From NCBI RefSeq assembly GCF_027497195.1, contig NZ_CP114905.1, positions 3,458,001 to 3,522,000 on the forward strand: 64,000 nucleotides of DNA. Direction: 5' to 3'. The notes below the pieces were generated by a model. It made no database searches, was not told the DNA's origin, and saw nothing but the letters and a program-made list of their open reading frames with translations. Source of the stretch: Streptomyces sp. WMMC500 (GTDB lineage: Bacteria > Actinomycetota > Actinomycetes > Streptomycetales > Streptomycetaceae). This document shows positions 1-64,000 of this stretch, one piece after another. A program made the position numbers and the translations under genes. Within the stretch, counting starts at the first letter, position 1. Every line of letters begins with the position of its first letter.

Positions 1-112
1 CGGTGCGGTGACGATCCCCCTGGGCCTCATCTGGGTCACGCTCGGCATCATCTCGATCGTGATGCTCGCGAAGCGCGAATCCGGGCGGTGGTTCGCCCGC
101 CCCAGGTCGTGA
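1..112 (+). CDS. C-terminal end of a membrane protein (partial)
   Basis: An open frame enters from the left edge and stops with TGA at 110-112. The visible 36 residues are one hydrophobic stretch (GAVTIPLGLIWVTLG followed by IISIVMLA) and then a basic tail, KRESGRWFARPRS, ending at the stop. This is the shape of the last transmembrane helix of a small integral membrane protein with its C-terminus on the positive-inside side. The family cannot be named from so little. A strong hairpin follows 34 bases later. Confidence 0.6.
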   Translation, partial: GAVTIPLGLIWVTLGIISIVMLAKRESGRWFARPRS

Positions 113-146
113 CGAGACCTTCGTGACGCGTACGACTTCGTGACGT

Positions 147-190
147 GGACGAACGGAGCCCCGCCTGCGCCGGCGGGGCTCCGTTCGTCC
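147..190. terminator. Bidirectional terminator between convergent genes
   Basis: A perfect 19-bp inverted repeat (arms 147-165 and 172-190) with a six-base loop at 166-171. It lies between the plus-strand membrane-protein gene ending at 112 and the minus-strand purH stop at 213, so it can serve both transcripts. No U-tract follows, which is usual for Streptomyces terminators. Confidence 0.85.
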
Positions 191-212
191 GTGCGGGCGG
201 GCGTCGGGGCCG

Positions 213-1805
213 TCAGTGGTAGAAGTGCCGTGCGCCCGTGAGGTACATGGTCACGCCCGCCTTCTGCGCCGCCTCGACCACCTGGTCGTCGCGGATCGAC
301 CCGCCCGGCTGCACCACGGCCCGTACCCCCGCGTCGAGCAGCACCTCCAGCCCGTCGGGGAACGGGAAGAAGGCGTCCGAGGCGGCGTACGCACCGGCCG
401 CGCGCTCCGCGCCCGCGCGCTGTACGGCGAGCTTCGCGGAGTCGACGCGGTTGACCTGGCCCATGCCGACGCCCACCGTGGCGCCGTCCTTGGCCAGCAG
501 GATCGCGTTGGACTTCACCGCGCGGCACGCACGCCAGGCGAACGCCAGGTCCGCCAGTGCCGCCGCGTCGAGACCCGCGCCCGCGGCCAGCGTCCAGCTT
601 GCCGGGTCGTCGCCCGCGGCCTGGAAGACGTCCCGGTCCTGCACCAGCAGCCCGCCGTCGATGGGCCGGGACTCCCGCCCCCACCCCGGCGCTCCGGCGC
701 TGCGCAGGATGCGGATGTTCTTCTTCCGCGTCAGTACCTCCAGCGCCCCGTCCTCGTACTCCGGCGCGACGACGACCTCGGTGAAGATCTCCGCGACCTG
801 CTCCGCCATCTCCCGCGACACCGGGCCGTTGACGGCGATCACGCCGCCGTACGCGGACACCGGGTCGCAGGCGTGCGCCTTGCGGTGCGCCTCGGCGACG
901 TCGTCGGCGACGGCGATGCCGCAGGGGTTGGCATGCTTGATGATCGCGACGCAGGGCCGCTCGTGGTCGTACGCGGCGCGGCGGGCGGCCTCGGTGTCGA
1001 CGTAGTTGTTGTACGACATCTCCTTGCCGTGCACCTGCTCGGCGCCGGGCAGGCCGGTGCCGGAGCCGTCGGTGTAGAGGGCCGCGGCCTGGTGCGGGTT
1101 CTCGCCGTAGCGCAGCGGGTTCAGGCGGGTGTACGCGGCGCCGGCGAACTCCGGCGGGCCGTCGTCGGCGGGCGCGTAGTCGGCGGCGAACCAGTTGGCC
1201 ACGGCCACGTCGTACGCCGCCGTGTGCTGGAACGCCTCCGCCGCGAGCCGCTTGCGCGCCGCCAGGTCGAAGCCGCCGTCGGCGACGGCCTTGAGCACCT
1301 CGTCGTAGCGCGCCGGGTTGACGACGACGGCGACCGACGGGTGGTTCTTCGCGGCGCCCCGGACCATGGACGGGCCGCCGATGTCGATCTGCTCCACGCA
1401 CTCGTCCGGCGAGGCGCCGGAGGCGACGGTCTCGGCGAACGGGTAGAGGTTGCTCACCAGCAGCTCGAACGGCTCGACGGCCAACTCCGCGAGCTGGCGC
1501 CGGTGGTCGTCGAGCCGCAGGTCGGCCAGCAGCCCGGCGTGCACCCGCGGGTGCAGGGTCTTCACGCGGCCGTCCAGGCACTCGGGGAAGCCGGTCAGCT
1601 CCTCGACCTTGGTCACCGGCACTCCCGCCGCGGCGATGCGCGCGGCCGTCGAGCCGGTGGAGACGAGCGCGACCCCGGCCTCGTGCAGCCCGCGGGCCAG
1701 CTCCTCCAGGCCGGTCTTGTCGTAGACGCTGATCAGCGCGCGGCGCACCGGCCGCCGGGTGCCGGAAGCCGACGACCCTGGATTACTCACCGAAGTACTA
1801 CTCAC
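213..1805 (-). CDS. purH: Bifunctional AICAR transformylase / IMP cyclohydrolase PurH
   Basis: Catalyses the last two steps of de novo IMP synthesis in the cytoplasm: formyl transfer from 10-formyl-THF to AICAR, then ring closure to IMP. The 530-residue product has the two expected parts. An MGS-like cyclohydrolase domain starts near residue 22 ([17 protein letters not shown], then VSTGSTAA and the GRVKTLHP motif). The transformylase domain carries the Lys-His catalytic pair in [14 protein letters not shown]. The start is GTG at 1805, overlapping the end of purN by 8 bases, so the two are very likely translationally coupled. An initial Ser/Gly-rich stretch of about 18 residues is dispensable-looking. 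The identification is secure. Confidence 0.97.
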
Positions 1806-2445
1806 CGAACCGAACCTTTCGATCCTCTACGCGGTACCCGTCCCGGGCCAGCCGGCCCACGACGTCGACGAGCAGCCGCCGTTCGACTGCCTTGATGCGC
1901 TCGTGCAGCGCCTCGCCCCCGTCCCGGTGGTCCTCCTCGCGGACCTCGACCGCGCCCTGCGCGATGATCGGGCCGGTGTCGACGCCCTCGTCGACGAAGT
2001 GGACGGTGCACCCGGTGACCTTCACGCCGTGCGCGAGCGCGTCGCGCACGGCGTGGGCGCCGGGGAAGCTGGGGAGCAGCGCGGGGTGGGTGTTGACGAA
2101 CCGGCCGCCGAAGCGGGCCAGGAACTCCTTCCCCACGATCTTCATGAACCCGGCCGAGACCACGAGGTCCGGCTCGTACGCGGCCGTGGCCTCGGTCAGC
2201 GCCCGGTCCCACTCGGCGCGGGTGGCGAAGTCCGGGACGCGGCAGACGAACGTCGGCAGCCCGGCGCGCTCCGCGCGCAGCAGCCCGGCGGCGCCGGCCT
2301 CGGCGGTGCGGTCGGCGCCGACCGCGACGACCTCGGCGCCGTAGGCGTCCGCCCCCTGCTCGGCGACGGCGTCGAGCAGGGCCTGCAGGTTCGTACCGGA
2401 GCCGGAGACGAGCACGACGAGGCGGGCGGGCGCATGCGGAACCAC
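1798..2445 (-). CDS. purN: Phosphoribosylglycinamide formyltransferase PurN
   Basis: Transfers a formyl group from 10-formyl-THF to GAR in purine synthesis. The frame is open further upstream (to 2721), but the family starts just before the conserved Rossmann strand. GTG at 2445 is preceded by GAGAGA at a normal distance and gives 215 residues, the usual length. Visible motifs are [19 protein letters not shown] (substrate phosphate loop), [16 protein letters not shown] (catalytic Asn and His) and [19 protein letters not shown] (catalytic Asp). The stop codon lies inside the purH start region, so purN-purH form an operon. Confidence 0.95.
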
Positions 2446-2669
2446 GGGGGATCTCTCTTCGGCGGGCGATTGTGCGTCCGTACGGGCCGCGAGACCCTGG
2501 GGTGCCAGGGGTCCCGGGGAGGGGCGGCGGACGTCTGCCACCATACCGGGCGTCCCCTGGCGGGGCCGCGCCAGGCCGGGCGGGGTAGCGTCTCCGGTAG
2601 CAGTTACGCGCGCTCGCGTATGCGCCCCGGCCGCGCGGGCAGACGACCTGAGGAGACGACGCCGTCCAG

Positions 2670-3764
2670 ATGCAGCCGGACCGACGCCGCAGCGCGGCCC
2701 TCCGACGCCCCGTCCCCGCATCGGCCGGGGGCCCCTCGCAGTCCCGTGGGTGGTTTGGCGCGCCCCGGTACGCGCTCGTGCCCGGACAGGGCGGCGTCGC
2801 GTACCGCGACTCCCGGCCGCCGTCGGACGCCCAGGCGCCGGCGCCGCCGCCGGAGGGCGGCGGGCAGGGGCCGCAGGGCACGCCGCCGCAGGGGCCGCCG
2901 CAGGCCCCTCCGCCGCAGGGGCCGCACGGTGACGGCGGTCAAGGAGGTCAAGGCGGGCAGGGCGGTCAGGGCGGTCAGGGCGGTCAGCACGACGGCGGGC
3001 AGGGCGGCGGCGGGCAGGGTGGCCAGGGTGGCGGCCAGGGCAACGGGCAGGGCAACGGGCAGAACGGCGGTCAGGACCAGCCGCCGCCCCCGTGGGGCAA
3101 CCAGTGGAGCAGCCACCAGCCGCCCCCCGGGCACGGCAGTTGGGGCGGCGGCGACCCGGGCCAGCCGGGCCAGGGCGGACCGGGCGGCCCGCAGGGACCG
3201 GGCCCCGAGGGCTCCGGCGACGGTTCGGGGCCGGGCCGCGACAACGGCCGGGACAACGGCCGCGGCAACGGCAACGGCGACGGACCGGGCAGGAACCTGC
3301 GCTGGGACCCGACCGACCCGGTACAGCGCCGCGCCCGGTACGCGCTGCTCGCCGGCATGTGGGGCTTCTTCTTCGCCCTGTTCAACTGGTGGCCGCTGGC
3401 GCTGCTGCTCGGCGCGCTCGCCCTCTACTGGGGCATCGACGCGCTCCGCGGCAAGCCCGGCACGCAGGCCGGCGCGGCGGCCGGCAACGGCCGCGGCGGC
3501 GGCGGCGCCAACGTCAGCGGTACCGACGCCTTCGGCCAGCCCGTCCAGCGCCAGGGGAAGGGCGGCCGTCCGCACACCACGGCGGCGATCGTCGGCATCG
3601 TGACGGCGGGCATCACGCTGTCCATCGTGCTCATCGGCTTCTCGGTGCAGATCGCCTACCGCGACTACTTCAACTGCCGCAGCGACGCGCTCACCGAGGC
3701 GTCGAAGGACCACTGCAGCAACGAACTGCCCAAGCCCCTGCGGACGTTCTTCGAGCGCGACTGA
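2670..3764 (+). CDS. Gly/Gln/Pro-rich membrane protein with two C-terminal helices
   Basis: No family recognised. The first 210 residues are a disordered, low-complexity tail in which GGQ, GNGQ and PPQG units repeat many times (DNA 2830-3290). After it come a long hydrophobic segment at about residues 224-254 (LLAGMWGFFFALFNWWPLAL), a Gly-rich loop, and a second helix at about 305-328 (TAAIVGIVTAGITLSIVLIG). A short C-terminus contains two cysteines (FNCRSDALTEASKDHCSNEL). The start is uncertain: ATG 2670 has AGGAG 15 bases upstream, longer than ideal, and a start inside the low-complexity tail is possible. The gene is divergent from purN and convergent with the next gene. Confidence 0.7.
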   Translation: MQPDRRRSAALRRPVPASAGGPSQSRGWFGAPRYALVPGQGGVAYRDSRPPSDAQAPAPPPEGGGQGPQGTPPQGPPQAPPPQGPHGDGGQGGQGGQGGQGGQGGQHDGGQGGGGQGGQGGGQGNGQGNGQNGGQDQPPPPWGNQWSSHQPPPGHGSWGGGDPGQPGQGGPGGPQGPGPEGSGDGSGPGRDNGRDNGRGNGNGDGPGRNLRWDPTDPVQRRARYALLAGMWGFFFALFNWWPLALLLGALALYWGIDALRGKPGTQAGAAAGNGRGGGGANVSGTDAFGQPVQRQGKGGRPHTTAAIVGIVTAGITLSIVLIGFSVQIAYRDYFNCRSDALTEASKDHCSNELPKPLRTFFERD

Positions 3765-3791
3765 GGGCGCGCCCGGCAGACCGGTCGGGTA

Positions 3792-3828
3792 CGTGCCCGG
3801 GCGCCCCGCCGCGGCGCGCCCGGGCACG
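3792..3828. terminator. Bidirectional terminator
   Basis: A perfect 13-bp inverted repeat (3792-3804 with 3816-3828, 11-base loop). It sits between the plus-strand membrane protein ending at 3764 and the minus-strand DUF6350 gene ending at 3861, so it can end both transcripts. Confidence 0.75.
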
Positions 3829-3860
3829 GTGCGCGGGACGCCGGTTCCCGTCGTACGGCG

Positions 3861-5312
3861 TCAGTCGCCGCCCGGCTCCTCCTCCCAGGCCTCCCACTCC
3901 TCCCCCAGCCGCGAACGCGGCTCCCACAGCGGCCAGCCCTGCCGCCCCCACGTCCACCGCCGCGCCCGGACGCGCCCCCGGGGCGCCGCCACGGACACCG
4001 GCGCCGACACGGACGCCGGCAGCGGTGGCGCGCCGCGCAGCCGGAAGGCCCGTACGATGAGCGCCACCGGCGCCCCGACCACCGCCGTCCACACCACCGC
4101 GGCACCGCCGGCCTGCCACCACACCGGGCCGAAGGCCGTCAGCGTCCGGGTGCCGAGCGGCCCGCCGGCGAGCCACGCCACCGCCGCCGTGCCCGCGCCG
4201 CAGACGAGCGCCGCCAGCGCCGTCACGTACACCGTGGGCCACCACCGAAAGCTCCGCTCCCGCTCCCGCGCCACCGGCACCGCGGCCCGCCCCGCGACGC
4301 ACCCGACGACGATCCCGGCCGCCGCGGGCACCGCCGCGGCAGCCCAGGTCAGCGGCCCGCCGGGCCCCTCCCCCGGCACCGCGGCGAGCAGCGGGAAGAC
4401 AGGCTGCACGGGGTAGTCGGCGGCGCCCAGCGGCGTCACCGCGCTGCCGGCCCCGACGGCGAAGCCGGGCCCGAGCCCGTACGCCGCCGCCCACATCGCC
4501 GCGTTCGGCAGCAGAGCGAGGGCGAGGAGGAACACGCCGAACCGGCCGGAGACCGTCGTGGACAGGGAGAGGAAGTGCTCCTCCGCGACGGCGGCGTGCG
4601 TGACCAGGGCGACCCCGCACAGCAGCGCGCCGCCGCCGAGCAGCGCGACGACCCCCGCCGCGCCGGCCCGCGCGGCGGCCTCCGCGCGCGGCGCCGCGCC
4701 GGCCCGGGCGTCGGGCGCGCCCGGGAACCGGCTGCGGGGCAGCAGCACGGCGGGGGTGCCGGCCGCGGACCACACCCCGGCGGCGGTGGCCGCCGCCACC
4801 GTCAGCGGCACCACGACCGCGACGTTGAGCGGCGCGGCGTACAGCGGCCCTGCCAGGGCGTACCCGGTGACCACGGCGGCGACGGCGAGGTAGCCGCACG
4901 CCACCCACGCCCCGGTGACCACCGGCGTGAGCTGCGACCGGCCGTCCTGCGAGGTGAGCGCGTCCCGCGCGCCGCGGTGCAGGAGCACGACGGGCAGCGC
5001 CGTGAGCAGCAGCGGCGTGAGCCCGACGGGGGCGGCCGCGCCGGTGCGGGTCTCGGTGCGGACGAGATCGGCGCCGTGGCCGAGGAGCCACAGGTCGGCG
5101 GCGACGTGCAGGGCGCCGCCCGGGCCGCTGTCGGGGTACGGGGACGTGATCCACAGCAGCAGCACGAGCACGGCGAGAAGGCCGAGGCCGAGGCCGGCGG
5201 CGAGGAACCCGCCGGCCAGCGCGGCGACGACGGCGGCGGCGCGGGCGCCCTGTGCCCGGTGCCGGGGCGACAACGAGGGGGCGAGGTCGGTCAATTGACT
5301 CACGGCCGCCAT
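3861..5312 (-). CDS. DUF6350 / PerM-like polytopic membrane protein
   Basis: About 483 residues with many hydrophobic segments: AAAVVAALAGGFLAAGLGLG, then AVLVLLLWITSPYPDSGPGG, PLLLTALPVVLLHRGA, a long Ala/Val-rich middle and AGIVVGCVAGRAAVPV. The pattern around ITSPYPDSGPGGALHVAADLW fits the actinobacterial DUF6350 family, often labelled cell division protein PerM; that label is not experimental for Streptomyces as far as I know. The frame is open to 5693, but the upstream part is Pro/Arg-rich junk antisense to the divergent gene. I chose ATG 5312; a GTG at 5303 (giving VSQLTDLAPS) is an equal alternative. The C-terminus is Arg/Trp-rich and cytoplasmic-looking. Confidence 0.75.
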   Translation of the reverse strand: MAAVSQLTDLAPSLSPRHRAQGARAAAVVAALAGGFLAAGLGLGLLAVLVLLLWITSPYPDSGPGGALHVAADLWLLGHGADLVRTETRTGAAAPVGLTPLLLTALPVVLLHRGARDALTSQDGRSQLTPVVTGAWVACGYLAVAAVVTGYALAGPLYAAPLNVAVVVPLTVAAATAAGVWSAAGTPAVLLPRSRFPGAPDARAGAAPRAEAAARAGAAGVVALLGGGALLCGVALVTHAAVAEEHFLSLSTTVSGRFGVFLLALALLPNAAMWAAAYGLGPGFAVGAGSAVTPLGAADYPVQPVFPLLAAVPGEGPGGPLTWAAAAVPAAAGIVVGCVAGRAAVPVARERERSFRWWPTVYVTALAALVCGAGTAAVAWLAGGPLGTRTLTAFGPVWWQAGGAAVVWTAVVGAPVALIVRAFRLRGAPPLPASVSAPVSVAAPRGRVRARRWTWGRQGWPLWEPRSRLGEEWEAWEEEPGGD

Positions 5313-5379
5313 GCTGCCAAATACACCCGTTTCGCCCCGGTAACGAGCGTTTGCCCGTCGTGTTGGCCACGATGGTGCT

Positions 5380-6570
5380 ATGGACCCTGACATATCGCCG
5401 CCGTCCGTGCCGCTCGGGCCGCGCGAGCGGCGCCGGAGGCGGCGGGGGCGGGGGCGGACGTCCGAGCCGGACGACACGGAGGAGATCCCGGTCGTCAGCG
5501 CGGCCGGGGCGGGGGTCGGGGGCGGGGCGGGCCCCGGGACCGGCGCGTACGGGCTGGGGCCGGCCGGCGGGGCGCCCCGGAACAGGGCCGCCGCGGGCCG
5601 GGCGCACCGGGTCGGAGCGTACGGGAACAGGGCGTACCGCGCCGGGCGGCGGGCCGCCGCCGCGCGGCGCTGCGCGTCGGCCGCCGGGACCACCGCCGCC
5701 GCCGCGGAGGCCGCGTACGACGCGCTCTACCAGCGGTGCGCCGCCGACGTCACCCGGCACACGTACCTGCTCACCGGCGATCACGCCCTGACCCGCGAGG
5801 CCGTCGAGCACGCCTTCCACCTGGCGTGGGAGCGGTGGCCCGAGGTGGCGTCCGACCGGGACCCGCCGGGGTGGCTGCGCGCGGCGGCGTTCGCGTACGT
5901 GCAGGAGCCCTGGGAGTGGCTGCGCGCCCGGTGGCGCCGGCGCGCGCGCCGGGCGGAGGAGCCGGGCGGGGACGAGGCGTCCGGCGGAGCCGGGACGCGC
6001 GGCGGGGACGAGGCGTGCGGCGCTGAGGAGGACCGGCGGGTGTTCGCAGCGCTGCGCGCGCTGCCGGAGTCGTACCGCAGCGCCGTCGTCGTCTACGACG
6101 TCGTCGGGCTCGACCTGCCCGAGGCCGCCGCCGAGCTGGAGGCCAGCACCCTGGCCGCCGCCGGGCGGCTCACGCACGCGCACGAGGCGCTGGCCGACGC
6201 CGTGCCCGAGCTGCGCGCGCTGCCGCCGCGCGAGCGGGCCGAGGAGCTGCGCGCCCGGCTGCGGCGGTTCGCCGCCGCCCAGCCGATACGCACCCTCCCC
6301 CCGGGCGCCGCCCGCCACCGCAGCGAGCGCCGTACGGACCGGCAGTTGCGCCGCTACGCCCTGCTGGGCGCGGCGATCTTCCTCGTCGCCGCGGTCGTCA
6401 GCGTCCTGGGTGCCTTCGAGACCCGCGACAGGGCCACGTCACCGGCGCCCCCGTGGCTGACCGGCCGGACCCTCTGGCCGGCGACCCCGGGCCGCGACAC
6501 GCCGCGGCCGGCAGCCGGAACCACACGTCCGGGCCACCCGCCCGCGGCGCACGAGGTTGACGCCCGCTGA
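5380..6570 (+). CDS. Sigma-factor-like (ECF-type) protein with a C-terminal membrane helix
   Basis: 396 residues. After a basic, disordered N-terminus of about 105 residues come a region-2-like block at about 112-187 (YDALYQRCAADVTRHTYLL, then AVEHAFHLAWERWPEVAS) and a region-4-like block at about 217-277 (FAALRALPESYRSAVVVYD, then GLDLPEAAAELEAS). This is the usual order in SigE/ECF-type sigma factors. Unlike ordinary sigma factors it continues into a single transmembrane helix at about 324-347 (YALLGAAIFLVAAVVSVLG) and a short Pro-rich tail. It may therefore be a membrane-tethered sigma factor, or a sigma-derived protein no longer acting in transcription. It is divergent from the DUF6350 gene with only 67 bases between starts. 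Confidence 0.75.
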   Translation: MDPDISPPSVPLGPRERRRRRRGRGRTSEPDDTEEIPVVSAAGAGVGGGAGPGTGAYGLGPAGGAPRNRAAAGRAHRVGAYGNRAYRAGRRAAAARRCASAAGTTAAAAEAAYDALYQRCAADVTRHTYLLTGDHALTREAVEHAFHLAWERWPEVASDRDPPGWLRAAAFAYVQEPWEWLRARWRRRARRAEEPGGDEASGGAGTRGGDEACGAEEDRRVFAALRALPESYRSAVVVYDVVGLDLPEAAAELEASTLAAAGRLTHAHEALADAVPELRALPPRERAEELRARLRRFAAAQPIRTLPPGAARHRSERRTDRQLRRYALLGAAIFLVAAVVSVLGAFETRDRATSPAPPWLTGRTLWPATPGRDTPRPAAGTTRPGHPPAAHEVDAR

Positions 6571-6583
6571 CCCCGCGCACGCC

Positions 6584-6618
6584 GGAGCGGACCCGCCCCC
6601 GAGGGGCAGGCCCGCTCC
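6584..6618. terminator. Bidirectional terminator
   Basis: A compound hairpin: outer arms ggagcgg (6584-6590) and ccgctcc (6612-6618) enclose a second stem gcccc/ggggc (6595-6599 with 6603-6607) with a three-base loop. It lies between the sigma-like gene and the convergent sucD. Confidence 0.65.
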
Positions 6619-6654
6619 CGTTGCGTCACAGAGCCCTGCGCGGCGGAACCCGCG

Positions 6655-7539
<885 letters not shown>

Positions 7540-7594
7540 GGTTTTCTTCTGTCCTCTGTCCTGTCTGCGTTCTGCGGTCGGCTCTCGTCCCGGG

Positions 7595-8767
7595 TTACTT
7601 GGCGGCCAGCTCGGCGGCGCGGTCGGCGGCGCCGTCCATCGTGTCCACCTGCTCGACGAGCGGGTGGTTCGCGTCGCTGAGGATCTTGCGGCCCAGCTCG
7701 GCGTTGTTGCCGTCGAGCCGTACGACCAGCGGCTTCGTGACGTCCTCGCCCTTGGTCCTGAGCAGCTCCAGGGCCTGCACGATGCCGTTGGCGACCGCGT
7801 CGCACGCGGTGATGCCGCCGAAGACGTTGACGAAGACGGCGCGGACGTCCGGGTCGCCGAGGATGATCTCCAGGCCGTTGGCCATGACGTCGGCGGAGGC
7901 GCCGCCGCCGATGTCGAGGAAGTTGGCGGGCTTGACGCCCTTGTGCTTCTCGCCCGCGTACGCGACGACGTCGAGGGTGGACATGACCAGACCCGCGCCG
8001 TTGCCGATGATGCCGACCTGGCCGTCGAGCTTCACGTAGTTGAGGCTCTTGGCCTTGGCGGCGGCCTCCAGCGGGTTGGCGGCGGCCTTGTCCTCGAACG
8101 CGACGTGGTCGGGCTGGCGGAACTCGGCGTTCGCGTCCAGCGACACCTTGCCGTCGAGCGCCAGGACGGTGCCGTCGGCGGTCTTGACCAGCGGGTTGAC
8201 CTCGACCAGGAGGGCGTCCTCCCTGATGAAGACCGTCCACAGCGTCTGCAGGACCTGGACGACCTGGTCGGCGATCTCGGCGGGGAAGCGGGCGGCCTCG
8301 ACGATCTCGCGGGCCTTGGCCTCGGTCACGCCCTCGTTCGCGTCCACGGGGACCTTGGCCAGCGCCTCCGGCTTGGTGGCCGCGACCTCCTCGATGTCCA
8401 TGCCGCCCTCGACGGACGCCATGGCGAGGAAGGTGCGGTTGGCGCGGTCGAGCAGGTACGACACGTAGTACTCGTCGGCGATGTCCGCGGTCTGGGCGAG
8501 CATCACCTTGTGGACCGTGTGGCCCTTGATGTCCATGCCCAGAATCTGGCCGGCCTTCACGACGGCGTCGTCCGGGTCGGAGGCGAGCTTCACGCCGCCC
8601 GCCTTGCCCCGGCCGCCGGTCTTGACCTGGGCCTTGACGACGGCGCGACCGCCGAGCTCCGCGGTCACCTGGCGCGCCGCCTCGGGCGTGTCGATGACTT
8701 CGCCGGCCAGCACCGGTACACCATGCTTGGCGAAGAGATCCCTCGCCTGGTACTCGAACAGATCCAC
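7595..8767 (-). CDS. sucC: Succinyl-CoA synthetase (ADP-forming), beta subunit
   Basis: 390 residues, the standard length for the ATP-grasp plus ligase-CoA subunit. It begins [20 protein letters not shown], the conserved family start. Nucleotide- and metal-binding segments are visible ([38 protein letters not shown]), and the CoA-ligase domain carries [12 protein letters not shown] and [12 protein letters not shown]. The start is GTG 8767 with AAGGGA nine bases upstream. First gene of the sucC-sucD operon. The 193-base region upstream contains a 7-bp inverted repeat (8809-8815 with 8832-8838, 16-base loop), which may be an operator or leader hairpin. Confidence 0.97.
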
Positions 8768-8960
8768 GCGCGTCCGTCCCTTGTGATTCAGTCGTGTCGC
8801 GTTGTAATGGCAGGGTCGCCTTGCAGGTTAGCCCTGCCTGACAGCCCGGCCTAAATCCGGGGTCACACCGGCGCGGTGAGAACGGTCACAAGTGCGGTTC
8901 CGGGTGTGAGCGGGTACGGAGGGGGCAGGCGAGACCGCCCTCACGTGCCGCGGGAGGCTC

Positions 8961-10400
8961 TCACGTGGCCGCGGGAACCGGCAGCGGGCGGCCCTCCAGT
9001 GCCGCCGCCATCACCTCCGGGAACAGCTCCGGTGTGCAGGCGAACGCGGGCGCGCCGAGGGCGGCGAGCGCGGCGGCGTGATCGCGGTCGTACGCGGGCG
9101 CGCCCTCGTCGGAGAGCGCGAGCAGCGCGACGAACCGGACGCCGGACGCCTGCATCGCGGCGACCCGCTTCAGCATCTCCCGGCGTATGCCGCCCTCGTA
9201 CAGGTCGCTGATGAGCACGACCACGGTGTCCGCGGGGCGGGTGATGCGCTGCTGGCAGTACGCGAGCGCCCTGTTGATGTCCGTACCGCCGCCGAGCTGG
9301 GTGCCGAAGAGCACGTCGACGGGGTCGCTGAGCTGGTCGGTGAGGTCCACGACGGCGGTGTCGAAGGCGACGAGGCGGGTGGCGAGGGAGCGCATGGAGG
9401 CGAGGACGGCGCCGAAGACGGAGGCGTAGACGACGGAGGCGGCCATGGAGCCGGACTGGTCGATGGCGAGGACGACCTCCTTGCGGACGGAGCGGGCGGC
9501 GCGCGCGTAACCGACGAGGCGCTCGGGGACGACGGTGCGGTGCTCGGGGACGTAGTGCTTGAGGTTGGCGCGGATGGTGCGGTCCCAGTCGATGTCGCGG
9601 TGCCGGGGCCGCTGCACGCGGGCGGCGCGGTCGAGGGCGCCGGTGAGGGTGGCGCGGGTGCGGGCGGCGAGCTTGCGCTCCAGGTCGTCGGTGACCTGGC
9701 GGACGACGGTGCGGGCGGTCTCGCGGGCCTCGTCGGGCATGGCCTTGGCGAGGGAGAGCAGCGTGCCGACGAGGTGCACGTCGGGCTCGACCGCGGCGAG
9801 CACCTCGGGCTCCAGGAGGAGCGAGGCGATGCCGAGCCGGTCGATGGCGTCGCGCTGCATGACCTGGACGACGGGGGTCGGGAAGTACGTCCGCACGTCA
9901 CCGAGCCACCGGGCCACCTGCGGCGCGGACCCCCCGAGCCCGGCCTGCCGCCGGCTGCCGCGCCCGGACTGGTCGGGCCCGGGCCCGCCGTAGAGAGCGG
10001 ACAGCACGCGGTCCATGCCCGCGTCGTCCCCGCCCAGCGCGGCCCCGGTCCCGTCCCCGCCCCCTTCGCCCCCGAGGACCAGCCGCCACCGCCGAAGCCG
10101 CTCCCCTCCGGGGGCGGCGGGTGCGGGTGCGCCCTGCGCGGGGTCGAGGACGGAAGCGGCGGGTGCGGGGGCGGAGTCGGCAGGGGCGGGGGTGAGGTCG
10201 ACGGGGTCGGCGGGTGCGGAGTCGGCGTCGGCGGGGACGGAGTCAGCCCGGGCGGGTGCGGAGACCGAGTCGGCAGGTGCGGAGACGGCGTCGGCGGGGG
10301 TGGGCACGCGGGGCTCCTTGGGTGGGGAGGGGGGTCCGGGCGGCGAACCCGCGGCGGGGTTGGGCCCGTTGAGATCGGCGGGGTCGGGGTGTCGGGTCAC
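8961..10400 (-). CDS. VWA-domain protein of a MoxR/VWA locus
   Basis: 479 residues. The N-terminal 95 residues are a low-complexity repeat of Ala-Pro-Ala-Asp-Ser units. A helical segment follows, then a VWA (CoxE-like) domain at about 305-465 with an intact MIDAS start, DQSGSMAASVVYAS (near residue 311), and the later metal-site elements FGTQLGGGTDIN and VVVLISDLYEGG. Such proteins typically pair with MoxR AAA+ ATPases, with the VWA domain coordinating a divalent metal and binding a partner. The start is GTG 10400 with GGAGGAGGGA upstream; it overlaps the DUF5682 stop by four bases (GTGA), a clear sign of translational coupling. Last gene of the minus-strand half of the locus. Confidence 0.9.
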   Translation of the reverse strand: MTRHPDPADLNGPNPAAGSPPGPPSPPKEPRVPTPADAVSAPADSVSAPARADSVPADADSAPADPVDLTPAPADSAPAPAASVLDPAQGAPAPAAPGGERLRRWRLVLGGEGGGDGTGAALGGDDAGMDRVLSALYGGPGPDQSGRGSRRQAGLGGSAPQVARWLGDVRTYFPTPVVQVMQRDAIDRLGIASLLLEPEVLAAVEPDVHLVGTLLSLAKAMPDEARETARTVVRQVTDDLERKLAARTRATLTGALDRAARVQRPRHRDIDWDRTIRANLKHYVPEHRTVVPERLVGYARAARSVRKEVVLAIDQSGSMAASVVYASVFGAVLASMRSLATRLVAFDTAVVDLTDQLSDPVDVLFGTQLGGGTDINRALAYCQQRITRPADTVVVLISDLYEGGIRREMLKRVAAMQASGVRFVALLALSDEGAPAYDRDHAAALAALGAPAFACTPELFPEVMAAALEGRPLPVPAAT

Positions 10401-13306
10401 GGTTGTCCCTCCTCCGTGCCGAGCAGGGCGCGGAGGGTGGGCAGCACCGCGGCGGCGCGGGCGGCGTCGATCTCGTCGGCGAAGCCGGGAAGGCCCTCCG
10501 ACTCCGCCGGGCCCGCCGCGGAGGCGCCCCGGCGTACCAGCTCGCCGAGGGCGCGCCGGGCCCCCGGCTCGTACTCGGCGAACGTCCGCCGCAGCAGCGG
10601 CAGCACGTCCGTGAAGGCGTCGCCGGACAGCCCGGTCAGCCAGCCGTCGACGAGCGCGAGCAGCCGCTCGTCGTGGACGAGGAGCATGCCGCCGTCGCCG
10701 CCGAGGAAGCCCTCGACCCACACGGCGGCGTCCGCGGGCGGCACGGCGTGCGACAGGGCCAGGCCCATGACCCGCTCCGCCTCGGCGGCCGGCATCCGGC
10801 CCTCGTCGAGGAGCAGCCGCACGGCCCGGCCCCGGATGAGCCCGGGTACGGCGTCCCGGCTCCCGAGCACCCGCAACGCACCGGCCCACCGCCCCCGCAC
10901 CGAACCGGCGTCGCCCGGAGCCGCACCGCCGCGGCGGCGGGGCCCGGCACTGCCCTCCTCGGACCGGCCGGCCTCCCCGCGCCCGCCGTCATCCGCGGCG
11001 GCATCCTCGGACCTTGCGTCGCCGGCACCCGCCCCGGCCGCCGCGGCGGCATCCTGCCCGGGCTGCGCCGGGTCTTCATCGACCCCCGTGTCCGTGGCGG
11101 GCGCGCCCGGGATCCGCCCACGGACCCCACCGCCCTCGGCGCCGCGACGTCCGTGACCGTCCACCGGCGCACCGGGCGTCGCCGCGCCGCCCTCGCTCGC
11201 GGCGTCCGGCTGGTCCGCCCCCGGCGGTGAGGCGTCCAGCAGGGCCACCGCGCCGTGCACCGCGTCGACGTGCGTGCGCATCTCCTGTGCGCCGTCCGCG
11301 TCGAGCCCCACGCACGCGCCCGGAAGGCCGACGAAGATCCGGTCGGCCAGGCCCGTGGCGACGTCCGCGAGCGCCGTGGTCTGCGTGCCGCGCACGTCGC
11401 CGTAGCGGACCGAACGGGCCAGCGCCGGGAGGGCCTGGGCCAGGTGGCCGACGTCCGTGTCGAGCGCGGCCCGGTCGGCGAGCGCCCGCATGGCGACCGG
11501 CAGGGCGTCGGTCAGCTCGGCGAGCAGGCACTGCTCGGCCAGCGCCGTCACCTCCGCCAGCGAACCGGCCTGCGCCGCCTCGTACTCGGCCTTCGCGGTG
11601 GCCGCCGCGACCACCGTCGTGCCCCAGAGCGCCGCCTCCACCACCCGTACGGACAGATCCGGCTCCCACCGCAGGCTCCACGTCTCGCGGAACGTGCCGG
11701 TGCTCGCCCGGGACGCCGCGGGCACGCCCCAGTCGACGCCGAGCAGCCGCAGCCGGTGCAGCAGGCGGCTGCGCCCCGCGTCGGTCTCCTTGCGCAGGTC
11801 GAGCTGGAGCTCGCGCTCCTCGGCCGCCGGCTTGAGCCGCAACGCCCGCTGCGTACGCGCCAGATCGCGCTGCAGCGGCACGGCGGGCGCCGACTCCGGC
11901 ACCTCGCCGAGCGCGTCGCCCACGACGAGCCGGTCGGCGACGAGCGCCAGCGGCACTTCGGAGCCGTCGCACATCACGGCCCGTACGGCATCCAGCGTCT
12001 CGGCGAGCCCGGCGAGCGGGCGGCCCCGCATCGCGGCCAGCGCGGTGGTGAGCCGCACGGCCTCGATGACGTGCGCCGACGAGACGGTCCTGCCCTCGGC
12101 GCGCAGCAGGTCGGCGACCTTGATCAACCAGCGCTCGACGGGCCGGTCCTGCACCTCGAAGAGATGCGCGTACCAGCCCGGAGAGTCGATACCCGCGCCG
12201 TAACCACTCCGCCGGGCCAGCCGCCGGTGCGTCCACGGCACCCACGCCACCTCGGTCCTGACCTTGGGCAGGCCCTTGAGCAGCCGGCGGTCGGCGGTGA
12301 CCGTGGTGCGTTCCCGCAGCGCGGGCACGTGCCACGCGCCGCAGACCACGGCGACCCGCCCGTCGGCCTCGCGCCGCGCCTCACGCAGCCGCAGCCGCAT
12401 GTGCGCTTCGCGCACCAGGTCGCGGTCGTGGCCGCCGTCGCCGTACCGCTCGCGCAGCGCGCCCATCGCCTCCCCCAGCGCGACGAACGGCGCGGCGACG
12501 TCACCGCCGGTGCCGGGCGGGCCGGCCGTCCCGCCCGCGGCGGGCTCGGCCCCGCGCGGCATGCGGTGCTCGACCGCGTCCTCCCACCACCTCTCCGGGT
12601 CGTCGTAACCGGCGGCCCCGGCGAGGACCGCGAGCGGATCGATGCGCAGTGCCTCGGGGTCGAGCGCCGCCCGCTCCTCTCCCCCGGCCGAGCCTGCGTC
12701 AGTGTCTGCATCCGTGTCTGCGTCAGCATCTGGGTCTGCGTCTGCGGTGCCGGGCGTCCCCTCCTCCGCCCCCGGCCCGCCCGGGGCCGGTCGGCCCGCC
12801 TCGGCCATCGCGAGGGTGTGGGCGGCGGGGAGGTCGATGAAGCGGACCGGGACGCCGTGGCCCAGCGCCCAGCGGATCGCGACCCACTCCGGCGAGAAGT
12901 GCGCCAGCGGCCAGAACCCCGCCCGCGCGGGCTCGTCCACGGCGTGGGCCAGCAGCGCGACGGGCGGCCGCATGTCCTCCTCGCCGGCCAGGCCGACGAT
13001 CGCGTCCGCCTCCGGCGGGCCCTCGACGAGCACGACCCGGGGCCGGTACGCGTCCAGCGCCGCCGCCACCCCGCGCGCGGAGCCCGGGCCGTGGTGCCGC
13101 ACGCCGAGCAGCAACGGCTCGACGGCCGGCGCCCCCGCCGCGGCGCCCCGCCGCCCCTCCTCCTCACCGACCACGACCCGCTCCCCCTCCACGACCCCGG
13201 CTCTCCCGCCCACGCGCTCCGCCCCTCCTCCGGCCGCGCCTTCTCCTCTTTCCTTTACGTCCCGCGCCCCCACGGCCCCTCCGGCTTCCCGTTCCGCCGC
13301 CCGCAC
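10397..13306 (-). CDS. DUF5682-family protein
   Basis: Up to 969 residues. The conserved part starts near residue 67 (LLLGVRHHGPGSARGVAAAL, then RPRVVLVEGPPEADAIVGL), followed by WPLAHFSPEWVAIRWAL and, near 318, RVAVVCGAWHVPALRER. This order (His-containing strand, EGP motif, late G-x-W-H motif) resembles TraB/GumN or erythromycin-esterase folds; that is my inference, and no biochemical role is known to me. An Asp/Ala/Thr repeat lies at DNA 12685-12760 and a second Ala-rich linker precedes the C-terminal helical part. The start is uncertain: GTG 13306 has a weak ribosome site; GTG 13213 follows GGAGGAGG and is a good alternative. It sits between the MoxR and VWA genes. Confidence 0.88.
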   Translation of the reverse strand: MRAAEREAGGAVGARDVKERGEGAAGGGAERVGGRAGVVEGERVVVGEEEGRRGAAAGAPAVEPLLLGVRHHGPGSARGVAAALDAYRPRVVLVEGPPEADAIVGLAGEEDMRPPVALLAHAVDEPARAGFWPLAHFSPEWVAIRWALGHGVPVRFIDLPAAHTLAMAEAGRPAPGGPGAEEGTPGTADADPDADADTDADTDAGSAGGEERAALDPEALRIDPLAVLAGAAGYDDPERWWEDAVEHRMPRGAEPAAGGTAGPPGTGGDVAAPFVALGEAMGALRERYGDGGHDRDLVREAHMRLRLREARREADGRVAVVCGAWHVPALRERTTVTADRRLLKGLPKVRTEVAWVPWTHRRLARRSGYGAGIDSPGWYAHLFEVQDRPVERWLIKVADLLRAEGRTVSSAHVIEAVRLTTALAAMRGRPLAGLAETLDAVRAVMCDGSEVPLALVADRLVVGDALGEVPESAPAVPLQRDLARTQRALRLKPAAEERELQLDLRKETDAGRSRLLHRLRLLGVDWGVPAASRASTGTFRETWSLRWEPDLSVRVVEAALWGTTVVAAATAKAEYEAAQAGSLAEVTALAEQCLLAELTDALPVAMRALADRAALDTDVGHLAQALPALARSVRYGDVRGTQTTALADVATGLADRIFVGLPGACVGLDADGAQEMRTHVDAVHGAVALLDASPPGADQPDAASEGGAATPGAPVDGHGRRGAEGGGVRGRIPGAPATDTGVDEDPAQPGQDAAAAAGAGAGDARSEDAAADDGGRGEAGRSEEGSAGPRRRGGAAPGDAGSVRGRWAGALRVLGSRDAVPGLIRGRAVRLLLDEGRMPAAEAERVMGLALSHAVPPADAAVWVEGFLGGDGGMLLVHDERLLALVDGWLTGLSGDAFTDVLPLLRRTFAEYEPGARRALGELVRRGASAAGPAESEGLPGFADEIDAARAAAVLPTLRALLGTEEGQP

Positions 13307-13334
13307 CCCGCTGTCCCCGCCGGCCCGGGGCCGG

Positions 13335-14507
13335 TCACGCCGTGATCTCGCGGCACGCGCGGTAGAGGTCCTTCCAGCCGTCGCGCTCGCGCACGACGGT
13401 CTCCAGATACTCCTGCCACACCACGCCGTCGGCCGCCGGATCGCGGACCACCGCGCTCTGGATGCCCGCCGCCACGTCGCTCGCGCGCAGCACCCCGTCG
13501 CCGAAGTGCGCCGCCAGCGCCAGGCCGCCGGTGACCACGGATATCGCCTCCGCCGTCGACAGCGTCCCGGACGGGGACTTCACCTTCGTCCGGCCGTCGG
13601 CCGTCTCCCCGTCGCGCAGCTCGCGGAAGACCGTGACGACCCGGCGGATCTCGTCGACCGCCTCCGGCACCGGCGGGAGCCGGAGCGAGGCGCCGATCTG
13701 CGCGACGCGCTGCGTGACGATGCCGACCTCGTCCTCGGCGGACGCGGGCAGCGGCAGCACCACCGTGTTGAAGCGGCGGCGCAGGGCACTCGACAGCTCG
13801 TTGATCCCGCGGTCGCGGTCGTTGGCCGTCGCGATGACGTTGAACCCCCGGACCGCCTGGACCTCTTCGCCGAGTTCGGCGATCGGCAGGGTCTTCTCCG
13901 ACAGGATCGTGATGAGCGAGTCCTGCACGTCGGCCGGGATACGGGTCAGCTCCTCGACCCGCGCCGTCATGCCCTCCGCCATCGCCCGCATCACCGGGCT
14001 GGGCACCAGCGCCTCCCGGCTGGGTCCTGCCGCGAGCAACTGCGCGTAGTTCCACCCGTAGCGGATCGCCTCCTCCGGCGTGCCCGCCGTCCCCTGCACC
14101 AGCAGCGTGGAATCGCCGCTGACGGCGGCGGCCAGGTGCTCCGAGACCCAGGTCTTCGCGGTGCCGGGGACGCCGAGGAGCAGCAGCGCCCGGTCCGTCG
14201 CCAGCGTCGCGACCGCGACCTCCACGATCCGGCGCGGGCCGACGTACTTCGGCGTGACGACCGTGCCGTCCGGGAGCGTGCCGCCCAGCAGATACGTGGA
14301 CACCGCCCACGGCGACAGCCGCCAGCGCGGCGGCCGGGGACGCTCGTCCGCGGCGGCGAGGGCCGCCAGTTCATGCGCGAAGGCGTCCTCGGCGTGCGGC
14401 CGCAGCGCGGTGTCCCCGGCCGCGGACTCCCCGGCCGCGGACTCCGCGGACGGCCCCGCCTCGCCGCCGTCCCCGATGGCCGCGCCTGCCCCTGTCGTGG
14501 TCGTCAT
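13335..14507 (-). CDS. MoxR-type AAA+ ATPase
   Basis: 390 residues from ATG 14507, which follows a strong GAGGAGGGG site (the frame is open to 14594). The AAA+ core has a MoxR/ChlI-type Walker A, LLLLGVPGTAKTWVSEHLA (about 111-119), Walker B region ARVEELTRIPADVQDSLI (near 178), sensor-1 FNVIATANDRDRGINEL and the arginine-finger block ALRRRFN (about 240-247). In Walker B the usual Asp-Glu is Glu-Glu, a conservative but unusual change. MoxR ATPases act as chaperone-like remodelling machines together with VWA proteins. First gene of the minus-strand set MoxR, DUF5682, VWA; divergent from the SWIM gene across 153 bases. Confidence 0.92.
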   Translation of the reverse strand: MTTTTGAGAAIGDGGEAGPSAESAAGESAAGDTALRPHAEDAFAHELAALAAADERPRPPRWRLSPWAVSTYLLGGTLPDGTVVTPKYVGPRRIVEVAVATLATDRALLLLGVPGTAKTWVSEHLAAAVSGDSTLLVQGTAGTPEEAIRYGWNYAQLLAAGPSREALVPSPVMRAMAEGMTARVEELTRIPADVQDSLITILSEKTLPIAELGEEVQAVRGFNVIATANDRDRGINELSSALRRRFNTVVLPLPASAEDEVGIVTQRVAQIGASLRLPPVPEAVDEIRRVVTVFRELRDGETADGRTKVKSPSGTLSTAEAISVVTGGLALAAHFGDGVLRASDVAAGIQSAVVRDPAADGVVWQEYLETVVRERDGWKDLYRACREITA

Positions 14508-14660
14508 CGTCCCCTCCTCGCCGACTCGGTCGCAGCCGCCGCCCGCTGTCGCCGCGGTGACTGCGGAACCCACCTTGCCGCACGGCACTGACACCGTCCC
14601 CGAGCCTGTGGATATCGCAGGTCGGAGCCGTTGTCAGTGGCGGCCCGTAGCGTCGTGGGC

Positions 14661-16118
14661 ATGGAGGGGCAGAGCGAGCGGTGGACCGTGGACCAGGTGT
14701 GGGGGCTGGCGCCTGACGCCTCGTCACGCGCGGCGGGCGGCAAGCTCGCCGCGGCCGGGCCGTGGGCGGAGTCGGGGGCCGCGGGCGACGCGGTGTGGGG
14801 GCTGTGCCGCGGCAGCGGGAGCAGGCCGTATCAGACGGTGGTGGATCTGCAGGGTCCGGCGTACAAGTGCAGTTGCCCGAGCCGGAAGTTCCCGTGCAAG
14901 CACGCGCTGGGGCTGCTGCTGCGCTGGGCGGGAGGCGACGTTCCCGAGTCGCCGCGGGAGGCGTCCCGGGAGAAGGGGGCCGGCGAGGGGGTTCCGGAGT
15001 GGGCCGCCGAGTGGCTGGCGAGCCGCCGGGAGAAGGCGGAGCGGAAGGCCGCCGGGGAGCCGGCGGCGGAGCGGGCCCCGGATCCGGCGGCGGCGGCCGA
15101 GGCCCGGCGCCGTGCGGAGCAGCGGCGGCAGCGGATCGCCGCGGGCGCCGCGGAGTTGGAGCAGCGGCTGACGGACCTGCTGCGCGACGGGCTGGCGACG
15201 GCGCCGCGGGGTGCGGTGTGGGAGGAGACGGCGGCGCGGATGGTCGACGCGCAGGCGCCCGGGCTGGCGGCGCGGGTGCGCGAGTTGGGGGTGCTGCCGG
15301 CCTCGGGACCCGGGTGGCCGGCGCGGCTGCTCGCCGAGTGCAGCCTGATACACCTGCTGGACCAGGGCTTTCTGCGGCTGGACGAGCTGCCCGAGCCGCT
15401 GGCGGCCACCGTCCGCACGCGGGTGGGCCTCACGGTCGACGCCGCGGGGCTGCTGCGCGGCGGCACGCTGCGCGACGACTGGCTGGTGCTGGCCCAGGAG
15501 GACGCCGACGACGGCAAGTTGGTCACGCGCCGCATCTGGCTGCACGGCGCCCGTTCGCAGCGGATGGCGCTCCTGCTGGCGTACGGGGCGGCGGGCCGGG
15601 CGCCGGAGCAGTCGCTGCCGACGGGGCTGGCGCTGGACGCGGAGCTGGCGTATTACCCGGGCGCCCACCCGCTGCGCGCGGCGCTGGGCGCGGTCCACGC
15701 GGGCCCGCGGACCCCGCCGGGGGGCGAGCGGGCCGTGCCGCCGGGGGCCGGGGTCGCGGAGGTGGTCGCGGCGTACGGGGCGGCGCTGGCGGCGGACCCG
15801 TGGCTGGAGGGGATACCGGCGGTCCTCACGGACGTGGTCCCCGTGCCGGAAGAGGGTGACGAGGGCTGGCAGTTGGCCGAGCGGGCGGGCGACCGCGCGC
15901 TGCCGCTCCACCCGGCCGCGGGGCGCGGTCCGGGCGTGTGGCAGCTCCTCGCGGTGTCGGGGGGCGGCCCGGTCACGGTCTTCGGCGAGTTCGGCCACGC
16001 GGGCTTCCGCCCGCTGACGACGTGGTCCGCGGGCGCGGCCGTCCCGCTGACGGGCGCCGCCGCGGCCATGGCGGGGGCGCCGATCGCGGCGCCGAAGGGC
16101 GGGGGCACATGGCACTGA
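14661..16118 (+). CDS. SWIM zinc-finger protein
   Basis: 485 residues. The SWIM signature C-x-C-x(n)-C-x-H is intact at about residues 68-81 (YKCSCPSRKFPCKHALGLLL). SWIM domains bind zinc and are usually DNA- or protein-interaction modules. A charged, Arg/Glu/Ala-rich helical linker follows (about 100-170), then a long globular part with no motif I can name. I chose ATG 14661 (MEGQSERWTVDQVW) over the open TTG at 14631. There is no clear ribosome site and a TAGCGT box lies at 14648-14653, so the mRNA may be leaderless. It is divergent from the MoxR gene and followed by the DUF5691 gene, 55 bases later. Confidence 0.88.
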   Translation: MEGQSERWTVDQVWGLAPDASSRAAGGKLAAAGPWAESGAAGDAVWGLCRGSGSRPYQTVVDLQGPAYKCSCPSRKFPCKHALGLLLRWAGGDVPESPREASREKGAGEGVPEWAAEWLASRREKAERKAAGEPAAERAPDPAAAAEARRRAEQRRQRIAAGAAELEQRLTDLLRDGLATAPRGAVWEETAARMVDAQAPGLAARVRELGVLPASGPGWPARLLAECSLIHLLDQGFLRLDELPEPLAATVRTRVGLTVDAAGLLRGGTLRDDWLVLAQEDADDGKLVTRRIWLHGARSQRMALLLAYGAAGRAPEQSLPTGLALDAELAYYPGAHPLRAALGAVHAGPRTPPGGERAVPPGAGVAEVVAAYGAALAADPWLEGIPAVLTDVVPVPEEGDEGWQLAERAGDRALPLHPAAGRGPGVWQLLAVSGGGPVTVFGEFGHAGFRPLTTWSAGAAVPLTGAAAAMAGAPIAAPKGGGTWH

Positions 16119-16173
16119 CCACGCACACGAGCGTGGCCGGCGGCGCCGGGGTGACGGGTGAGGAGGGGGCCGT

Positions 16174-17856
16174 ATGACGGTTGAGGTGCGGGGCTTCGCG
16201 GCGGACGCCGCCGGCGGCTGGGGGGACCTGGTGGCCGCGGCGGTGGTGGGGGCCGGGCGGCGGGGAGTCGACGAGGGGGCGCTGCTCGACGCCGCCGCCG
16301 CGGCCACCGTGCGGCGGCGGGCCGGGATCGTGCCCGGCCCGGCGCGGCGGCTGCCCGAGCCCGCCGGGCACGATCCGCGGCCCCGGCTGCCCGCCGCCGC
16401 CCGGCGGCGGCTCGCCGCGCTGCTCGCGGACCGCTCCGGCACCGGCGGCGGCAGCAGGCGCGGGCCCGCCCCCGACCTCGCCGAGCTGATTCCGGAGTGG
16501 CTGCGGCAGGCCGTCGAGTGCGGCTACCAGGCGCCGCCCGAGTTGCTGCCCGCGCTGCTCGACGCCGCCCGGGCCCGTATCGACCTGCGGCCCCACGCGC
16601 TGGCCCTCGCCGGGCCGCGCGGGCTGTGGCTCGCCGAGCGCGCGCCGCAGTGGGCGCCGCTGCTGCGCGACGGCGCGGCCGGGCCCGCGCTGCCGGACCC
16701 GCGCGACGCGGACGCCGTCCGCGCCCTGTGGGAGGAGGGGCCCCGGACCGGCGGGCCGGGGACAGGCCAGGTGCGCGGCGCGCTCTTCGCCGAGGTGCGC
16801 CGCGCCGATCCCGCGGGCGCCGTCGAGCTGCTGGTCTCGACGTGGTCCGCCGAGAAGGCAGAGGACCGGCTCGCGTTCGTGGAGCTGCTGCGCACGGGGC
16901 TGTCCCTCGCCGACGAGCCGTTCCTGGAAGACGCCCTGGCCGACCGCAGCCGCGGGGTACGGGCCGCGGCGGCCGAACTCCTCGCCGGGCTCCCCGGCTC
17001 CGCGCTGGCGGGGCGGATGGCCGCGCGGGTGCGGTCGCTGGTGGTGCTCGACCGCAGCGAGGAGCCACCGGTGATCGCGGTGGAGGCGCCGTACGAGTGC
17101 GACGCCGCCATGCAGCGGGACGGGGTGGTGGCCACGCCGCCGGCGGGCATGGGCGAACGGTCGTGGTGGTTCGGGCAGTTGGTCGCCGCGGCGCCGCTCG
17201 CCCTATGGCAGGCGGTCTTCGACGGCCGGACGCCGGAGGAGATCGTCGCGCTGCCCGTCGCCGACGGCTGGCGGTCCGACCTGCTCGCCGCCTGGAGCCG
17301 CGCCGCCGCCCGGCAGCACGACTCGGCCTGGGCCCGCGCCCTCCTCGGCGCCGCCCCGGCCTCGTCCCCGAACGAGCCGCCCGCCTTCACCGCCGGCCCG
17401 GCCGGCCCGTCGTCCGCCCCCGGCAGCGGCGAGCACATACCCGGGCGGGACCCCGCGCGGCTGCTCACCGCGCTGCCCGAGGGGGAACGGGCCGCGTGGG
17501 TCGCGGAGTTCATCTCCGCGCACGGGCTGTCCGAGGCGTTCCGCCTCCTCGGCGCCTGCGCCGTGCCGTGGCCGGAGGAACTGGGCCGGGCCGTGGTCGA
17601 CGCCCTGGAGATCGCGCGGGACGGCGGCAGTTATCCGTGGAGCTTCAGCGGCGTGATGGGCCTCGCGGAGCGTTGCCTCGACCCCTCGTACGCCGTCCGC
17701 CTCGAACCGCTCGCCGCGATGCACGAGGAGGCGGAGGAGAGTTCGCCCGGCGCCGCCGGGTACTGGTCGGAGGCGTTCCAGCGGCTGGTGGCCACGCTGC
17801 GGATACGCGCCGCGATGCGCGACGAGCTGACCACGCCCGCCGCCCTGCGGCCCTGA
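16174..17856 (+). CDS. DUF5691-family protein with HEAT-like repeats
   Basis: 560 residues from ATG 16174 with GAGGAGGGGG upstream. The sequence is all-helical in look; the stretch around DPAGAVELLVSTWSAEKAED, then DALADRSRGVRAAAAELLAG, resembles HEAT/ARM repeats used as protein scaffolds. No catalytic motif is visible. The family is found beside SWIM, MoxR and VWA genes in actinobacteria, so the product probably belongs to the same machine. It forms a two-gene unit with the SWIM gene and is convergent with icmB. Confidence 0.85.
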   Translation: MTVEVRGFAADAAGGWGDLVAAAVVGAGRRGVDEGALLDAAAAATVRRRAGIVPGPARRLPEPAGHDPRPRLPAAARRRLAALLADRSGTGGGSRRGPAPDLAELIPEWLRQAVECGYQAPPELLPALLDAARARIDLRPHALALAGPRGLWLAERAPQWAPLLRDGAAGPALPDPRDADAVRALWEEGPRTGGPGTGQVRGALFAEVRRADPAGAVELLVSTWSAEKAEDRLAFVELLRTGLSLADEPFLEDALADRSRGVRAAAAELLAGLPGSALAGRMAARVRSLVVLDRSEEPPVIAVEAPYECDAAMQRDGVVATPPAGMGERSWWFGQLVAAAPLALWQAVFDGRTPEEIVALPVADGWRSDLLAAWSRAAARQHDSAWARALLGAAPASSPNEPPAFTAGPAGPSSAPGSGEHIPGRDPARLLTALPEGERAAWVAEFISAHGLSEAFRLLGACAVPWPEELGRAVVDALEIARDGGSYPWSFSGVMGLAERCLDPSYAVRLEPLAAMHEEAEESSPGAAGYWSEAFQRLVATLRIRAAMRDELTTPAALRP

Positions 17857-17951
17857 GGGGGCGGCAGGAGTAAGGAGCCGTACCCGCCGGGCCGCCCGGG
17901 TCTGTGCCGCGGGCCGCCGCCGGGTTCGGGGAGGGAGTCAGGCGTACGCCC

Positions 17952-18365
17952 TCACGCGCCCGCCGGCTCCCGGACGTTCGTCCGCACCCACTCCACCACC
18001 TCGGTCGTCGCCGCGCCCGGGGTGAAGATCTCCGCGACACCCAGCCCCTTCAACTGCGGGATGTCGTCCTCCGGGATGATCCCGCCGCCGAACAGCTTGA
18101 TGTCCAGCGCGTCCTGCTCCCGCAGCAGCTCCACGACCTTCCCGAAGAGCGTCATGTGCGCCCCGGAGAGGATGGACAGGCCGATCGCCTCGGCGTCCTC
18201 CTGGATCGCGGTGTCGACGATCTGCTCCGGCGTCTGGTGCAGGCCCGTGTAGATGACCTCCATACCGGCGTCGCGCAGCGCCCGCGCGATGACCTTGGCC
18301 CCGCGGTCGTGGCCGTCGAGTCCCGGCTTGGCCACCACCACGCGGATCGGACCGGTGCCACTCAT
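17952..18365 (-). CDS. icmB: Cobalamin-binding subunit of isobutyryl-CoA mutase (IcmB-like)
   Basis: 137 residues containing only a B12-binding domain with the base-off/His-on signature D-x-H-x-x-G at D17, H19, G22 ([18 protein letters not shown]) plus [12 protein letters not shown] and the GGG loop ([14 protein letters not shown]). This is the length and form of the small subunit of Streptomyces isobutyryl-CoA mutase, which interconverts isobutyryl-CoA and n-butyryl-CoA with adenosylcobalamin. The large substrate-binding subunit is not in this window. Two ATGs are available; 18365 is preferred because GGAGG lies six bases before it, while ATG 18377 has no site. A methylmalonyl-CoA-mutase-like partner would be equally consistent. 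Confidence 0.85.
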
Positions 18366-18589
18366 CGCTGCCTCCATCGCGCCCTGCCGCGCGTCCGTTG
18401 AGTCCTTCGAGGGTGTGAACGAACGTTATCCCCAGCATCGCGCACCTTGGCTGAACGCAACATCCTGGGAGGGGGAAATCACACGGGCGGCCACCGGCAA
18501 ATCGGACAGGCATGGCCCCGGTCTTACTCTCGGGTACTCGAAAAATCGGGCAAGTGCCCCGAACGCGCCCCGGTGAAACCAAGGAAAGA

Positions 18590-18618
18590 TTGTCGAGGCG
18601 TGGGACGCCCGGTACAGT
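18590..18618 (+). promoter_or_regulatory. Probable housekeeping promoter of the M23 peptidase gene
   Basis: TTGTCG (18590-18595), a 17-base spacer and TACAGT (18613-18618) match the -35/-10 pattern of the vegetative sigma factor. The expected transcript start near 18625 leaves about 30 bases before the GTG at 18656. The surrounding 150 bases are noticeably A/T-richer than the genes. Confidence 0.45.
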
Positions 18619-18655
18619 CGCGGCAGTCTCCTGCTCCCGAGGCGAAAGAGAAGTG

Positions 18656-20464
18656 GTGAACGACCGTCCCCCGCCGGGCTTCCCCACCCCGGCCTCTCCT
18701 GCTGACGACGCCTCCGCCTTCGGAAGCCTCGACGGCTACGGGTACGGCTACGACACCTCCGGCCAGGGCGGCGGTTCCGGTGAAGAGCCTCTCCATCACG
18801 GCTATCAGAGCTACGACCAGACCTACGACGGCTACGACGCGAGCCAAACGGGCGCGTACGCCACCGCGGGCTACGAGGCCGGCGGCTACCTGACGCCCGA
18901 CCTCGCCCCCTCGTGGGACACCGGCACGCAGTCCGTCGACTTCGGCGCGTACGGCGCGAACGGCCTCTACGGCACCGCCGATCCGTACGCCGGCCCCGAC
19001 GCCTCCGGCGGCTACGATGTCTCGCCGCTCTGGTCCGAAGGCGCCGCGAGCACCCCGGCCGCCGGCGTCCCGGTCGGCGGCATCCCGCGGCAGGCGGGCC
19101 CGGCCGACGACTACGACTACGGCTACGGCTATCCCTCGGCGAGCGCGCCGGCCCCGCAGTGGGGCACCACCGGCGAGTGGTCCGGCTGGGACACGGGCAC
19201 GCAGCACGAGACCGCCCAGCACGAGACCACCCAGCACGAGACCGCGCAGTACGACGGCACGTACGACTCCGCGCAGTACGAGACCCCGCAGCACCCCGGC
19301 GCGCTGTACGACTCGGCCGCCGGCTGGGACACGGGCCACTACGTCACCGCGTCGTACGCGGAGGCGGCCACGGACGCGGCGGGGTACCCGGAGGCCATGG
19401 CGTACGCCGAAGCCACCGCGTACCCCGAGGCGTTCACCGACACCACCGCCACTGCCACCGCCGCGTACGACGAGCACGCGGCCTACGCCCCGGCCGCCGC
19501 GCACGGCGGGCACGCCGACGCCGACGCGACCGCCGCCTGGGACTTCGCCGCCCTGGCGGAGCACGACGGCATCGATGGCGTCAACGGCATCGACGCGCCG
19601 GACGGGCTCGCCGGGCACGACCACCCCGGCACCCCCGACGCGCCCGAGACCCCCCGGACGCCCGACCCCGCCCCCCGCGCCGCGCGCAAGCCCGTCGGCG
19701 TGCCCGTGGGCCGTGCCGTACGCACCGGCCGCCGCCGCTGTCCCAAGCGCTCCGCGCTGCTCACCGTGGCCGTCCCGTCCATCGCCGTCGTCGGCGTGGC
19801 CGGCGTCGCCGCCGCGAGCGTCTCCACCAGCGGATCCGGCGGCGCCGAGGACGACGGCAAGACGACGCAGGCGGCCCCGGACGGGGGCACCGCCAAGGCG
19901 TCGAAGGCCAACGCCGCGCTCGACACGCAGCTTCGCGGCGTCACCGAGGACGCCGACGACTTCGCCGACCGCGCCAGCCGCACCCAGGAGCGCATCGACC
20001 TCAAGGAGAAGCAGGAGGCCGAGCGGAAGCGGGAGGCGGCGGAGGCCGCGCGCAAGGAGGCGCTGCGCCCGAAGTTCGCGGTCCCGGTGGCCAGTCCCGG
20101 GCTCAGCGCGTACTACGGCCAGGCCGGCGTCAACTGGATGTCGGTGCACACCGGCATCGACTTCCCCGTCTCGTACGGCAGCGAGGTCATGGCCGCCACC
20201 GACGGCACGGTCACCACCCGCTACGACTACTCGTACGGGAACATGCTCGTCCTCACCGCCGCCGACGGCACCGAGACGTGGTACGCCCACCTCGACAGCT
20301 ACGCCATCACCACCGGCCCCGTCCAGGCCGGCGACGTCGTCGCCTACTCGGGCAACTCCGGCAACTCCACGGGGCCGCACCTGCACTTCGAGGTGCACCC
20401 CTACGGCGGCGGTGCCATCGACCCGCTCGCGTGGCTGCAGGAGAAGGGCCTCGACCCGCAGTAG
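18656..20464 (+). CDS. M23 (LytM-type) peptidoglycan metallo-endopeptidase, membrane-anchored
   Basis: 602 residues. The first 360 are a Tyr/Gly/Ala/Thr-rich disordered region, including a tandem QHETA/QHETT repeat at DNA 19200-19235. Then come a hydrophobic anchor at about 367-386 (LLTVAVPSIAVVGVAGVAAA), a Lys/Glu/Arg coiled segment (RIDLKEKQEAERKREAAEA) and a C-terminal M23 domain. The zinc ligands are present: H498-x3-D502 in SVHTGIDFPVSYGSEV and the HLH pair near 575-577 (STGPHLHFEVHP). The domain would act outside the membrane on cross-linked stem peptides. I chose GTG 18656 (VNDRPPPGF), downstream of a promoter-like sequence. The long cytoplasmic tail is unusual for a secreted hydrolase. 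Confidence 0.88.
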   Translation: MNDRPPPGFPTPASPADDASAFGSLDGYGYGYDTSGQGGGSGEEPLHHGYQSYDQTYDGYDASQTGAYATAGYEAGGYLTPDLAPSWDTGTQSVDFGAYGANGLYGTADPYAGPDASGGYDVSPLWSEGAASTPAAGVPVGGIPRQAGPADDYDYGYGYPSASAPAPQWGTTGEWSGWDTGTQHETAQHETTQHETAQYDGTYDSAQYETPQHPGALYDSAAGWDTGHYVTASYAEAATDAAGYPEAMAYAEATAYPEAFTDTTATATAAYDEHAAYAPAAAHGGHADADATAAWDFAALAEHDGIDGVNGIDAPDGLAGHDHPGTPDAPETPRTPDPAPRAARKPVGVPVGRAVRTGRRRCPKRSALLTVAVPSIAVVGVAGVAAASVSTSGSGGAEDDGKTTQAAPDGGTAKASKANAALDTQLRGVTEDADDFADRASRTQERIDLKEKQEAERKREAAEAARKEALRPKFAVPVASPGLSAYYGQAGVNWMSVHTGIDFPVSYGSEVMAATDGTVTTRYDYSYGNMLVLTAADGTETWYAHLDSYAITTGPVQAGDVVAYSGNSGNSTGPHLHFEVHPYGGGAIDPLAWLQEKGLDPQ

Positions 20465-20505
20465 GCCGCAGGCCGCAGCCCGGCCCCCCGCGCCACGAAC
20501 CCGGT

Positions 20506-22941
20506 CTACAGCTTTTCCACCGGCGCGTACCGCAGGAGCAGCTTCTTCGTCCGCCCGCCGTCGCCGAAGTCGATCGTCGCCTGCGCGTTCGCCCCCGAGC
20601 CGGACACCTCCACGACCGTCCCCATCCCGAACTGGTCGTGCGTCACCCGGTCCCCCACCGACAGCGCGATCACCGGCCGCTCCGTCGCCCGCCCGGTGGC
20701 GAAGCCCGAAGGGCCCTGGCGCGTACGGGCCGCGGACGACGTGGACGACGCCAGCGCCGCCGCCGCGGACTCCATCGGCGACCGTCCCCCCCCGCCGCCC
20801 CGTGTGGCCGAGGCGCCGGTGCGCCGCCACTCCAGATACGCCGGCGGGATCTCGTCCAGGAAGCGCGACGGCGGGTTGTACGACGGCTGGCCCCACGAGC
20901 TGCGCATCACCGAGCGCGCCAGATACAGCCGCTCCTGCGCGCGCGTGATGCCCACGTACGCCAGCCGGCGCTCCTCCTCCAGCTCCTTGACGTCGCCGAG
21001 GGCCCGCATGTGCGGGAAGACGCCGTCCTCCATGCCGGTGAGGAACACCACCGGGAACTCCAGGCCCTTGGCGGTGTGCAGCGTCATCAGTGTGATGACG
21101 CCGGAGCCGTCCGTCTCCTCCTCCGGGATCTCGTCGCTGTCGGCGACCAGCGCGACGCGCTCCAGGAAGTCGGCCAGCGTCCCCGGGCCCTCCTCGCCGC
21201 GGTCCTGCTCGAACTCCAGGGCCACGGCGGCCAGCTCCTGGAGGTTCTCGATACGGGTCTCGTCCTGCGGGTCGGTCGACGCCTGCAACTCGGCGAGATA
21301 GCCGGTCTGCTCCAGCACCGCCTCCAGCACCGTGGCCGGCCCGGCGCCGGACTCCACGACCGTGCGCAGCTCCTCCATCAGCGTGTTGAACCGCTTGACG
21401 GCGTTGACCGAGCGGGACGCCATCCCGTACGCCTCGTCCACGCGCACCAGCGCCTGCGGGAAGGAGATCCGCTCGCGCTGCGCGAGCGCCTCGATCATCG
21501 CCTCGGCGCGGTCGCCGATGCCGCGCTTGGGCACGTTCATGATGCGGCGCAGCGGTACGGCGTCCTCGGGGTTGGCGAGCACGCGCAGGTACGCGAGGAC
21601 GTCGCGGACCTCCCGGCGCTCGTAGAAGCGGACGCCGCCGACGACCTTGTACGGCAGGCCGACGCGGATGAAGACCTCCTCGAAGACACGGGACTGCGCG
21701 TTCGTCCGGTAGAAGACGGCGACGTCGCCGGCGCGCGCGTCGCCCGCGTCCGAGAGCCGGTCGATCTCGTCGGCGACGAACTGCGCCTCGTCGTGCTCGG
21801 TGTCGGCGACGTAGCCGACGATGCGGGCGCCGGCGCCGGCTTCGGTCCACAGGTTCTTGGGACGGCGGGAGGCGTTGCGCTCGATGACGGCGTTGGCGGC
21901 GTTGAGGATCGTCTGCGTGGAGCGGTAGTTCTGCTCCAGCAGGATCGTGCGCGCCTCGGGGTAGTCCTCTTCGAACTGCAGGATGTTGCGGATGGTGGCG
22001 CCGCGGAAGGCGTAGATGGACTGGTCGGCGTCGCCGACGACGCACAGCTCGGCGGGGCCGTCGGGGGCCGCCGCACGCTCCGCGCCGCCGTCACCCGGCT
22101 CCGCCTCCGCCTCCGCCGCCCCGGCCTCGGCCGGCGGGCCGACCAGCTCGCGGACCAGCATGTACTGCGCGCGGTTCGTGTCCTGGTACTCGTCGACCAG
22201 CACGTGCCGGAACCGGCGGCGGTAGTGCTCGGCGACGTCCGGGAACGCCTGCAGCAGGTTCACGGTCGTCATGATCAGGTCGTCGAAGTCCAGCGCGTTG
22301 GCCTCGCGCAGCCGCGACTGGTAGAGCCCGTACGCCTCGGCGAGCGTCTTCTCGTAGCCGTCGACGGCCTGGGCGGCCCAGCTCTCCTCGTCGATCAGCT
22401 CGTTCTTCAGGCTGGAGACCTTCGCGCTGAACGCCTTCGGCGGATAGCGCTTCGGGTCGAGGTCCAGGTCCCGGCAGACCAGGGCCATGAGCCGGCGCGA
22501 GTCCGCGGCGTCGTAGATCGAGAACGAGGACGTGAAGCCCAGCTTCTTCGACTCGCGGCGCAGGATGCGCACGCAGGCGCTGTGGAAGGTGGAGACCCAC
22601 ATGGCGTTCGCCCGCGCGCCGACGAGTTCCTCGACGCGCTCCTTCATCTCCCCCGCCGCCTTGTTCGTGAACGTGATGGCGAGGATCTGGCCGGGGTGGG
22701 CCCGGCGCCTGGCGAGCAGGTAGGCGATCCGGTGGGTCAGCACGCGGGTCTTGCCGGAGCCGGCGCCGGCGACGATCAGCAGGGGCGAGCCGGTGTGCTC
22801 CACGGCGGCGCGCTGCTGCTCGTTCAGCCCGGTGAGCAGCGCTTCCGGGTCCGTGACGGGGCGGGGCGCGCCATCGCGGTAGTACGGCTCGGGGGTGCTC
22901 GCGGCGAAGGCGAGATGGCTGTCGTCGAAGAGGCTGCTCAT
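20506..22941 (-). CDS. pcrA: ATP-dependent DNA helicase UvrD/PcrA
   Basis: 811 residues, a complete SF1A helicase. The Q motif and Walker A are LNEQQRAAVEHTGSPLLIV and AGAGSGKT (58-65); further motifs are FTNKAAGEMKERV (Ia), LVDEYQDTNRAQYML (II), GDADQSIYAFRGA (III), LEQNYRSTQTILNAAN (IV), LMTLHTAKGLEFPVVFL (V) and YVGITRAQERLYLAR (VI). The C-terminus DRVTHDQFGMGTVVEV is the Tudor-like domain that PcrA uses to contact RNA polymerase. The enzyme unwinds DNA in repair and in clearing replication-transcription conflicts. ATG 22941. Convergent with the M23 gene, divergent from the NlpC/P60 gene. Confidence 0.97.
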   Translation of the reverse strand: MSSLFDDSHLAFAASTPEPYYRDGAPRPVTDPEALLTGLNEQQRAAVEHTGSPLLIVAGAGSGKTRVLTHRIAYLLARRRAHPGQILAITFTNKAAGEMKERVEELVGARANAMWVSTFHSACVRILRRESKKLGFTSSFSIYDAADSRRLMALVCRDLDLDPKRYPPKAFSAKVSSLKNELIDEESWAAQAVDGYEKTLAEAYGLYQSRLREANALDFDDLIMTTVNLLQAFPDVAEHYRRRFRHVLVDEYQDTNRAQYMLVRELVGPPAEAGAAEAEAEPGDGGAERAAAPDGPAELCVVGDADQSIYAFRGATIRNILQFEEDYPEARTILLEQNYRSTQTILNAANAVIERNASRRPKNLWTEAGAGARIVGYVADTEHDEAQFVADEIDRLSDAGDARAGDVAVFYRTNAQSRVFEEVFIRVGLPYKVVGGVRFYERREVRDVLAYLRVLANPEDAVPLRRIMNVPKRGIGDRAEAMIEALAQRERISFPQALVRVDEAYGMASRSVNAVKRFNTLMEELRTVVESGAGPATVLEAVLEQTGYLAELQASTDPQDETRIENLQELAAVALEFEQDRGEEGPGTLADFLERVALVADSDEIPEEETDGSGVITLMTLHTAKGLEFPVVFLTGMEDGVFPHMRALGDVKELEEERRLAYVGITRAQERLYLARSVMRSSWGQPSYNPPSRFLDEIPPAYLEWRRTGASATRGGGGGRSPMESAAAALASSTSSAARTRQGPSGFATGRATERPVIALSVGDRVTHDQFGMGTVVEVSGSGANAQATIDFGDGGRTKKLLLRYAPVEKL

Positions 22942-23056
22942 CGTCCACAGAGTCTAGGGCGCGGCACCGACAACCCACTCCCGTAGCCCGCTTTCCGCCC
23001 CCGCCGCCGCATCGGCAGTCCCCCGCCGCCGCCCCGGCGGGATGTCCGGATTCGCC

Positions 23057-23094
23057 GGAACTCGGGCGGAACCTGGTGGGAACCCCGGCGGAAC
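23057..23094 (+). repeat. Four GGAAC direct repeats at exact 11-bp spacing
   Basis: GGAAC occurs at 23057, 23068, 23079 and 23090, each 11 bases apart, so all four lie on nearly the same face of the helix. The array is between divergent pcrA and the NlpC/P60 gene, centred about 100 bases upstream of the promoter proposed for the latter. It may be a regulator-binding array. The bases between copies are not conserved. Confidence 0.55.
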
Positions 23095-23140
23095 AGTGCC
23101 CCAGATCACGAAATGGTTTCGGGCATATCGAACATCAGAC

Positions 23141-23170
23141 TTCACAGCAGTCCCACCGAGTGGCTACCGT
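23141..23170 (+). promoter_or_regulatory. Probable promoter of the first NlpC/P60 gene
   Basis: TTCACA (23141-23146), an 18-base spacer and TACCGT (23165-23170). A transcript start near 23177 leaves a short leader that contains the AAGGAG ribosome site before the TTG start at 23205. Confidence 0.4.
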
Positions 23171-23204
23171 TCACGCACTGCCCGGACGGAAGGAGTGGCC
23201 TGCC

Positions 23205-24365
23205 TTGGCTTCCCACCGAAAGCCGCGGACCCGGATTCTCGAGTCGCCGGCCGGCCGCCGTACCGCCGTCAGCGTCGGCTCCGCGGCGCTGGCGTCAGCG
23301 ACACTCCTCTCCCAGGAAGCCGGCGCGACCCCGGCCGAGCGGTCGATCGAGGACGTGCAGAAGGAAGTCGACCACCTCTACCACGAGGCGGAGCGGGCCA
23401 CCGAGCGCTACAACGGCGCCAAGGAGCGCACCGCGCAGCAGCGCACCCGCGTCGAGCAGCAGCTCGACGAGGTGGCCAAGGAGACCGCGCGGCTCAACGA
23501 GTCGCGGCGCGAGCTGGGCCGCTTCGCCGCCGCCCAGTACCGCACCGGCGGCGTGACGCCCACCGCGACGTTCATGCTCGCGCCCGACCCGCAGACCTAC
23601 TTCGACCAGGCGCACCTCATGGAGCGGCTGACGAACCGCGAGCAGGCCGCGGTCGACCAGTTCCAGGTGCGCCAGGCCAAGGCCAACAAGAAGCGCGCGG
23701 AGGCGCAGGACAGCCTGCGCGGTCTCACCGAGTCGCAGGAGCAGCTCCGGACCTCCAAGAAGGAGGTCCAGACGAAGCTGTCCGACGCGCGCCAGGTGCT
23801 GGACCGGCTCACCGAGGAGGAGAAGCGGCGCCTCGCCGAGCTGGAGCGCAAGCGCGAGGAGGAGGCGCGGCGCAAGGCCGAGGAGGCCGCGCGCCAGGCG
23901 GAGTTGGAGCGGCAGCGGCAGGCCGAGCAGGAGCGCCGCGAGCAGCAGCAGCGCGAGCAGGAGCAGCAGGAAGAAGAGGAGCAGGAGGAAGAGGAGCCGC
24001 CGCCGGACACCGGCGCCACGAAGGCGGACACGGTCCTGGCCTTCGCCGAGGCCCAGTTGGGCAAGCCGTACGTGTGGGGGGCCACCGGCCCGGACTCGTT
24101 CGACTGCTCCGGCCTGACCCAGGCGGCCTGGCGGGAGGCCGGCATCTCACTGCCGCGTACGACCTACGACCAGGTCAACGCGGGCACGCAGGTGGCCAAG
24201 GCGGATCTGCAGCCGGGCGACCTGGTCTTCTTCTACGACGACGTCAGCCACGTCGGGATCTACGTGGGCAACGGACAGATGATCCACGCTTCCAAGCCGG
24301 GCGACGACGTGAAGTACGAGTCGATCGACTACATGCCGTTCCACAGCGGCGTGCGCCCGGCCTGA
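23205..24365 (+). CDS. Secreted NlpC/P60 endopeptidase with coiled-coil N-terminus
   Basis: 386 residues. The start is TTG 23205 (LASHRKPRTRI), with AAGGAG nine bases upstream; the paralogue 2 kb downstream has the same ASH-x-K start. A signal peptide covers about residues 1-41 (AVSVGSAALASATLLSQEAGA, split before ATPAERS). A long coiled coil (about 50-265), very rich in Glu, Gln, Arg and Lys, precedes a Glu-rich linker. The NlpC/P60 domain has the catalytic Cys near 301 (DSFDCSGLTQAAW), His near 349 (VSHVGIYVG) and the third polar residue in GNGQMIHASKPG. It probably cleaves D-Glu-linked stem peptides in peptidoglycan, with the coiled coil as a regulatory domain as in RipA-type enzymes. Confidence 0.93.
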   Translation: MASHRKPRTRILESPAGRRTAVSVGSAALASATLLSQEAGATPAERSIEDVQKEVDHLYHEAERATERYNGAKERTAQQRTRVEQQLDEVAKETARLNESRRELGRFAAAQYRTGGVTPTATFMLAPDPQTYFDQAHLMERLTNREQAAVDQFQVRQAKANKKRAEAQDSLRGLTESQEQLRTSKKEVQTKLSDARQVLDRLTEEEKRRLAELERKREEEARRKAEEAARQAELERQRQAEQERREQQQREQEQQEEEEQEEEEPPPDTGATKADTVLAFAEAQLGKPYVWGATGPDSFDCSGLTQAAWREAGISLPRTTYDQVNAGTQVAKADLQPGDLVFFYDDVSHVGIYVGNGQMIHASKPGDDVKYESIDYMPFHSGVRPA

Positions 24366-24414
24366 AGGGGCGTGCGTAGCGGGGTCGGAGGATCCGGGCA
24401 GGAAGAGGCGGGTC

Positions 24415-24768
24415 TCAGGTCCAGGTGGTGGCGATGACGACGTTGGTCATGGTCATGACTCCGATCGCGGCGAAGTACCCCTTGGGGACGCGCTCCTCGG
24501 ACCGCTTGAGGAAGACCATCACGAGGATCGCTATCAGGACCCCGGTCTTGACGCTGAGCTTCGCGTGGTTGAGTTCCACGTCGTCCGCATTGTTGAGGCC
24601 GGCGAGCAGGAACCCGGTGACCAGCATGACCAGGGCGCCGTGCACCATGGAGGGCACGATCCGCACCTCGCCCGTTCTCAGCGCCTTGACCTGGGTTATC
24701 CACCCGCCGAGCAGCGCGGCGACGCCGATGATGTGCGAGGCGACGAAGAGATTGATGACTACGTCCAT
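24415..24768 (-). CDS. Small integral membrane protein, four helices
   Basis: 117 residues from ATG 24768 (MDVVINLFVASHIIGVAALL). Four hydrophobic segments are visible: INLFVASHIIGVAALLGGWI, SMVHGALVMLVTGFLLAGL, VKTGVLIAILVMVFLK and GYFAAIGVMTMTNVVIATTW. The frame is open to 24843, but the added residues are not hydrophobic and have no better ribosome site. No family function is known to me. The gene lies between the two NlpC/P60 genes on the opposite strand, a placement I recall as conserved in Streptomyces. Confidence 0.8.
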   Translation of the reverse strand: MDVVINLFVASHIIGVAALLGGWITQVKALRTGEVRIVPSMVHGALVMLVTGFLLAGLNNADDVELNHAKLSVKTGVLIAILVMVFLKRSEERVPKGYFAAIGVMTMTNVVIATTWT

Positions 24769-25163
24769 GAGACGCGAGCGTAGCGGTTCGTAACAGCTCG
24801 CGACCATGGGGGTGACCACTTCCGGAACGTCGGTCACGGACACTAACCCGCAGCTCAGTTAGACGTGTTCGGGCGATCATAATCCGCCACCGCCGGGCAC
24901 GTGCCGGTAAGTCTCTTTCATCCGCTCCTCCCGCACCGCGCCCTCGGCTTAGCGTCTCGCCTCAGGTGGTCGGCTCTCACCGCAGCCCGCGTCACCGGCG
25001 CGGCAGCCGGCCACTCGCCGAGTACCGGCGGCGGACCGCTCCCCCGTGCGGGCCGTCGCCGGACCGCGTAGGACCGCCGTCGGACCGCCGTCGGACCGTA
25101 GGAACACTGCCGGAGCAGCGCATGAAGGCGTACGACCGCCGCAAGAAAGGGGTGAACGCCCGC
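24769..25163. other. Intergenic region with GGACC repeats
   Basis: Divergent control region of the small membrane protein (minus) and the second NlpC/P60 gene (plus). GGACC occurs at 25061, 25071, 25082 and 25093 and GGAAC at 25101, spacings of 10, 11, 11 and 8 bases, which recalls the GGAAC array before the first NlpC/P60 gene. An A/T-richer patch lies at 24855-24890 around gatcataat. An ATG at 25122 is in frame with the gene and could be an alternative start. Confidence 0.5.
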
Positions 25164-26198
25164 GTGGCGTCCCACAGTAAGGTCACGGCCCGTGCCGCCG
25201 GCGCGCTCGCGCTCGTCGGCGCCGCCACCGCCACCGCCCTCGGCGGCTTCGCCCAGGCGGACCCGCGGCCGACCCCGGCGGAGGTCAGGGCGAAGGTCGA
25301 CCGGCTGCATCACGAGGCCGAACAGGCCGTCGAGGAGTACAACGGCGTGGCGGAGAAGGCGGAACGTACCGAACGGGCCCTGGACGACCTCCGGGACGAG
25401 GCGGCCCGCAAGACCGCGCGGCTCAACGACGCGCGCAACGCCCTCGGCTCCTTCGCCACCGCGCAGTACCGCAACGGCACCGCCGACCCCACGGTGCAGC
25501 TCGCCCTCTCCGCCGAGCCGGAGGAGTACCTGCGCCGGGCCGCGCTGCTCGAACGGGTCGGCCACCGGCAGGCCGGCGCCCTGGCGGGGGTCGGCCGGCA
25601 GTTAAGGGAGGTGGAGCAGGTGCGCGCGGAGGCGGGCGACCGGCTGGCGGAACTGAAGGACGCGCGGGCGGAGCTGAAGCGGCACAAGAGCGCCATCGAG
25701 GCGAAGCTCGCGGAGGCCCGCCGACTGCTCGACACCCTCACCGCGGAGCAGCGAGACGCCGTCCTCGGCGGCGACGGCCACGGCGGTACGGGGGTCGCGG
25801 GCGACCGGGCGGCGCGCGACGCCGCGCGTGGGGCGGTGCAGGCGCCGAACGCCCGCGCCGCGCGCGCCGTGGCGTACGCCCGGGGCGCGGTCGGCAGCCC
25901 GTACGTCTGGGGCGCCGTCGGCCCCGCCGCCTTCGACTGCTCGGGCCTCACGCAGGCCGCCTGGGGCGCCGCGGGCGTCTCCCTGCCCCGGACGACCTAC
26001 ACCCAGGCCGCGGCGGGCACCACCGTCCCGCGCTCCGCGCTGGCGCCCGGGGACCTGGTCTTCTACTACTCCGGCCTCAGCCACGTCGGCATCTACGCGG
26101 GCGGCGGGCAGATCATCCACGCGCCCCGCCCGGGCGCGACCGTGCGCTACGCGCCGGTGGACGCGATGCCGTTCGTGACGGCGGTACGCCCCGCCTGA
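25164..26198 (+). CDS. Secreted NlpC/P60 endopeptidase, paralogue of the gene at 23205
   Basis: 344 residues from GTG 25164 (VASHSKVTARAAG), chosen because the start matches the paralogue and AAAGGGG lies upstream; ATG 25122 would add 14 residues. The signal peptide ALALVGAATATALGGFAQA ends near residue 34. A coiled coil follows (about 40-200), then the NlpC/P60 domain with catalytic Cys259 (AAFDCSGLTQAAW), His in LSHVGIYAGGGQ and the distal IIHAPRPG. It is shorter than its neighbour because it lacks the Glu/Gln-rich linker. The two genes look like an old duplication; both enzymes should act on cell-wall stem peptides outside the cell. Confidence 0.92.
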   Translation: MASHSKVTARAAGALALVGAATATALGGFAQADPRPTPAEVRAKVDRLHHEAEQAVEEYNGVAEKAERTERALDDLRDEAARKTARLNDARNALGSFATAQYRNGTADPTVQLALSAEPEEYLRRAALLERVGHRQAGALAGVGRQLREVEQVRAEAGDRLAELKDARAELKRHKSAIEAKLAEARRLLDTLTAEQRDAVLGGDGHGGTGVAGDRAARDAARGAVQAPNARAARAVAYARGAVGSPYVWGAVGPAAFDCSGLTQAAWGAAGVSLPRTTYTQAAAGTTVPRSALAPGDLVFYYSGLSHVGIYAGGGQIIHAPRPGATVRYAPVDAMPFVTAVRPA

Positions 26199-26245
26199 CC
26201 CGCCGGATCCGCTGACCCGCCGGATCCGCTGACCCGCCGGATCCG
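26195..26245 (+). repeat. Triple perfect 17-bp tandem repeat
   Basis: Three exact copies of ctgacccgccggatccg at 26195-26211, 26212-26228 and 26229-26245. The first copy contains the TGA stop of the NlpC/P60 gene, so each copy repeats that stop sequence. The last copy supplies the left arm of the terminator at 26233-26256. Confidence 0.9.
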
Positions 26246-26256
26246 TCCCCGGCGGG
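26233..26256. terminator. Terminator between convergent genes
   Basis: Stem cccgccgg (26233-26240) with ccggcggg (26249-26256) and an 8-base loop. It lies between the NlpC/P60 stop at 26198 and the response-regulator stop at 26260. The two upstream copies of the 17-bp repeat can each offer the same left arm. Confidence 0.65.
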
Positions 26257-26259
26257 CCG

Positions 26260-27060
26260 TCAGACCAGCCGGCGGGCCGTCGCCCAGCGCGTCAGCTCGT
26301 GGCGGTTCGACAACTGGAGCTTGCGCAGCACCGCCGAGACGTGCGACTCGACGGTCTTGACGGAGATGTAGAGCTGCTTGGCCACTTCCTTGTACGCGTA
26401 CCCCCGCGCGATCAGCCGCAGCACCTCCCGCTCCCGCTGCGTCAGCCGGTCCAGGTCCTCGTCGACCGGCGGCGCGTCCGTCGACGCGAAGGCGTCGAGG
26501 ACGAAGCCGGCGAGCCGCGGCGAGAAGACCGCGTCTCCCTCCGACACCTGGAAGATCGCGGCGACCAGGTCGGAGCCGGTGATGGTCTTCGTCACGTACC
26601 CGCGCGCGCCGCCGCGGATGACGCCGATGACGTCCTCGGCCGCGTCCGACACCGACAGCGCCAGGAAGCGCACCGGCGCCTCGCCGCTCGGCGACTCCCC
26701 CATCAGCCCCGAGCAGCGGCGCAGCACCTCGACGCCGCCGCCGCCCGGCAGGTGCACGTCGAGCAGCACGACCTCGGGGCGGGTGGCGGTGATGACCGTC
26801 ACGGCCTGCTCCACGTCCGCCGCCTCGCCGACGACCTCGACGCCGGTCTCGTCCGTCACCCCGATCTCCGCCTGCACCCCGGCGCGGAACATGCGGTGGT
26901 CGTCGACGAGCACGACCCGTACCCGACGGCCCTCCCCCCGGCCCGCACCGCCCGCCGGAGCCCCGGCCGCCGGCGTCCCCGCCGAAGGCGTCCCTGCCGA
27001 AGGCGTCCCCGCCGGGGGTGTCCCTGCCGGAGGCGTACCGCCCGCTGCGTCGTCCGTCAT
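26260..27060 (-). CDS. LuxR/NarL-family response regulator
   Basis: 266 residues from ATG 27060, with GAGGAG upstream (the frame is open to 27084). A repeat of AGTP pentapeptides fills about residues 8-33. The receiver domain follows (VRVVLVDDHRMFRAGVQAEI, phosphoacceptor Asp near 101 in VVLLDVHLPGGGG, Lys in YVTKTITG), then a LuxR-type helix-turn-helix at about 195-262 (LTQREREVLRLIARGYAYKE, VKTVESHVSAVLRKLQ). The kinase gene lies 43 bases upstream on the same strand, so the pair forms a two-component system. The regulator probably controls the divergent PspC gene, judging by context only. Confidence 0.93.
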   Translation of the reverse strand: MTDDAAGGTPPAGTPPAGTPSAGTPSAGTPAAGAPAGGAGRGEGRRVRVVLVDDHRMFRAGVQAEIGVTDETGVEVVGEAADVEQAVTVITATRPEVVLLDVHLPGGGGVEVLRRCSGLMGESPSGEAPVRFLALSVSDAAEDVIGVIRGGARGYVTKTITGSDLVAAIFQVSEGDAVFSPRLAGFVLDAFASTDAPPVDEDLDRLTQREREVLRLIARGYAYKEVAKQLYISVKTVESHVSAVLRKLQLSNRHELTRWATARRLV

Positions 27061-27103
27061 CGTCCGCTCCTCACTGCGCCCCACCGCGCCCGCGTACGCG
27101 CAC

Positions 27104-28411
27104 TCACTCGGCGCGCTCCATCTCCAGCTCGACCTCGGTGCCCCCGCCCGCCGGCGTGCGCAGCCGGGCGGTGCCGCCGTTGCGCTCCATCCTGCCGATG
27201 ATGGACTCGCGTACGCCCATTCTGTCGGCCGGGACCGCGTCGGGGTCGAAGCCGGGACCGCGGTCCTTCACCGAGATGAAGACCTGCCGCCCCTCGACCT
27301 CCGCGAAGACCTGCACCGGCCCCGCCTCGCCACCGTACTTGGCCGCGTTGACCATCGCCTCCCGCGCCGCCTGCAACTGCGCGCCCAGCTTGTCGTCCAG
27401 CGGGCAGTCCCCGACGCACACCACCTCCACCGGCACCCCGTGATGGTCCTCCACCTCCGCCGCCGTCCTGCGCACCCCCTCGGCGAGCGTCCCGGGCTCC
27501 GCCCCGTCCTCCTCGTCCTTGCCGGTCCCCTGCGGCTTGTACAGCCACGTGCGCAGCTCGCGCTCCTGCGCGCGGGCCAGCTTGCGCACCTCGCCGGCAT
27601 TGTCGGCGTTGCGCTGGATGAGCGTGAGCGTGTGCAGCACGGAGTCGTGTACGTGGGCGGCGACCTCGGCGCGCTCCTGCGCCCGGATGCGCATCAGCCG
27701 CTCCTCGGACAGGTCCTGCACCATCCGTACGAGCCAGGGCCCCGCCAGCAGCGCCACGCCCACCAGCACCGCGAGCGACGCCTGCACGACGGCGCCGATG
27801 TGCCGCGTCGAGCCCTGCATGACGAAGATCGCGCTGACCCCGGCCCCGACCAGCAGCACCCCGGCGGCGCCGCGCACGAGCGGCAGGAACTTCTTGCGCC
27901 GCGTGACCTCCGCCCACTTCGCCCGCCGCGCGTTGTCCGCCTGCCGCCACACCAGCGCCACCCCGGCGCCGATGAGCAGCAGCGGCCACACGAACGCGTT
28001 GGAGCGGCCCAGGTCGAGGCTGCCCGCGAAGATGCCGGCGCCGACGAGCAGCGCGAGGAGGGCGAGCAGTTGCCCCCTGTCGGGCTTGCGGAGCCGCTTG
28101 CGCCCGTCGGCGTCGACCTCCGCGAGCGGTTTCTCCGCCCTGCCGCCCTGGCCGAGCGGGACGAAGAACCAGAAGACCGCGTACAGCAGCACGCCCAGGC
28201 CGTTGGCCAGGAGCAGGCCGAGGAAGACGATCCGCACCCACGAGACCGGCAGCCCCAGGTGCCCGGCGAGCCCGCGCGCGACGCCGCCGAGCCAGCGCCC
28301 GTCGGCGCTGCGGTACAGCCGCCGCACCGGCCGCTCGTACGGGCCGCCAGGCGGGGCGGTGCCCTCGGGGGCGGGCGCGGCGGTGGCTGCGGTCATGCCA
28401 TGCATCGTCAC
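27104..28411 (-). CDS. PspC-domain sensor histidine kinase
   Basis: 435 residues. An N-terminal PspC domain at about 27-85 (RLYRSADGRWLGGVARGLAG, then VRIVFLGLLLANGLGVLLYA) is followed by several transmembrane segments (about 110-235), a dimerisation helix with the likely phospho-His near 255 (EVAAHVHDSVLHTLTLI) and a HATPase_c domain (EAMVNAAKYGG, VSVKDRGPGFD read as ISVKDRGPGFDPD, GMGVRESI read as RMGVRESIIGRM). This is the typical envelope-stress kinase paired with NarL-type regulators in actinobacteria. The start is GTG 28411; ATGs at 28405 and 28396 are alternatives, and no strong ribosome site exists for any of them, so a leaderless mRNA is possible. Confidence 0.92.
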   Translation of the reverse strand: MTMHGMTAATAAPAPEGTAPPGGPYERPVRRLYRSADGRWLGGVARGLAGHLGLPVSWVRIVFLGLLLANGLGVLLYAVFWFFVPLGQGGRAEKPLAEVDADGRKRLRKPDRGQLLALLALLVGAGIFAGSLDLGRSNAFVWPLLLIGAGVALVWRQADNARRAKWAEVTRRKKFLPLVRGAAGVLLVGAGVSAIFVMQGSTRHIGAVVQASLAVLVGVALLAGPWLVRMVQDLSEERLMRIRAQERAEVAAHVHDSVLHTLTLIQRNADNAGEVRKLARAQERELRTWLYKPQGTGKDEEDGAEPGTLAEGVRRTAAEVEDHHGVPVEVVCVGDCPLDDKLGAQLQAAREAMVNAAKYGGEAGPVQVFAEVEGRQVFISVKDRGPGFDPDAVPADRMGVRESIIGRMERNGGTARLRTPAGGGTEVELEMERAE

Positions 28412-28504
28412 ACGGGTGGTGCGGCTCTGGCATCAGGGTTGGCCCCCCATCGGGCCCCGGAGGATTTCAGGGTGGGCTCGGGGTAGTCCCGCCTCCCGCG
28501 CCGC

Positions 28505-28520
28505 GGTGGCGTCCGCCACC
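28505..28520. promoter_or_regulatory. Inverted repeat in the kinase/PspC divergent promoter region
   Basis: GGTGGCG (28505-28511) and CGCCACC (28514-28520) form a perfect 7-bp dyad with a two-base centre, eight bases before the start codon of the divergent PspC gene. It is a candidate operator for the neighbouring response regulator. NarL-type regulators often bind such short dyads; this is inference. Confidence 0.3.
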
Positions 28521-28528
28521 ATGGACCC

Positions 28529-29983
28529 ATGACGGACACGAGCCCCGGCGCGGGCCGGGGCGCGGCCCCGGACCGGGACCGGGATACGGATCCGGGCGCG
28601 GACGCGGGTACGCGGGACGCGGCGCCGGGCGCCGCACCCGACGGCGCCTCCGGCCCGGCGTCCGGCCCGGCAGCCGATCCCGTGCCCGCCAAGCCGCGGC
28701 TGCGGCGCAGCCGCCGCTACAAGGTCGTCGGCGGCGTCTGCGGCGGCCTCGGCCAGTTCTGCGGCATGGACCCCGTCATCTTCCGCATCGTCCTCGGCGT
28801 CCTCACCGCCACCGGCGGCCTCGGCCTCGTCGCGTACGGCTTCGCCTGGCTGCTGATGCCGCTGGACGGCGAGGACGAGAGCGAGGGCCGCCGGCTGCTG
28901 TCCGGCCGGGTCGAGGGCTCGGCGCTGACGGCGCTGCTGTTCGCCATCGTCGGCTGCGGCCTGTTCCTGTCCGTGCTGAACTCCACGGACACCCACTTCT
29001 TCGCCGCACTGCTGATCCTCTGCCTCGGCGGCGCCGCGTACTGGTCGCACCACCGCCGCGCGGCCGAGGAGCTGGCCGCCGACGGCGTCCCCGTGGACGA
29101 CGCCACCGCCCACGCCGTGGCCGACGCCCCGCCGGAGACCGCGCCGCCGCCCGTGCCGTACTCCCCGTCCTGGTGGCGCGACCCGCTCACCAAGGACGGC
29201 GACTTCCCGCCCTACCTCTGGGGTCCCGACGACGGCGAAGGCCCGGAGGCCGTCCCCGCGGGCGCCCCGCCGAGCGCCGGCGGCCGGGCCCGGAAGGCGC
29301 CGTCCGGCGCCGGCCGGGACGAGCACGAAGCGTCCCGTATCGGCGGCTGGATATTCGTGGCCGCCGCCGCGACCTGCACCGTCGTCATCAGGGCCACCTG
29401 GGGCGCGGACCCGCTGGGCACCACGCTGGCCTACGGCCTCGGCAGCGCGCTCGCCGTCTTCGGCGTGGGCTTCCTGCTCAGCGCCTGGATCGGCCGCACC
29501 GGCGGCGGCACCGCCTTCTGGGCGCTGCTGACGACGGTCCTGCTGGCCGGTGCGCTGTGGCTACCGGACACCGTCACCGCCGACTGGGGCGAGCGGGACT
29601 GGCGCCCGGCCGCGGTCACGGACGTACGCGACCGGTACGAGCTGGGCAGCGGCGAGGCCCGGCTCGACCTCACCCGGCTCGACCTCGGCAAGGACGAGCG
29701 GGTCGAGACCGCGGCCCAGGTGGGGCTGGGGCAGTTGACGGTGCAGGTCCCCGACGACGTACGCGTGGAGCTGCGCTCCGAGGTCGAGATCGGCGACATG
29801 CAACTGCCGCCCACCACCCGCAGCGAGGATCCCGGCGACGACGACATCGACGTGTCCCCGCGGCAGGTGCGCACGGAGGTGCTGGAGCCCACGGCCGGCG
29901 GGCCCGGGGAGCCCGGGGGGACGCTGGTGCTGGACCTGACGGTCTCGATCGGGCAGTTGGAGGTCCAGCGTGCGGCGTCATAA
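28529..29983 (+). CDS. PspC-domain membrane protein with LiaF-like C-terminus
   Basis: 484 residues. An acidic/Pro-rich N-terminus is followed by a PspC domain at about 58-115 (LRRSRRYKVVGGVCGGLGQF, then FRIVLGVLTATGGLGLVAYG) and further transmembrane pairs at about 128-170 and 270-350. The C-terminal domain has the repeating beta-strand look of LiaF/DUF2154 proteins (ARLDLTRLDLGKDERVETAA, VGLGQLTVQVPDDVRVELRS, GTLVLDLTVSIGQLEVQ). LiaF-like proteins sense or restrain envelope-stress kinases, which fits its position divergent from the PspC-type kinase. It overlaps the next gene by 14 bases. Confidence 0.88.
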   Translation: MTDTSPGAGRGAAPDRDRDTDPGADAGTRDAAPGAAPDGASGPASGPAADPVPAKPRLRRSRRYKVVGGVCGGLGQFCGMDPVIFRIVLGVLTATGGLGLVAYGFAWLLMPLDGEDESEGRRLLSGRVEGSALTALLFAIVGCGLFLSVLNSTDTHFFAALLILCLGGAAYWSHHRRAAEELAADGVPVDDATAHAVADAPPETAPPPVPYSPSWWRDPLTKDGDFPPYLWGPDDGEGPEAVPAGAPPSAGGRARKAPSGAGRDEHEASRIGGWIFVAAAATCTVVIRATWGADPLGTTLAYGLGSALAVFGVGFLLSAWIGRTGGGTAFWALLTTVLLAGALWLPDTVTADWGERDWRPAAVTDVRDRYELGSGEARLDLTRLDLGKDERVETAAQVGLGQLTVQVPDDVRVELRSEVEIGDMQLPPTTRSEDPGDDDIDVSPRQVRTEVLEPTAGGPGEPGGTLVLDLTVSIGQLEVQRAAS

Positions 29984-30404
29984 GTTCGAGCCCGCGAAGC
30001 TGGTCGCCGGGCTGGTGCTGCTCTGCGGCGCGGCCCTCGGCCTGCTCGACGCGGGGGACGCGCTGCGGCAGCCGGACTGGGTGCCGCTGGCCGTGGTGCT
30101 GCCGGGGCTCGGGCTGGCGGCGCTCGTCGCCGCCGTCGGCTACGGCCGCCGCCGCGCGCGCCGGCGGGCGCGGGAGGCCCGTGCGACGGCGCGGGCGCGG
30201 GGGGCGGACGGGGGCGCGGCCGGGGGCGGCGGCGCGGACGCGCGTGCGGACGCGGACCTGGGTGCGCTGCCGATGGACGAGCTGCGCGGGACGTACGACG
30301 CGCGCTTCGGCGCCCGGAACCCGGACGGCCGGGGCGACCCGAACGGTCCGGACGGCCCGGACGCGGACGGCTCCGGCGGTGGCGGGTCCGGCAGACGGCC
30401 GTAG
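29970..30404 (+). CDS. Small membrane protein coupled to the PspC gene
   Basis: 144 residues from GTG 29970, which lies inside the end of the PspC gene (14-base overlap) with GGAGGT just upstream; translational coupling is very likely. Two hydrophobic segments (KLVAGLVLLCGAALGLLDAG, VPLAVVLPGLGLAALVAAVG) precede an Arg-rich stretch (GRRRARRRAREARATARA) and a Gly/Asp/Pro-rich tail. A short conserved-looking motif, LGALPMDELRGTYDARFG, sits between them. The function is unknown; the overlap suggests it works with the PspC protein. Confidence 0.82.
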   Translation: MRRHKFEPAKLVAGLVLLCGAALGLLDAGDALRQPDWVPLAVVLPGLGLAALVAAVGYGRRRARRRAREARATARARGADGGAAGGGGADARADADLGALPMDELRGTYDARFGARNPDGRGDPNGPDGPDADGSGGGGSGRRP

Positions 30405-30426
30405 CCGCGGCAGGCGGTCCGACGCC

Positions 30427-30969
30427 CTACGCGAAGAGTTGCTGGCCCTTGCGGCGGCGGCGGACGGCGAGCACCGAGTCCAGCGACCAGTACGGCGCGC
30501 CGGCCAGGATCAGCGGCGTCCACGCCATCATGTACGGCAGGTCCTGGCCGTAGTAGTACGGATCCGCGGACCAGCTCATCGTGAACCACAGCGTCATCGA
30601 GAGCAGCGCCCCGCCGAGCGCCGCCAGCCGGGCCCACAGCCCCGCGAGCGTGCCGAGCCCCACCGCGATCTCACCGAGCGAGATGGCGATCCCGAACCCC
30701 GTCGGCGCCTGCTGCGCCAGGTCCACCAGGGCCGGGATGGCCACGTCGGGCAGGGTGTCCAGGGTGTCGTGCAGCGAGCCGGGCCCGCTGGAGTCGAGGA
30801 AGGCGTCGTCGGTGAGCTTGTCGAAGCCGGCGTAGACGAACGTGATGCCGAGGAAGATCCGCAGCGGCAGCAGCGCGAACCGGGCGGCCACGGCCCGGAG
30901 CCCGCCGGGCGGATCCCCCTGGGGCACTCTGCCGAGGACGCCGGTGCCGGACGCTTGGTCCTGTGCCAT
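30427..30969 (-). CDS. DoxX-family membrane protein
   Basis: 180 residues from ATG 30969. Four hydrophobic segments with the DoxX pattern: LLPLRIFLGITFVYAGFDKL, APTGFGIAISLGEIAVGLG, ARLAALGGALLSMTLWFTM and a C-terminal helix (MMAWTPLILAGAPY). DoxX proteins are linked to oxidative/thiol stress in actinobacteria, where they can join superoxide dismutase and a thiosulfate sulfurtransferase, but the role of this copy is not shown by its neighbours. It is convergent with the small PspC partner gene. Confidence 0.85.
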   Translation of the reverse strand: MAQDQASGTGVLGRVPQGDPPGGLRAVAARFALLPLRIFLGITFVYAGFDKLTDDAFLDSSGPGSLHDTLDTLPDVAIPALVDLAQQAPTGFGIAISLGEIAVGLGTLAGLWARLAALGGALLSMTLWFTMSWSADPYYYGQDLPYMMAWTPLILAGAPYWSLDSVLAVRRRRKGQQLFA

Positions 30970-31095
30970 GTGTTGTCCGCCTCTCCTGCCGTGGACCGTG
31001 CCGGTGATCGCCCCGGCGCCGATACTTCATGTGTGGGAGGGGATACGTAAAGCGGTTCGTGAACGCTCAACCGGATCGGGTCGTTCGCGCCCGCT

Positions 31096-32676
31096 TCAGT
31101 CGACGATGTCCAGCAGGTACGGGGCGGACTCCGCGCCACCGGCCGTGACCACCCGCAACTCCGTGCGCCCCGGCTCCACGTCCACCGGCACCGGGACGGT
31201 CAGCCGGGTGGCGGCGGGGTTGGCGAAGCCGCCGGGCACGGGGACCAGCGGTACGTGCACGTGGACGGCGCCGATCCGCACGACCACGCGCGCCAGCAGC
31301 TCCGGCGACTCGGCGCCCGGCGGCACGAAGCCGGTGCCGCGCACCTCGATGTCGTCGCCGGTGCGGATCGCGGTGTGCAGGTCGCCGGGCTCGCGGACCC
31401 GGACGACGGACAGCACGGCGGGGCGCCCGCCGTCGACGAGCCGGGCCGTCAGATGCACCGCCGCGCTCACCGCGACCAGCGCGGCGATACCCCACGGCAG
31501 CCCCGGCAACTGCTCGGGCCGGCGGCCGAGCTGCACCAGGGCGAAGAGCAGGGCGGCGGCGGAGACGACGACGTACTGGACGTCGACGGCGGCGGCGCGG
31601 CCGGCGTCGTCGGTGAGCAGGTCGGCGGCGCGGGGGCGGGCGGCGCGGGTCTTGGTCAGGCCGCCGCTGCGCAGCCGGTACGCGACGACGGCGCGCGCGC
31701 CGAGGGCGGCGGCCCACGCGGCGGCGACGGTGACGACGAGCCCGGCGCCGCCGCCGGTGCCGGCGCCCGTCGCGGACCAGCCGAGTCCGTCGAGGAGCCG
31801 GTCGCGGGCGGCGGAGTCGTCGGCGAGTGCCAGGGTGAGGGCGAGGTGCAGCAGGGCGTACCCGGCGAGCAGCGTCCAGGCGCCGGCCACCGCGCGGCCG
31901 GTCGACAGCCGGCCGTCCTCGCCGACGACGGGCGCGAGGAGCCCGCCGCGGGCGCGGTTCAGCCACGCGGCGCCGGCCAGCAGGCCGGCGGTGAGCACGG
32001 CGGCGAGCAGCGCCGCGGTACGGGCCCGGGTCCAGCCGGGTCCGAGGGCGGTGAGCCCGACGACGAGGACGAGGGCGAGCAGGCCGGCGCCGATGACGTA
32101 CAGGGTGCGCCGCCACAGCGACGCCGGCGACGTGCCGTCCGCGGCGGCGCCGCGGGCGGCGAGGGTGTCGGCGGAGCGGGTCAGCTCGTCGGAGACCCAC
32201 TGGCGGGAGGCGCCGGGCGAGTGGGCGACGCCGGCGGGCACGCCTTCGCCGGCGGCGAAGCCGTCACGGCGCCGGGCGAAGTCGGCGGCGGGGTCGGGGG
32301 CGGGAGCGGGATCGGACCCGGGGGCGCCGGACCCGGCCGTCGTGGCACGGGATGCGGCAGTGGTGCCGGCGGACCCGGCCGGCGCTCCGCCGGAACCGTG
32401 CGGGACGCCGGAGCCCACCGTCACCGGGGCGGCGCCACCGGACCGCGGACCGCCGGCCGTAGCGCGCTCGGCGCCCGACCGCGTACGCGGTACGCGCTCG
32501 GCGCCCGACCGCGTACCGCCGGAGTCCGCCGGTCCGCCGGCGGCGTCCTCCGCTGCCGGGCCGCCGGCCGATCCGCTCCCGGTACCGGCACGGAGGTCCG
32601 CGGCGCCGGACTCGGTGCCGCCCGCGGCGCCCGCCGCAGGCGCGCCCGTGTCGTCGCCCCCCGCTTCCACCGCCAC
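31096..32676 (-). CDS. Large membrane protein of unknown function
   Basis: 526 residues from GTG 32676 (VAVEAGGDDTG), preferred because AAGGGGG lies six bases upstream; the open ATG 32706 has no such site. The first 190 residues are Gly/Ala/Ser/Pro-rich and disordered. Then come about six to seven hydrophobic helices (YVIGAGLLALVLVVGLTAL, TAALLAAVLTAGLLAGAAWL, AWTLLAGYALLHLALTLAL, GAGLVVTVAAAWAAALGARA, YVVVSAAALLFALVQLG, PWGIAALVAVSAAVHLTARL). A C-terminal beta-rich segment follows (DDIEVRGTGFVPPGAES) that looks like an IPT/TIG-like or extracytoplasmic domain. No family is recognised. It lies between DoxX and guaA on the same strand. Confidence 0.78.
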   Translation of the reverse strand: MAVEAGGDDTGAPAAGAAGGTESGAADLRAGTGSGSAGGPAAEDAAGGPADSGGTRSGAERVPRTRSGAERATAGGPRSGGAAPVTVGSGVPHGSGGAPAGSAGTTAASRATTAGSGAPGSDPAPAPDPAADFARRRDGFAAGEGVPAGVAHSPGASRQWVSDELTRSADTLAARGAAADGTSPASLWRRTLYVIGAGLLALVLVVGLTALGPGWTRARTAALLAAVLTAGLLAGAAWLNRARGGLLAPVVGEDGRLSTGRAVAGAWTLLAGYALLHLALTLALADDSAARDRLLDGLGWSATGAGTGGGAGLVVTVAAAWAAALGARAVVAYRLRSGGLTKTRAARPRAADLLTDDAGRAAAVDVQYVVVSAAALLFALVQLGRRPEQLPGLPWGIAALVAVSAAVHLTARLVDGGRPAVLSVVRVREPGDLHTAIRTGDDIEVRGTGFVPPGAESPELLARVVVRIGAVHVHVPLVPVPGGFANPAATRLTVPVPVDVEPGRTELRVVTAGGAESAPYLLDIVD

Positions 32677-32759
32677 CTCGTGCCCCCTTGACCGCAAGTC
32701 GTACATGTGATGAGAGCGAATTCTGCCCTACCGGCGACCCGCCGGGGGCACCGGTCCGC

Positions 32760-34334
32760 TCACTCCCACTCGATCGTCCCCGGCGGCTTCGACGTGACGT
32801 CGAGCACCACGCGGTTGACCTCCGGCACCTCGTTCGTGATCCGCGTCGAGATCCGCGCCAGCACGTCGTACGGGAGCCGCGACCAGTCCGCCGTCATCGC
32901 GTCCTCCGACGACACCGGACGGAGCACCACCGGGTGCCCGTACGTGCGCCCGTCGCCCTGCACGCCCACCGACCGTACGTCGGCGAGGAGCACCACCGGG
33001 CACTGCCAGATGTCGCGGTCGAGCCCGGCGGAGGTCAGCTCCTCGCGGGCGATGGCGTCGGCCTCGCGCAGCAGGTCGAGCCGGTCCTTCGTGACCTCGC
33101 CGACGATGCGGATGCCGAGCCCCGGGCCGGGGAACGGCTGGCGCTGCACCATCGCCTCGGGCAGCCCCAGCTCCTTGCCGACCATCCGGACCTCGTCCTT
33201 GAACAGCCGCCGCAGCGGCTCGACCAGCTCGAAGTCCAGGTCCTCCGGCAGCCCGCCGACGTTGTGGTGCGACTTGATGTTCGCGGTGCCCGTGCCGCCG
33301 CCGGACTCCACGACGTCCGGGTAGAGCGTGCCCTGGACGAGGAACCGCACCGGCGCCCCGGACGTCCCCGCCGCGGCGACGATCTCGGCCTGAGCCTGCT
33401 CGAAGACCCGGATGAACTCCCGGCCGATGATCTTCCGCTTCTGCTCGGGGTCCGCCACCCCGGCGAGCGCGGCGAGGAACCGCTCCGCCGCGTCGACGAC
33501 CTTGAGCTGCACCCCGGTCGCGGCCACGAAGTCCTTCTCGACCTGCTCAGACTCGCCCTTGCGCATCAGCCCGTGGTCGACGTACACGCAGGTGAGCCGG
33601 TCCCCGATGGCCCGCTGGACGAGCGCCGCCGCCACCGCCGAGTCCACGCCGCCGGACAGCGCGCAGATCGCCTGCGCGTCGCCGACCTGCGCGCGGACGG
33701 CGGCGACGGACTCCTCCACGACGTTGGCGGTCGTCCACGTGGGGGCGAGGCCGGCGCCGCGGTAGAGGAAGTGCTCCAGGACGAGCTGGCCGTGGGTGGA
33801 GTGCATGACCTCGGGGTGGTGCTGCACGCCGTAGAGCTTCCGCTCGTCGTCCTCGAAGGCGGCGACGGGCACGCCCGCGGTCGACGCGGTGACCGTGAAG
33901 CCCGCGGGGGCGGCGGAGCAGGCGTCGCCGTGGGACATCCAGACGTCCTGCCGCTCGGGGGTGCCCTCGAAGAGGGTCGAGTCGGGGCGGGAGACGCTCA
34001 GTTCCGTACGCCCGTACTCCCGCTGCCCGTTGTTGTCCACGGTGCCGCCGAGGGCCTGGGCCATGAGCTGGAAGCCGTAGCACATGCCGAAGACGGGCAC
34101 GCCGGCGGTGAAGATCGCCGGGTCGATGCCGGGGGCGTCCGCCGCGTACACCGAGGAGGGGCCGCCGGAGAGGATGATCGCCTTGGGGTTCTTCGCCAGG
34201 ATCTCCGGCACCGGCATCGTGGACGGCACGATCTCGCTGTAGATCCGCGCCTCGCGCACCCGGCGGGCGATGAGCTGGGCGTACTGGGCACCGAAGTCCA
34301 CGACGAGAACGGTGTCGGGGGTCGCTGAGGTCAC
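32760..34334 (-). CDS. guaA: GMP synthase (glutamine-hydrolysing)
   Basis: 524 residues, full length. Converts XMP to GMP with glutamine and ATP. The class I glutamine amidotransferase domain has the nucleophilic Cys near 85 ([17 protein letters not shown]) and the His-x-Glu pair in [15 protein letters not shown]. The ATP-pyrophosphatase domain has the P-loop [15 protein letters not shown] near 224, and the C-terminal dimerisation domain includes [16 protein letters not shown] and ends KPPGTIEWE, the usual terminus. GTG start at 34334. With guaB and guaB3 in the same window it covers the IMP-to-GMP branch. Confidence 0.98.
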
Positions 34335-34411
34335 TGCTGCGGCCTTCCGGCGGTGGGAGGGGAGATACCACCGAGTCTATCGGCTGTGGCGTCTCACCAT
34401 GTGGGCCGCCG

Positions 34412-34440
34412 TTGTCCACCTCGGGACCCCGGTGAATACT
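34412..34440 (+). promoter_or_regulatory. Probable promoter giving a leaderless leader-peptide transcript
   Basis: TTGTCC (34412-34417), a 17-base spacer and AATACT (34435-34440). The expected start is 34446-34448, which coincides with the ATG of the leader ORF at 34448, so the leader peptide would be translated from a leaderless mRNA. Confidence 0.45.
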
Positions 34441-34447
34441 GGCCGCC

Positions 34448-34516
34448 ATGCGCACGCGGAGCTTCCTCTTTACCTATGGCAACCGGCCCGTCCGGCTGCC
34501 ATGGTCGTGCGCTTGA
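34448..34516 (+). CDS. Putative leader peptide of the chorismate mutase gene
   Basis: A 22-codon ORF, ATG 34448 to TGA 34514-34516. The peptide begins MRTRSFLFTYGNRPVRL and ends PWSCA. Codons 6, 8 and 10 are Phe, Phe and Tyr, with TTT and TAT, both rare in this GC-rich genome; Phe and Tyr are end products of the chorismate mutase pathway. The second half of the ORF overlaps an 11-bp hairpin with one mismatch (34476-34486 with 34492-34502), and a strong terminator hairpin follows 25 bases after the stop. Its size, composition and placement suggest a ribosome-mediated attenuator. No ribosome site is visible, which fits leaderless initiation. Confidence 0.5.
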   Translation: MRTRSFLFTYGNRPVRLPWSCA

Positions 34517-34540
34517 GCTGACTGACAAGCGACTTCCCAG

Positions 34541-34568
34541 GCGCCCCGGGCCGGCAGGCCCGGGGCGC
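34541..34568 (+). terminator. Attenuator-like terminator upstream of chorismate mutase
   Basis: A perfect 12-bp stem, gcgccccgggcc (34541-34552) with ggcccggggcgc (34557-34568), and a four-base loop. It lies in the leader, 57 bases before the chorismate mutase start and 25 bases after the leader-peptide stop, so transcription must pass it to reach the gene. A weaker GCTTG/CAAGC stem (34511-34515 with 34526-34530) lies between leader stop and terminator and might be part of an alternative fold. Confidence 0.7.
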
Positions 34569-34624
34569 GCTGCGTTGTCGCCGCCGGGCAGCGGCTCCGG
34601 GGCCCGTATCCCAGGAGTGACGAG

Positions 34625-34930
34625 ATGAACGCAACCCAGGCAGGGGACAGGACCGCGGGCGACCGGACCGGCGCCCGCACCGACGAGGCGGCGACGGAGA
34701 TCACCGGCGCCCGCGAGCGGATCGACGACCTCGACGGCCGGATCATCGCGCTGGTCGAGGAGCGGATGGCGGTCTCGGCCGGCATCCAGCAGGCCCGCAT
34801 CGCCTCCGGCGGCCGCCGGGTGAACCTGTCCCGGGAGATGGAGATCCTCGCCCGCTACCGCGACCACCTGGGCCGCCCGGGCACGACCCTCGCGATGACG
34901 CTGCTGGAACTGTGCCGCGGCCGGGTGTGA
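34625..34930 (+). CDS. Chorismate mutase (AroQ type)
   Basis: 101 residues from ATG 34625 with AGGAGTGA upstream. Rearranges chorismate to prephenate, the committed step to Phe and Tyr. The AroQ helix signature is present: ITGARERIDDLDGRIIALVE, then ERMAVSAGIQQARIASGG, with the catalytic Arg and Lys/Arg positions in R-x2-I-D-x-L-D and R-R-V-N-L-S-R-E-M-E. The first 26 residues are a Thr/Gly/Asp-rich extension without a motif. It is divergent from guaA; transcription appears to start at 34447 and pass a leader peptide and terminator. Confidence 0.93.
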   Translation: MNATQAGDRTAGDRTGARTDEAATEITGARERIDDLDGRIIALVEERMAVSAGIQQARIASGGRRVNLSREMEILARYRDHLGRPGTTLAMTLLELCRGRV

Positions 34931-34982
34931 CCCGGCGCCGGGCGGTGCAGGTGCTCCGACCGCGGGGGGGGCGAGTCGGAGC

Positions 34983-35153
34983 ACCGGAGGAGGTCACCAC
35001 GCGGTTTACGGCTTTGCCGATCGAAGAGCGCATGTTCGAGTGGTGCGCGGAGGACGGCTCCAGGCGGACATCGCGGCGCTGCGGCGGGTGCATCCGGCCC
35101 TGATGTCATGGGAGGAGTTCCTCTCCCGACGACTCGGGACACCCGCGGCGTGA
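34983..35153 (+). pseudogene. Possible remnant or small ORF ending at 35153
   Basis: The frame ending in TGA at 35151-35153 reads ...LQADIAALRRVHPALMSWEE and then FLSRRLGTPAA before the stop, a sequence with normal protein composition unlike the surrounding noncoding frames. No proper start with a ribosome site is seen; GTG codons at 35040 and 35043 would give about 36 residues. It may be the C-terminal remnant of a lost gene. The family is not recognised. Confidence 0.25.
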
Positions 35154-35202
35154 TCGAGCCCGCGAGCCGCGCGGGCTACGGCCTCCGCATGGCTGCCGCG
35201 GA

Positions 35203-35430
35203 GACAAACTCGCCGCAACGCCCGTCGCGTACCGGGACAAACCCCCCACCTCGGCCGACTTTCGCCGATCGATACGCACCCGGCCGGCCTTCAGGCGTGC
35301 CGACGGCCGCCTGGACGGCCCCGGTGGACGCCAGCGATACGAACTCGCGGTAACACCCCGCGCCAACCGGGGCAAAACGCCCACCGGGCCCGACTTTCGC
35401 CGATCGACACGTACGCACCCGGCCCCGGGG
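35203..35430. repeat. Two imperfect ~85-bp direct repeats, period 135 bp
   Basis: Copy 1 (about 35203-35290) and copy 2 (about 35335-35430) share the 18-base core ccgactttcgccgatcga exactly (35255-35272 and 35390-35407), plus flanking similarity: aactcgc-g-aac before it and cgcacccggcc after it. The period of 135 is divisible by three, so a minus-strand frame repeats RSAKVG-x-GG-x-F-x-PV too, but the rest of that frame does not look like protein. Confidence 0.7.
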
Positions 35431-35738
35431 GCCGCCGACGAGGGGGTCGGGGCGGTGTGGTCCGGCGAGCGGAAGTCCGGTCTGGGCCGGCCCCGGGGCG
35501 CCGAGGCGATCGGAGCGGCCCCGGCGCCGAAGGCCCCGGCCCCCGCCTGCCGGGCACCTCCGCGATCGGAGCGGGCCCGGAGCCGGAATCCGGACCCCGT
35601 TCGGCGGGGCCCTCCGGGAGGGGAGCGGGCCCGGTCCGGGCGTCCGGCGCCCGTGGCCGGGTTCTCCTTCGTAGGCGCCGTTCGAGGGTGCCCGCTCCCC
35701 CCGGGCCACCCTTAGCTGCCGGTCTTTTACGGGCCGGA

Positions 35739-35821
35739 GTCCGGTGTCAAGGGTGGGGCGCAGCCCCATCGCGAAGCGACGTTCCCGCAGCGAAGCGGAG
35801 GGAACGCCCTTGACACCGGAC
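35739..35821. repeat. Palindromic element folding as a perfect four-way junction
   Basis: A closing stem of 15 perfect base pairs (35739-35753 with 35807-35821) encloses three contiguous hairpins with no unpaired base at the junction: A, tggggc-gca-gcccca (35754-35768); B, tcgc-gaa-gcga (35769-35779); C, cgttccc/gggaacg (35780-35786 with 35800-35806, 13-base loop that can itself form a GC-GAA-GC stem). The single strand would fold like a cloverleaf. It has no tRNA sequence features. The form suggests a dispersed repeat (REP- or MITE-like) or a structured RNA. Confidence 0.75.
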
Positions 35822-36088
35822 GCAGGCCCGCACACTTCACGTACGGGGTGGCCCGGGGGGAGACCCCACGACACCGACCCACCCCGACACGGACCCCCCG
35901 TCCACCGGCCCACCCCACGAACACCGGCCCGCCCGACTCCGGCCCCCGTCCACCACCGGCCCACACCGCGTACCAGCGTCCGCCGAGCGGCGTACCCCCG
36001 CACCCGACCGACACCACGAACAACCGCCCGCCCGGCCCGGTATCCCCGCCCGACCCCGAATCCCCGCCCGAACCGGCCCGGCCCACCG

Positions 36089-36544
36089 TCACCCGACCTG
36101 TGTGCCCCACGACTCCGCACCCTCCCCCGGATCGTCAACCACGGCCCACACCGCCTTGCCCACCCCGTCCCGCTCGGCCACGCCCCACCGGGACGCCAGC
36201 GTCTCGACCAGGACCAACCCATAGCCGCCGGACCCATCCGGCACCCGCCGCACCGGCCACACACCCGAGGCGTCGTGCACCTCGATACGCACCCCGCCGT
36301 CCTGCCGCACGAAACGCGTCAGGATCTCCCGCCCGGGCGGCACACGGGCATGCACGACGGCGTTCGTCACCAACTCCGACACGACCAGCACGGCCGACTC
36401 CTCAATCCCGGCCATCCCCCACCGGGCCAGCGCCTTACGCAACTGCGCACGCGCCAGCCCCACGCACCTGGGATGCCGGCGCCACTGCCACGTCATCACG
36501 TGCGTGTCAGGAATGGGCGCCTGATCGGTCGCCGTAGTGCGCAT
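36089..36544 (-). CDS. ATP-binding protein, RsbW-like anti-sigma kinase fold
   Basis: 151 residues from ATG 36544 with GAGGCG upstream (the frame is open to 36619). A single HATPase_c domain: N-box ESAVLVVSELVTNAVVHAR, G1-like IEVHDASGVWPV and G2 GGYGLVLVETLASRWGV. Streptomyces carry dozens of such small stand-alone ATPases; a few act as anti-sigma factor kinases, most are of unknown role. It is divergent from a regulator gene across an A/T-richer 180-base region, and no sigma factor or anti-anti-sigma gene is adjacent. The N-terminus includes HVMTWQWRRHPRCVGLARAQ, which is typical of the group. Confidence 0.85.
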   Translation of the reverse strand: MRTTATDQAPIPDTHVMTWQWRRHPRCVGLARAQLRKALARWGMAGIEESAVLVVSELVTNAVVHARVPPGREILTRFVRQDGGVRIEVHDASGVWPVRRVPDGSGGYGLVLVETLASRWGVAERDGVGKAVWAVVDDPGEGAESWGTQVG

Positions 36545-36654
36545 CTGGTATCGCCTCAGAACTGGTGCTCGGTTGACCGTTGTGGACAGGCTGCACAGTG
36601 GCATTACTCCTGTTCGCATTTCGATACCGCCTACGTCTCTCCTTCACTCTTTCG

Positions 36655-36692
36655 GTATCTTCATGTATCTTCCGAGTCTCATCCGGAGTATC
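36655..36692. promoter_or_regulatory. A/T-rich divergent control region with GTATC repeats
   Basis: GTATC occurs at 36655, 36665 and 36688, and the inverse GATAC at 36623, between the divergent ATP-binding and regulator genes. The first two copies are one helical turn apart. A TATCAT at 36689-36694 could be a -10 box, but I see no matching -35. These may be binding sites of the adjacent regulator. Confidence 0.3.
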
Positions 36693-36726
36693 ATGAGCGG
36701 CCTGAGCAGCCAGGGTGAGGCGGCCT

Positions 36727-37545
36727 ATGGGCGATGAAATGGTGGCTATCAAGGCGCTGATCCAGCAGCGCCACCTCAGCTACGCGGGCTTCTGCCAGGA
36801 ATGGGAGAAGATCGCGAAAGGGATTGACAAGCGGCTTGCCGGAAGCCACCCTGGACACGCCCAGTTCTACCGATGGTTAAAGGGAGACCTCCGGAGCGGG
36901 AAGCCCCGGACCGACTCCTGCAGGGTTCTCGAGACCATGTTTCCCGGCTGGACTGTTGATGAGCTGTTTGCGCCCTACCAGGAAAGAACCCCGGACAACC
37001 ATCGACACCTTGACCTGACAGGTGTCTACATGTCCAGACCGAAGCTCCTGTCCGAGGTGCCGCTCTACGAAATGATCGAGAGAGCTTCCCTCGTTCGCGC
37101 CAGCGGCCTCTCCCTCAATCTACTCACCCAGCACTACCCGGACGCACAAATGCGCCGCTTGATCGAGTCCGGCACTCGGTTTCAAATGCTCTTCCTCGAT
37201 CCGGACAGCGAGGCGATGAAGGTTCGCGAGCGCGAGGAAGGGTACGCTGCCGGATTCCTGGCTGGTCTCACCCGGATCAACCTGAAAATCGCGACGGAAC
37301 GTGTGCGATCTCTGCTGGAAACGGAAAAGCGCAACCGAGTGGAGATCGGCCTCTCCGACGAGACTCTCAGGTTCAACATCACCCTCATCGATGACACGAC
37401 CGGCGTGATTCAGCCCTATCTTCCGCAAGCTCGCGGTGTAGATTCCCCGACTTTTCTGGTCGAGCGCAGGACGCACGACGGTGAACTCTTCCATGTGTTC
37501 GAGCAGATCTTCACCTCACTCTGGGAACGAGCGACACTCCTATGA
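36727..37545 (+). CDS. XRE-like regulator with C-terminal DUF5919-type domain
   Basis: 272 residues from ATG 36727 (MGDEMVAIKALIQQRHLSYA) with GTGAGG upstream. The N-terminal 70 residues look like a helix-turn-helix of the kind seen in Streptomyces regulators (FCQEWEKIAKGIDKRL, AQFYRWLKGDLRSGKPR, CRVLETMFPGWTVDELFAPY). The remainder (from LLSEVPLYEMIERASLVRAS) carries an alpha/beta domain with IESGTRFQMLFLDPDSEA and FNITLIDDTTGVIQPYLPQA, consistent with DUF5919. Base composition is lower in GC than its neighbours, with codons such as TTT, ATT and AAA. It overlaps the next gene by four bases (ATGA), so both are co-translated. Confidence 0.78.
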   Translation: MGDEMVAIKALIQQRHLSYAGFCQEWEKIAKGIDKRLAGSHPGHAQFYRWLKGDLRSGKPRTDSCRVLETMFPGWTVDELFAPYQERTPDNHRHLDLTGVYMSRPKLLSEVPLYEMIERASLVRASGLSLNLLTQHYPDAQMRRLIESGTRFQMLFLDPDSEAMKVREREEGYAAGFLAGLTRINLKIATERVRSLLETEKRNRVEIGLSDETLRFNITLIDDTTGVIQPYLPQARGVDSPTFLVERRTHDGELFHVFEQIFTSLWERATLL

Positions 37546-38327
37546 CCGACCTGGCGGATCTGCTCAAAATCGCCGACGGCGCCGTTGAACTCGCCAAGTC
37601 CATTATCGTCAGCCGCGACCCCGGGGAGATCACCGCAAAGGGTGACCGGGACATGGCGTCCGAGGTCGACTTCGCCGTAGAGGCGGCGGTGCGTGACCAT
37701 CTGGCCCGGATGACTCCGGACATCACCTTCCTGGGCGAGGAGGAAGGGAAGTCTCCGAAGGCAGGGCGGTTGATGTGGGCACTGGATCCGGTTGACGGTA
37801 CGGCAAATTTTGTGCGCGGCATTCCGCTTTGCTGTGTCTCCCTGGGGCTCTTCGACGGTAAACGCTGCGTACTCGGTGTCGTCGACCTGCCGTTCATGGA
37901 CGCCCGGTACCACGCGAGGGAAGGCGGTGGCGCATACTGCGGATCAAGAAGGATCCGCGCGAGCGGCACAAGTGACCTGAGCGCAGCCATCGTGTCCCTG
38001 GGAGACTACGCCGTGGGCGCCGACGCGCTCGTGCGCAACGAGCAACGGCTGGCGCTCACCGGGCGGCTTGCGGGGCGCGTGCAGCGGGTCCGTATGTGGG
38101 GAACCGCGGCGCTGGATCTGGTCTGGGTCGCGGAGGGGAGAACCGACGCGTGCGTCATCTTGTCCAACAACCCCTGGGACACCTCGGCGGGGGTCGTGAT
38201 CGCGCGCGAAGCCGGGGCGCGCGTTGTCTCCGCGTCTGGGAGCGCACATGACATCGACTCGGGCGAGACCATTGCCGTGACCCCGGGGCTGCTTCACCAG
38301 ATCATTCCGCTGGTCCGGGAACAGTGA
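37542..38327 (+). CDS. Inositol-monophosphatase-family phosphatase
   Basis: 261 residues, full length for the family. Metal-binding motifs are complete: GEEEG (65-69), ALDPVDGTANFVRG with Asp82, Asp85, Gly86 and Thr87, and the late PWDTSAGVVIAREAGARVV near residue 213. The family hydrolyses phosphate monoesters such as myo-inositol-1-phosphate, fructose-1,6-bisphosphate or histidinol phosphate, with Mg2+. The substrate cannot be told from sequence. It starts within the stop of the upstream regulator (4-base overlap), and its partner downstream is the small protein at 38358. Base composition is slightly lower in GC than the core genes. Confidence 0.9.
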   Translation: MTDLADLLKIADGAVELAKSIIVSRDPGEITAKGDRDMASEVDFAVEAAVRDHLARMTPDITFLGEEEGKSPKAGRLMWALDPVDGTANFVRGIPLCCVSLGLFDGKRCVLGVVDLPFMDARYHAREGGGAYCGSRRIRASGTSDLSAAIVSLGDYAVGADALVRNEQRLALTGRLAGRVQRVRMWGTAALDLVWVAEGRTDACVILSNNPWDTSAGVVIAREAGARVVSASGSAHDIDSGETIAVTPGLLHQIIPLVREQ

Positions 38328-38357
38328 GCTGAATTTCTCCGCGTGAAAGGAAGATCC

Positions 38358-38723
38358 GTGGACGTCGAGGAAGGCCGTCTCTTTCGCGAGGCGTGGATTG
38401 CGGGCGTCAGGAAGCACTTCCCCGGGGAGCCGAAGCCCGGGTACGTCACGCCGTGGGAGGAGACCCCGGACTGGGAGCGGGAGGCCGCTGCAGCCGTGTG
38501 CCACCAAGTACGGGAGTTCGTCACGCTCTCCGGCGGCAGCACAAGCCGGCTGAGCAGGGAGCAACGCGGACGCTTCGTCGCCACCTGCTGGATTGCGCAG
38601 ATCTATCACCGCATCGAGGATCCGAAGCCGGGTTACGTGGCGGACTGGCCCGAACTTCCCGAGTGGCAGCAGCATACAGATGCGGACATCTTCGACGCGA
38701 TCGAGAGGGCAACCACCCAATAG
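38358..38723 (+). CDS. Small acidic protein with an internal duplication
   Basis: 121 residues from GTG 38358, which follows AAAGGAAG (an earlier GTG at 38343 is less likely). Two related segments occur: EPKPGYVTPWEETPDWEREA near residue 25 and DPKPGYVADWPELPEWQQHT near residue 92. Both read PKPGYV-x2-W-x-E-x-P-x-W. No known domain is recognised. It is Trp-rich, acidic and has no membrane segment. It ends the three-gene unit of regulator, phosphatase and this protein. Confidence 0.75.
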   Translation: MDVEEGRLFREAWIAGVRKHFPGEPKPGYVTPWEETPDWEREAAAAVCHQVREFVTLSGGSTSRLSREQRGRFVATCWIAQIYHRIEDPKPGYVADWPELPEWQQHTDADIFDAIERATTQ

Positions 38724-38768
38724 ACGGGGGCGGACCTTGAGTTCGTCGCGACTGGTCGGCGTCGGCGC

Positions 38769-39479
38769 TCAACTGATGTCGGCTCGGTATCCGGCCGGGG
38801 AGGCGGGGCGTGCATCCTGGAAGTGGTCGTACGCCGCCTGTACCGCGGTGAGGACCTCGTCGTAGATCTGGTCCATGAACGGGCCGGCGCACTCGGTCGC
38901 GCTCCAGTGGTGGTGGTAGAAGAGGTTACTTCTGCTGGGGCGTTCACCGATCACCTTCGCGAAGAGCCAGCCGGCAAGACGCGCGGCGTTCTTCCAGGTG
39001 GTCTCGCCGACCTTCCATTGGGGCGCGAGCGTTGCGTTCGCCATTTCGATGCTGATCGAGCTCTGGTTGCCGGCCGTGTTTCTGACGGCCCAGGCGTACT
39101 CGTTCACCTTGACGTACTGAGCGACGGCGCCGGCGGCGTCCACGTCGAAATGGGCGGAAGCCGGACGTACCTTCCAGAGGTCGAGCACACCCTGGTGCGA
39201 AAGCCGGGCAGCGTTGTGGTGCAGCGTGACCGACGTCTTCCTGTACGACTGGTGGGTGACGTGGCCCGTCGCGCTGAGCGCGTCGATGAAGTCTGCGACT
39301 GGACGGTCATAAGGGATGGTGGCGGACGCTTGAGGGTCGGCCTCCGCGTCGTCCTCGGCGAAGCCGATGAAGTCGCTCTCCGGAAGGTGGTCAAGGTTGT
39401 CGGTGCCGGGTCCATCGCAGGTGTCGGTCCTCTCGATGGCCGCCTTCAGGTCCTCATCGTCGACGTACTTCTCGGGCAT
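38769..39479 (-). CDS. N-acetylmuramoyl-L-alanine amidase-like protein (Amidase_2)
   Basis: 236 residues from ATG 39479 with AAAGGA upstream. The zinc-amidase layout is visible: the first His in SVTLHHNAARLSHQG, the central SSISIEMANATLAPQWK, and the later HHHWSATECAGPFMDQIYDE that carries the second His and the Cys/Asp ligand. The enzyme would cut the bond between muramic acid and the stem peptide. There is no signal peptide or membrane segment; the N-terminus is acidic (MPEKYVDDEDLKAAIERTDT), which fits a phage-type endolysin or an intracellular/holin-exported enzyme. It may be a prophage or tailocin remnant, although no phage genes flank it. Confidence 0.8.
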   Translation of the reverse strand: MPEKYVDDEDLKAAIERTDTCDGPGTDNLDHLPESDFIGFAEDDAEADPQASATIPYDRPVADFIDALSATGHVTHQSYRKTSVTLHHNAARLSHQGVLDLWKVRPASAHFDVDAAGAVAQYVKVNEYAWAVRNTAGNQSSISIEMANATLAPQWKVGETTWKNAARLAGWLFAKVIGERPSRSNLFYHHHWSATECAGPFMDQIYDEVLTAVQAAYDHFQDARPASPAGYRADIS

Positions 39480-39864
39480 GACGCCGTCCTTTCAGTTGCG
39501 CACCTTCGCGTGACCGATGGGCCGGGGCCGTACTGGGAGGAGATGCGGCACGATGGCCGAGCCGGTTCAGGCACGGCCCCTCAGGAGTGCTCCGGTTGGG
39601 CAGCCGGGTCGTGGCGTGGTCTCGTACTCCGGCCCGAGGTCGGGAGGTTGGGAGGTCGGCGGCGAGTACGTCGATGCCGCGCCCCATGGCGTTCGAGCGG
39701 GACAGCATCGTGCCTCGGTGACCCGCGACGACTGCCGGCGGTCCGCGTCTGATTTCAGGTTCGCCCCGTAGGCAAACCCTGTCAATTCGGTCAGGGCGTG
39801 CGTCCGCGCCGGGCAGCGCCTTCGGCCGCCGCCCACTTCAGCGGTGGTGGGGGCGCGCGTGTGG
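39480..39864. other. Intergenic region without a recognised gene
   Basis: 385 bases between the amidase and the quinone oxidoreductase stop, mixed composition. Short open frames occur on both strands (for example a plus-strand frame starting ATG 39553, MAEPVQARPLRSAPVG), but none has a ribosome site or a known motif. It lies inside the presumed accessory segment. Confidence 0.4.
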
Positions 39865-40857
39865 TCAGGGGGTGAGCACGATCCTTCCGCCGACCGATCC
39901 CCTCTCGATACGGCGGTGCGCCTCCGCCGCCTGGGACAGCGGGAGCGTCTGGACGTCGATCTGCACCAGGCCCTTCCCGATCGCCTCCAGTGCGGCGCGG
40001 GCCGCGGGGCGGGCCAGTTCCGGGTGTCGGGGGAGGTGGAAGCCGGCCGCGTAGCCGAGGACGGCGAGGTTGCCGCCCCACAGGGTGTTGGTGGGCACCG
40101 TGTGTTCCCAGTCGCCGCCGGCGTTGCCCACGAGCAGCATCCGTCCCATCGGGGCCATCACCCTCAGGCTGTCCGTACGGACCTGGCCGCCGACCGGGTC
40201 CACGACGACGTCGAAGCGGCGGTCGCCGAGCGCCTCGGCGAAGTCGTCGGCGGCGAGAACCTCGTCGTAGGGCAGGGCGGAGGCACGCGCGCGCTCCAGC
40301 GAGGTGCGGCGCACCGTGCCGGTCACGCCGGCGGCGCCCAGGGTGCGGGCCACGCCCGGAAAGGCCGACGCCAGGCCGCCCAGCGCGCCGTGCACCAGCA
40401 CGTGTTCGCCCGGCTTGAGGTGGGCCACCTCGGTCAGCGCCAGGTAGGCGGTCGCGGCGTTGGGTACGGCCGCGACCGCGAGCGCGGGGTCGACGCCGGC
40501 TCCGTCGAGGCCGTCGAGGCTCGTGGTCATCGCGGCGTCCGCGACCGCGACGGAGGCGTAGCCTCCCTCCGCCCCGGTGCCCGACAGCGTCACCACCGGT
40601 TCGCCGGCTCTCAGGCCCTCCACTCCCTCGCCCAGGGCGCGGACGGTGCCGGCCACTTCCAGGCCGGGCACGTACGGCGGCTCCGGCAGCCCGGCCTGGC
40701 CCTTGTACAGACCCTGCCTGAGGTAGACGTCGATCAGCCCCACGGCGGCGTGGGTGACGTCGATGGTGACCTGGCCGGGGCCGGGCACGGGGTCGGGAAG
40801 TTCGGTCGGCTCGAAGACGTCGGGTGAGCCGAAATCCGTGACGACGGCGGCGTGCAT
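39865..40857 (-). CDS. Quinone-oxidoreductase-type medium-chain dehydrogenase
   Basis: 330 residues from ATG 40857, with GGAGA upstream. Zinc-independent MDR family: the N-terminal GroES-like half has LPDPVPGPGQVTIDVTHAAV, VGLIDVYLRQGLYKG and PPYVPGLEVAGTVRALGEGV, and the Rossmann half has VLVHGALGGLASAFPGVART. The zinc-binding Cys/His of alcohol dehydrogenases are absent. Likely NADPH-dependent reduction of quinones or enones. It is divergent from the TetR gene and both control regions share two operators, so TetR repression is likely, with an inducing small molecule as the probable substrate. Confidence 0.9.
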   Translation of the reverse strand: MHAAVVTDFGSPDVFEPTELPDPVPGPGQVTIDVTHAAVGLIDVYLRQGLYKGQAGLPEPPYVPGLEVAGTVRALGEGVEGLRAGEPVVTLSGTGAEGGYASVAVADAAMTTSLDGLDGAGVDPALAVAAVPNAATAYLALTEVAHLKPGEHVLVHGALGGLASAFPGVARTLGAAGVTGTVRRTSLERARASALPYDEVLAADDFAEALGDRRFDVVVDPVGGQVRTDSLRVMAPMGRMLLVGNAGGDWEHTVPTNTLWGGNLAVLGYAAGFHLPRHPELARPAARAALEAIGKGLVQIDVQTLPLSQAAEAHRRIERGSVGGRIVLTP

Positions 40858-40883
40858 GAAGGTCTCCAGAATCTCGACGGGAG

Positions 40884-40906
40884 TTTACGCAACCAGATTG
40901 CGTTAA
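40884..40906. promoter_or_regulatory. TetR operator 1
   Basis: TTTACGCAA-ccaga-TTGCGTTAA: 9-base arms with one mismatch around a 5-base centre. Same architecture and spacer start (ccag) as operator 2; centres are 49 bases apart. It lies 27 bases before the oxidoreductase start. Confidence 0.75.
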
Positions 40907-40932
40907 TTTCCCAGGCTACCACCCGCCCGCCC

Positions 40933-40955
40933 TTAACGCATCCAGCATGCGTTAA
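40933..40955. promoter_or_regulatory. TetR operator 2
   Basis: TTAACGCAT-ccagc-ATGCGTTAA: a perfect 9-5-9 inverted repeat ending nine bases before the TetR ATG at 40965. Binding here would block the regulator's own transcription. Confidence 0.85.
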
Positions 40956-40964
40956 TCTGGGCTC

Positions 40965-41621
40965 ATGCACAGCCGCGCACGGTCCCCGGAGGCCAAGCTC
41001 CGCCGTTCCGAGGATCTCCTCGACGCCGCGCGCGCCCTGGCGACCACCCGCGGGGGCATACGGCACGTGACGCTGTCGGCCGTGACCGAGGCCGCCGGCC
41101 TGCACCCGTCCGCCGTACGGCGCTACTTCGCCAGCAAGGAAGAGCTGCTGCTGGAGCTGGCGGAACGCGGGTGGGACGAGTGGCGCGACCGCCTCACCGG
41201 CCACCTGGCGGGCGCCCGGGACCTGACCCCCGCCGAGTCCGCCGCCGCCGTGGCCACGGCCCTCACCGCCCAGCCCCTCTTCTGCGACCTGCTCACCCAC
41301 GTGCCGCTCAGCCTCGAGGGCGACGTCGACATCGAGCGGGCCCGTCGCTTCAAGACCCACTCCTTCGCCGCGTACGACAGCATCGTCGACGCCCTCACCG
41401 CCTCCTCCCGGACCCTGACGACCACCCAGGCCCAGGAGTTGACCGCCGCCGCGCTCGGACTCACCGCGCACCTCTGGCAGGTCTCCCACCCGACACCGAC
41501 CCTCGCCGAGCTCTACGCCCAGAACCCCCGGTGGGGACACGTCGCCCTCGACTTCGAACCACGCCTCACCCGGCTGCTGGAGGCCGTCGCCGTCGGACTC
41601 ACGGTGAGGGACGGCCACTGA
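40965..41621 (+). CDS. TetR-family repressor
   Basis: 218 residues from ATG 40965. The N-terminal helix-turn-helix is typical: RHVTLSAVTEAAGLHPSAVR, then RYFASKEELLLELAERGWDE. The C-terminal ligand domain has a HVPLSLEGDVDIERARRFK segment, as in some Streptomyces TetR regulators. No ribosome site precedes the ATG and the upstream operator ends nine bases before it, so the mRNA may be leaderless. It is divergent from the quinone oxidoreductase, with two matching operators between the genes. Confidence 0.92.
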   Translation: MHSRARSPEAKLRRSEDLLDAARALATTRGGIRHVTLSAVTEAAGLHPSAVRRYFASKEELLLELAERGWDEWRDRLTGHLAGARDLTPAESAAAVATALTAQPLFCDLLTHVPLSLEGDVDIERARRFKTHSFAAYDSIVDALTASSRTLTTTQAQELTAAALGLTAHLWQVSHPTPTLAELYAQNPRWGHVALDFEPRLTRLLEAVAVGLTVRDGH

Positions 41622-41690
41622 ACACGGGGGGACCGGTGACACGGCTGGGGTAGGCACCTGCCTCCTGGTCCGATCCGGGTCCCGCCGGTT

Positions 41691-42068
41691 CTACTTCGTA
41701 CCGGCCACCCCGATCAGGTGCCCCTCCGGGTCGGTGAACCGGCCGACCACGAGGGTGCCGGGAGTGCCCTCGGGGCCCATCTGGCGCGTGCCGCCGAGGC
41801 TCTCGGCCTTCCGGAGCGCGGCTTCCACGTCCGGGACCCCCACGTAGAACAGGACGTGCCCTTCGTAGCCCTCGCCACCGCCGACGCCGCCGTTGATCCC
41901 TCCGTCCGTCGTGCTTCCGTCCACGAAGCCGTACGCACCGGGTGCGGAGACGGCCTCGGTGGCCGCGTCGCCGACGGCGAAGTCCCAGCCGAAGAGTTCG
42001 GCGTAGTAGGTCCGGAGCCTCGCCGGGTCACGTCCGATCACCTCGAAGTGCACCACCGGGTATCCCAT
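41691..42068 (-). CDS. VOC-superfamily (glyoxalase-like) protein
   Basis: 125 residues from ATG 42068, with AAAGGA six bases upstream. Single VOC module pair: VVHFEVIGRDPARLRTYYAE, LFGWDFAVGD, GHVLFYVGVPDVEAALRKAE and the closing RFTDPEGHLIGVAG. Family members are metal-dependent lyases, dioxygenases or resistance proteins; the metal His/Glu positions here are His7, His71-region and Glu in DPEG, so a metal site is possible, but the substrate is unknown. It stands alone between the TetR gene and an ankyrin remnant. Confidence 0.88.
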   Translation of the reverse strand: MGYPVVHFEVIGRDPARLRTYYAELFGWDFAVGDAATEAVSAPGAYGFVDGSTTDGGINGGVGGGEGYEGHVLFYVGVPDVEAALRKAESLGGTRQMGPEGTPGTLVVGRFTDPEGHLIGVAGTK

Positions 42069-42137
42069 GAGATGTCCTTTCTGTACTGATTACCGAGCCA
42101 TCAGACATCGACTCGGGTCAGCGGGAAAAGTCATCGC

Positions 42138-42250
42138 TCAGCCGCGTTCGAGCAGGTCGGCGATCTCCGTGAAGCCGCGGTCACGGGCGTGCTGGAGCGG
42201 GGTCACACGTCCTTGTCGGCGATGGCGGGGTCGGCACCGGCGTGGACTCC
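42138..42250 (-). pseudogene. Frameshifted ankyrin-repeat gene remnant
   Basis: Minus strand, ending TGA at 42140-42138: the last frame reads VTPLQHARDRGFTEIADLLE-RG, a clear ankyrin repeat C-terminus. Immediately upstream the matching frame shifts: VHAGADPAIADKD is read in another frame and runs into a stop. One base missing near 42203 would join them as ADKD-x-VTPLQHA. No start or upstream domain is left. Confidence 0.6.
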
Positions 42251-42330
42251 CGGGCGGGCGCGGTGGCGGCGGCGAACGAGCGGCGGCTGCTGGGGTGACG
42301 TACCTCAGGGCACGGGATCAGGGCACGGGG

Positions 42331-44517
42331 TCAGGGCCCGCCCCGGGGGGTCGTAGGGCGGCTCGGGGGGTCGGCGGCGGGGTCGAAGACGAGGGCCAGC
42401 TCGGCCAGATCCAGGGCCTGCAGTGCCTCCGCCAGCGTGCTGTGGGAGCGGCGCGTGCCCGCCGTGCGCAGGACGCCGGTCAGCGGTCGGGCGTCCGCGA
42501 CCGCCAGCGCCGCGGCGATCACCTCCGCCGCGTCCCGTACCTCCGCGAACCGCGCCACCCGTCCCGTGCCGCCCCGCGGTGCCCGCTCCTGGCCGCCCGG
42601 CGCGATACCGCCGCCCCCCGGCGGCGCGCTCTGCGCCACGCCCCGCACCGTGGCCGTCACCGACGCGGCGCCGGACACCCGCCACGTGAACTCCGCCGTC
42701 CGCTCCCCGCCCCGGTAGACGGCGATCCCCGCCGCGCCGTCCGCCGCGTACAGCGCCACCGCCGGCCAGCCCTCGCCCCGCGTCATCGCCGCCGCCGCGG
42801 CGAGCAGCGTGTCGGGGGACGGCGGTTCACCCGACGCCGTGCGGCCCCGCGGCCACCGGGCGGGCACACGCCCCGCCAACTGGCGCGGCGCCCGCACCGG
42901 CGTCCGCCGCGCCTCCGCGCGCTGCGGCGCGCGGAGGTGGACGCCGGTGCGGGCCCCGCCCGCGGCGGTCAGGCGCAGCCGCAGGCCGGCCGAGTGCGCC
43001 GCCTTCGCGACCGCCGCCTGCGGCGCCGTGCAGACGACCACCCCGGCGTACGGGGCCGGCGCCGGCCCGGCGGTCGCGCCGTGGACCGGCGTGCCGTCCG
43101 GCCGGGGGCCGAACAGCGGGACCCGCCGGGCGAGTTGGGCCCGTACCTCCTGGCGGGCGAGGAGGAAGCGGCGGCGGACGGCCTCGGCGTCGTCGCCGGG
43201 CTGCACCCAGGGCACGGTGCGGGCGTCCGAGCCGACGGCGCGGAACACCTCCAGCGCCTCGTCCCAGCGCCGGGCGCGGACGAGGGCGGCGGCGAGGCTG
43301 TTGCGGAAGCCCGCGGCCTCGGGGTCGCCGGGCTCGTAGTGCGCGGACAGCTCCAGCGCGCGTTCGACGGCCCAGGTGGTGGACGAGCCGGGCGCGTCGC
43401 CTGCGTCCGGCCCGCCGGACAGGCCGATGCGTGCCCGGCACGCGCCCAGCACCGCGGCCTCCAGCGGCAGCGCGTGCAGCAGCGAGCCCGGCAGCGCCTC
43501 CTCGGCCGACTCCTCCGCGAAGACCATCAGTTCCTCGACGTGGGCCTCGCCGACGATCGCGAGGTAACGCAGCGCGGCGACGTGCGCGCCGTAGTGGCCG
43601 GGCGCGCGGCTGACCGCTTCGGCGAACCGGGAGACGAACGCCTCGCGCGGTGCCCGTACGGCGGTGGCGTGGTCGAGGGCGATGCGCCACGGCGCGGGGT
43701 CGCCGGGCACCTTCGCCACGGCCAGCCGGACGAGGGGCAGCACGTCGCGCAGCACCACCCGGGGGTCGTTGGCGGGGAGCCCGCCGGCGCCGAACGGGCC
43801 CCGGGCCCGCCGCCCGCCGCCACCCGCCGCTCCGTTACGGGGATCGCCGCCGGCAGCCGCCGGGTCCTCCGGTACGGACCCGGCCGGCCCCGCGGACCCG
43901 GGCCCCGCCCCCGGCGCCCCGTACCCGGGCCAGGACTCCGGGTCGGCCACCTCGGCCCACGCCCCGCCCGGTCCACCGCCGGCTCCGCCGTCCGGCCCGC
44001 CGCAAGCACTGCTGTCCGCCCCGCTGTCCGGTACGGCACCGCCGTCAGGTCCGGCACCCGCGCCGGCCCCGTCGGGCGAGCCGGGGCCCGCCGCCGGGCC
44101 CTGCGCCGGTCCCCCGCCCCGCCGCCGTACGCCCCACCCCTCGAACCGCCGCCGCCGGGGCCCGTACGCCTCCACCCGCCACGCCCGCAGCAGCCGCTCC
44201 GCCTCGATCAGCGCTGCCTCCCCGCACGCCGGGTAAGCCTCCCGCCACCGCCGCAGCCAACCGTCGTCGTCGAGGGCGGCGGTCGCCAACTCCGCGATGT
44301 AGGTGTCCCGTCGCTCCCACTCGGCCGCGCACCCGGCGGCGGCGAGAAGTTCGGCGGCCGGGCGGAAGTCGCCCGCGCCGGCGGCCGAGAGGACGGCGCG
44401 CACGCGGTGGCCGGGGGCGTCCAGCAGGACGTCCTCGTCCAGGGGCAGGTCGGCGCCGACCCAGGAGTAGTGGCGCACCACGCGCGGGAACGTCACCAGG
44501 GGCCGGAGGAACTGCAT
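42331..44517 (-). CDS. Large protein of unknown function (728 residues)
   Basis: The start is uncertain; I chose ATG 44517 (MQFLRPLVTFPRVVRHYSWV), where protein-like sequence begins, over the open frame up to 44664. Helical, TPR-like sequence (DVLLDAPGHRVRAVLSAAGA, RYLAIVGEAHVEELMVFAEE, RNSLAAALVRARRWDEALEV) is interrupted by a Gly/Pro/Ala-rich insert at DNA about 43790-44130. The C-terminal 200 residues contain VAVALYAADGAAGIAVYRGG-like strands and EFTWRVSGAASVTATVRGVA. No catalytic motif or membrane segment is recognised. It is followed by the ankyrin remnant and preceded by a 324-base gap to gabD2. Confidence 0.72.
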   Translation of the reverse strand: MQFLRPLVTFPRVVRHYSWVGADLPLDEDVLLDAPGHRVRAVLSAAGAGDFRPAAELLAAAGCAAEWERRDTYIAELATAALDDDGWLRRWREAYPACGEAALIEAERLLRAWRVEAYGPRRRRFEGWGVRRRGGGPAQGPAAGPGSPDGAGAGAGPDGGAVPDSGADSSACGGPDGGAGGGPGGAWAEVADPESWPGYGAPGAGPGSAGPAGSVPEDPAAAGGDPRNGAAGGGGRRARGPFGAGGLPANDPRVVLRDVLPLVRLAVAKVPGDPAPWRIALDHATAVRAPREAFVSRFAEAVSRAPGHYGAHVAALRYLAIVGEAHVEELMVFAEESAEEALPGSLLHALPLEAAVLGACRARIGLSGGPDAGDAPGSSTTWAVERALELSAHYEPGDPEAAGFRNSLAAALVRARRWDEALEVFRAVGSDARTVPWVQPGDDAEAVRRRFLLARQEVRAQLARRVPLFGPRPDGTPVHGATAGPAPAPYAGVVVCTAPQAAVAKAAHSAGLRLRLTAAGGARTGVHLRAPQRAEARRTPVRAPRQLAGRVPARWPRGRTASGEPPSPDTLLAAAAAMTRGEGWPAVALYAADGAAGIAVYRGGERTAEFTWRVSGAASVTATVRGVAQSAPPGGGGIAPGGQERAPRGGTGRVARFAEVRDAAEVIAAALAVADARPLTGVLRTAGTRRSHSTLAEALQALDLAELALVFDPAADPPSRPTTPRGGP

Positions 44518-44841
44518 GACACTGCATTCAAGGCCATTCGGACCCTCCGGCTCCAGACTCCTACGGTGACGATCCGATATCTGAAGCGACGTCCGGTCCA
44601 TCCGGCACAGAATGGTTTCAGCAGAAAGGGCGGTCGGGGACAAAGTCACCCTCCCACCGGTCACCCGGTCACCCGGTCGGCGTCAGGACGCCGTGACCGT
44701 CACCGCGTCCGGTTCGTTGAACCGGACGCGGTGGCCGGACGCAGGGGACAGCGGTCCGGTCCCGACAGAGATGCGGCCGGCTCCGGGGACGCCCGGGCCG
44801 GCCGTCCCCTCCCTCCGCTTCCTCCGCCCCAGCCCTCCGCC
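44518..44841. other. Intergenic region containing the gabD2 terminator
   Basis: 324 bases between the 728-residue protein start and the gabD2 stop. It holds a perfect 15-bp hairpin (44701-44733), short direct repeats of gtcacccg (44650-44690) and the presumed promoter of the minus-strand gene. No ORF with coding character is seen. Confidence 0.5.
44701..44733 (-). terminator. Terminator downstream of gabD2
   Basis: A perfect 15-bp stem, caccgcgtccggttc (44701-44715) with gaaccggacgcggtg (44719-44733), and a gtt loop. It lies about 110 bases after the gabD2 stop on the minus strand. Confidence 0.75.
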
Positions 44842-46464
44842 TCAGCGGAACCGCAGGGCCTTCAGCGCCCGCAGGCCCCGGTTCATGAACACGACGTACC
44901 CCTTGTCGTCGTACCGCAACGGCCCCAGCGCGAACGGCGCCAGCGGCATCACCCGCTGCTGCGCCACCGTCTGCGACTCCGTGTACTTGAGGATCCCCTC
45001 CGCGCCGTGCCTCCGGCCCAGCCCGGAGTCCTTCATTCCGCCCATCGGCGCCTGCACGCTCCCGTACGCGGCCCCGTACGCCTCGTTGACGTTCACCGTC
45101 CCGCTCTGCAGCCGCGCCGCGATCCGGCGGGCCCGGCGGCCGTCCTTCGTCCACACGCTGGCGTTCAGCCCGTACGGCGTCGCGTTGGCGCGGGCGACGG
45201 CGTCGTCCTCGTCGCGGAAGCGGTAGACGGAGACGACGGGCCCGAACGTCTCCTCGTCGCAGACGGTCATGCCGGGCTCGACGCCGTCGAGGATCGTCGG
45301 CTCGTAGAAGTACGGGCCCACGTCCGGCCGCGCCCGCCCGCCGGCCAGCACCTCGGCGCCCTTGCCGACCGCCTCCTCGACGTGCCGGGTGACCGTCTCC
45401 AACTGCCGCTCGCCGACGAGCGAGCCCATGTCGGGGCCGAAGCCCAGGGTGTTGCCCAGCCGCATGGCCCTGGTCCTGGCGACGAAGCGGTCGAGGAAGG
45501 CGTCGGCGACCGACTCGTGCACGTACAGCCGCTCGACGGAGATGCACAACTGGCCCGCCGACGCGAACGCCGCGCGCACCGCGCCCTCCGCCGCCTTCTC
45601 CACGTCCGCGTCGGCGAGCACCAGCATGGGGTTCTTGCCGCCCAGTTCCAGCGAGGCGCCGACGAGCCGGGCCGCCGCGCCCTGGGCGACCTCGCGGCCG
45701 GTGCGGGTGGAGCCGGTGAAGGAGACGTAGTCGGCGTGCCGGACGATCTCGGGGCCGATGAGGGGGCCGGGGCCGATCACGACCTGCCACACCTCCTCCG
45801 GCAGCCCGGCCTCGACCATCTTGCGGCGCGCCCACAGGGCGGTCAGCGAGGTCTGGGAGTCGGGCTTCATGACGAGCGCGTTGCCCGCGGCGAAGGCGGG
45901 CAGGGCGTCGCCGGCGGAGAGTTCGAGCGGGTAGTTCCAGGGCGCGATCTGGCCGACGACGCCGCGCGGGTGGCGCAGCTCGGTGACCTTGGTCAGCGTC
46001 GGCAGGGCGCCGGTGTGGCGCTTGGGGCCGAGGTAGGCGGGGGCCCGGCGCCCGTAGTGGCGGGCGGCCACGGCGACGGACTGCACCTCCTCGTACGCGT
46101 GCAGCCGCGCCTTGCCCGTCTCCAACTGGACGAGGTCCATGACCTCGTCCTGGTCGCGCAGCAGCAGGTCGTGGAAGCGGAGCAGGACGGCGGCCCGCTC
46201 GCGTACGGGCCTGGCCGCCCAGGCGCGCTGCGCGGCGCGGGCGCGCTCGAACGCGCCCGGCACGTCCGCGGGCACCGCCTCCGGCACGTCGGCCAGCGCC
46301 TCGCCGGTCAGCGGGGAGTGGACGGCGACGGTGCCGGAGCCGGTGACGCCGCGGGTCAGGCGCTCGACGAGCGCGGGCGTGACGAACTCGGCGGCGACGG
46401 CGCGGGCGGTCCGGGCGCCGTCGGAAGCGGGAGCGGTGGGGTTGCCTGCGGCGGTCTCCGTCAT
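44842..46464 (-). CDS. gabD2: Succinic semialdehyde dehydrogenase, NADP-type aldehyde dehydrogenase family
   Basis: 540 residues from ATG 46464. Oxidises succinic semialdehyde to succinate, linking GABA or 2-oxoglutarate decarboxylation to the TCA cycle. Aldehyde dehydrogenase motifs are intact: Asn in PWNYPLELSAGDALPAFAAG, cofactor loop FTGSTRTGREVA, catalytic Glu near 272 (SLELGGKNPM) and catalytic Cys near 306 (SAGQLCISVERLY), then TFGPVVSVYRF. The long N-terminus (about 40 residues) and the C-terminal membrane-like tail, RYDDKGYVVFMNRGLRALKA, are features of the GabD2-type. No ribosome site is visible, so leaderless translation is possible. Confidence 0.92.
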   Translation of the reverse strand: MTETAAGNPTAPASDGARTARAVAAEFVTPALVERLTRGVTGSGTVAVHSPLTGEALADVPEAVPADVPGAFERARAAQRAWAARPVRERAAVLLRFHDLLLRDQDEVMDLVQLETGKARLHAYEEVQSVAVAARHYGRRAPAYLGPKRHTGALPTLTKVTELRHPRGVVGQIAPWNYPLELSAGDALPAFAAGNALVMKPDSQTSLTALWARRKMVEAGLPEEVWQVVIGPGPLIGPEIVRHADYVSFTGSTRTGREVAQGAAARLVGASLELGGKNPMLVLADADVEKAAEGAVRAAFASAGQLCISVERLYVHESVADAFLDRFVARTRAMRLGNTLGFGPDMGSLVGERQLETVTRHVEEAVGKGAEVLAGGRARPDVGPYFYEPTILDGVEPGMTVCDEETFGPVVSVYRFRDEDDAVARANATPYGLNASVWTKDGRRARRIAARLQSGTVNVNEAYGAAYGSVQAPMGGMKDSGLGRRHGAEGILKYTESQTVAQQRVMPLAPFALGPLRYDDKGYVVFMNRGLRALKALRFR

Positions 46465-46559
46465 AAGGCCGAGGGTAGGACTCCGGCGGGGCCTTTGGAT
46501 ACCTGCCGGTAACCGAATTCCGCCAGCGATTGCTGGCTCATACGTGCGGAGTACCCGGC

Positions 46560-46593
46560 GACCGGGGACGACCGCCCGCGACCGCCCCCGGTC
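46560..46593 (-). terminator. Terminator downstream of the Ser/Thr kinase gene
   Basis: Stem gaccgggg (46560-46567) with ccccggtc (46586-46593) and an 18-base loop, just after the minus-strand kinase stop at 46597. Confidence 0.5.
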
Positions 46594-46596
46594 CCG

Positions 46597-48192
46597 TCAC
46601 CTGTCCTGGATGTCCAGCGAGTCGACGACCTCCCGGAAGACCCGCTCGCCGTCCCGCTTACCCTCGCCCGCGGCCGGCATCTCCACGGTCAGGTGCCAGC
46701 CGATGCCGTCGTCGTTGACGTAGAAGAACTCGAGGGAGCGCAGCTCGGCCTCGGTCTCGTAGCCCTCGTCGTGGGTCCAGGTCTCGTCCATCTGGGCGGC
46801 GTCCTCGCCCCGGTAGTCGTACTCCTTGACCGTGCCCTCGACGTCGGTGCTCAGCTCGGTGCACTCCAGGTTGTCGCCCCTGTCGCACTTGAGCGACGCG
46901 TTGGCCTCGCTCAGCGCGCTCTCCTCCACGTCGGGCGAGCGGGTGATCCACAGGCTGGGCATGCCGCCGGGGTCCTTGAAGGAGACGGTGCCCTCGTCGA
47001 CGCTGCGCTTGTAGTCCTCCGGCACCGCCAGCGACGCCTTGAGCTGTTCCGTCTCTTCGTACGTCTTCCAGCCCGCCGGCGCGTCGTCGCCGCCGAACGG
47101 GTTCACCAGCGCCAGCACCAGCGCCGCCGCCACGGCAACCGCCCCGCCCAGCACGGCCAGCCGCCCGCCGCGCCCCTTCGGCAGCGCCGCCCCGAGCCTG
47201 CCGCCGCGCCCGCCGCCCGCACCGCCGCCCGCCACCGGGGCGATCATCGTCTGCGCGGGCACCGGCCTGGCCACCGCCTCCAACTGCCGGCGCACCTCGT
47301 CCGGCGCCGGCCGCGCCGCCGGGTCCTTGCGCAGCAACTGCATCACGACCGTGCCCAGCGCCCCGGACCCGCGAGCCGGCGCCGCCGGCTCGGCGGAGAG
47401 CACGGCCTGCAGCGTCGCCGGCGCGGTCTGCCTGCGGTACGGGGACATGCCCTCGACCGCCGCGTACATCACCACGCCCAGCGACCACAGGTCCGACTCC
47501 GGCCCGGGCCGCTGGCCGAGCACCCGCTCCGGCGCGATGTACTCCGGTGACCCGACGAACGCGCCGGTCTCCGTCAGCCCCTGCTCCCCCTCGATCTGCG
47601 CGATGCCGAAGTCGGTGAGCACGACGCGGCCGTGCCGGCCGAGCAGCACGTTGTCGGGCTTGACGTCGCGGTGCAGGATCCCCGCCTCGTGCGCGGCGGT
47701 CAGCGCGCCGAGCACGGCGCCGCCGATGCGCGCCACCTCGCGCGGGTCGAGGGTGCCCTCGGTGAGCTGGTCGCCGAGGGAGCGCCCGCGGACGAGTTCC
47801 ATCACGATCCAGGGCCGGCCCTCCTCCATCACCACGTCGTGCACGGTGACGACGGAGGGGTGGTCGATCCGGGCGGCGGCGCGGGCCTCGCGCTGCATCC
47901 GCTCGTACGCCGTCTGCCGCGTCCGCTCGTCGAGGTCGGCGGGCAGCCGGGGCTCCTTCACGGCGACGTCGCGGTCGACGACCTCGTCGTGGGCCCGCCA
48001 CACCGTGCCCATGCCGCCGACGCCGAGCCGGGCGGCGAGGCGGTAACGCCCGCCGATCAGCCGGCCCGTCGCGGGATCGGCGACGACCTGGGTGGCCGCG
48101 GCATCCGGCCCGGCGCCTTCGGCGTTCTGCTGCGGTGGCCGCAGGCCGTAGCTCGTGGGCTCGTCCCCCACCTTGTCCCCCTCGTCCGTCAT
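46597..48192 (-). CDS. Transmembrane Ser/Thr protein kinase
   Basis: 531 residues from ATG 48192. An active Hanks-type kinase: Gly loop LGVGGMGTVWRAHD, Lys in DVAVKEPRL, catalytic loop ILHRDVKPDNVLL, DFG in VVLTDFGIAQ and activation end GSPEYIAPERV. After a variable segment a single membrane helix lies at about 344-367 (LAVLGGAVAVAAALVLALVN). An extracytoplasmic domain of about 160 residues follows with pairs of Cys (LKCDRGDNLECTEL) and strands such as GIGWHLTVEMPAAGE. It probably senses an external signal and phosphorylates cytoplasmic targets. First of three related kinases in tandem on this strand (with a winged-helix gene between). Confidence 0.93.
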   Translation of the reverse strand: MTDEGDKVGDEPTSYGLRPPQQNAEGAGPDAAATQVVADPATGRLIGGRYRLAARLGVGGMGTVWRAHDEVVDRDVAVKEPRLPADLDERTRQTAYERMQREARAAARIDHPSVVTVHDVVMEEGRPWIVMELVRGRSLGDQLTEGTLDPREVARIGGAVLGALTAAHEAGILHRDVKPDNVLLGRHGRVVLTDFGIAQIEGEQGLTETGAFVGSPEYIAPERVLGQRPGPESDLWSLGVVMYAAVEGMSPYRRQTAPATLQAVLSAEPAAPARGSGALGTVVMQLLRKDPAARPAPDEVRRQLEAVARPVPAQTMIAPVAGGGAGGGRGGRLGAALPKGRGGRLAVLGGAVAVAAALVLALVNPFGGDDAPAGWKTYEETEQLKASLAVPEDYKRSVDEGTVSFKDPGGMPSLWITRSPDVEESALSEANASLKCDRGDNLECTELSTDVEGTVKEYDYRGEDAAQMDETWTHDEGYETEAELRSLEFFYVNDDGIGWHLTVEMPAAGEGKRDGERVFREVVDSLDIQDR

Positions 48193-48237
48193 GGCACCAT
48201 CAATAGCGCACCGCCGCGCGGTCGCTCACCCCGGATG

Positions 48238-49272
48238 TCAGCTCTGTAGAAAACGTGCGACATCGGCGGCCTCCGCCGTGACATCCGCCTCGACCCGGTC
48301 GGAGCCCTCGGCGAACATGCGGACCTGCGCGTTTCCCGTCCGCTGGCGGGTCCATGTGCCGGCCGCGCGGCCATTTACCGTAACAGCGGCGCGAATCTGG
48401 CCGCCGCCGGGGCGGACGGCCCGGACGACGTCCCGGGGGATGGCGGCGTCGCGGTCGCGCCAGCCGAGCCAGTAGTCGTCGTACGCGGGCAGCAGCCGGA
48501 CGTCGGGGGTGGGGTACGAACCGCCGGCGCCGGAAGGGACGCCCGGCGCTGCCCCCGCGGGCCCCTCCGGCCACACCCGGCGGGCCGCGCCCGCCGGGAG
48601 GCCGGACCAGGCGGCGAAGTCGTCGGGCCCGGCGGGTCCGTGGCCGCGGAGGTAGCGGCGTACCAGCTCGCGCACCGCGTCGTCGCCGGCCGGCTGCGGC
48701 CCGGTCGGGGGCGGCAGCCAGTCGCGCAGCGCGACGTACGTCGGCTCCCCCGCGCGCAGCGGCCCGTGGCAGACCAGCCCGGCGAGCGCCGTCCTGCGGA
48801 TGACGTGGATCGGCGCCTGCCCGTCCGGCTCGACGCCGAGGCGCGCCAGGCGCGCGGCCAACTCGGCGCGGGTCAGCGGCCCGTGCGCGGCGACCGCGTC
48901 CACCACGGCGCGCTCCGCGCGCTCGCACAGGCCCTCGTCCAGGCCGAGGTCGCGGTAGCGCCGGGCGGCGCGGGAGACGAGGCGGGGGCCGTAGAGGCCG
49001 AGGAGCCAGTGCACGTCGGCCGCGGGCACGAGGTGCAGGGTGCCGCGCATGAACCAGCCGCGGAACAGCGTCCGCCGCTCCTCCAGCGCCGCACGCACGG
49101 CGGTGCGGGTGAGTCCGTGCGTACGCGCCCGCAGCCCGAGCGCCGCGGCCTCGATGTCCTGCGCCTGCACGGCGAAGACGCGCTCCACCATCTCCTCGGC
49201 GCCGGCGCACCGCACGCCCCCGGCGACACACTGCGCCCGCGCCCGCGCGAGGAGGACGCCGGGGCCCGTCAC
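48238..49272 (-). CDS. Winged-helix (YcaQ/HTH_42-type) DNA-binding protein
   Basis: 344 residues. Pattern of the YcaQ/AlkZ-like HTH_42 family: AQCVAGGVRCAGAEEMVERV, FAVQAQDIEAAALGLRART, then LFRGWFMRGTLHLVPAADVH and RYLRGHGPAGPDDFAAWSGL, and a C-terminal part (LLPAYDDYWLGWRDRDAAIP). Some relatives are DNA glycosylases that unhook interstrand crosslinks; the catalytic status here is not clear. GTG start at 49272. A short ORF with ATG 49364 ends in a 4-base overlap with this start and may be a leader, but it has no ribosome site. Confidence 0.85.
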   Translation of the reverse strand: MTGPGVLLARARAQCVAGGVRCAGAEEMVERVFAVQAQDIEAAALGLRARTHGLTRTAVRAALEERRTLFRGWFMRGTLHLVPAADVHWLLGLYGPRLVSRAARRYRDLGLDEGLCERAERAVVDAVAAHGPLTRAELAARLARLGVEPDGQAPIHVIRRTALAGLVCHGPLRAGEPTYVALRDWLPPPTGPQPAGDDAVRELVRRYLRGHGPAGPDDFAAWSGLPAGAARRVWPEGPAGAAPGVPSGAGGSYPTPDVRLLPAYDDYWLGWRDRDAAIPRDVVRAVRPGGGQIRAAVTVNGRAAGTWTRQRTGNAQVRMFAEGSDRVEADVTAEAADVARFLQS

Positions 49273-49453
49273 CGGCGCGCCCCCCGCACCCGTACGGCAT
49301 CCGCCGCCGGCACCGCGTCGCCGGCACCGATACGGCGGGCGAGGGCGGTGACCGGGACGGACATGGGCGGAGGGTAACCGAGGACGTGACGGGAAGGGGA
49401 CGCCCGGGTTCGACTGCGAGAGTCGTGTGGCGACGCCTGCCGAACGAGGGGGG

Positions 49454-49487
49454 CCGGGGCCCGCGTCGCTGCGGACGCCGGCCCCGG
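49454..49487 (-). terminator. Terminator downstream of the pseudokinase gene
   Basis: Stem ccggggcccgcgtc (49454-49467) with gacgccggccccgg (49474-49487), 13 of 14 pairs, six-base loop; just after the minus-strand stop at 49493. Confidence 0.6.
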
Positions 49488-49492
49488 GCCGT

Positions 49493-52400
49493 TCACCCCG
49501 TCGGCCGGTAGCTCTCCGCCGCGATCCGGTGGAACCGCTCCACCTCCGCGCCCTTGTCGTCCGGCCCGATCAGCAGCAGCACGTGGTAACTGTCGTCCCA
49601 GATCATCGCCAGGTTGCGCGCGTGCACCTGCCGCCCGCTGCCGTCCGTCCAGTCGAACTCGCCCTCCGCCATCACCCGCTGCCCGACCTCGATCCGCCGC
49701 AGCCCGTCGGCCTCGGCCCAGGCGGAGTCGCGGTACTCGTCCAGCTCCGGCTCGCTCTGCTGCTGGTATGCCATCGGGTCGCTGCCGAACTCGCCGACGC
49801 CGTCGCGGCCGGGGACGACGACGAGTTCGTAGTCCCCGCCGACGTAGCGGACCTGGCCGCCGTCGCTCCCGCCGACGCGCTGCCAGTCCTCGCGCACGGC
49901 GACCTCGAAGCCCGCCGGGTCCTCGCGGAGCACGAAGCCGTCCGGCAGTTCGGAACCGGCACCGCCGCCCTGCTCGCCGTCCGTCGGCCGGTCGGGGGCG
50001 TCCTCGGACTCCTGCGGCTGCCGGCGTTCCTCGGGCTCGTTCGGATCCCCGGAGTCAGGGGGCGGTGCCGCGGACTCCCCCGGCCCGTCGCCGACGACGC
50101 TGCGCTGGTCGCGGCTGGCCTCGTCGGCCTGCGGCATGAACATCGCCGCGTACGCGATGGCGCCGGCCATGGCGACGAAGATCAGCGCGATGAGCGTACG
50201 GCCCAGGCTGCGGGGCCCTCGCGGGCCGCGGCGCGCACGGCGTCGGTGCCGCGCGCGCACGGGCACCGGCGACTTCTCGGTGCGCCGCCGGCGCATCAGC
50301 TCGCCGCGCCGCCGCAGTATCGGCAGCCGCCGCGGATCGCCCCCGCGGCGGCCGCCCTGCTGCGGCACGGTGACCGTACGGCTGCCGATGCCGGGCTCGG
50401 GCGCGGTCCGGATCAGGGACCGCAGCCAGCCGCGCAGCTCCTCGAAGTCCGGCCGCTCCGTGGGGTCCTGACGCAGCAGCGACTCCACGACGGGACGCAG
50501 CGCCCCGCACTCCTCGGCGAGCGCGGCGGGCTCCGAGCAGACGAGCTGCACCAGCTCGGCGACGTCCTCTTCGGGGTACGCGGAGTGCCCCTGGACGGCG
50601 CGGAAGAGCAGCGCCCCGAGCGCCCACAGGTCGGCGGCGGGGCCGACGGGGGGCGCGAGCTGCCAGTGCTCGTGGACGGGCCCGGCCTGCTCGGGCGCCC
50701 AGCGCTCGGTGACGGCGCCGACGACCTGCATCCGCGTCTGCCGGGCCCGCTCGGCGGCGAGCCTGGTGCTGGGGCCTGGATACCGCCCGGCCCCGCCGGG
50801 ATCGGGCGCGGGAGACTCCTCGCGCGGCACGGGCACGGGCTCTGCCCCGACGGGCACGGCGATGGAGGCACCGGGCCGCACCCCGGGCAGGCTGCCGCCG
50901 TAGGAGGCGCCGCCGGGCAGGGAGTCGGACAGGGACGGGGCCCTGGACTCGGGTTCGGGCTCGGCGAACTCGGGGGGCCGCGAGCCGCGACCGCCGTAGG
51001 CCCCCGGGCCGCGACCGCCTTGCTGCCCCGCACCGGGATACGCCCCGGCTCCCCGGGGCCCGTGGGCGGAGCCGCCTGCAGCGCCGTACGACCCGGGGGC
51101 ACCGGGCGGGCGGGAGCGGTCGGAGGCGTGGGGACCGGCCGGTCCCGCGCCGGAACCGCCGGGCCCGGGGCCCGGGTTGGGCCCGCCGGGACCGCCGTAG
51201 CGGGCACCGGCGGGGTCGTAGGAACCGGCTCCGGACGCACCGCCCGGACCGCCGGGCGCACCGCCGTGCTGCGCCGGGCCGCCGTGAGCCTGGCCCGGGC
51301 CCCGGTACGAGCCGGGCCCGCCACCTGCCGGTCCACCGCCCGGACCGCCCGGTGCGCCATGCGCCACACCGCCGGGTCGGCCAGAACCGCTAGGACCACC
51401 TGGTGCGCCCGCGCCGCCGGGGGCCGCGCCCGGCCCCCGGTACGAGCCGGGTCCGCCACCTGCCGGTCCACCGGCTGGACCGCCCGGACCGCCCGGACCG
51501 CCCGGCGCACCTGCGCCGCCGTGCGGCGGCGGGCCACCGGGCACGCCCGCACCGTACGAGCCGGGCCCGCCGGCCGCGGGGCCGCCGCCGGGTCCGGGCG
51601 CGCCCGGCCGGACCGGGCCGCCCGCGTGCTGCGCCGGGCCGCCGGGAGCCTGGCCCGGGCCCCGGTACGGGCCGCCGGGGGCGGCCGTCTGCGTGCCGTA
51701 CGGGTCCGCGGTGCCGTACTCGTCGTAGCCGTCCTCGCCCGCGTCGTTCGGCAGGTCGTCCCACGGGGCACCGGCGTCGGGCGAACCGGCCGCCCGCGGT
51801 GCCGGGTCCGGGCCGCCTCGGCCCGCGCGGTCGCCGCCGATGTGGATGCGGTCGCTGTACCTCGGCCCCGCCGCCCCGGCGGCCGGTACCGCACCGCCCG
51901 CCGTCGGGGGCCGCCCGGCCTCGGGCGTACGCGCCGACTGCCCCGGCACCATCGGGCGCCCGGGCCCCGGCGCCCCGGGCGCGGGTGCGCCACCGCCGCC
52001 CGCGGCGAGCCGCGCCTCGGCGGCCCGCGTCCCTGCCTGGTACGCCGCCATCACCCCGGCCCGCGCCGCGGGCACCGCGTCTCCGGGCTGCCGTCCCCCG
52101 CCACCGGCGGGGGCGGATCCAGCGCGCGCCTGCCCGCCGGGCCAGGACGGATCGGCGCCGCGGGGCTGCTGCCCCGCGGGCCCACTCCCGCCATCCGGCA
52201 CCGCCGGATGGCGGTATCCCGGACCCCCGCGCCCCGCACCACCGGGGGGTCCGCCCGGGCTTCCGGCTCCGGGCTGCCCACCGGGCCCGCCGCCGGAGTG
52301 ACCGGCCTGCGGCCCGTGACCGTACGGCTGTGGGGCCTGCCCGCCACCCGGCGCCCCGGGCGCCTGACCGCGAGGACCGCCGGCGGCGCCCCCGGCCGCC

Positions 52401-53590
52401 CCGTGAACCGGACCGCCCTGCCCCCGGCCTCCGGGCTGCCCGCCCTGCGGACCGCCCCGCTGCCACGCGCCGAACGGCCAGCCTTCCGAAGCGTCATCCT
52501 GATGTCCGGGGCCGCGGCCGGGGTCGGGTCCGCGTCCCCGTCCGGTTCCGGGACCGGCACCCGCGTCGCCCCAGCCCGGTCCTGCCCCCTGCGGCGCACC
52601 GCCGCCCCGCCGCTCGTCCTCCGCCGCGTCCGCGGCGTCCGGCGCACCCGCCGGGCCGCCGCCCCCCGCCCCGTACGGAGCCGAGCGCCACACTTCGTCG
52701 TCCTCGTCGTACGGCGGCGTGCCGTACGGACCCGCACCGCCCCGCGCGTCCGCGCCGTCACCGGAGCCGCCGTACGGGCCCGGGCCGGCGTTCCACCCCG
52801 GCGGTAAGACTCCGCTGTCCGGCCGGCCGACCGCGTCCCGCGGAGCGCCCTGCGCCGGCAGGAACCCCGTTGCCGGATCCGGGAGTTGCGGCAGCCCCGG
52901 CCCGTCACCCGGCCCCGGCCCCGGCTCGGGCCCCGGCCCCGCCGGCGTCACGCCGGGGCGGGGGCCCGGGCTGCCCGAGGGGCGCGGCGGTTCGCCGCGG
53001 CCGGGCGGCGGCGGCAGCGGGTCGTAGCCGCACAGCGCCTCTTCCGCCGCGCCCGACGCCAGGCCCGTCAGGACCACCCGGCCGTCGTCGCAGACGAGCA
53101 CCGTGCGGGTCGTGATGTTCCGGTGCGTCCAGCCGTGCGCGTGCAGCGCGCGGAGCGCCGTGAGGATGTCCGCGGCGACCTCCGCCCCGCGGTAGGGGCT
53201 CAACGGCCGCTCCTCCAGCAGCCCTTCGAGCGTCCGCGCGGGCACCAGCTCGCTGACGATCCAGAGACTGCCGCCCTCCTCGAACACGTCGAAGACCTGG
53301 GCCAGCCGGGGGTGGTCGGGGATGGCCGCCGCCGCGCGGGCGGCGTCCATCGCGCGCTGCACCACCGCGCCGGCCGCGCTCCGGCCCGGCCCGCCACCGT
53401 ACCCGGAGGGGTCGGCGCCGCCGCCGTCCTCGATCAGCTCGGCCTCGACGATCTCCGGCAGCGGCACCTGGCCGATGAGGACGTCCTGCCCGCTGTACGT
53501 GTCGAAGGCGCGGGTGTGGATGGGTTCCGCGTCGACGGCAGCCGGTAGCCGGTAACGGTCGGCGAGCACTCGGCCCGCGTAGTCGTCCAC
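49493..53590 (-). CDS. Pseudokinase with a ~760-residue insertion, membrane-anchored
   Basis: 1365 residues. The N-terminal half resembles a kinase domain (residues about 10-185), but all catalytic positions are lost: no Gly loop, the VAVK strand reads DVLIGQVPL (no Lys), HRDVKPxN reads HRNITTRTVL and DFG reads GLA in VVLTGLASG. About residues 190-950 are a Gly/Pro/Ala-rich insertion; the C-lobe then resumes with RWAPEQAGPVHEHWQLAPPV, GPAADLWALGALLFRAVQGH and PTERPDFEELRGWL. A membrane helix at about 1127-1152 (RTLIALIFVAMAGAIAYAAM) and an extracytoplasmic domain of about 210 residues follow. It may act as a scaffold or allosteric partner of the adjacent kinases. GTG start at 53590. The insertion is real coding sequence: the frame is uninterrupted. 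Confidence 0.88.
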   Translation of the reverse strand: MDDYAGRVLADRYRLPAAVDAEPIHTRAFDTYSGQDVLIGQVPLPEIVEAELIEDGGGADPSGYGGGPGRSAAGAVVQRAMDAARAAAAIPDHPRLAQVFDVFEEGGSLWIVSELVPARTLEGLLEERPLSPYRGAEVAADILTALRALHAHGWTHRNITTRTVLVCDDGRVVLTGLASGAAEEALCGYDPLPPPPGRGEPPRPSGSPGPRPGVTPAGPGPEPGPGPGDGPGLPQLPDPATGFLPAQGAPRDAVGRPDSGVLPPGWNAGPGPYGGSGDGADARGGAGPYGTPPYDEDDEVWRSAPYGAGGGGPAGAPDAADAAEDERRGGGAPQGAGPGWGDAGAGPGTGRGRGPDPGRGPGHQDDASEGWPFGAWQRGGPQGGQPGGRGQGGPVHGAAGGAAGGPRGQAPGAPGGGQAPQPYGHGPQAGHSGGGPGGQPGAGSPGGPPGGAGRGGPGYRHPAVPDGGSGPAGQQPRGADPSWPGGQARAGSAPAGGGGRQPGDAVPAARAGVMAAYQAGTRAAEARLAAGGGGAPAPGAPGPGRPMVPGQSARTPEAGRPPTAGGAVPAAGAAGPRYSDRIHIGGDRAGRGGPDPAPRAAGSPDAGAPWDDLPNDAGEDGYDEYGTADPYGTQTAAPGGPYRGPGQAPGGPAQHAGGPVRPGAPGPGGGPAAGGPGSYGAGVPGGPPPHGGAGAPGGPGGPGGPAGGPAGGGPGSYRGPGAAPGGAGAPGGPSGSGRPGGVAHGAPGGPGGGPAGGGPGSYRGPGQAHGGPAQHGGAPGGPGGASGAGSYDPAGARYGGPGGPNPGPGPGGSGAGPAGPHASDRSRPPGAPGSYGAAGGSAHGPRGAGAYPGAGQQGGRGPGAYGGRGSRPPEFAEPEPESRAPSLSDSLPGGASYGGSLPGVRPGASIAVPVGAEPVPVPREESPAPDPGGAGRYPGPSTRLAAERARQTRMQVVGAVTERWAPEQAGPVHEHWQLAPPVGPAADLWALGALLFRAVQGHSAYPEEDVAELVQLVCSEPAALAEECGALRPVVESLLRQDPTERPDFEELRGWLRSLIRTAPEPGIGSRTVTVPQQGGRRGGDPRRLPILRRRGELMRRRRTEKSPVPVRARHRRRARRGPRGPRSLGRTLIALIFVAMAGAIAYAAMFMPQADEASRDQRSVVGDGPGESAAPPPDSGDPNEPEERRQPQESEDAPDRPTDGEQGGGAGSELPDGFVLREDPAGFEVAVREDWQRVGGSDGGQVRYVGGDYELVVVPGRDGVGEFGSDPMAYQQQSEPELDEYRDSAWAEADGLRRIEVGQRVMAEGEFDWTDGSGRQVHARNLAMIWDDSYHVLLLIGPDDKGAEVERFHRIAAESYRPTG

Positions 53591-53726
53591 GAACGCCTCC
53601 CCACAACCGCGCAGTGAGCCTGAGACCGGGCCAAATGCGGTCGGTATTCAGCCTGGCCGAATGCGTACGGTCCGCGAGACATCACGATACGTGCTCGACG
53701 GGGTGTCTGTGCCCCGCTCGCGCGGG

Positions 53727-55991
53727 TTAGTCGAGCGGCTTGAAGGATTCGAACGCCGTCTCGCGCAGCGCGCGGCACTCCTCGCCGTCCCACCCGCTCT
53801 CCGGGCAACTGATCATTATCGCGTAGCCGTGGGTGTCGTCCACGGCGAAACCGCGGTCCAGGACCCTGATCCGCTGGCCGTCCTGTATGCGGCTGAACTG
53901 CCAGTCCGCGACGGTGGGATAGCCGCGCCACTCGACCTCCTTCATCGAGATGAGGCGGTAGCCGGAGCTGGACGAGCTCACGGCGCCCTCTATGTCGCGC
54001 CAGTTCGCCAGCGCGCCACCCGGGGTGTTGTTGGGCTGGGACGTGAAGTCGATCTGTACGCGCGGGAAACCGGACGCCCCGCTGAAGATCGCCCCGCCGC
54101 CGCCCGGTGAGGTGGCGGTGCGCTTCCAGCCGTCCGGGAGGGTCACGGAGAACTGGAACTCCGGCTCGGTGAGCGTCGCGTGGCCCTCCGGTACGTCGCT
54201 GGAGTTCTGCCCGGAGTCGTCGCCACCGTCGCCCTTGCCCTCACCGGACCCCGAGCCGGAGCCGGCGTCGTCCTCGTCGCCCGCGGCCGCGTCCCCGTCG
54301 TCCTGCTGCTGTTCGTTTCCCTGCGCGCCGTCCTTGCCGGAGCCGCCCTTGTCCCCGTCCTGTTGCCCCTTCTTGCCGTCCTGCGCGCCCGCGCCGGCGC
54401 TCTGCCCGCCGTCGTTGCCGGACGAGCCGGAGTCGGAGTCGCCGCCGCCCCACGCCACGGCGAGCACCGTGCCGAGGACCGCCAGCGCCACCACCGCGGC
54501 GATGATCGCCAACGTGCGCCGGGGCATCGCCGCCACCCGCGCCGCGAGCGAACCGGCACCGGCCCGCGCGCGGGCCGCCGTCGCGCCGCCCGGCGGCGGT
54601 GGTGCGGCACCGGCGGCCGTCGTACGGGCGGCGGGGCTCTCGTCGGCGTACGCACCGGTCCCCGCCGCGCGCTCACCGGACCCGGCACCGGCCCCGGCGG
54701 ACCCCTCACCGGCCGCCCCCGCGCCCGCCGTTCCGGCAGCGCCCGGGCCGGACTGCCGCGGCGGCAACTCCGGCAGACCGTGCGTACGGGGCCGGGACTC
54801 GGGGCGCGGCGGCGTGGGAGGCGTCGAAGGAGGCGGCGTCCGCGGCGGGGCCGGCGCGTCGGCCGGAGCCGCCGCCTCCGCCGCCGCGGCGGCGGAACCG
54901 GACCCGGCAGCCGCCGCGGCGCCCACGGCACCCGCGCCGGCCCCGCCCGCCCTGCCCTTGCGGTCGCGCGGCTCCGCGTCCGTCCGCCCGGCGTCCGGCC
55001 GCCCCGCGTCCGGCCGCGCACCGTCCCCGCGCTCCGCCCGCTTCCGCGCCGCCTTCTTCCGCCGCGCCGCCCCGGACGCGGCCGGGTCCGGCACCACCGG
55101 CAGCGGCACCATCGTCGTCGGCGCCGTCGCCGCCGAGGGCTCGCCGGGCACGTCCTCCGGCGCGTCGACGACCGCGCGCAGCAACGCCCGCGCGCCCGCG
55201 TCGTCGAGCCGCTCGGCGGGGTCCTTGCGCAGCAGCCCGTAGATGCAGTCCTCCAGCGGACCGGCGTTCTTGGGCGGGTCGACGGGCTTGGTCATCACCG
55301 CGGTCAGGGTGGCGATGGCCGACCCCAGGTCGTACGGGGGATGTCCCTCGACCGCCGCGTACAGCAGCCCGCCGAGCGACCACAGGTCGGACGCGGGCCC
55401 CGGCTTCTGGCCGCGGGCGCGCTCCGGCGAGATGTACGACGGGGCGCCGACGAGCATGCCCGTCGTCGTGATGGACGGGTCGCCCTCGACCTGCGCGATG
55501 CCGAAGTCGGTGAGCACGACGCGGCCGTCGTCGGAGATGAGCACGTTCGACGGCTTCACGTCGCGGTGCAGGATGCCCTCGCGGTGGGCCGAGCGCAGCA
55601 CGTCGAGCACGGCGAGGCCGACCTCGGCGGCGCGCCGCGGGGTCAGCGGGCCGTCGTCGCGGGTGACGTCGGAGAGCGAGCGGCCCTCGATGAGCTCCAT
55701 GACGATCCACGGGCGGTCGTCCTCGTCCACGACGTCGTAGACCGTGACCGCGCCGGTGTTCCTGATCCGGGCGATCGCCTTGGCCTCGCGGAGCGTTCGC
55801 GTGATGAGGCGGCGCTTCTCGTCCTCGTCCACGCTGGTGGGCAGGCGCAGCTCCTTGACCGCCACCGCGCGGCCCAGTACCTCGTCCGTGGCACGCCAGA
55901 CGGTGCCCATGCCACCGCGGCCGAGCACCTCCCCGAGCCGGTAGCGGCCGGCCACCAGCCGACCCGTCGCGCCGTCCGCTTCGCGCCCCAT
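53727..55991 (-). CDS. Transmembrane Ser/Thr protein kinase
   Basis: 754 residues from ATG 55991. An intact Hanks-type kinase domain (LGRGGMGTVWRATD, AVAVKELRLP, GILHRDVKPSNVLI, VVLTDFGIAQV, GAPSYISPERARG). Then come a basic segment, a 150-residue Ala/Pro/Gly linker, a membrane helix at about 490-517 (RRTLAIIAAVVALAVLGTVL), an Asp/Gly/Ser/Gln-rich spacer (about 520-600) and a 150-residue extracytoplasmic domain containing FQFSVTLPDGWKRTATSPGG, RVQIDFTSQPNNTPGG and MISCPESGWDGEECRAL. The linker and spacer are low in complexity but in frame. It is upstream of the pseudokinase on the same strand. Confidence 0.93.
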   Translation of the reverse strand: MGREADGATGRLVAGRYRLGEVLGRGGMGTVWRATDEVLGRAVAVKELRLPTSVDEDEKRRLITRTLREAKAIARIRNTGAVTVYDVVDEDDRPWIVMELIEGRSLSDVTRDDGPLTPRRAAEVGLAVLDVLRSAHREGILHRDVKPSNVLISDDGRVVLTDFGIAQVEGDPSITTTGMLVGAPSYISPERARGQKPGPASDLWSLGGLLYAAVEGHPPYDLGSAIATLTAVMTKPVDPPKNAGPLEDCIYGLLRKDPAERLDDAGARALLRAVVDAPEDVPGEPSAATAPTTMVPLPVVPDPAASGAARRKKAARKRAERGDGARPDAGRPDAGRTDAEPRDRKGRAGGAGAGAVGAAAAAGSGSAAAAAEAAAPADAPAPPRTPPPSTPPTPPRPESRPRTHGLPELPPRQSGPGAAGTAGAGAAGEGSAGAGAGSGERAAGTGAYADESPAARTTAAGAAPPPPGGATAARARAGAGSLAARVAAMPRRTLAIIAAVVALAVLGTVLAVAWGGGDSDSGSSGNDGGQSAGAGAQDGKKGQQDGDKGGSGKDGAQGNEQQQDDGDAAAGDEDDAGSGSGSGEGKGDGGDDSGQNSSDVPEGHATLTEPEFQFSVTLPDGWKRTATSPGGGGAIFSGASGFPRVQIDFTSQPNNTPGGALANWRDIEGAVSSSSSGYRLISMKEVEWRGYPTVADWQFSRIQDGQRIRVLDRGFAVDDTHGYAIMISCPESGWDGEECRALRETAFESFKPLD

Positions 55992-56043
55992 CGATCCCCT
56001 CAGCGATTCACCCCGGCAGGACCTCCATTGTGTCTTATCGCAC

Positions 56044-56057
56044 GGACACCCCTGTCC
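56044..56057. promoter_or_regulatory. Inverted repeat in the kinase control region
   Basis: GGACA (56044-56048) and TGTCC (56053-56057) with a four-base centre, extendable by one pair to CGGACA/TGTCCG. It lies about 50 bases upstream of the kinase start at 55991 and may be an operator or leader hairpin. Confidence 0.3.
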
Positions 56058-56154
56058 GCCGGGCGAGGTTTGCGGTGATCGATCTTCCTCTGTACGCGGC
56101 CCGGTCCGCGGCGTTCACGTCGCCCAACCCCCTGACCCGCACGCTTACATGCAC

Positions 56155-57861
56155 CTACAAGGGCACGATCTCCGGTGCCCCCAGCCGCGCCGCGTCCGCC
56201 GTCTGGTCGTCCGGCTGCCGCTGCGACTCGCGCTCCGCCTCGACCCGCTTCTCGTAGTGCGCGACCTCGCGCTCGATCTGGTCCCGGTCCCAGCCGAGCA
56301 CCGGCGCCATCAACTCGGCGACCTCGGCGGCGCACTGCGTGCCGCGGTCGAAGGTCTCTATGGAGATCCGGGTACGCCGCGTCATCACGTCGTCGAGGTG
56401 GCGCGCGCCCTCGTGGGAGGCCGCGTACACGACCTCCGCGCGCAGGTAGTCGTCCGCGCCGGTGAGCGGCTGGCCCAGCGACGGGTCCCGTTCGATCAGC
56501 TCCAGCACCTCCTCCGACAGCGACCCGAACCGGTTCAGCAGGTGCTCGACCCGCGCGACGTGCACCCCCGTGCGCGCCGCGGTCCGCGCCCGCGCGTTCC
56601 ACAGCGCCTGGTACCCCTCCGCGCCCAGCAGCCGCACCGTCTCCGTGACGCACGGCCCGACGCGCTGGTCGAGCCCGTGCACGGCCTCGTCGACGGCGTC
56701 CTCGGCCATGACGCGGTACGTCGTGTACTTGCCGCCCGCGACCACGACGAGCCCGGGCACCGGGTGCGCCACGGTGTGCTCGCGCGACAGTTTGCTGGTC
56801 GCGTCCGACTCGCCGGCGAGCAGCGGGCGCAGCCCCGCGTACACCCCTTCGACGTCGTCTCTTGTCAGCGGCACCGCGAGGACGGAGTTGACGTGCTCCA
56901 GCAGGTAGTCGATGTCGGCGGAGGAGGCCGCCGGGTGGGCCTTGTCGAGGTCCCAGTCGGTGTCCGTGGTGCCGATGATCCAGTGCCGGCCCCAGGGGAT
57001 GACGAACAGCACGCTCTTCTCGGTGCGCAGGATGAGGCCGGTGGCGGAGTGGATGCGGTCCTTCGGCACGACGAGGTGGATGCCCTTCGACGCCCGCACG
57101 TGGAACTGCCCGCGCTCGCCGACCATCGCCTGCGTCTCGTCCGTCCACACCCCGGTGGCGTTGACGACCTGCCGCGCCCGTACCTCGAACTCCCCGCCCT
57201 GCTCCAGGTCGTGCACCCGCGCGCCGACGACGCGCTCGCCCTCGCGCAGGAAGCCGACGACCCGCGCGCGGTTGGCGACGTGGGCCCCGTACTGCGCGGC
57301 GGTGCGCACGAGCGTGGCGACATAGCGCGCGTCGTCGACCTGCGCGTCGTAGTACTGCAGGGCGCCCACGAGCGCGTCCTTGCGCAGGCAGGGCGCGACG
57401 CGCAGGGCGTGCGAGCGCGTGAGGTGGCGGTGGGTGGGCATGCCGCGGCCGTGTCCGCGGGAGAGGGACATGGTGTCGTACAGCAGCACGCCGGAGCCCG
57501 CGTACGCCCGCTCCCAGGCGTGGTGCTTGAGGGGATAGAGGAACGGCACCGGCTTGACCAGGTGCGGCGCCAGGCGCTCGGTGAGCAGCCCGCGCTCCTT
57601 CAGCGCCTCGCGGACGAGCGTGAAGTCCAGCATCTCCAGGTAGCGCAGCCCGCCGTGGATGAGCTTGCTCGACCGGCTCGACGTGCCCGACGCCCAGTCG
57701 CGCGCCTCGACCAGTCCGGTGGCCAGCCCGCGGGTGGCCGCGTCCAGCGCGGTGCCCGCGCCGACCACGCCGGCGCCGACGACCAGCACGTCCAGCTCGC
57801 GTTCGGCCATCTGTGCGAGGGCTGCGCCGCGCTCGGCCGGCCCCAGTACCGCTGTCTTCAC
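56155..57861 (-). CDS. glpD: Glycerol-3-phosphate dehydrogenase, FAD-dependent
   Basis: 568 residues from GTG 57861 (VKTAVLGPAERGAALAQMAE), with CAGGAGG upstream; the frame is open to 58098 but that part is not protein-like. Oxidises glycerol-3-phosphate to dihydroxyacetone phosphate, passing electrons to the quinone pool. FAD-binding GxGxxG in VLVVGAGVVGAGTALDAATR, family motifs SSRSSKLIHGGLRYLE, HYVPWGR-like LFVIPWGRHWIIGTTDTDW, and the C-terminal helical domain (ELMAPVLGWDRDQIEREVAH). Complete; divergent from the UDP-sugar dehydrogenase relative. Confidence 0.95.
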   Translation of the reverse strand: MKTAVLGPAERGAALAQMAERELDVLVVGAGVVGAGTALDAATRGLATGLVEARDWASGTSSRSSKLIHGGLRYLEMLDFTLVREALKERGLLTERLAPHLVKPVPFLYPLKHHAWERAYAGSGVLLYDTMSLSRGHGRGMPTHRHLTRSHALRVAPCLRKDALVGALQYYDAQVDDARYVATLVRTAAQYGAHVANRARVVGFLREGERVVGARVHDLEQGGEFEVRARQVVNATGVWTDETQAMVGERGQFHVRASKGIHLVVPKDRIHSATGLILRTEKSVLFVIPWGRHWIIGTTDTDWDLDKAHPAASSADIDYLLEHVNSVLAVPLTRDDVEGVYAGLRPLLAGESDATSKLSREHTVAHPVPGLVVVAGGKYTTYRVMAEDAVDEAVHGLDQRVGPCVTETVRLLGAEGYQALWNARARTAARTGVHVARVEHLLNRFGSLSEEVLELIERDPSLGQPLTGADDYLRAEVVYAASHEGARHLDDVMTRRTRISIETFDRGTQCAAEVAELMAPVLGWDRDQIEREVAHYEKRVEAERESQRQPDDQTADAARLGAPEIVPL

Positions 57862-58048
57862 GGATGCCTCCTGTCCTGTCGCCCGTTGCGGCAGTCCACG
57901 TGCCCACGTCCGATTCTGTCCGCACCCGCGCCGTACAGCCACCGTGCGGCCCGGGCGGAGCGAGTTCCCAGCCCTCTCCCAGCCCCTTCGCGGCCCCCGC
58001 GCGGTACCCGCCATGCCGCCGCGCCACGGGTTCCGCAAATCGCCCAAT

Positions 58049-58061
58049 ACTGAATAACAGT
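58049..58061. promoter_or_regulatory. A/T-rich island with a small inverted repeat
   Basis: ACTG-aataa-CAGT (58049-58061) lies in a 35-base A/T-rich patch between divergent glpD (start 57861) and the UDP-sugar dehydrogenase relative (start 58146). Either gene's promoter and a regulator site could be here; no clear -35/-10 pair is seen. Confidence 0.3.
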
Positions 58062-58145
58062 CATATATGCCCGTAGCCTGACAAGAGCTTCTGCCCACCC
58101 CGGACGCAGCCCCCGGGGACCGTCGGGAAGGAACGCCCCGCAGCC

Positions 58146-59423
58146 ATGCCCGCAGACGTCGCCGTCATCGGACTCGGCCACCACGGCCTGCCGCTCGCCC
58201 AGGCCGCGGCGGCGGCCGGGTTCTCCGTCGTCGGATACGACCCCGACCCGCGCGCCGTCGACGCCCTCGCCGCCGGCCGCCCGCCGGTCGGCGGCTCGCT
58301 GACGGCGGCCGAGGTGCGCAGGCTCCTGACCACCGGCTTCCGCGCCTCCGCGGACCCCGCGGACCTCGGCGGCGCCCGTACCGCCGTGATCTGCGTACCC
58401 ACCCCGCTCGCCGAGGACGGCGCGCTCGACCTCGGCCCGGTCGCCGAGGCGGCGCGCGAGCTGGCGCGGCACCTCAAGCCCCGCACCACGGTGCTGCTGG
58501 AGTCCGCCGCGTACCCCGGGAGCACCGAGGACCTCCTGCGGCCCCTCCTGCAACAGGGCTCCGGGCTGCGCGCCGGACGCGACTTCCACCTGGCGTACTC
58601 CCCCGGCCCCCTCGACCCGGCCGACACCGCCCCGGCGCCGAAGGTCGTCGGCGGGCTCACCCCGGCGTGCACGGAGGCGGCGGTGGCGTTCTACGGGCGC
58701 CTCGCGCAGCGGGTCGTACGGGCCCGGGGGCCGCGCGAGGCGGAGACCGTGCGGCTGCTGGAGGGCAACGTACGGCACGTGAACTTCGCGCTCGTCAACG
58801 AGCTGACGTGGTTCTGCCACGACCGGGGCATCGACCTGTGGGACGTCGTCCGCTGCGCCGAGACCCGGCCCTTCGGCACCGCCCCCGGCTTCCGCCCGGG
58901 CCCCGGCGTCGGCGGTCACGGGGTGCCCGTCGACCCGGGCCGCGTCCCCGTCCGCGTCCCGCATCCGGGCGGCAGGACCGCGCCCGGCTTCGACCACCCG
59001 CTGCGGATGGTGGACCTCGCCCGCGAGGTCAACGGCCGGATGCCGCGGTACGTCGTCCAGCGCTGCGCGCAGCTCCTCAACGAGCACGGCAAGTCCGCCC
59101 GCGGCGCCCGCGTGCTGCTCCTCGGCGTCACGTACGAACCGGACGTCGCCGACCTGGAGCGCACCCCGGCGAGCGACGTCGCGGCCCGGCTGACGGAGCT
59201 GGGGGCCCGGGTGGGGTTCCACGACCCGTACGTCACCGCGTGGCACGTGCTGGGCCGGCCGGTGCCGCGGACGGCGGCGCCGTACGAGGCGGCGGCGGAC
59301 GCGGACCTGACGGTGCTGCTGCAGCCGCACCGGACGTACGACCTCCAGGCGCTCTCGGTGAAGGCGCAGCTCCTCCTGGACACCCGGGGAGCCGTGCCCC
59401 CAGGGGCGGCACACCGGCTCTGA
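58146..59423 (+). CDS. UDP-glucose/GDP-mannose dehydrogenase family protein, catalytic Cys missing
   Basis: 425 residues from ATG 58146. Fold and most motifs match nucleotide-sugar 6-dehydrogenases: NAD loop VAVIGLGHHGLPLAQAAAAA, VICVPTPLAEDGALDLGPVA, ESAAYPGSTEDLL, the central helix ETVRLLEGNVRHVNFALVNE and C-terminal LGVTYEPDVADLERTPASDV with LLDTRGAV. The active-site motif GGHCIPVDP reads GGHGVPVDPGRVPVRV (Gly259 instead of Cys), and the Lys in the helix is Arg (near 202). Two-step oxidation to a uronic acid should therefore not occur. It may be a binding protein, an epimerase-like relative or use partial chemistry. It stands alone, with no sugar-nucleotide genes beside it. Confidence 0.85.
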   Translation: MPADVAVIGLGHHGLPLAQAAAAAGFSVVGYDPDPRAVDALAAGRPPVGGSLTAAEVRRLLTTGFRASADPADLGGARTAVICVPTPLAEDGALDLGPVAEAARELARHLKPRTTVLLESAAYPGSTEDLLRPLLQQGSGLRAGRDFHLAYSPGPLDPADTAPAPKVVGGLTPACTEAAVAFYGRLAQRVVRARGPREAETVRLLEGNVRHVNFALVNELTWFCHDRGIDLWDVVRCAETRPFGTAPGFRPGPGVGGHGVPVDPGRVPVRVPHPGGRTAPGFDHPLRMVDLAREVNGRMPRYVVQRCAQLLNEHGKSARGARVLLLGVTYEPDVADLERTPASDVAARLTELGARVGFHDPYVTAWHVLGRPVPRTAAPYEAAADADLTVLLQPHRTYDLQALSVKAQLLLDTRGAVPPGAAHRL

Positions 59424-59542
59424 GCGCGCCGCGCACGGCCCCCGGTCCCGGGCGCGGCGGCGCGTCAACACGGCGCGGGTCACCCCCTCTCCAGGGTGCC
59501 GAAACCGGAGGTTCGCCCGCCGAACTGCTACCGTTCGGCCGT

Positions 59543-59995
59543 ATGGGTGATGCGGTGATGACGACGGCCGACAGCCGCCCGAGGCTGCTGCAGGCGCTCG
59601 CCGTCGGCGCCGCCGCCACCGCGGCGGGAGCGCTGGTCCTGGGGCTGACGCAGGGCCTCGTGGGCGAACGCGGCCTGGAGCTCGGCTACTGGGCGCTGGC
59701 CCTCGGCCTCCTCGTCGGCGCGGCCGTGGGCCGCGCGGGCGAACACGCCCGCGGCTCGGCGCTCCTGGCGATCCCCCTGGCGGTCGCCGGCGTCGTCCTC
59801 ACGCAGCTCGCGGCGAGCGCCGTCCACCTCGGCACGGCCGACGTGGTCGCGGCCTACGACTTCTGGCGCGGCGAGGTGCTGGGGAAGAACGACATGACGT
59901 TCTATCTGGTGGCCGCGGCTGAAGCGTTCCTGGTCAGCCAGCGTGTGTCCGAAGTTCGCAACAACATGTCGCAGTCACGTCACGACTCCCCTTGA
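59543..59995 (+). CDS. Membrane protein with four helices
   Basis: 150 residues from ATG 59543 (MGDAVMTTADSRPRLLQALA). Hydrophobic segments: VGAAATAAGALVLGLTQGL, YWALALGLLVGAAVGRAG, SALLAIPLAVAGVVLTQLAA and a C-terminal YLVAAAEAFLVSQR that is amphipathic. The open frame runs back into the previous gene, but ATG 59543 is the first reasonable start; a TACCGT -10-like box lies about ten bases before it, so the mRNA may be leaderless. It belongs to no family known to me. Confidence 0.75.
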   Translation: MGDAVMTTADSRPRLLQALAVGAAATAAGALVLGLTQGLVGERGLELGYWALALGLLVGAAVGRAGEHARGSALLAIPLAVAGVVLTQLAASAVHLGTADVVAAYDFWRGEVLGKNDMTFYLVAAAEAFLVSQRVSEVRNNMSQSRHDSP

Positions 59996-60002
59996 GGGCT
60001 TG

Positions 60003-60030
60003 TTGTCGGGCACCGCTCAACTGCTAGCGT
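60003..60030 (+). promoter_or_regulatory. Probable promoter of the small membrane protein at 60110
   Basis: TTGTCG (60003-60008), a 16-base spacer and TAGCGT (60025-60030). The expected start near 60037 leaves a leader of about 70 bases containing the GGGGGGAAG ribosome site of the next gene. Confidence 0.45.
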
Positions 60031-60109
60031 GCCGCGGGTTGTCCCACTGACCGCGCCCACCACACTGTCCCCGGGCACGGCAGACCCATCCATCCGGGGG
60101 GAAGTACCC

Positions 60110-60640
60110 ATGTCCCAGCCGTATCAGCAGCAGCCAGGTCCCGGCGCTCCGGGCCAGCAGCCCTTCGGCGGCCAGCCGCCGTACGCGCAGCAGCCGCCGG
60201 CCCGCACCGGCAACGCCGGCCTCGCCGTGGGCGTCGCCATCGTCGCCGCGATCGTGGCGACGGCGATCTACGCCTTCATCCTCAAGTCCCTGTTCGACGA
60301 GCAGACCGGCGAAGTCACGAAGATCAGCTACGCCTCGATCCTGGTCGGCGCGCTCATCGGCGCGGCGATCGGCAAGCTCGGCGGCCGGAACGTCGGCCTC
60401 TGGGTCCTCGGCGCCGTCCTGTCCATCGCCGCCGTCTTCATGGGCGAGATGTACGGCTACGCCATGATCTTCAGCGAGGTGTCGGACGGTCAGCTCGGCT
60501 CGGCGACCGAGATCCTCACCGACCACTTCGGTGACATGTTCAAGGGCTGGCGCGAGGACATGGGCGCCATGGCCTGGATCTTCATGGCCCTCGCCCCCCT
60601 CGCCGCCTACGGCACGGCGTCGCGTCTCGGCAACCGCTGA
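60110..60640 (+). CDS. Small membrane protein with Gln/Pro-rich N-terminus
   Basis: 176 residues from ATG 60110, with GGGGGGAAG upstream. The first 35 residues are Gln/Pro/Gly-rich (YQQQPGPGAPGQQPFGGQPP), then come hydrophobic segments AGLAVGVAIVAAIVATAIYA, YASILVGALIGAAIGKLGG and LWVLGAVLSIAAVFMGEM, and a last helix AMAWIFMALAPLAAYG. No family is recognised. The layout (disordered N-terminus plus four helices) is common in actinobacterial small membrane proteins of unknown role. Confidence 0.78.
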   Translation: MSQPYQQQPGPGAPGQQPFGGQPPYAQQPPARTGNAGLAVGVAIVAAIVATAIYAFILKSLFDEQTGEVTKISYASILVGALIGAAIGKLGGRNVGLWVLGAVLSIAAVFMGEMYGYAMIFSEVSDGQLGSATEILTDHFGDMFKGWREDMGAMAWIFMALAPLAAYGTASRLGNR

Positions 60641-60670
60641 CGGCGCACCCCGCCACTGCACGGTGACCAG

Positions 60671-60707
60671 GGGCCGGGCCCCGCGCGTGACGCGCGGGGC
60701 CCGGCCC
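60671..60707. terminator. Strong bidirectional terminator
   Basis: A perfect 17-bp stem (60671-60687 with 60691-60707) with a three-base loop, tga, followed by ttgt. It lies between the plus-strand gene ending at 60640 and the minus-strand gene ending at 60767. Confidence 0.85.
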
Positions 60708-60766
60708 TTGTCGTGCCCCAGCCTCAGGCGACCGCACGGGACACCGTTCCCCCACACGCCCGCGCC

Positions 60767-61228
60767 TCACGGCCGTCGCACGGACAGGCCGCCAAGTCGC
60801 CCGTGCAGCAGCAGGTAGAAGACGTACAGCGACTCCTTGCCGCCCTTCCCGCGGTCGTAGCGCCGCAGGGCCCGCCCGAGGGGGTTCCACACCCGCCCGT
60901 CCGGCATCCGTACGCCGACGGGCTGCTCGAAGTAGTCGCGCTGCCGGTCGTCGAGGTCGACCCAACTCCCGCCGCCGGCCCGGACCATGACCTCGCCCAC
61001 GTACGCCCCGACCCCCCGCAGCGCCCGCGCCACGGCCCGCTCGTCGGCGCCCCGCCCGGGCCCCTGTCCGGCCCGCAGCCCGGCCACGATCCGGTCCGCC
61101 ACGCGCAGGCTCTCCACGGAGTAGTCCAACGGCAACCGCCGCTGCCCTCGCAGCCACTCGGCCACCACCCCCTCCACGTACCGGCTCATCCCCGCCGCCG
61201 CGGGTAACGCGTCGCCGGCATGCCCCAT
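60767..61228 (-). CDS. Small conserved protein of unknown function
   Basis: 153 residues from ATG 61228 (MGHAGDALPAAAGMSRYVEG), chosen because GGAGGGG lies just upstream; ATG 61264 and the open frame to 61324 are worse. Helical N-terminus (SRYVEGVVAEWLRGQRRLPL), a central motif YFEQPVGVRMPDGRVWNPLG and a C-terminal FYLLLHGRLGGLSVRRP. No membrane segment and no known domain. It is upstream of the guaB3-type gene's terminus on the same strand, about 400 bases away. Confidence 0.72.
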   Translation of the reverse strand: MGHAGDALPAAAGMSRYVEGVVAEWLRGQRRLPLDYSVESLRVADRIVAGLRAGQGPGRGADERAVARALRGVGAYVGEVMVRAGGGSWVDLDDRQRDYFEQPVGVRMPDGRVWNPLGRALRRYDRGKGGKESLYVFYLLLHGRLGGLSVRRP

Positions 61229-61636
61229 GGGAATCCCCTCCACGTTGATCGGTTGCGCCCTCATCTGAACAGCGCCGGGACCCCGCAGGAACGTCACACC
61301 CGCACCGCGTGACACTTCCCACACGAAGAGTCACCACAAAGGTCTGGACAACTCCCCGACCTGCCAGGGTCGGCAAAAGGCCGGCAGACAAGGAGGACGA
61401 GTCCGACTTGGGGTGAATGTCCGCGCGCTTGCGGTCGTCCCGCGCCGGGCGTTAGTCAGGGCGGACCGGATCGCCCGCCCGCCGCAGAGAGTTCGCCGAT
61501 GCGAGGAGCGGGGCGCCCCCGGGCCGTACGAGAACCGGAAGGCCCGGGCCGCCGGGGGCGGTTCGAGAGCGCACCCCCCGGCCCCGCGGGACTGCCCTCC
61601 CGTCCGGGGCCGGGGCGGTGCTCGTCTCGCGCCGGC

Positions 61637-62752
61637 TCAGCGGGAGCGGGCCACCGTCACCTCGACGCGCTGGAACTCCTTCAGCTCGGAGTACCCCGTC
61701 GTCGCCATCGCCCGGCGCAGGGCGCCGAAGAAGTTCATCGACCCGTCCGGCGTGTGGGAGGGGCCCAGCAGGACCTCCTCCGTCGTCCCCACCGCGCCCA
61801 GGTTCATCACCTTGCCCCGGGGCACGTCCTCGTGGACCGCCTCCATCCCCCAGTGGTGCCCGCGCCCCGGCGCGTCCGTCGCGCGGGCCAGGGGCGAGCC
61901 CATCATCACCGCGTCCGCCCCGCACGCCACCGCCTTCGGCAGGTCGCCGGACCAGCCGACGCCGCCGTCCGCGATCACGTGCACGTAGCGCCCGCCGGAC
62001 TCGTCCATGTAGTCCCGCCGCGCCGCGGCGACATCGGCCACCGCCGTCGCCATCGGCACCTGGATGCCCAGCACGTTGCGCGTCGTGTGCGCCGCGCCGC
62101 CGCCGAAGCCGACGAGCACGCCCGCCGCGCCCGTACGCATCAGGTGCAGCGCCGCCGTGTACGTCGCGCAGCCGCCGACGATCACCGGCACGTCCAGCTC
62201 GTAGATGAACTGCTTGAGGTTCAGCGGCTCGGCGGCCGACGAGACGTGCTCGGCGGAGACCGTCGTCCCGCGGATGACGAAGATGTCCACCCCGGCGTCC
62301 ACGACCGCCTTGGAGAACTGCGCCGTCCGCTGCGGCGACAGCGCCGCCGCCGTGACCACGCCGGACTCGCGGACCTCCGCCAGCCGCCGGCCGATCAGCT
62401 CCTCCTTGATCGGCTCGTCGTAGATCTGCTGCATGCGCCGCGTCGCGTCGTGCTCGTCCAGGTCCGCGATCTCGGCGAGCAGCGGCTCCGGGTCCTCGTA
62501 ACGGGTCCACAGCCCTTCGAGGTTGAGCACGCCGAGGCCGCCGAAGCGCCCGATCCTTATGGCCGCCTCCGGCGACACGACGGAGTCCATCGGGGCGGCG
62601 AGGAAGGGCAGCTCGAAGCGGTAGGCGTCGATCTGCCAGGCGATCGAGACCTCCTTCGGATCCCGGGTGCGCCGGCTCGGCACGATGGCGATGTCGTCGA
62701 ACGCGTACGCCTTGCGCCCGCGCTTGCCCCGGCCGATCTCGATCTCAGTCAC
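61637..62752 (-). CDS. guaB3: GuaB3-type IMP dehydrogenase family protein
   Basis: 371 residues from GTG 62752, the standard length of the actinobacterial GuaB3 group, which lacks CBS domains. TIM-barrel sequence with IMP-dehydrogenase similarity (AYAFDDIAIVPSRRTRDPKE, FLAAPMDSVVSPEAAIRIGR, IVGGCATYTAALHLMRTGAA, YVHVIADGGVGWSGDLPKAV). The catalytic-loop Cys of IMP dehydrogenase (GPGSICTTR) is replaced: the loop reads GFGGGAAHTTRNVLGI, with His near residue 221 at the Cys position. Hence it is unlikely to act as a normal IMP dehydrogenase; other activities have been proposed for this group, and I cannot decide. It follows guaB on the same strand. Confidence 0.88.
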   Translation of the reverse strand: MTEIEIGRGKRGRKAYAFDDIAIVPSRRTRDPKEVSIAWQIDAYRFELPFLAAPMDSVVSPEAAIRIGRFGGLGVLNLEGLWTRYEDPEPLLAEIADLDEHDATRRMQQIYDEPIKEELIGRRLAEVRESGVVTAAALSPQRTAQFSKAVVDAGVDIFVIRGTTVSAEHVSSAAEPLNLKQFIYELDVPVIVGGCATYTAALHLMRTGAAGVLVGFGGGAAHTTRNVLGIQVPMATAVADVAAARRDYMDESGGRYVHVIADGGVGWSGDLPKAVACGADAVMMGSPLARATDAPGRGHHWGMEAVHEDVPRGKVMNLGAVGTTEEVLLGPSHTPDGSMNFFGALRRAMATTGYSELKEFQRVEVTVARSR

Positions 62753-62806
62753 GGATTGCTGCCCTTTCCAGACGGTTGCCGCCCCAGTATCCCCCGGCCG
62801 GTCCGG

Positions 62807-64000
<1,194 letters not shown>

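Follow-up and report, generated by a model that had tools for sequence, protein, structure and literature searches.

What do the five genes at positions 8961 to 17856 of the window, the 64,000-nucleotide stretch of Streptomyces sp. WMMC500 DNA that was analysed, do together? A first-pass annotation had described two divergent units around a 153-base intergenic region, and direct reading together with Pfam searches agreed. The minus strand carries genes for a CoxE-type VWA protein (479 aa, 8961..10400; VWA_CoxE 4.6e-60), a DUF5682 protein related to E. coli YehM (969-codon frame, 10397..13306; PF18934 4.4e-289), and a MoxR AAA+ ATPase of the YehL type (390 aa, 13335..14507; AAA_5 5.5e-37), with the four bases GTGA shared by the DUF5682 and VWA frames, as that annotation had said. 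The plus strand carries genes for a SWIM zinc-finger protein (485 aa, 14661..16118; SWIM PF04434 1.1e-6) and a HEAT-like DUF5691 protein (560 aa, 16174..17856; PF18944 1.1e-154), whose Pfam HEAT match fell below the cut-off (E 0.12). The bases at 14508-14660 separate the ATG of MoxR from that of SWIM. The start codon of DUF5682 is uncertain because several GTGs lie in frame. Conservation sets in at about residue 60 of the 969-codon frame and the true start probably lies between 13114 and 13213; the database copy P0001 (925 aa) corresponds to a start at 13174.

The five genes form one conserved unit, and their grouping is not due to chance. We compared 80 named loci chosen by DUF5682 alone, the best 80 of 573 confirmed matches and therefore biased to close relatives. 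Among these, all five genes were present in 62 of the 63 loci whose flanks extended 9 kb or more in both directions, which agrees with the earlier proposal of a single five-gene locus; the gene-neighbourhood comparison found the genes grouped rather than scattered in most genomes. The commonest order in the same set was SWIM-DUF5691-MoxR-DUF5682-VWA, the VWA gene was linked to MoxR, and Streptomycetaceae alone showed the divergent arrangement. The grouping occurs in several bacterial phyla. Across 197 genomes of the phylum, DUF5691 was above the cut-off in 16, and all 16 had a DUF5682 gene no more than 5 kb away; in the window's own genus, 115 of 121 sampled genomes had DUF5691. A single open frame encodes both DUF5682 and VWA in 6/6 type B loci, drawn from the genus and one of its relatives; SWIM and DUF5691 likewise share a frame in 9 of the best 80 loci. 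These joined frames make it likely that the machine has two sub-assemblies, {DUF5682, VWA} and {SWIM, DUF5691}.

The pairing of MoxR with VWA had been read as that of a common remodelling machine, and the motifs fit this prediction. On the minus strand, MoxR has a Walker A (14151-14174), a Walker B in which EE replaces DE (13941-13961), and an arginine finger (13770-13787); Walker A, sensor 1 and the arginine finger are all present in the window's protein. The Walker A pattern GxPGxAK[ST] was found in 76/76 MoxR sequences (the narrower form ending in KT in 43/76), the EE Walker B in 76/76, and sensor 1 and the arginine finger each in 72/76. The best NCBIfam match, MadB, was rejected at 39 bits against a cut-off of 475. 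VWA carries the MIDAS motifs DQSGSM (9444-9461) and GGGTDI (9276-9293), followed by ISDL (9201-9212), all on the minus strand, with the first two conserved in 73/75 and 74/75 homologues. On the plus strand, the SWIM motif CSCPSRKFPCKH (14868-14903) was present in 69/72 homologues.

A MoxR AAA+ protein with a MIDAS-bearing, CoxE-family VWA partner is also the arrangement of CoxD/CoxE, NorQ/NorD, RavA/ViaA, and CbbQ/CbbO. Unlike those pairs, the window has three further conserved partners, an EE Walker B, and no recurring cofactor enzyme adjacent. The likeness nevertheless allows for maturation: MoxR and VWA would open DUF5682 or another client for entry of a metal or cofactor, as CoxD/CoxE do for CO dehydrogenase. 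DUF5682 would then serve as a scaffold or as the client itself, and the DNA-damage-type promoter described below would mark a repair enzyme that is being matured. The CoxE-type VWA and a possible His/His/Glu site in DUF5682 are compatible with such a role, several MoxR/VWA pairs of known job mature or assemble enzymes according to section 8 of PMC7159879, and PMC12409786 records a yehM mutation that arose in copper-evolved E. coli. When we looked for a sixth conserved neighbor, what turned up was chiefly synteny within single lineages and widespread enzyme families. Beyond such synteny, no enzyme gene was found repeatedly next to the operon, so no dedicated client was seen, which speaks against maturation. 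We regard maturation as possible but doubtful.

The motifs VRHHGPGS, VEGPPEAD, and VCGAWHVPA, previously noted as TraB/esterase-like, were all found in DUF5682, and they belong to a larger pattern, GxxH...E...R...GxxH, that characterizes TraB/TIKI hydrolases. This pattern occurs in the N-terminal domain of 86/86 aligned sequences, 67 of which were fetched by a pattern containing the second GxxH motif and 18 of which were not. Its elements lie on the minus strand: the first GxxH, GVRHHGPGS with His71 (13079..13105; G, R, and H invariant in 86/86); VEGPPEA with Glu95, the predicted catalytic glutamate (13007..13027; E in 86/86); REAHM with Arg299, a conserved basic residue predicted to lie close to the active site (12398..12412; R, E, and M in 86/86); and the second GxxH, CGAWHVPA with His326 (12320..12343; G and H in 86/86). 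In survey loci picked by HMM, the second GxxH was kept in 26/26, while the first glycine was lost in 4 of the 26.

The pattern is in register with our TraB alignment (A4), and its spacing matches that of the TraB/TIKI/EreA/ChaN superfamily. An AlphaFold model (mean pLDDT 83) suggests an N-terminal TraB/TIKI-like domain and a long helical repeat region. The TraB/TIKI superfamily was the sole structural match of the N-terminal domain among the matches listed, and helical repeats dominated the listed Foldseek matches of the model against the PDB. Other structures of the TIKI superfamily (ChaN, EreA-like) did not appear among those listed matches, which counts neither for nor against the assignment. 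The good model points the same way as the motifs, toward a predicted TraB/TIKI-type hydrolase. Profile scores are suggestive, not decisive: the DUF5682-TraB comparison scored 28.2, above all 150 decoys, with an hhalign probability of 13%. Sequence searches of the PDB found no relative of DUF5682, and the 120 best matches to a profile of its N-terminal domain were all DUF5682 proteins. YbaP by itself aligned to only the second GxxH, and its search of the PDB found no TraB structure; the A4 profile search did not find 7w5z. PrgY-type TraB (TIGR00261) was not found in the 21 and the 121 genomes searched. The one "TraB" match in 198 actinobacterial genomes, which lacked the motif, was excluded from the seeds. 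The EreA profile gave no significant match to DUF5682; its best alignment touched the same R-x-x-M motif. Unlike superfamily members, DUF5682 has an extra His after the first GxxH, is fused to the helical-repeat region, occurs with MoxR and VWA, and has a weak profile match to them.

The intergenic region suggests when the genes may be expressed. RecA-NDp promoters, recognized by PafBC, have the consensus TTGTCRGTG-N8-TANNNT. An exact match, TTGTCAGTG-N8-TAGCGT, lies before SWIM (14631..14653, plus strand), 7 bases from its ATG, and did not occur in 100 shuffles. Facing MoxR is a near-consensus element, GTGTCAGTG-N8-CAAGGT (14572..14594, minus strand), whose -10 starts with C, not T; its form TGTCAGTG-N8-CANNNT was present in 16/16 Streptomycetaceae loci read. 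Genome-wide there were 17 exact sites compared to 0 in the control, and sites in this genome precede genes for recA, uvrD/pcrA, uracil-DNA glycosylase, and O6-methylguanine methyltransferase, among others. Of 17 Streptomycetaceae loci, 16 had the motif before SWIM, with a spacing that hardly varied, and its core preceded SWIM in 14/40 other named Actinomycetota against a background of 8/8000. LexA-type boxes were nearly absent before SWIM (four patterns in 0/87 loci, a fifth in 2/87). The SWIM half of the locus shares this promoter motif with recA, and we infer that it would be induced by DNA damage via PafBC.

The promoter match could instead be incidental and the system one of general protein quality control, a reading for which the 0/22 loci of other phyla with the motif before SWIM can be counted. 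The near-fixed spacing in Streptomycetaceae argues against it, as does the motif in 7/10 paralogous DUF5682 operons, whose layouts differ, and we consider it very improbable. No such motif was found in the 23 kb around E. coli yehLMPQ.

A stress or conflict system had been named as a possibility; the damage promoter allows a specific prediction in its place. Conflict, in the form of an anti-phage or self-killing system with DUF5682 as effector, is disfavored, although DNA damage can trigger such systems. In outline the locus resembles the MoxR-vWA ternary systems of PMC7159879, which combine MoxR, vWA, and a large third component (VMAP, iSTAND, beta-propeller). MoxR itself gave a bpMoxR match of 22.9 bits (cut-off 27) and weak PADLOC matches to IetA (E 0.012 and 0.028). 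PADLOC gave nothing, however, for VWA, DUF5682, SWIM, or DUF5691, and Pfam found no VMAP, iSTAND, or beta-propeller domains in the five proteins. The third component here is DUF5682, and the five genes are fixed, unlike the swapped effectors of the ternary systems; the main text of PMC7159879 contains none of the terms WGR, DUF4132, TraB, and SWIM. Near-universal presence in the genus and in E. coli also weighs against conflict, as do viral contigs, which held no confirmed relative. A further argument against it is a constant genomic position, with a sucC-like gene nearby in the window and, judged by eye, in 8 named loci of Streptomycetaceae. Of 72,556 plasmid records, 35 gave a match, which likewise speaks against conflict. 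We judge a conflict role decidedly improbable.

On balance, we lean toward a single DNA-damage-induced, ATP-driven machine in which MoxR and VWA serve DUF5682, a predicted TraB/TIKI-type hydrolase, and SWIM and DUF5691 provide recognition. DNA damage would turn on both divergent transcripts. SWIM and DUF5691, as the pair that recognizes DNA or a client, would locate a damaged or stalled substrate; VWA would grip a peptide of the client; and the predicted MoxR ring would pull or reshape the client at the expense of ATP, either feeding substrates to DUF5682 or remodeling DUF5682 itself, which would then cleave or become activated. The hydrolase activity is predicted and this order of action putative. 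If correct, this reading would add a class of ATP-driven hydrolase machines to those of the bacterial DNA-damage response. It makes DNA-damage induction a specific prediction from the promoter evidence, and the TraB-like site names candidate residues.

The first-pass annotation recognized one unit, the MoxR/VWA pair, and a TraB-like DUF5682 but missed the damage promoter, the restriction, among the loci compared, of the divergent arrangement to Streptomycetaceae, the YehL subfamily name, and the E. coli relative, yehL-yehM-yehP-yehQ. It had also stated that no defined function was known, and our literature search found none published for DUF5682, nor a function paper for the yeh genes or DUF5691 by titles and abstracts among the matches listed. 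A crosslink paper naming YehQ was discarded as biological evidence, the match being an entrapment match. Yet yehLMPQ DNA is matched in 5301/5426 complete E. coli genomes.

In p97-SPRTN, a eukaryotic system, proteins are stripped from DNA. A bacterial counterpart, a damage-induced AAA+ machine in which SWIM/DUF5691 (or WGR/DUF4132) recognizes DNA-stuck proteins, MoxR/VWA pulls, and DUF5682 cuts as a TraB-type protease, is a speculative idea that we hold to be unlikely. The likeness lies in an AAA+ motor, a hydrolase-like partner, a zinc finger, and a damage link; the proteins are unrelated to the five-gene set, whose activity is only predicted. If true, such repair machines would make up an entire class: Streptomyces and its relatives would have four variants, and almost all E. 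coli would carry one.

The E. coli locus has the same families in the order MoxR-DUF5682-VWA-SWIM, sharing MoxR-DUF5682-VWA with the window, and this core is kept in other paralogues as well. A control search of E. coli found no DUF5691 at the locus, in contrast to the window. A DUF4132 protein replaces DUF5691 there and in the examined type B and type C loci; type C also has WGR, and E. coli has the DUF4132 gene yehI and a separate WGR gene, yehF, upstream of yehLMPQ. The DUF5682 proteins of the window and E. coli are about 26% identical, and yehQ matched the Pfam SWIM family at 1.2e-7.

Direct reading of the sequence and Pfam searches bore out the five gene positions proposed in the first-pass annotation. 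The minus strand encodes MoxR (13335-14507), DUF5682 (10397-13306; its start is uncertain) and VWA (8961-10400), the last two genes sharing four bases. SWIM (14661-16118) and DUF5691 (16174-17856) occupy the plus strand. This DUF5682 gene is the only one in the 8.6-Mb genome, and the named DUF5682 proteins most similar to its product come from Streptomyces. Among 197 genomes of the phylum, DUF5682 was found in 18 and DUF5691 above cut-off in 16, and in all 16 of the latter the two genes were at most 5 kb apart. The two DUF5682 genomes without DUF5691 (G120 and G192) carry other locus types, and three more DUF5691 matches, weak and below cut-off, all fell in genomes without DUF5682. We also scanned named genomes by DUF5682 alignment, identifying neighbouring genes with home-made profiles; the best 80 of 573 confirmed matches, a sample biased to close relatives, covered Actinomycetota, Cyanobacteria, Bacteroidota, Planctomycetota, Verrucomicrobiota, Chloroflexota and Thiofilum. 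Within these 80, the complete set occurred in 69 loci, and all five genes were present in 62 of the 63 loci with at least 9 kb on both sides. At least one gene was missing from the remaining 11, ten of which had a short flank; for the only full-flank incomplete locus, from Mastigocoleus (L076), DUF5691 was not found anywhere in the assembly. The five genes are one unit.

The most common arrangement in this sample (59/69 five-gene loci) was SWIM-DUF5691-MoxR-DUF5682-VWA on a single strand; SWIM is fused in frame to DUF5691 in nine of the 59, and VWA lies 3-6 kb downstream in three. Seven of the 69 were divergent like the window, and three, from Lentzea, had VWA about 4 kb off on the opposite strand. 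Since the divergent layout was confined to Streptomycetaceae among the matches listed, it is probably a derived rearrangement. In two cyanobacterial loci, L098 (Pseudanabaena) and L076, other genes were absent or did not adjoin DUF5682. A protein resembling the sucC-like neighbour of the Streptomycetaceae loci is encoded 265 bases upstream of the operon in Rufibacter (L106), which belongs to another phylum.

Catalytic and binding motifs were well kept among homologues: MoxR Walker A in 76/76, the MoxR sensor and arginine finger in 72/76 each, the VWA MIDAS motifs in 73-74/75 and the SWIM CxCx7CxH in 69/72. Walker B (13941-13961) reads EE for DE in all 76 MoxR homologues and in E. coli YehL, a possible mark of YehL-type MoxR. 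The intact MoxR and VWA motifs, a TraB-like domain carried by DUF5682 on a helical scaffold, and the presence of SWIM and DUF5691 argue for a predicted ATP-driven machine. In the published general scheme for MoxR-VWA pairs, VWA takes hold of a peptide, and reshaping of the client falls to MoxR (PMC7159879). Because each pair can share an open frame, the data suggest that DUF5682 acts directly with VWA, and SWIM with DUF5691.

In E. coli K-12, yehL-yehM-yehP-yehQ encodes MoxR-DUF5682-VWA-SWIM in that order, with a DUF4132 gene (yehI) preceding yehL and a WGR gene (yehF) nearby. Of 5426 complete E. coli genomes, 5301 match this stretch, and in 5162 the match covers 80% or more of it. YehL is a named MoxR subfamily (PMC3893208). 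We compared another ten DUF5682 loci, drawn from one further actinobacterium (G192) and six members of the genus. All six type B loci (L046-L051) combine MoxR with a single DUF5682-VWA frame, and in the two scanned (L046 and L051) the first operon genes encode a DUF4132 protein and a protein of 1600-1700 aa that matches no Pfam family. The type C locus (L052) has WGR-DUF4132, MoxR, DUF5682, VWA and a gene that matches YehQ at 154 bits, yet has no Pfam match; type D (L053-L055) has a long VWA protein, MoxR and a long DUF5682. From the gene content of these types and E. coli, MoxR, DUF5682 and VWA therefore form a constant core, whereas the recognition part seems to be exchanged between types. 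The WGR domain of PARP1 binds DNA breaks, and the recombination protein SWS1 contains SWIM.

The first-pass annotation had also considered a conflict system. PADLOC did return matches, but these were weak and limited to MoxR. A defence role is unlikely given these matches, the occurrence in nearly all genomes of the genus and of E. coli, the few plasmid occurrences, the conserved chromosomal place in Streptomycetaceae, and viral contigs in which 66 stretches fit a pattern but no relative was confirmed. Among the open-access papers listed for DUF5682, the yeh genes, YehL-MoxR or MoxR with SWIM and vWA, none gave a published function.

Upstream of SWIM, at 14631-14653 (+), lies an exact fit to TTGTCRGTG-N8-TANNNT, the consensus of the RecA-NDp promoter; no exact fit arose in 100 shuffles of the window. 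By this fit the site is a predicted RecA-NDp promoter, whose regulator is PafBC. Such promoters precede many DNA-damage genes of Actinomycetales, and one RecA-NDp gene was shown to be induced five-fold by UV (PMC5087735). Alignment of the shared control region from the window and 15 Streptomycetaceae loci (a sixteenth, L130, was left out, its SWIM motif not being readable) revealed two facing copies of TTGTCAGTG, the SWIM-side copy belonging to the exact site at 14631-14653. In the MoxR-side element, TGTCAGTG was kept in 16/16 loci and the -10 is CANNNT. The SWIM -10 lies 7 bases from the ATG in the window (14653-14661) and in 15/17 Streptomycetaceae loci, while the first ATG comes 2 and 6 bases past it in the remaining two; this short, near-fixed gap suggests that the SWIM message is probably leaderless.

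The exact motif preceded SWIM in 16/17 Streptomycetaceae loci, against a background of 9/3400 random stretches from the same loci, and the core TGTCRG-N10-TANNNT did so in 17/17. Among the matches listed, the core was found in 14/40 other named Actinomycetota (background 8/8000) and in 0/22 loci of other phyla, which serve as a fair negative control provided that PafBC is confined to Actinobacteria; it was also found in 0/8 further survey loci. A still looser motif preceded SWIM in 19/40, 1/22 and 2/8 of these, respectively. The putative damage link of the operon rests on the Actinomycetota loci. Exact sites also occurred in 7/10 paralogue loci (not in L047, L051 or L055), with a chance probability of about 2e-7 assuming 0.06 sites per 20 kb. 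In six of the seven, a long frame, not always that of the identified gene, starts 5-93 bases behind the site; in L054 (type D), with its site at 15661-15683 (-) upstream of the operon, the 150 bases behind the site contain no start of a long frame. The damage promoter would set when the predicted machine acts, and on the boldest reading its task would be the removal of proteins from damaged DNA. L046 (type B) has a second exact site at 15947-15969 (-), behind which we found no long frame.

Across the window's genome we counted 17 exact sites versus 0 for a backwards control, and 41 genomes of the genus had 11-44 each (control 0-1). Pfam analysis of frames downstream of 10 of the 16 other sites identified RecA, UvrD helicase, uracil-DNA glycosylase and O6-methylguanine methyltransferase, along with a RecD2-HHH protein, an EamA transporter, ribosomal S6 (presumably the first gene of an ssb operon), two TnpB-type genes and one frame without match. 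Within the window, the UvrD/PcrA helicase gene identified by Pfam (uvrD/pcrA, 20506-22941, minus strand) has an exact site at 22951-22973 (-) that ends 9 bases before its ATG. TnpB-type (OrfB_IS605) frames begin 6 bases behind the exact motifs at G000:C1:1820555-1820577 (L206) and 3882817-3882839 (L210), as though DNA damage controlled these transposon genes.
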